A program made the position numbers and the translations under genes. 17,085 bases of DNA from Candidatus Latescibacterota bacterium (GTDB taxonomy: Bacteria > JAAXHH01 > JACQVL01): NCBI GenBank assembly GCA_016209865.1, contig JACQVL010000320.1, positions 1 to 17,085 on the forward strand, read 5' to 3'. Of the stretch, positions 1 to 17,085 are shown one piece after another. Each line of letters opens with the position of its first letter. Position 1 is the first letter of the stretch. Under the pieces are notes generated by a model that did not search any database, had not been told where the DNA came from, and saw nothing but the letters and a program-made list of their open reading frames with translations.

Positions 1-2
1 AG

Positions 3-137
3 TACGCGGTGCGATGGGCGGCTACCCGGTTTGGCGATTACACCCGCGTCCCGGTTCCTGACGAAGTCCTCCAGCACGCCAGCGAACTGTTTCTGCGGGT
101 CTACGGCGTGCGTCCCGCCGCCAGCCGGTCGTATTAA
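3..137 (+). CDS. C-terminal end of an unrecognised protein (partial)
   Basis: An open reading frame enters from the left edge and ends at TAA 135-137, leaving 44 residues. The visible peptide begins YAVRWAATRFGDYTRVPVPD and ends PAASRSY. It is soluble and mixed-charge, with a probable amphipathic helix (VLQHASELFLRVYG). No motif identifies a family. It is probably the end of a genuine gene, because codon third positions are GC-rich like the neighbours and there is no internal stop, but the length is too short for certainty. The stop sits directly beside the heptad-repeat region that separates it from the URO-D-like gene. Confidence 0.5.
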   Translation, partial: YAVRWAATRFGDYTRVPVPDEVLQHASELFLRVYGVRPAASRSY

Positions 138-138
138 G

Positions 139-206
139 TGGTCAGCACAGAATAGTGACGAGTGACGAGAAAACCTGATTCATTCCCGAGGACATGAGAA
201 TCCATG
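139..206 (+). repeat. Heptad-bearing intergenic repeat, copy A
   Basis: This stretch starts with AGTGGTCAG, carries two tandem AGTGACG units (154-167) followed by GAAAA, and ends with a GAATCCATG box at 198-206. The same arrangement occurs in the opposite orientation at 10516-10598 (copy B). The two copies match in order: AAGTGGTC, AGTGACG heptads, GAGAAAA, CTG, a CCCG core, GAATCCAT. Two related copies in one window, both directly upstream of genes, point to a dispersed repeat family and not to regulatory DNA of one gene. Confidence 0.7.
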
Positions 207-217
207 TCTTGGTTTTA

Positions 218-252
218 ACCGACCACCGACCACTGATCACCGACCACCGTCT
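218..252 (+). repeat. Five tandem heptads of the ACCGACC type
   Basis: Read in sevens from 218, the units are ACCGACC, ACCGACC, ACTGATC, ACCGACC and ACCGTCT. This short tandem array lies immediately after repeat copy A and before the Shine-Dalgarno site of the URO-D-like gene. A single unit-like TACCGACCAC also sits at the end of copy B near 10589-10598, so the two heptad types travel together. The structure resembles the heptanucleotide short tandemly repeated repetitive (STRR) sequences known from filamentous cyanobacteria, although the unit sequence differs. Confidence 0.75.
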
Positions 253-270
253 TCACCGAGGACCCTCGCC

Positions 271-1467
271 ATGACACACCGCGAACGCATGTTAGCCACC
301 ATCCGGCGACAGTCGACGGACCAGATTCCCTGGGCCCCGCGCATGGACCTCTGGTACATCGCCCACCGTGCCCGAGGAACGCTCCCCGCGCGGTTCGCCG
401 GGAAGAACATGGTTGAGATCGCTGACGTCCTGAACGTGGCGTGCCACGCCGTCGGGGCGGATTTTACCCTGACCGGCCGCCGCGACCTGTCCCTGCGCGG
501 ACTGGGGATGGATAACCATCAGGACTACCCGTACCGGACGGAACTGCGCGGCCTGCCGATCCAGTCGCAGGACGACGACCAGGAGCTGTGGACGCGCATC
601 CAGACTCCCGCCGGAGGAGTCTTCACCCATCTGCACCGGACGGTGGAGATGGCGAAGGATGGGATTTCTCTCCCGTTCGTCAAATCGTACGCCCTTCGCT
701 CGATCGACGATGTCGAAGCCGTCGCTCAAGTGTTCGACCATCTGGAAGTCATCCCCACGCCGGAGGCGTACGCGGCGTTTCATCAGCGCGTCGGTGACCG
801 GGGGATCGCGGTCGCCAGAGGCCCGATCGCCGCCTCGCCCATGCACCTGATCCTGCATGAACTCGTCCCTATGGATCAGTTCTTCTACCTCTACATGGAT
901 GAACGGGACGCGCTCTACCGGCTGACCGAACGGATGGAGCCGTTCTTCGACGCCGCGCTCGACGCCCTGGCCGCCTGCGACGCCGAGGTGGTGTTCTGGG
1001 GCGGGAACTACGACCAGGACCTGACGTGGCCGCCCTTTTTCGAGATGGAGATCGCGCCCTGGCTGAAGAAGGTCAGTGACCGTCTCCACGCGGCGGGCAA
1101 GCTGCTCCTGACCCACACCGACGGGGAAAACCGGGCGCTGCTTCCCCTGTATCCTCCGTGCGGGTTCGACGTGGCCGAGTCGGTCTGTCCCTCTCCGATG
1201 ACCCAGTGCACCTTAGCCGAACTCCGAAAAGAGATGGGCTCCAGGACGACCATCTGGGGCGGCATTCCGTCGGTCGTCCTGCTGGACAGCTCGATGGAGG
1301 GGAGAACGTTCACGGGGTACATGGACGACCTGTTCGGTTCGCTCGGCGTGGGCGACCGCCTGATTCTTGGGGTCTCCGATAACGTGCCGCCTGATGTCAA
1401 CCTCGACCGCCTTGAACGGATCAAGGACTGGATCGCCGCGTTCGGTCCGGTCCGGCCTCTTGCGTAG
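271..1467 (+). CDS. Uroporphyrinogen decarboxylase (URO-D)-like protein
   Basis: 398 residues, near the usual length for URO-D/cobamide-methyltransferase-like TIM barrels. The N-terminus MTHRERMLATIRRQSTDQIPW is the typical opening of these proteins (RERMLATIRR followed by a D-x-I-P-W/V turn). Later barrel strands are visible at RGPIAASPMHLILHEL (183-198), VVFWGGNYDQD (240-250), KLLLTHTDGEN (277-287) and TIWGGIPS (327-334). Members of this superfamily include haem-pathway decarboxylases and corrinoid methyltransferases. The zinc-binding His-x-Cys of the MtaA/MtbA type is replaced by H282-T-D, so a methyltransferase role of that type is doubtful, and the substrate is unknown. The ATG at 271 follows GAGGA at 258-262. 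The next gene begins 5 nt after the stop, so the two are probably co-transcribed. This is not a canonical HemE. Confidence 0.85.
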   Translation: MTHRERMLATIRRQSTDQIPWAPRMDLWYIAHRARGTLPARFAGKNMVEIADVLNVACHAVGADFTLTGRRDLSLRGLGMDNHQDYPYRTELRGLPIQSQDDDQELWTRIQTPAGGVFTHLHRTVEMAKDGISLPFVKSYALRSIDDVEAVAQVFDHLEVIPTPEAYAAFHQRVGDRGIAVARGPIAASPMHLILHELVPMDQFFYLYMDERDALYRLTERMEPFFDAALDALAACDAEVVFWGGNYDQDLTWPPFFEMEIAPWLKKVSDRLHAAGKLLLTHTDGENRALLPLYPPCGFDVAESVCPSPMTQCTLAELRKEMGSRTTIWGGIPSVVLLDSSMEGRTFTGYMDDLFGSLGVGDRLILGVSDNVPPDVNLDRLERIKDWIAAFGPVRPLA

Positions 1468-1472
1468 CTCCG

Positions 1473-1922
1473 ATGGAAGCCGTGATCTTCGTCGGCATAC
1501 AGGCGACGGGGAAATCCTCGTTCTACAAAGAGCGTTTTTTCAAGACGCACGTTCGGATCAATTTAGACATGCTCAAGACGCGGCATCGTGAGCACGTGCT
1601 GATCCAGGCCTGTCTTGCGGCGAAGCAGCCGTTCGTCGTCGATAACACGAACGTCACGGTTGAAGCGCGCGCCCGGTACATCGCGCGGGCACACGAGGCG
1701 GGGTTTCAGGTGATCGGCTATTGTTTTCGATCCGACCTGGAGAGCGCGTTGCGCCGGAATCAGGAACGGCAGGGGAAGGAGCGGATTCCGGAGCAAGGTC
1801 TCGTCGCCATGTCCAGGAAGCTCCAGACGCCGACTCTGGACGAAGGGTTCGATCAGCTCTACGACGTCTGTCTCGATCAGCACGGACAGTTTGTGGTGAC
1901 GCCCTGGGTGGATGTGGATTAA
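1473..1922 (+). CDS. P-loop kinase of the polynucleotide kinase type
   Basis: 149 residues. Walker A is GIQATGKS (8-15). An Asp sits shortly afterwards in INLDML (D31), at the position where T4 Pnk-like kinases hold the base that activates the 5'-hydroxyl. VVDNTNVTVEARARYIARA is the strand and helix typical of zeta-toxin/PNK-like small kinases, and an Arg-rich stretch (LRRNQERQGKERIP) forms a likely lid. The fold therefore supports phosphate transfer from ATP/GTP to a nucleic-acid end or a small hydroxyl substrate, but the substrate cannot be read from the sequence. There is no phosphatase or ligase domain. It is cytoplasmic. It starts at ATG 1473, 5 nt after the URO-D-like stop, and has little Shine-Dalgarno sequence of its own, so translational coupling is likely. 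Confidence 0.82.
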   Translation: MEAVIFVGIQATGKSSFYKERFFKTHVRINLDMLKTRHREHVLIQACLAAKQPFVVDNTNVTVEARARYIARAHEAGFQVIGYCFRSDLESALRRNQERQGKERIPEQGLVAMSRKLQTPTLDEGFDQLYDVCLDQHGQFVVTPWVDVD

Positions 1923-1940
1923 GTGAGATTTTTCTCTTCT

Positions 1941-1956
1941 ACAGCAGGACCGCTGT
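1941..1956. terminator. Small hairpin between convergent genes (weak terminator candidate)
   Basis: ACAGC (1941-1945) and GCTGT (1952-1956) can pair around a 6-nt loop. It lies in the 36-nt gap between the convergent stops at 1922 and 1959. The stem is only five base pairs and no long T-tract follows, so intrinsic termination would be weak. It is the only candidate structure in this gap. Confidence 0.3.
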
Positions 1957-1958
1957 TC

Positions 1959-3623
1959 TTACCGTGGAATCACCGGCAGGGTGAGGTGCGACGGGCAGTG
2001 CGGGTTGTGATAGACCGTCTGGTGTGCAATCTGCATGTTTGTGTCGAACCCCGCCGGCTGGCCGGTGTTGAGGTTCCGGTCGAACCGAGGGAAATTGCTG
2101 CTCGACACCTCGAGACGAATGCAGTGGCCGGCCTTGAAGAGGTTGCTCGTCTCCCAGAGGCTGATGGTGTAGGCGTAGATGATTCCGGGCGTGATCAGTG
2201 TCGACGCTTCGCAGGACTCTCGGAACCGGGCCCGCACGATTCCCTCGCAGAGATGGATCGCCCGACCATCCGGATGGACATCGACGAGGGTGGCGGTGAA
2301 GTCGGTGTCCGGCGCGCTGGACGCCGCGTAGAGCGTTAGCTCGACCGGGCCGGTGACTTCGAGATCATGGGGAAGCGGAGCCGTGGAATAGACGAGCACA
2401 TCATCCCGGCGTTCGACCGGCCGCCGGTCTTTGGGGCCGGTGTTCTCCATGAACATGCTCTGGCCGCCTAAGGTGGGCACCGGATGATCGGGATCATAGG
2501 TAAACGTGTCCGGTGGTTCGTTGTCAGGAGGATCGAGACTCAGGATTCCATCCCCGAAGAATGAGTTTGCCCGGCCGCCGCTGTGGAGGTAGAACTTCGT
2601 GTACTGTGTCCGGGCTAACGGCCATTCGGACTCGTCCCGCCACACGTTCTCTCCCATCACGAACAGCCGGATCGGGGCTTCGTCATCGATTCCGTTGTCG
2701 ATCCTCTTCAGCCGCCGGTCATACCACCGGAGATGCGCTCCGGGGATATCGACGGCCGCCGCGTGCCCAAAATGCACGTCCCCCGTGGCCGGAGTCCCGA
2801 TCGTGGAGTGCGGCCACGGGCCCACCAGCAGCTTCGTCTGCGCCCTCACGTCGGGCGTCCGCGCCTCGTGTTTCCATCCTCTGAAACATTTGAACATCTC
2901 GTGCATCAGGTTGTCGTACCAGCCGGTGATGAAATAGGCCGGGACGTCCACCTCTCCGTACCTGCCCTTCATGCTGTACGACCTCCAGAACTCGTCAAAC
3001 CGCTCATGCCGGATCATCTCCCGGTAGAACGGCCGGTCGGCGAGATCGTCAAGGGCTGAGATCAACGGCAACCGGCGGTAGACCGTTTTCAGGTCGATCA
3101 GCTCGATGTGCACGGGCAGGAGCATCCGCTGGCCCAGAGCGAGGAAATTCATCGCGTTCTGCAGTTGCAGAACTCCGTTGCATCGCAGGTGGCCGTAGTT
3201 GTCCTCCTGATTGGCGATCGGGACGAGCGCCTTCACGTACAGGCTGCGCAGCGTCGCGGGGAGAATCTGAGTAAACCCGACGTAGGACGTCCCGAACGTG
3301 CCGATGTTCCCGTCGCACCACGGCTGCGCGCCGACCCACTGCTGCGTGTCGTAGCCGTCGTTCGTCTCATCGATGTACGGCCGCCATTCCCCTTCCGATT
3401 CGTACCGTCCCCGGCAGTCCTGCATGACCACCCCATACCCGCTCCGCGCGAACCGGGCGGCCCACTCGACGTACCGCGGGTGCTGCGTCCCGTACGGCGA
3501 CCGGATGAGCAGGACGGGAAACCGCTCGCCGTGGGCCGGACGGTACACGACGGTGTGGAGCCGGACGCCATCTCGCATCGGGATTTTCAGGTCTAACTGG
3601 ATGCGCAGATCATCGTCAGACAT
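1959..3623 (-). CDS. CocE/NonD family hydrolase (X-Pro dipeptidyl-peptidase S15-like)
   Basis: 554 residues, matching the CocE family length. An N-terminal alpha/beta-hydrolase domain carries MRDGVRLHTVVYRP, then the nucleophile elbow GTSYVG (S113). The acid lies in GWYDN (D237) and the histidine in GPWPH (H272), which is the complete catalytic triad pattern of cocaine esterase-type enzymes. The C-terminal third is the jelly-roll domain with the family signature DTDFTATLVDVHPDGRA. The enzymes hydrolyse ester or amide bonds of small acyl substrates, and specificity cannot be told from the sequence. No signal peptide is visible. ATG 3623 is preceded by AGAAGGAA at good spacing. It lies downstream of, and in the same direction as, the peptide-binding protein, so it may act on imported peptides or amides. 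Confidence 0.92.
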   Translation of the reverse strand: MSDDDLRIQLDLKIPMRDGVRLHTVVYRPAHGERFPVLLIRSPYGTQHPRYVEWAARFARSGYGVVMQDCRGRYESEGEWRPYIDETNDGYDTQQWVGAQPWCDGNIGTFGTSYVGFTQILPATLRSLYVKALVPIANQEDNYGHLRCNGVLQLQNAMNFLALGQRMLLPVHIELIDLKTVYRRLPLISALDDLADRPFYREMIRHERFDEFWRSYSMKGRYGEVDVPAYFITGWYDNLMHEMFKCFRGWKHEARTPDVRAQTKLLVGPWPHSTIGTPATGDVHFGHAAAVDIPGAHLRWYDRRLKRIDNGIDDEAPIRLFVMGENVWRDESEWPLARTQYTKFYLHSGGRANSFFGDGILSLDPPDNEPPDTFTYDPDHPVPTLGGQSMFMENTGPKDRRPVERRDDVLVYSTAPLPHDLEVTGPVELTLYAASSAPDTDFTATLVDVHPDGRAIHLCEGIVRARFRESCEASTLITPGIIYAYTISLWETSNLFKAGHCIRLEVSSSNFPRFDRNLNTGQPAGFDTNMQIAHQTVYHNPHCPSHLTLPVIPR

Positions 3624-3662
3624 AGCCGGTTCCTTCTGAGATTCCCCTCTCTATCTCCCCGA

Positions 3663-3698
3663 CCCCCTTTCTCGCCCATAAGAGGGCGAGAAAGGGGG
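3663..3698. repeat. Perfect 15-bp inverted repeat (hairpin 1 between binding protein and cocE-like gene)
   Basis: CCCCCTTTCTCGCCC (3663-3677) is exactly complementary to 3684-3698 around a 6-nt loop. No T-tract follows on either strand, so it looks like an interspersed palindromic repeat unit and not a standard intrinsic terminator. It could still reduce read-through or stabilise RNA between the binding-protein gene and the CocE-like gene. Confidence 0.85.
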
Positions 3699-3728
3699 AG
3701 CAAACTCGTGCGATAGTATCACCTGACA

Positions 3729-3754
3729 CCCCTCTCCCCAACGTGGGAGAGGGG
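3729..3754. repeat. Perfect 10-bp inverted repeat (hairpin 2, next to the binding-protein stop)
   Basis: CCCCTCTCCC (3729-3738) pairs with GGGAGAGGGG (3745-3754) around the loop CAACGT. The flanking CCGGGGGTGAGGGGG runs right up to the stop codon of the binding-protein gene at 3771-3773. From memory, similar CCCCTCTCCC/GGGAGAGGGGCCGGGGGTGAGG palindromes recur in many intergenic regions of Chloroflexi and other uncultured bacteria. Assigning this copy to that family is inference. Confidence 0.8.
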
Positions 3755-3770
3755 CCGGGGGTGAGGGGGT

Positions 3771-5432
3771 TCACCGCTTTCCAATGTACATCTGCGTGTG
3801 CACCGTCCCGATCCAGGTGAAGAACGAATAGCCGTACTTGTTCATCTTGAGTCCCTTCAGCCACGGCTTCCGCAACTCGATCGTGAGGGAATGGACAAGA
3901 AACACCCCGCCGACATCCTCCACCAGCGTGCGTTCCGCGTCCGCGTACAACTTCATCCGTTTCGCCGGGTTCATCTCAAAGGCCGCCGCATCGACCAGCC
4001 GGTCGAACACCGGATTCTTCCAGTCCTGGCGGCCGTAGCCGATGGGCTGCGAGTGCCACACCATCGCTAACAGATTATTGGGGTCGGGATAGTCGGCGTT
4101 GAACCCGCCCAGGCCGATCGGAATCTCCATCTTGTACAGGTTGTCCCGGTAGACCTTGTCCTCCGAGGCTTTGATCGTGAGGGTGATCCCTAAGGTCGTC
4201 TTGAGCATCGTCTGGATCGCCTGCGTGAGGATATTCTGCGCGGGCGAGGCGTTGCCCACCCAGAGGTCCTGCCTCGGGAACCCGGCCCCATTGGGGTATC
4301 CGGCTTCGGCGAGGAGTTTCTTGGCGAGCGCCGGGTTGTACGCTTGAACAGACTTCAACTGCGCGCTCGTCGAGCCGGGGAAGTTGGGCGGGAGCATGCT
4401 GTACGCGGGGATGGCGATGCCCCGAAGCGCCGTCCGGCAGAGCGTTTCCCGGTCGATCGCATGGCTGATCGCCTGGCGGACTTTCAGGCTGTTGAACGGC
4501 GGTTTGCGCGTCTGGAAAATCAGAAACCAGGAATCCGGGAAGGCGTACCGGACGAGCTGGGTCTTCAAGACCGGGGCCTTCTCGATCCGGGCCACATCGG
4601 TCACGGCCACCGTCTGCCAGTCGACTTCGTTGTTCTCATACGGCAGAGTCCCGACGGCGCCGGGCGACCCGGCCGTGAAGAGCTGGATGATCTTCTCCAG
4701 ATACCCCTTGTACGGGCCGTTGTAGTACTTGTTCAGGGAGAGTACCGCCCGCTGGCCTTTCCGCCATTCCGTGAGGACGTAGCTCGAATTGGAGACGAAC
4801 GTCCCCGCGTCGCTCCATTTCTTCCCGTACTTCTCGACCTGCCACCGTGGGACAGGCGACGACCCGGAGAACGCAACGATGAACGGGAGGTACGGACACG
4901 GTTTCTCCGTCTCGATGACGAGGGTAAGGTCATTGAGTGCTTTCACTCCGACGGTACTGGAGTCTTTGACCTTGCCCTGGTTGTAGGCCTTCGCGCCCTT
5001 GATCTCGTAGTAGAAGAACGCGTACACACTCCCGACCGCCGGGTCGAGGAAGCGTTTGTACGAGTACTCGAAGTCATGGGCGGTGACCGGCCGGCCGTCG
5101 CTCCACTTCGCGCCCGGCCTCAGATGGAACGTCCACCGCCGGCCGTCCGGCGACATCTCCCACCGGGCCGCCGCGCCCGGGACGATCTCTAAGTTCTCGT
5201 TCAGCATCGTTAGCCGTTCGAACAGGCACACCGCGCCCTGGGCTTCGTAGAGGGCGACACTGACGTCATAGCTCGACGGCTCGCTCCCGTGGATATACCG
5301 GAACACCTGCTGTGCGGGTGGAGCCGCGTCTGGGGGAAGCGGCTTGCCGACGGAGTTGGTGACCGCGGAGGCGGGGGAGAGCAAGCAGAAAAAGAGGATG
5401 CCAGTTTGCAGACAGAAACGGACAGGTCTCAA
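3771..5432 (-). CDS. Peptide/nickel-type ABC transporter substrate-binding protein (SBP_bac_5)
   Basis: 553 residues, normal for OppA/DppA-like proteins. The N-terminus is a Sec signal peptide: basic MRPVR, a hydrophobic run, then a likely cleavage after SPASA. No lipobox cysteine is apparent. Mature-region hallmarks include FRYIHGSEPSSYD, WEMSPDGRRWTFHLRPGAKW (the family signature), AHDFEYSYKRFLDP, VRQAISHAIDRE and GGFNADYPDPNNLL. It should capture oligopeptides or a similar ligand outside the membrane. No permease or ATPase gene is present in the window, so it is an orphan component here. The start codon is TTG (5430-5432), preceded by GGAGA (5438-5442, spacing 5). A strong minus-strand promoter lies at 5546-5574, and a palindromic repeat occupies the leader. 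The CocE-like gene follows after 147 nt. Confidence 0.9.
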   Translation of the reverse strand: MRPVRFCLQTGILFFCLLSPASAVTNSVGKPLPPDAAPPAQQVFRYIHGSEPSSYDVSVALYEAQGAVCLFERLTMLNENLEIVPGAAARWEMSPDGRRWTFHLRPGAKWSDGRPVTAHDFEYSYKRFLDPAVGSVYAFFYYEIKGAKAYNQGKVKDSSTVGVKALNDLTLVIETEKPCPYLPFIVAFSGSSPVPRWQVEKYGKKWSDAGTFVSNSSYVLTEWRKGQRAVLSLNKYYNGPYKGYLEKIIQLFTAGSPGAVGTLPYENNEVDWQTVAVTDVARIEKAPVLKTQLVRYAFPDSWFLIFQTRKPPFNSLKVRQAISHAIDRETLCRTALRGIAIPAYSMLPPNFPGSTSAQLKSVQAYNPALAKKLLAEAGYPNGAGFPRQDLWVGNASPAQNILTQAIQTMLKTTLGITLTIKASEDKVYRDNLYKMEIPIGLGGFNADYPDPNNLLAMVWHSQPIGYGRQDWKNPVFDRLVDAAAFEMNPAKRMKLYADAERTLVEDVGGVFLVHSLTIELRKPWLKGLKMNKYGYSFFTWIGTVHTQMYIGKR

Positions 5433-5442
5433 GAGGTTCTCC

Positions 5443-5498
5443 GTAGGGGCGAGGCGGTGCCTCGCCCCGGTTCGGGCGACCCATCGGGTCGCCCCTAC
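5443..5498. repeat. Compound palindromic element, GTAGGGGCG family, copy 1
   Basis: The ends GTAGGGGCGA (5443-5452) and TCGCCCCTAC (5489-5498) are inverted repeats. Inside are two hairpins: GGGGCGAGGC/GCCTCGCCCC (5446-5468, 3-nt loop) and GGGCGACCC/GGGTCGCCC (5474-5494, 3-nt loop). A sister element with the same ends is at 9521-9548. The element lies in the transcribed leader of the binding-protein gene, and its edge touches the Shine-Dalgarno site. Confidence 0.9.
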
Positions 5499-5545
5499 AA
5501 TCGTGCCATTGTCTTCGTGAAACAGTATTGGTTGCGGCTGCGTGC

Positions 5546-5574
5546 AGTATAACCCTTCCTCGCACTGATGTCAA
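5546..5574 (-). promoter_or_regulatory. Sigma70-type promoter for the binding-protein gene
   Basis: On the minus strand TTGACA (5574-5569) and TATACT (5551-5546) are separated by 17 nt, close to the consensus. The predicted start near 5539 gives a leader of roughly 105 nt that includes the palindromic element 5443-5498. Confidence 0.7.
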
Positions 5575-5582
5575 TATGTGGC

Positions 5583-5611
5583 TTGACATGAAGAAGGGGA
5601 GGGTCTACAAT
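5583..5611 (+). promoter_or_regulatory. Sigma70-type promoter for the exported protein/creatininase pair
   Basis: TTGACA (5583-5588), 17-nt spacer, TACAAT (5606-5611). Transcription would start near 5618, giving a leader of about 65 nt before ATG 5684. The two divergent -35 boxes are only 8 nt apart and form an inverted repeat TGTCAA-8-TTGACA. Confidence 0.7.
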
Positions 5612-5683
5612 AACAGCACCGTTGGCTTATCGGGACAGGCGGAGGGAGACATCGAGAGAGCGCGACTATCATGGAGGTTCAGC

Positions 5684-6148
5684 ATGCGAACTCGACTGAC
5701 CATCATCCTGACGTTCGCGGCCATCTTGTCTATGGCGGGTGTGTCGTTCACGAACGCGGCGGATGTCCTCGACATCCGGGGGGCCTGGCGTCCGGACACA
5801 TACCTGCTGAAGGATGGGACCAGGCACACGGTCACGGGCTTCATTTTTTTCACGCAGAAGGACTGGACTGTCCTCTTTTTCGTGAAGGATGACACAGGCC
5901 CCCAGCGCGGCTCCGGAGAAGGCGGGACGTACACCTTGCAGGGCAATAGGCTGGTGTTCACGCATCTGTATAACCTGTCTGGCGGGAAGGAAGTCAAGGG
6001 CATTCCAGCGAGTCCTCTGAGCATGGCCGTCCGGGAACCGGCGGGCGCGCCCACCGAGGCGTGTACGATCGACCTCAACGGGGATCAGCTCACGATTCGC
6101 TTCCCCAGCGGCAACACGATGACGTTCCGGCGGAGTTCAAAGTTCTGA
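5684..6148 (+). CDS. Small exported beta-rich protein, lipocalin-like
   Basis: 154 residues from ATG 5684, chosen because GGAGG (5673-5677) precedes it by 6 nt and the first 25 residues form a textbook signal peptide (MRTRLTIILTF...SFTNAADV, cleavage likely after TNA). The mature part starts with DIRGAWRPDTYLLKDGTR, followed by alternating hydrophobic strands (GFIFFTQKDWTVLFFV, GGTYTLQGNRLVFTHLY, CTIDLNGDQLTIRF). The opening G-x-W strand and eight-strand-like pattern resemble bacterial lipocalin-like domain proteins, but I cannot assign a family with confidence. It probably acts outside the cytoplasmic membrane. The creatininase gene starts 17 nt after its stop, so the two are likely co-transcribed. 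A longer version starting at 5528 would begin upstream of the promoter and is not credible. Confidence 0.8.
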   Translation: MRTRLTIILTFAAILSMAGVSFTNAADVLDIRGAWRPDTYLLKDGTRHTVTGFIFFTQKDWTVLFFVKDDTGPQRGSGEGGTYTLQGNRLVFTHLYNLSGGKEVKGIPASPLSMAVREPAGAPTEACTIDLNGDQLTIRFPSGNTMTFRRSSKF

Positions 6149-6165
6149 TTAGAGGAGTCCATCCC

Positions 6166-6930
6166 ATGCAGACCTGGCGCTTGCAGGAAATCACGTACAA
6201 ACTCGTGAAGGAATCCCGGTACGACGTCGCCGTCCTCCCCATCGGCTCCACGGAGCCCCACAACCTCCACATGCCGTACGGCACAGACGCCATCACTGTC
6301 ACCGCCGTCGCGGATCGGGCGTGCGAACGCGCCTCCCAGGCGGGCGGCCGCGTCATCCTCCTTCCAACCATCCCGTACGGGGTGAACACGAACTTGCTGG
6401 AATTCCCGCTGACGATCAGCGTGACGCTCAAAGCCCTCTCAGGGGTGCTCACCGAGATCGTCCATTCGCTCGACCATCACGGCATTCGCAAGCTCATCCT
6501 GCTGAACGGACACGGCGGGAACGAATGTAAGGCGTTCCTCCGGGACATCCACGGCCAGACGGGAGTGTTCATCACCGCCGTCGATTGGTGGAAAATCCCG
6601 AACGACATCCGGCGCGAGGTGTTCGAAGAAGACGGCGATCATGCGGATGAGATGGAGACGAGCGTCGGATTGTACCTCTTCCCCGACCTCGTCCATCCGG
6701 AGGACGCGGACGCCGGGACGGTACGGTCGACCCGGTTCGATGGAATCAACGCAGGCTGGGCAGCGATCACCCGTCCCTGGCACCTGCTCACGACGAACAG
6801 CGGGGTCGGCGACCCGCGCAAGGGTACGCGGGAGAAGGGAGAGCGGTTCGTGGAGGTGGCGGTCGACCGGCTCGCCCGGTTCATCACGGAGTTGTCGAAC
6901 GCGGAGATGGACGGGACGTTTCCGTATTGA
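6166..6930 (+). CDS. Creatininase family amidohydrolase
   Basis: 254 residues from ATG 6166, preceded by AGAGGAG (6151-6157, spacing 8). All metal-site signatures of the creatininase family are present: GSTEPHNLHMPYGTD (E30, H32, D41), LLNGHGGNE (H116) and HADEMETS (E162). The family hydrolyses cyclic or linear amides at a dinuclear zinc or manganese centre. Members include creatininase, the formamide hydrolase of riboflavin and F420 synthesis, and mycofactocin peptidase. The context here (an exported protein upstream, no riboflavin or mycofactocin genes) gives no substrate. The protein is cytoplasmic. The gene ends at 6930 and faces the isomerase gene across a 127-nt gap. Confidence 0.92.
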   Translation: MQTWRLQEITYKLVKESRYDVAVLPIGSTEPHNLHMPYGTDAITVTAVADRACERASQAGGRVILLPTIPYGVNTNLLEFPLTISVTLKALSGVLTEIVHSLDHHGIRKLILLNGHGGNECKAFLRDIHGQTGVFITAVDWWKIPNDIRREVFEEDGDHADEMETSVGLYLFPDLVHPEDADAGTVRSTRFDGINAGWAAITRPWHLLTTNSGVGDPRKGTREKGERFVEVAVDRLARFITELSNAEMDGTFPY

Positions 6931-6962
6931 GCCCCCCCCCGATCCCATCTCCCCACTCTTCC

Positions 6963-7040
6963 GGGCAGATGGGCAGTCGGCAGGTAGGCAGTAGACGGGG
7001 GAGTGGCTTCTACTGCCTATTGCCCATTGCCTATCTGCCC
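6963..7040. repeat. Heptad-built inverted repeat between convergent genes
   Basis: The left arm (6963-6995) has GGCAG recurring every 7-8 nt. The right arm (7009-7040) has TGCC recurring every 7-8 nt, in units of the form TGCCTAT/TGCCCAT. The right arm is nearly the reverse complement of the left, with matches at both ends (GGGCAGAT and GGCAGTAGA), around a 13-nt centre. It fills most of the space between the creatininase and isomerase stops. It could serve as a two-way transcription end, although no T-tract is evident. Confidence 0.8.
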
Positions 7041-7057
7041 AGGAGCGGAGACGGGGG

Positions 7058-7831
7058 TTAGGGAATAAACCGCCGCAAATACGCGACCGCCTTCGGGAGC
7101 GCCGCCCGCTCGTCCTCCTGTCCCTCGTAGACGATCGAGACGTACCCGTTGTACCCGGCGCGCTCTAACATCGGGAAGATGCGCGTGTAGTCGAGACGAC
7201 GCTCTTCTCCTGTCTCGATCTCGTAAATCTTCGCCCGGACGTGGCGAGCGAGATGGACGGTCTTCTCTAAGCTGGGGTAGAGGTCGGTATACTGTCCGGT
7301 GTCCCAGACGTGCGACAGGTTCGGGTGGTTCACCTCGGCGATCATCCGGAGGACGTCGTCCCCGACCTGCGTCAATCCGTGGTGGTTGTGGTTCTGGAGG
7401 GCGACGGTGACCCCGCGAACAGCCGCGTAGGCGGACATCTCGCGGAGGGAGCGCACCGTCCGCGTCCACGCCGCCTGCGGGTCGTCCCCTTCCGGCGTCC
7501 AGCCCGCGAACAGCCGCACGACCGACGCGCCTAAGATGAGCGCCGCGTCGATCCACCGCTTCGTCATCTCAAGCTGATGCATCACCTGCGTGTCAGGCAG
7601 TCCGTAGTTGTTGCTGACGCACAGACAGGCGACCGGCAGGCCGCAGTCCAGGCAGTGCCGTTTGAGATGTTTCAATGTCTCCGGGTTCTGCGACGGGATG
7701 TGATTGGCGTGAAGGTCGATCCCGTCGAGTTTGTGGGTGTAACACCAGTCGATAAATGAGTCGAGCGTCATCGTGCCCGCACTGATGGGACGGCTGAAAC
7801 TCAGGGACATGCAGGCCAGTTTCATCATCAT
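7058..7831 (-). CDS. Xylose-isomerase-like TIM barrel (sugar phosphate isomerase/epimerase family)
   Basis: 257 residues with the AP_endonuc_2 fold pattern: KLACMSLSFSRPI, LDGIDLHANHIPS (36-47), ASVVRLFAGWTPEGDD (102-117), VTVALQNHNHHG (141-152), LSHVWDTGQYTDLYP (172-186), RHVRAK (196-201) and a final YVSIVYEG (230-237). Relatives bind a divalent metal and isomerise or epimerise ketoses, or dehydrate inositol-type substrates. Where most relatives have a metal-binding Glu before N-H on strand five, this protein has Gln (Q146). D177 and E236 are retained. The product therefore remains undefined. Three consecutive ATGs open the gene. AGGAG (7836-7840) best suits the second, but the first overlaps the BioY stop as ATGA, so translation is probably coupled to bioY. 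Confidence 0.85.
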   Translation of the reverse strand: MMMKLACMSLSFSRPISAGTMTLDSFIDWCYTHKLDGIDLHANHIPSQNPETLKHLKRHCLDCGLPVACLCVSNNYGLPDTQVMHQLEMTKRWIDAALILGASVVRLFAGWTPEGDDPQAAWTRTVRSLREMSAYAAVRGVTVALQNHNHHGLTQVGDDVLRMIAEVNHPNLSHVWDTGQYTDLYPSLEKTVHLARHVRAKIYEIETGEERRLDYTRIFPMLERAGYNGYVSIVYEGQEDERAALPKAVAYLRRFIP

Positions 7832-8397
7832 CGTTCTCCTTTTCGCCTTAATATTGCGGTGACCAGCACGACCGCCAACGCGATCTTGATCCCATCAAAC
7901 GGGAGAAAGGGAATCAGACCCAGCTTGAACACCGTGCCCCATGATGCGGCCAGTCCGGCGATGAACCGCAAGTACACGTAGAGATACAGCAGTCCCAGCG
8001 TATCCAGCGCGGCCAGTCCAGCGAGCATCGCTAAGACGAGCCGCAGGGGGGTTATCGAGGGGCGACGCTCGAGACACCAGCCGGTCACGAACGCGGCGGC
8101 GATGAACCCCACCAGATAGCCGAACGTCGGGGACAGCACCATCCCGGGGCCGCTCTGGCCGCCCGCGAAGACTGGGACGCCGATCAGTCCCATGCTCACG
8201 TAGACCGCCTGACTGAGCGCCCCCCACCGGCTGCCCAAGAGCGCGCCCGACACCAGGACGACCCCGCTCTGCATCGTGACCGGGACGACCCCGATCGGGA
8301 TGACCAGATACGCGCTGACCGCCGTGAGCGCCGCTATCAACGCGGCGGTGGTCATGCGAGCGAGAGGGGACACGGACAGTCCTGTTCCTGTGATCAT
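7828..8397 (-). CDS. bioY: BioY-type biotin transporter, ECF S component
   Basis: 189 residues with about six hydrophobic segments. The family signature is clear: LGSRWGALSQAVYVSMGLIG, then PVFAGGQSGPGMVLSPTFGYLVGF and AAFVTGW. BioY binds biotin in the membrane and works alone or with the shared EcfT/EcfA energising module. No ecfA/ecfT or biotin synthesis genes are in the window. A minus-strand promoter is visible just upstream (8409-8437), which would place the transcript start about 5 nt before ATG 8397. The lack of a Shine-Dalgarno site fits an almost leaderless mRNA. An internal ATG (8349) is a less likely start. Its stop TGA overlaps the start of the TIM-barrel gene. Confidence 0.92.
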   Translation of the reverse strand: MITGTGLSVSPLARMTTAALIAALTAVSAYLVIPIGVVPVTMQSGVVLVSGALLGSRWGALSQAVYVSMGLIGVPVFAGGQSGPGMVLSPTFGYLVGFIAAAFVTGWCLERRPSITPLRLVLAMLAGLAALDTLGLLYLYVYLRFIAGLAASWGTVFKLGLIPFLPFDGIKIALAVVLVTAILRRKGER

Positions 8398-8408
8398 GGT
8401 GAGGTGTG

Positions 8409-8437
8409 AAAATAGTCGTCCAGCGGGGAATCGTCAA
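8409..8437 (-). promoter_or_regulatory. Promoter for bioY, close to the start codon
   Basis: On the minus strand TTGACG (8437-8432), 17-nt spacer, TATTTT (8414-8409). The -10 box ends only 11 nt before ATG 8397, predicting a leader of about 5 nt. Confidence 0.5.
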
Positions 8438-8473
8438 TAGGCTTTTCACCCTTTTCGCCTTTTCGTCCTTCTT

Positions 8474-9367
8474 TCATCCCAACAGGTGCTGGAGTGCCCC
8501 TTCAAGCTCAGGATAACGAAACGTGTATCCGATACTCAGTAGTTGGGCAGGTTCCACGCGAGTGCTGGCTAAGAGCAGGTCGTTGGCCATCTCGCCGAAC
8601 GCCAGACGGGCCGCGACGGCGGGCAGGGGAAACAGCGTCGGACGGCCGAGGACGCGTCCCAACGTGTTGGTGAATTCCAGGTTCGTCACCGGGTTGGGCG
8701 CGACGGCGTTGACAGGCCCGGTGAGGGACTCCGTCGTGAGAGCATAATGAAAGACTCCGATGAGATCATCGATGGCGATCCAGCTCATGTACTGCCGCCC
8801 GCTGCCGATCCTGCCCCCGACGCCCATCCGGAACGGGGGGAGCATCTTGGCCAGCGCCCCGCCTGCCGGACTGAGGACGACCCCGATCCGGAGATGGACG
8901 ACGCGAAGACCCTGCTGAACCGCCGGCGCGGCTGCCGCCTCCCACTCACGGCACACCTCGGCCAAGAACCCCGACCCCGGCGGGCTGTCCTCGCGGAGCA
9001 CGTCATCCCCGCGATCCCCGTAGTAGCCGATGGCCGACGCGCACACGACGACGTTGGGCGGCTGCGCGAGCCGCGCCAGCGACTCGCTGAGGAGTCGGGT
9101 GCCGTTGACCCGGCTGTCGCGGATTCTTGCTTTTTTCTCCGCCGTCCATCGTTCGGCGATCGTCTCCCCGGCGAGGTGTACGACCGCGTCCATCCCTTCC
9201 AGTCCGGGCATCTCGATGCTGCCGTCCTGAGGATTCCAGAAGACTTCCCCCATCCCCGGCCTGGGCTTCGACCGGACGAGACGGGTGATCTGGTGCTCGC
9301 CAGTGGTGAATGAAGAGATCAACGCCGAGCCGATGAGCCCGGTCGACCCTGTGATGAGGATGTTCAT
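8474..9367 (-). CDS. TIGR01777 family NAD-dependent epimerase/dehydratase-like protein
   Basis: 297 residues. The Rossmann loop is ITGSTGLIGSAL (G7-x-x-G10-x-x-G13). Family landmarks follow: VFWNPQDGSI, DAVVHLAGETIAERW, RVNGTRLLSE, CASAIGYYGDRGD, FLAEVCREWEAAA, RIGVVLSPAGGALAKMLPPFRMGVGG and YMSWIAIDDL. The C-terminal DUF1731-like tail is LLLASTRVEPAQLLSIGYTFRYPELEGALQHLL. These are traits of the YfcH/SDR39U1 group, whose physiological substrate is unknown. ATG 9367 is chosen because AGGAGG lies 7 nt upstream (9375-9380). A longer frame to 9397 lacks such a site. A near-perfect minus-strand promoter lies at 9421-9448. The bioY gene begins 76 nt after its stop and has its own promoter. Confidence 0.93.
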   Translation of the reverse strand: MNILITGSTGLIGSALISSFTTGEHQITRLVRSKPRPGMGEVFWNPQDGSIEMPGLEGMDAVVHLAGETIAERWTAEKKARIRDSRVNGTRLLSESLARLAQPPNVVVCASAIGYYGDRGDDVLREDSPPGSGFLAEVCREWEAAAAPAVQQGLRVVHLRIGVVLSPAGGALAKMLPPFRMGVGGRIGSGRQYMSWIAIDDLIGVFHYALTTESLTGPVNAVAPNPVTNLEFTNTLGRVLGRPTLFPLPAVAARLAFGEMANDLLLASTRVEPAQLLSIGYTFRYPELEGALQHLLG

Positions 9368-9420
9368 CGGGACACCTCCTGTGTGCAGATGGTTCATCCA
9401 CGATGATGATGAATGTTGAT

Positions 9421-9448
9421 ATCATACGTATCCTGGAGATTCTGTCAA
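9421..9448 (-). promoter_or_regulatory. Sigma70-type promoter for the TIGR01777 gene
   Basis: On the minus strand TTGACA (9448-9443), 16-nt spacer, TATGAT (9426-9421). The predicted start near 9414 leaves a leader of about 47 nt containing the AGGAGG site. Confidence 0.7.
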
Positions 9449-9467
9449 GTCCCCGGTTATCCCCCCC

Positions 9468-9495
9468 TTGACGATCCCGCCAAAATGTGTATACT
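9468..9495 (+). promoter_or_regulatory. Sigma70-type promoter for the carbon-nitrogen hydrolase gene
   Basis: TTGACG (9468-9473), 16-nt spacer, TATACT (9490-9495). Transcription would begin near 9502, so the leader of about 114 nt contains the palindrome 9521-9548. It lies back to back with the minus-strand promoter 9421-9448. Confidence 0.65.
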
Positions 9496-9520
9496 TCCTC
9501 GATGAGTTAATGGCACGGCT

Positions 9521-9548
9521 GTAGGGGCGCAGCATGCTGCGCCCCTAC
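9521..9548. repeat. 28-bp perfect palindrome, GTAGGGGCG family, copy 2
   Basis: GTAGGGGCGCAGCA (9521-9534) is followed with no spacer by its exact reverse complement (9535-9548). The ends are the same as in the compound element at 5443-5498, so both belong to one dispersed family. It lies in the 5' leader of the carbon-nitrogen hydrolase gene, where the RNA could fold into a 12-14 bp stem. Confidence 0.92.
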
Positions 9549-9615
9549 AAAACCCCTACCAAAGATGACCCATTTTGATCGTCAAATCTCATTGAGGATT
9601 CTTAAGGAGACATCC

Positions 9616-10452
9616 ATGCGCATCGCGCTGGCACAATTCACGGCGGAATCGACTCGACAAGACAGTGTCGAGAAGGCATTCGGGATGATGGAGCAGGCCG
9701 CCCAGGATGGGGCAGACGTCATCTGTTTCCCGGAAATGGCGTTCGATGTTTTCTTCCCACAGTTCCGGGCGGACCGGCAGTACTTCGCCTTAGCGGAGCC
9801 CATCCCCGGTCCGTTGGTCGAACAATTCCAGGCCAAGGCCCGCGCGCTGGGACTCGTCACCGTCATCAACCTGTTCGAGCGGGCCGCGCCGGGAGAATAC
9901 TACGACTGCTCTCCGGTGATCGACGCGGACGGCCGGTTGCTCGGCAAGAGCCGGATGATGCACATCGCGGAGTTGCCTCGGTACAACGAAAAATATTACT
10001 ACTGGGAAGGGAACACCGGATACCCCGTCTCTCTTACGCGGGCGGGGCGGATCGGCATCGCCATCTGCTACGACCGGCACTACCCGGAGCACGTCCGGGC
10101 GCTGGCCCTCCAGGGCGCGCAGGTGATGCTCGTCCCGACCGCCACCTCCCTCCCGGAGCTGGGCGCGATCTGGGAGCTGGAGATGCAGGCCGCCGCTGTG
10201 GCGAATCAGATGTTCATCGGAGTGGCTAACCGAATAGGACGCGAAGGCGACCTCACCTTCTTCGGCAGCAGCTTTGCGGTCAACCCGAAAGGCGAGGTCA
10301 TCGGCCGGGCGTCGAACGACCGGGAAGAAATCCTCTGCGTCGATTGCGACCTGCGTCTGATCGAGGAGATGCGCCAGCGTCTCCCGTTCCTCCGCGACCG
10401 CCGGCCGGAGACGTACGGGATGCTGTGCGAAGGTAAATCCCTGAGTCGGTGA
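9616..10452 (+). CDS. Carbon-nitrogen hydrolase (nitrilase superfamily amidase)
   Basis: 278 residues from ATG 9616, preceded by AAGGAG (9604-9609, spacing 6). The catalytic triad of the superfamily is visible: E40 in VICFPEMAF, K111 in LLGKSRMMH and C151 in IAICYDRHYPE. The length and the CYDRHYPE motif place it near N-carbamoylputrescine amidase, beta-ureidopropionase and N-carbamoyl-amino-acid hydrolases. These release ammonia and CO2 from carbamoyl or amide compounds in the cytoplasm. Which of these it is cannot be decided from motifs alone. It has its own promoter and a hairpin leader. The next gene also has its own promoter, so this one may be monocistronic. Confidence 0.92.
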   Translation: MRIALAQFTAESTRQDSVEKAFGMMEQAAQDGADVICFPEMAFDVFFPQFRADRQYFALAEPIPGPLVEQFQAKARALGLVTVINLFERAAPGEYYDCSPVIDADGRLLGKSRMMHIAELPRYNEKYYYWEGNTGYPVSLTRAGRIGIAICYDRHYPEHVRALALQGAQVMLVPTATSLPELGAIWELEMQAAAVANQMFIGVANRIGREGDLTFFGSSFAVNPKGEVIGRASNDREEILCVDCDLRLIEEMRQRLPFLRDRRPETYGMLCEGKSLSR

Positions 10453-10467
10453 TGCAGAAGGTCTTTG

Positions 10468-10496
10468 TTGACGCAAGAGGCCCGTCTCAGTATATT
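10468..10496 (+). promoter_or_regulatory. Sigma70-type promoter upstream of the LD-carboxypeptidase gene
   Basis: TTGACG (10468-10473), 17-nt spacer, TATATT (10491-10496). The transcript would start near 10503 and run through repeat copy B before the likely start codon at 10606. Confidence 0.65.
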
Positions 10497-10515
10497 TTGC
10501 CCAATCGAAAGAACG

Positions 10516-10598
10516 ATGGATTCCCACTTGTACGGGCATGACACCAGATTTTTCTCGTCACTCGTCACTTGTCACTCGTCACTGGTTTACCGACCACT
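10516..10598 (-). repeat. Heptad-bearing intergenic repeat, copy B (inverted relative to copy A)
   Basis: Read on the minus strand it gives AGTGGTCGGTA, then four AGTGACG-type heptads (one with A for the last G), GAGAAAAA, TCTGGTGTCATGCCCG and GAATCCAT. Copy A at 139-206 has the same order with only two heptads. It fills the leader between the promoter at 10468-10496 and ATG 10606. Its ATGGATTCCC...CGGGCATGAC end resembles a palindromic word often met in intergenic DNA of uncultured bacteria, which is a recollection and not a search result. Confidence 0.75.
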
Positions 10599-10605
10599 TT
10601 CACCC

Positions 10606-11571
10606 ATGCCCCTCCCTCTCCTCAAACCCCACGCCCTGCGGCCCGGTGACACGATCGGGGTGATCGCCCCGGCCAGCCGGCCGACGCATCCGAGCAGCGT
10701 GAAGAACGGCGTCCGCGCTCTGGAACGGATGGGGTTCACGGTCAAGCTCGGCCGGCACGTGATGCACCGCCATGGCTACTTAGCCGGGACGGATGAGGAA
10801 CGATTGGCCGACCTGGAAGGGATGTTCATTGATGGCGACATCGCCGGCATCATCTGCGTCCGCGGTGGGTACGGCTCCGCCAGACTGCTGTCCCGTCTCG
10901 ACTTCGATCTCATCCGCAGCCACCCGAAGGTGTTCGTCGGGTACAGCGATATCACCTCCCTCCAAGTCGCGTTCCTGCAACAGGCCGGACTGGTGACCTT
11001 CTGGGGTCCGATGGTCGCGTCCGAGATCGGGACGAACCTGGACGATTACACCCGGGACAGCCTGCTCCGGGCGATCTCCCGGACCGAACCAGTCGGAGAG
11101 ATTCACAACCCGCCCGGAACCCCGCCCATCCAGACGATCACCGGCGGGATCGCGCGCGGACGGCTGATCGGGGGGAATCTCACGCTCATCACGGCCACAC
11201 TCGGGACGCCGTTTGAAATCGACACAGACGGCGCGATCCTCTTCTTCGAGGACGTCGGAGAAGAGCCCTACCGCATCGACCGGATGCTCACCCAGCTCCT
11301 GTTAGCCGGGAAGCTCGACCGGGTCGCCGGGGTCGTGATCGGGGAGTGCGCCGGCTGTGAGAGCCGGGAGTTCCAGCCTGCCTTTCCCTACGGCAATTTC
11401 AGCATCGAAGAAGTCTTCGACGACCTGATCGGCCGTCTCCGCGTCCCGGCCATCTACGGACTGTGCATCGGACACGGGAGGTACAAAGCGACCCTTCCGG
11501 TCGGCGTGCAGGCCACCTTAGACGCGGACCGGAGCGTGCTGAGCGTGGATGAAGCGGGAGTCACGGAATAG
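10606..11571 (+). CDS. ldcA: Muramoyltetrapeptide (LD-) carboxypeptidase, peptidase family S66
   Basis: 321 residues from ATG 10606. The start MPLPLLKPHALRPGDTIGVIAPAS matches the family N-terminus. Catalytic residues are S114 in VGYSDIT, E215 in LFFEDVGEE and H290 in CIGHGRY, the S66 triad. Such enzymes remove the terminal D-Ala from murein tetrapeptides during cell-wall recycling. Some S66 members (MccF-like) instead cleave microcin-type conjugates, so the exact role is not certain. No signal peptide is present. There is no Shine-Dalgarno site before 10606, and the open frame continues upstream through repeat copy B to ATG 10516 and ATG 10465. Those extra residues are repeat-derived and not family sequence. 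The Ppx-like gene starts 17 nt after the stop, in a probable operon. Confidence 0.9.
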   Translation: MPLPLLKPHALRPGDTIGVIAPASRPTHPSSVKNGVRALERMGFTVKLGRHVMHRHGYLAGTDEERLADLEGMFIDGDIAGIICVRGGYGSARLLSRLDFDLIRSHPKVFVGYSDITSLQVAFLQQAGLVTFWGPMVASEIGTNLDDYTRDSLLRAISRTEPVGEIHNPPGTPPIQTITGGIARGRLIGGNLTLITATLGTPFEIDTDGAILFFEDVGEEPYRIDRMLTQLLLAGKLDRVAGVVIGECAGCESREFQPAFPYGNFSIEEVFDDLIGRLRVPAIYGLCIGHGRYKATLPVGVQATLDADRSVLSVDEAGVTE

Positions 11572-11587
11572 AAACACGTGAGAACGT

Positions 11588-13105
11588 ATGGATCGCATCG
11601 GAATCATCGACTTAGGGTCGAACTCCGCGCGGCTGATGATCGCGCAGTACACGCCGGGACTCGCGTTCAAGGTGACCGATGAGGTCAGCCGCCGGGTCCG
11701 TCTGAGCGAGGGCATGGCCACTGAGAACGTCCTGCACCCGGCCGCCATCGACCGGGCGCTCGACACGTTGCAGGTCTTCCAGGCGTTCTGCCACGCCCAG
11801 GGCATTACCCGGATCGTCCCGGTGGCGACGGCCGCCGTCCGCGACGCCGCCAACGGAGAAGAGTTCCTGGCGCGGGTGCGCGCAGAGACCGGGCTGGAGT
11901 TTCGCGTGCTTACCGGCGAAGAGGAGGCGTACTGGGGAACGGTGGGCGTGGTCAACAGCCTGGGACTCCGCGATGGGTTTGTCATCGACATCGGCGGGGG
12001 CAGCGTGGAAATCAGCCAGGTGCAGCGGGGTGATTTCAAACGGGGCATCACCACACCGTTAGGGGCCGTCCGGCTCACCGAAACCTATGTGCACAGCGAC
12101 CCGGTTAAATCGTCAGAGGTCAAACGCTTGATCGACCACATCGCCGCCGCGTTCGAGGCGCTGACATGGATGACGCTGGAGTCCGGCGAACAGTTCGCGG
12201 GCATCGGCGGCACGATCCGCGCGCTCGTCCGGATCGACCGAGGGATGTCCGGGTATCCGCTCGGACTGGTTCACGGGTATGAACTCAAACTGAGCCGGCT
12301 GGACAGGCTGATCGACCGGCTCCTGTCCCTGCCGGTACACGAACGCGCCCGCAAGGTCCCCGGCCTGATGGCCGATCGGACGGACATCATCCTGGCGGGG
12401 ACGATGGTCGTGGCGGGTGCGCTGCGCCGGGCCGGGGCCGACCGGCTGGTGGTGTGCGGTCAGGGCCTGCGGGAGGGATTGCTCTACCGGGAGTTGCTCA
12501 AACCGGCCGACCCGCCCCTGATCCGGAACCTCCGCGAATTCAGCATCCTCAACATCGCCCGGCTGTACGGCTACGAACAGGCCCATACGAAACACGTCGC
12601 CGCGCTGGTGCTGTCGTTGTTCGATCAACTCGCCCCGGTGCACGGCTACGGTGCGCTGGAACGGGAGTACCTATGGGCCGCCGCGCAGTTGCACGACATC
12701 GGCACGGTCATCGACTACTACGACCATCACAAGCACTCGGCGTACATCATCCTCAATGCCGGGCTGCCGGGCTATTCCCACCGGGAGACCGTGTTGATCG
12801 CTCAATTGTGTCTCTACCATCGCAAAGGCAAGCCTAACCCGGAGCCGTACAGCCGTCTGCTCAAGGACGGGGATGTGAAACGCATCAACCGATTAGCCGC
12901 CCTCCTCCGGCTGGCCGAGTATCTCGACCGGAGCCGGGCGCAGACGGTGACCGATCTCCACGTGACGGCCACCGGGAAACAGGTCCGGCTGCGGGTAAAC
13001 GCCCGCACCTCCGCTGAGGCCCGCGTGGAAGTGTGGGAGGCTCAGCGCAACGCTGAGTTGTTCGAAGAGGCGTTTGGGTGCAAACTGGAGATCGAACAGG
13101 CATGA
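11588..13105 (+). CDS. Exopolyphosphatase / guanosine pentaphosphatase (Ppx/GppA) with HD-type C-terminal domain
   Basis: 505 residues, the length of the two-domain Ppx/GppA class. The actin-like ATPase fold is marked by GIIDLGSNSARLMI (5-18), the catalytic-Glu region LTGEEEAYWG (108-117) and the phosphate loop VIDIGGGSVE (132-141). The C-terminal half carries an HD-like domain with QLHDIG (H369-D370), then YYDHHKHSAYIILN and GYSHRE. Such enzymes degrade inorganic polyphosphate and often hydrolyse pppGpp, so they are linked to stress and stringent responses. The start ATG 11588 has only a weak upstream GTGAGAA, and expression is probably coupled to the S66 gene 17 nt upstream. Ppx and GppA activities cannot be separated by motif. 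Confidence 0.93.
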   Translation: MDRIGIIDLGSNSARLMIAQYTPGLAFKVTDEVSRRVRLSEGMATENVLHPAAIDRALDTLQVFQAFCHAQGITRIVPVATAAVRDAANGEEFLARVRAETGLEFRVLTGEEEAYWGTVGVVNSLGLRDGFVIDIGGGSVEISQVQRGDFKRGITTPLGAVRLTETYVHSDPVKSSEVKRLIDHIAAAFEALTWMTLESGEQFAGIGGTIRALVRIDRGMSGYPLGLVHGYELKLSRLDRLIDRLLSLPVHERARKVPGLMADRTDIILAGTMVVAGALRRAGADRLVVCGQGLREGLLYRELLKPADPPLIRNLREFSILNIARLYGYEQAHTKHVAALVLSLFDQLAPVHGYGALEREYLWAAAQLHDIGTVIDYYDHHKHSAYIILNAGLPGYSHRETVLIAQLCLYHRKGKPNPEPYSRLLKDGDVKRINRLAALLRLAEYLDRSRAQTVTDLHVTATGKQVRLRVNARTSAEARVEVWEAQRNAELFEEAFGCKLEIEQA

Positions 13106-13130
13106 ACAGCCCTCTACAGAAAGGATCACG

Positions 13131-13220
13131 ATGGACCGGATCGGAGTTGGCCTGATCGGCTGCGGGGTCATGGGGTCGGATTTGTCGAGAAAATGCGCTC
13201 AACTGGCGAGTGAAGAGTGA
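13131..13220 (+). pseudogene. N-terminal remnant of a Gfo/Idh/MocA oxidoreductase
   Basis: ATG 13131, preceded by AAAGGA (13120-13125, spacing 5), opens a 29-codon frame: MDRIGVGLIGCGVMGSDLSR followed by KCAQLASEE and TGA (13218-13220). The GVGLIGCGVMG segment is the first beta strand and NAD(P)-binding glycine loop of the Gfo/Idh/MocA family, whose members are normally 330-450 residues. All the remaining domain is gone. The break coincides with two AGTGAAG heptads at 13209-13222. An intact translation start with a lost body indicates recent decay by deletion. A genuine 29-residue peptide is possible but unlikely. Confidence 0.7.
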
Positions 13221-13222
13221 AG
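13209..13222 (+). repeat. Two AGTGAAG heptads at the Gfo/Idh break point
   Basis: AGTGAAG is repeated twice in tandem, differing by one base from the AGTGACG unit of copies A and B. It covers the end of the truncated oxidoreductase frame and its stop codon, and abuts the Shine-Dalgarno site AAAGGAG (13223-13229) of the SGNH gene. Confidence 0.6.
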
Positions 13223-13234
13223 AAAGGAGTACCT

Positions 13235-13993
13235 ATGAACGTTCAGGACCGCTGGCCGAAGCCGTTCGAGACGATGGTCGTCATGGGCGAGAGCACGGTG
13301 CAGGGCGGCCCGTGGCTCGACCGGACGGAGGATCGCTGGACAGACGTGCTCGTCCGGCTGATCAACGCCTGCCAGGAGAAACCGGTGACGTACCACAACA
13401 AGGGAATCGGGGCGAACGCCATTTCTCCGCGCAGCCCGGGTTACGCCAATTCCGCCAAGCCGAGCGCGCTCGAGCGGTACCGTGACGACGTCATCGCCCT
13501 CAAGCCCGACCTGTTCATCCTGTGTTACGGGCTGAACGACATGCGGGCGGGGATGAACGTCGAAGAATTCCGGTCGGACATGCAGACGATCATCCGGGAT
13601 GTCCAGGAGGACTGCTGTCCGTTGACTGTGTTGACGACCATCTACCACATGACCGGCTTCCGCAGCTTTCCCCCGTACGACAAGGGAGGGATTCGGCAGA
13701 CACAGGTGTACAACGAAGTCATCAGACAATTAGCGGAGGATCACGGCTGCCTGTTAGCCGATGTGTGGGACGCACAGGGGCTGGCGGACTGGCTGATCAA
13801 CCCGGACGGCGTCCATGCGAACGTCGTCGGCAACCTCATCATCGCGCACCGAGTGTTCGAGACGCTCGCCCGGTACTGCAGCGGGCTGACAGTCACGGCG
13901 CACGCGCACGATGCGGAGACGGCGTGGGGCAAAGGGGTGATCCCGCGCCGCGCGGCATGGGGCGACCCGTACACGACGGCGTGGGGAGCGTGA
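13235..13993 (+). CDS. SGNH/GDSL-type esterase
   Basis: 252 residues from ATG 13235, with AAAGGAG (13223-13229) 5 nt upstream. A GTG six codons earlier lies inside that site and is rejected. SGNH blocks are in order: GES (S20, block I with Glu where GDS has Asp), NKGIGAN (55-61, block II), CYGLNDMR (97-104, block III with N101) and NPDGVHANVVG (189-199, block V with D191 and H194). The enzyme would hydrolyse an ester, commonly an O-acetyl or other acyl group on a sugar. No signal peptide is seen, so it acts on internalised substrate. The C-terminus after about 215 is Ala/His/Trp-rich and not conserved in the usual fold. It opens the run of dioxygenase and dehydratase genes. Confidence 0.9.
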   Translation: MNVQDRWPKPFETMVVMGESTVQGGPWLDRTEDRWTDVLVRLINACQEKPVTYHNKGIGANAISPRSPGYANSAKPSALERYRDDVIALKPDLFILCYGLNDMRAGMNVEEFRSDMQTIIRDVQEDCCPLTVLTTIYHMTGFRSFPPYDKGGIRQTQVYNEVIRQLAEDHGCLLADVWDAQGLADWLINPDGVHANVVGNLIIAHRVFETLARYCSGLTVTAHAHDAETAWGKGVIPRRAAWGDPYTTAWGA

Positions 13994-14044
13994 GCGTTCA
14001 CAGAAAGCCTTGATGTGTTGTTATTCCCGCGCAAGGAGGATGGT

Positions 14045-14803
14045 GTGGAATTGACCCAGCAACAACAGCTCCAGAAGCAATTTTTTGAGGATTTCGGGTA
14101 TCTCTTCATCCCCGGCCTGCTGAAGGATGAGATCGACTGGATCACCGAAGAATTTGAAGCAGTCTTCCGGGAGAGCGGGATCGTCCACGACGGGACGAAG
14201 CGTTCCGGCTTCGGCCCGTTCATCGAGCGGAGTGAGCGTCTCTGCACGATCATCGACCATCCCGGCATGGTCAACATGCTCACCGCCATCCTGGGCGAGG
14301 ATTTCAACTACATGGGGAGCGCGGGCGAGCTGTACGTCGGTGACGGCCTCTGGCACCCCGACGGAGTGTTCAAGGTCGTGAAGTACGTGAAAGTTGCGCT
14401 CTACCTTGATCCGCTCACGCGCGAGAGCGGTGCCTTGCGCCTCGTCCCCGGTTCGCATCTACGAGGATATGAAGGCAACCAGGACACGATGGAACGGTGG
14501 GGGATCGGGCCGCATGATGTCCCATGCGTCGCACCGGACAACCAGCCCGGGGACGTGGCCGCCTTCAACCTGAACACTTTGCACAACTCCCTCAACGGCG
14601 GCAATCGACGACGGATGCTGAACTTCGGCTGCAGCGAACACTGCGAGACGGAGGAACAACTTCAGGACCTGAAATGCCGGCTGCCGCTGTCCCTGGATCG
14701 CCTGTTCTCAGACGTGATGCTGCGGACGGCCTCGCCGGAGCGGATGCGCCATCTGCGGCAATCGTTGGAGATCGTTGCCCAACGCCCGTTATCGCAGCAA
14801 TGA
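14045..14803 (+). CDS. Phytanoyl-CoA dioxygenase (PhyH) family protein
   Basis: 252 residues from GTG 14045, the in-frame start 5 nt after AAGGAGG (14033-14039). The frame extends to 14015, but no ribosome site supports that. The N-terminus QKQFFEDFGYLFIPGLL is the family opening. Fe(II) ligands are H104 and D106 in LWHPDGVF and H180 in NTLHNSLN, with an Arg-rich NRRRML stretch after it that should hold 2-oxoglutarate. LYLDPLTRESGALRLVPGSH is the conserved core before the distal histidine. Such enzymes hydroxylate many small molecules, so the phytanoyl name does not give the substrate. Its stop overlaps the start of the dehydratase gene by ATGA, indicating translational coupling and probably a shared pathway. 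Confidence 0.92.
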   Translation: MELTQQQQLQKQFFEDFGYLFIPGLLKDEIDWITEEFEAVFRESGIVHDGTKRSGFGPFIERSERLCTIIDHPGMVNMLTAILGEDFNYMGSAGELYVGDGLWHPDGVFKVVKYVKVALYLDPLTRESGALRLVPGSHLRGYEGNQDTMERWGIGPHDVPCVAPDNQPGDVAAFNLNTLHNSLNGGNRRRMLNFGCSEHCETEEQLQDLKCRLPLSLDRLFSDVMLRTASPERMRHLRQSLEIVAQRPLSQQ

Positions 14804-16503
14804 TGCCTATGCAACCACGCGGCGTCGATCAGAACTTCACCTCATACGGGGATGCCGGGTTCAGCCGATACCTGCGCCGGGCGTTCTTAGCGTCGACTGG
14901 GTTTGACGGGACCGACCTCGACCGCCCGGTCGTGGGGATCGCGGATACGTCATCCGATTACACGACCTGCCATCGAGACATGCCCGCCCTCATCCAGGCG
15001 GTGAAACGGGGGGTGCTCCAGGCGGGCGGCCTGCCTCTGGCCTTCCCGACCATCTCGCTCGCCGAGATTCTGCTCTCCCCGACGTCGATGCTCTACCGCA
15101 ACCTGTTAGCGATGGAGACGGAGGAGATGCTGCACGCCCAGCCGATGGACGCGGTCGTCCTCGTCGGCGGGTGCGATAAGACCGTCCCGGCGCAACTCAT
15201 GGCGGCCGCGTCCGCCAACCTTCCCGCCATCTCCGTCGTCACCGGCCCGATGCTGACCGGGAGCTGGCGCGGGGAACGGATCGGCGCGTGTACGGATTGT
15301 CGTCGCTACTGGCTGTTGCATCGCGCGGGCGACGTGGACGACCGCCAAATCGCGGAGGTGCAGCAGTCGCTGTGCCCGACCGGGGGCACGTGTATGGTCA
15401 TGGGCACGGCGTCCACGATGGCTTGCCTGACGGAAGGGTTAGGGTTGATGCTCCCCGGCGGGGCCACCCCGCCGTCCGGGTCGGGCGACCGGCTGCGGCA
15501 GGCGGTCGAGTCCGGCCGGTGCGCGGTTGAACTGGCCACCCGCCAACTCCAGCCCCGGACGATCGTGCAGCGGGCGGCGCTGCTCAACGCCCTCACCGTG
15601 CTGATGGCGCTGAGTGGCTCCACAAACGGCATCATCCACCTCATCGCCATCGCGCGACGGGCGGGGGTGACGCTCACTCTTGAGGATGTGCATGAGGTCT
15701 CCCAGCGGGTGCCGCTCCTGGTCGACTGTAAACCGGCTGGCTGTGGGTACATGGAAGACTTCCACCGCGCGGGCGGAGTCCCCGTCCTGCTCAAGGCGCT
15801 GCACCCACTGCTCGACCTGTCGGTCATGACCGTCACCGGCCGTACCCTGGGCGAAGTCCTCCACGACGTCCCGCCGCCCGGCGGCTGGCAGCAGACGATC
15901 AGGACGCTCGATAGTCCGTTCGGGCCGCCCGGCTCGTTGGTCGTCTTGCGGGGCTCCCTGGCGCCGGACGGCGCGGTCATCAAACGTGCGGCGGCCACGC
16001 CCGGCCTCCTGCAGCATCGAGGCCCGGCGGTCGTCTTCGAGTCGCCTGAGGACGTGGCGGCGCGGATCGACGATCCTGACGTGACGATCACCCCTGACCA
16101 CATCTTAGTGCTGCGGAACGCCGGGCCGGTCGGCGCGGGGATGCCCGAGGCAGGATCGTTCCCCATCCCACGGCGGCTGGCCTCGGCTGGGGTGCGGGAC
16201 ATGGTGCGGGTGTCCGATGCCCGGATGAGCGGCACGGCATACGGGACGGTGGTGTTGCACTGCTCGCCTGAAGCCGCCACGGGCGGGCCGCTGGCGTTCG
16301 TGCGCGACGGTGACCTGATTGAGCTGAACGTGGCGGAGCGCCGGATCGACCTGCTCGTGGACGACACGGAACTGGCCCGCCGCCGGGCGCAGTTCGTCCC
16401 GCCTCCCCTTCCCGAACGCGGCTGGCGGCGGCTCTACGCGCAGCATGTGCTCCCCGCCCATCTCGGAGCGGACCTGGATTTCCTCTCATCAGCCCTACCA
16501 TGA
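14800..16503 (+). CDS. IlvD/Edd family dehydratase, sugar-acid type
   Basis: 567 residues from ATG 14800. ATG 14803 and ATG 14809 are alternatives, and no strong ribosome site is seen, consistent with coupling to the PhyH-like gene. The three cluster cysteines are C57 in TTCHRDMP, C125 in GGCDKTVPA and C198 in GGTCMVMGTASTM. The metal/substrate Lys is K127, and the second signature is VSDARMSGTAYGTVVLHCSPEA. The C-D-K-T-x-P-A form and GPMLTGSWRGERIG are closer to pentonate/hexonate dehydratases (arabinonate, xylonate) than to dihydroxy-acid dehydratase. These remove water from an aldonic acid to give a 2-keto-3-deoxy acid. An unusual extra CxxC (C164, C167) lies between the second and third cluster cysteines. 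No isoleucine/valine genes are nearby. Confidence 0.92.
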   Translation: MMPMQPRGVDQNFTSYGDAGFSRYLRRAFLASTGFDGTDLDRPVVGIADTSSDYTTCHRDMPALIQAVKRGVLQAGGLPLAFPTISLAEILLSPTSMLYRNLLAMETEEMLHAQPMDAVVLVGGCDKTVPAQLMAAASANLPAISVVTGPMLTGSWRGERIGACTDCRRYWLLHRAGDVDDRQIAEVQQSLCPTGGTCMVMGTASTMACLTEGLGLMLPGGATPPSGSGDRLRQAVESGRCAVELATRQLQPRTIVQRAALLNALTVLMALSGSTNGIIHLIAIARRAGVTLTLEDVHEVSQRVPLLVDCKPAGCGYMEDFHRAGGVPVLLKALHPLLDLSVMTVTGRTLGEVLHDVPPPGGWQQTIRTLDSPFGPPGSLVVLRGSLAPDGAVIKRAAATPGLLQHRGPAVVFESPEDVAARIDDPDVTITPDHILVLRNAGPVGAGMPEAGSFPIPRRLASAGVRDMVRVSDARMSGTAYGTVVLHCSPEAATGGPLAFVRDGDLIELNVAERRIDLLVDDTELARRRAQFVPPPLPERGWRRLYAQHVLPAHLGADLDFLSSALP

Positions 16504-16523
16504 TCCATTCACAGGAGGAACCT

Positions 16524-17085
16524 ATGAAGACGATCAACCGCAGAGAATTTCTCGCTATAAACCTGACGACCTCCCTCGGCCTTGCGATGGGCTGGCCTGC
16601 GCTGACGGCCTCTGCCGAGACGGTCAGCGGGCAGCAGGACGCCAAGCCGGCGGCGAAGGAAGTCAAGACCGGCGGCGTTCGGATGGTGACGGTGGACGGC
16701 AAGTATAAAGTCTGGACGAAGGGCGTGGGGTCGGGGCCGATCAAGATGCTCACCCTGCACGGCGGGCCTGGGGCGACCCACGAGTATTTCGAGTGTTTCG
16801 AGGATTTCTTGCCGCAGCAAGGAATCCAATTTTTTTACTACGACCAGCTCGGTTCAGCATACTCCGATCAGCCGGATGACCTCAGCTTATGGACGGTCGA
16901 ACGGTTCCGAGAAGAGGTCGAACAGGTCAGGGCTGGGCTGGGGCTGGAGAATTTCTATCTGTACGGACAGTCCTGGGGCGGCATGTTAGCCATCGAGTAC
17001 GCGCTGAAGTATCAATCCCATCTCAAAGGTCTGATCATCTCCAACATGACGGCCAGCATCCCGTCCTATGTCGAGTATATCAATG
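16524..17085 (+). CDS. Tat-exported proline-iminopeptidase-like alpha/beta hydrolase (partial, runs off the window)
   Basis: ATG 16524, with AGGAGG (16513-16518) 5 nt upstream, opens a frame with no stop to the last base, so the C-terminus is missing. The first residues INRREFLAINLTTSLGLAMG form a twin-arginine-type signal followed by a hydrophobic stretch and an ASA cleavage site. The mature part shows LTLHGGPGATHEYF (oxyanion HGGPG motif), FYYDQLGSAYSDQP (the DQxGxxxS element of peptidase family S33) and YGQSWGGM, the nucleophile elbow. Proline iminopeptidases release N-terminal proline, but many S33 relatives cleave other amides or esters. Export would set it apart from the cytoplasmic enzymes just upstream. 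It starts 20 nt after the dehydratase stop and is probably the next gene of the operon. Confidence 0.9.
   Translation, partial: MKTINRREFLAINLTTSLGLAMGWPALTASAETVSGQQDAKPAAKEVKTGGVRMVTVDGKYKVWTKGVGSGPIKMLTLHGGPGATHEYFECFEDFLPQQGIQFFYYDQLGSAYSDQPDDLSLWTVERFREEVEQVRAGLGLENFYLYGQSWGGMLAIEYALKYQSHLKGLIISNMTASIPSYVEYIN

Follow-up and report, generated by a model that had tools for sequence, protein, structure and literature searches.

An apparent remnant of a Gfo/Idh/MocA-type dehydrogenase gene that ends inside a dispersed heptad array

Dehydrogenases of the Gfo/Idh/MocA family join a Rossmann domain (PF01408) to a substrate domain (PF02894/PF22725). RecA-independent deletion between short direct repeats, a route by which genes decay, is known in E. 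coli (PMC5426353). Dispersed arrays of the heptamer TAACTGA have been described in Beggiatoaceae, Cyanobacteria, and Bacteroidetes; these sets lie mostly just before start codons, and some overlap the stop codon of the preceding gene (PMC4679880).

Here we compare these systems with a locus in a Candidatus Latescibacterota bacterium. The window, the whole stretch of DNA that was analyzed (17,085 nucleotides), is contig C277 of the home assembly (G000; 3.75 Mb in 356 contigs, estimated 83% complete), and the features of the locus are listed in Table 1. A 29-codon frame in the window has 25 residues, including a GxGxxG motif, that match full members of the Gfo/Idh/MocA family in two relatives. 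Some 92% of a family protein is absent from it; neither the remainder of the Rossmann domain nor any of the substrate domain is left. As in gene decay by short-repeat deletion (PMC5426353), one end of the break lies exactly in a tandem array. In contrast to that process, no second repeat copy is evident within the gene, and the locus also gained a new gene. The repeats, AGTGA(C/A)G, are like TAACTGA (PMC4679880) in that they form short tandem heptamers that are dispersed, mainly intergenic, and in some cases overlap stop codons. They differ from it in their unit (AGTGACG or AGTGAAG) and in their preferred site, which is just after a same-strand stop codon and not before a start codon. The locus is thus a clear case of gene loss, backed by synteny, in which the break falls within a dispersed heptad array; we regard it as an ordinary repeat-associated loss and as one more instance of a familiar kind of event.

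Table 1. Features of the locus, with positions in the window
Feature	Position	Strand	Basis
Ppx/GppA-type exopolyphosphatase gene (ppx), left neighbor	11588..13105	+	Pfam PF02541 E 3.1e-58, PF21447
AAGGA ribosome site of the remnant, 5 bases ahead of ATG	13121..13125	+	sequence
Gfo/Idh remnant, 29 codons + TGA	13131..13220	+	similarity to syntenic orthologs in G013/G011
Heptad array, 2.3 copies of AGTGAAG, gives the remnant its stop codon	13208..13223	+	repeat search
AAAGGAG ribosome site of the SGNH gene, abuts the array	13223..13229	+	sequence
SGNH/GDSL hydrolase gene, in place of the lost gfo body	13235..13993	+	PF13472 E 1.3e-19
PhyH (phytanoyl-CoA dioxygenase-like) gene (phyH), conserved right neighbor	14045..14803	+	PF05721
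IlvD/EDD-type dehydratase gene (ilvD), next conserved neighbor, start codon uncertain	14641..16503	+	PF00920 E 8.7e-102; NF004784

Identity of the 29-codon frame

The frame (MDRIGVGLIGCGVMGSDLSRKCAQLASEE, then a stop) opens with the ATG at 13131, runs in sense codons to 13217, and closes with the TGA at 13218-13220. Residues 10-15 form a dinucleotide-binding loop, GCGVMG. The TGA sits in the second of two AGTGAAG heptads, 14 bases ahead of the start codon of the SGNH gene (ATG at 13235). The first-pass annotation had described a frame that keeps its ribosome site, start codon, and binding loop and whose heptad end runs into the next ribosome site, and all of these details are correct.

Members of the Gfo/Idh/MocA family carry an N-terminal Rossmann domain (about 120 residues) that scores over the Pfam cut-off. 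The frame does not: too short to pass alone, it gave NAD_binding_2 at E 0.022, under the cut-off. To find its counterparts, we used 16 genomes of the same order, the home genome among them, a set in which the nearest kinship is the order. Besides the window itself, a search of this set with the 29 residues returned one outstanding match each in two genomes, G013 (64% over 25 aa, E 2.5e-6) and G011 (60% over 25 aa, E 6.6e-5), while the next-best matches in these genomes, at E about 0.4, were ~10^5 and nearly 10^4 times weaker. Both outstanding matches belong to intact, full-length Gfo/Idh genes (337 aa in G013 and 334 aa in G011) that start directly behind the ppx ortholog and are preceded by ribosome sites like that of the frame. 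Their products are 69% identical to each other and carry the PF01408 Rossmann and C-terminal domains; among curated entries, inositol 2-dehydrogenase came closest, though far short of its cut-off.

In the home genome, 73 PF01408 (Gfo/Idh) matches remain. The best of the home proteins was 37% identical to the intact protein over its full length, which we read as paralog level, and a search with the 29-residue frame or its DNA returned only weak paralog loops and other heptad arrays. As is typical of a pseudogene, an intact ortholog therefore occupies the same place in relatives while none was found elsewhere in the 83%-complete home assembly. On this synteny and on similarity to the intact orthologs, we judge the frame to be a true remnant of a Gfo/Idh/MocA-type gene, hereafter gfo.

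Homology of the remnant to the orthologs ends at L25. Codons 1-25 are kept, and the tail (A-S-E-E-stop) derives from the heptads or from DNA beside them. Of the Rossmann fold, only the first strand, the glycine loop, and the beginning of the helix after it are retained; the C-terminal substrate domain (PF02894/PF22725) is absent, and the DNA past codon 29 codes for the SGNH hydrolase. The remnant cannot be an enzyme and, if translated, is at most a short leader frame that ends before the SGNH start. One could suppose that it is just such a leader, kept by selection because its translation and termination control how the SGNH gene is expressed. The start codon, ribosome site, and frame are intact, the stop lies close to the SGNH start, and the identity of the frame to the intact orthologs (60-64%) equals that of Ppx (60-62%). 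However, a gene disrupted recently compared with the split of the families would be expected to show the same level of identity, residues 1-15 are simply the conserved Rossmann motif, and the frame is known from a single sequence; we consider a selected leader quite improbable.

Gene order in related genomes

The window and its relatives share the core LdcA - ppx - phyH - ilvD (for G003, G007, and G008, the reading covered the surroundings of ppx and phyH), and 13 genomes of the order have ppx orthologs that are 57-62% identical. G013 has the arrangement ppx - gfo - phyH, whereas in G011 a different gene, at the end of the contig, comes after ppx - gfo. In G001 and the genomes of genus g3, phyH comes directly after ppx, at about 25-150 bp where the gap was read. 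Neither gfo nor a recognizable remnant lies between these two genes in G001 and the g3 genomes, and a search of these genomes found no Gfo/Idh above 38% to the G013 protein. In the window, the SGNH gene stands between the remnant and phyH.

The first-pass annotation had named, as a finding that would confirm a deletion, an intact gene between ppx and the SGNH gene in related genomes. An intact Gfo/Idh gene behind ppx is indeed present in G013 and G011, but PhyH and not SGNH comes next in G013. More than a deletion alone is thus needed, and the SGNH gene has arrived or been rearranged as well. The opposite outcome, that all relatives share the short frame, was not seen: no relative read has it, and none is closer than the order.

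The first-pass annotation had further proposed that a neighboring catabolic cluster lost its dehydrogenase step. This is not supported: of 13 relatives whose locus could be read, 11 keep ppx-phyH but have no gfo there, which argues against the cluster needing the dehydrogenase, and numerous Gfo/Idh matches persist in the home genome (see above). The loss of gfo is thus a minor point in itself. In a concatenated tree whose backbone is unresolved, genus g3 (without gfo) is placed beside G013 (with gfo) at a support of 85. Judging from these comparisons, gfo probably predates the split of the window's family from those of G013 and G011. It was probably later lost in g3, lost or never there in G001, and truncated in the window.

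The junction array and its genome-wide family

The window holds just two copies of AGTGAAG, arranged in tandem (13209-13215 and 13216-13222). Two occurrences in 17 kb could be chance, since 54 of 200 shuffles reached two. Genome-wide, the tandem array is not chance: the dimer AGTGAMGAGTGAMG (AGTGA(C/A)G) has 267 matches in the home genome compared to 0 for a reversed control. AGTGACG predominates, and AGTGAAG is a minor variant. The same dimer has 6 matches in G013 and 0 in the 14 other genomes of the order. The wider point of this locus is a heptad family, curious in itself, that marks gene ends in the home genome; the 15 other genomes of the order have few or no members of it.

To locate the arrays relative to genes we used 0.79 Mb of fetched home contigs with gene calls that are ORF-based and crude; counts of arrays "inside" genes were accordingly left out. 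Of 59 arrays in these contigs, 32 begin no more than 25 bp from a same-strand stop codon, against an expectation of 6.5 and a maximum of 14 from 1000 random placements among intergenic gaps. Across the home genome, the preceding gene often takes its stop codon from the array. Unlike the TAACTGA sets (PMC4679880), some arrays form inverted pairs about 90-140 bp apart (C29:1910/2002, C36:1207/1302, and C109:3376/3490). The window itself has arrays at 148-250 and 10554-10583 in addition to the one at the junction.

An expectation that heptads would flank the intact gene was borne out in part. In G013, the intact gfo has a short-repeat array (GATGGGCAGGTGGGCAG, then GTGATTTA/GTGATTTG/GTGATTGA) that starts at its stop codon; the repeat unit, however, is an octad and not AGTGAAG.

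A broader proposal is that deletions repeatedly end in post-stop AGTGA(C/A)G arrays, shortening spacers and at times the preceding genes, and that the gfo remnant is an extreme case of this. We hold this to be quite improbable. An eye scan of the 0.79 Mb for short sense frames that end at other arrays revealed no second clear truncated gene.

Other short repeats also occur. An inverted pair of GGCAG(N) 7-8-mers lies between two convergent genes at 6964-7041 of the window, and ACCGACC heptads lie opposite an AGTGACG arm at 218-249; these suggest several heptad families of like layout. Palindromes like ATTCCCGCGAAAGCGGGAATCCA are frequent in spacers beside heptad arrays, both in the window (10450-10560) and on other home contigs (for example C15, C35, and C117), and they presumably resemble the dRS3-type repeats of Neisseria.

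Route of the gene loss

The most probable history, in our assessment, is that the frame is the dead 5' fragment of a Gfo/Idh/MocA-type gene once located between ppx and phyH, and that the placement of an SGNH gene beside it was followed by a deletion with one end in the array. In the order of events that we infer, the SGNH hydrolase gene would first have come between gfo and phyH. A single deletion would then have run from about gfo codon 25-28 to an AGTGAAG array, with ~310 codons gone. Given the stop-codon preference of the arrays, the one at 13208, which would have served as the right end, most simply once followed gfo's own stop codon; otherwise it would have lain in the gap before the SGNH gene. 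The left junction may have formed by slippage or short-repeat annealing at a few bases that happened to resemble the heptad.

A deletion between repeats leaves a repeat copy at the junction, and the array at 13208-13223 is one. An endpoint in this array is well supported by the genome-wide family and by its 32 of 59 members near same-strand stops. The first-pass annotation had attributed the deletion to recombination or slippage between two heptads. The break does fall exactly at an array of this family, but the second heptad, inside the gene, is unproven and only assumed: sense AGTGAAG occurs just 17 times in 498 kb of coding sequence (0.034 per kb), and neither of the intact orthologs, which are distant, has a heptad at the corresponding place. 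A sense AGTGAAG within gfo was a priori improbable; a shorter match, or none, would suffice at the left end. RecA-independent deletion between short repeats is documented, so no new mechanism is needed.

Could the junction instead have been made by the assembler, in a misjoin at the heptad array that dropped an intact gfo from the contig? The assembly is fragmented and incomplete and holds hundreds of such arrays. However, both flanks are syntenic with relatives (LdcA-ppx on one side and phyH-ilvD on the other), which argues against a chimeric contig, and no gfo body lies on any other contig. Furthermore, two tandem heptads in this frame contain a stop codon, so an intact gfo could hold at most one heptad copy of 7-10 bases, which is too short for a k-mer misjoin given how short-read assemblers work. 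A misjoin is therefore very unlikely.

A one-step replacement, in which an SGNH-bearing segment, with a heptad array ahead of the gene, took the place of the 3' part of gfo and no separate repeat deletion occurred, deserves more weight. The SGNH gene occupies precisely the site expected for the gfo body, none of the relatives read has it there, and the single close relative detected belongs to another phylum. On the other hand, it uses codons much as the rest of the genome does (76th percentile), with no sign of recent arrival, and the arrays' preference for a post-stop position on the same strand fits gfo's own array better. We regard replacement as possible but rather unlikely, and the two-step history remains our preferred account.

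Close relatives of the SGNH protein seem very rare. A scan of about 85,000 species genomes, of a kind that detects close relatives only, found a single one, 61% identical, in a Terriglobia MAG (L071:5001-5744). We considered the L071 locus as a clue to the history of gfo and rejected it: the preceding gene encodes a putative polysaccharide-lyase-like protein, not a Gfo/Idh dehydrogenase, and the neighborhood is different. The L071 homolog also bears an added twin-arginine-like leader, unlike the SGNH protein of the window (13235-13993).
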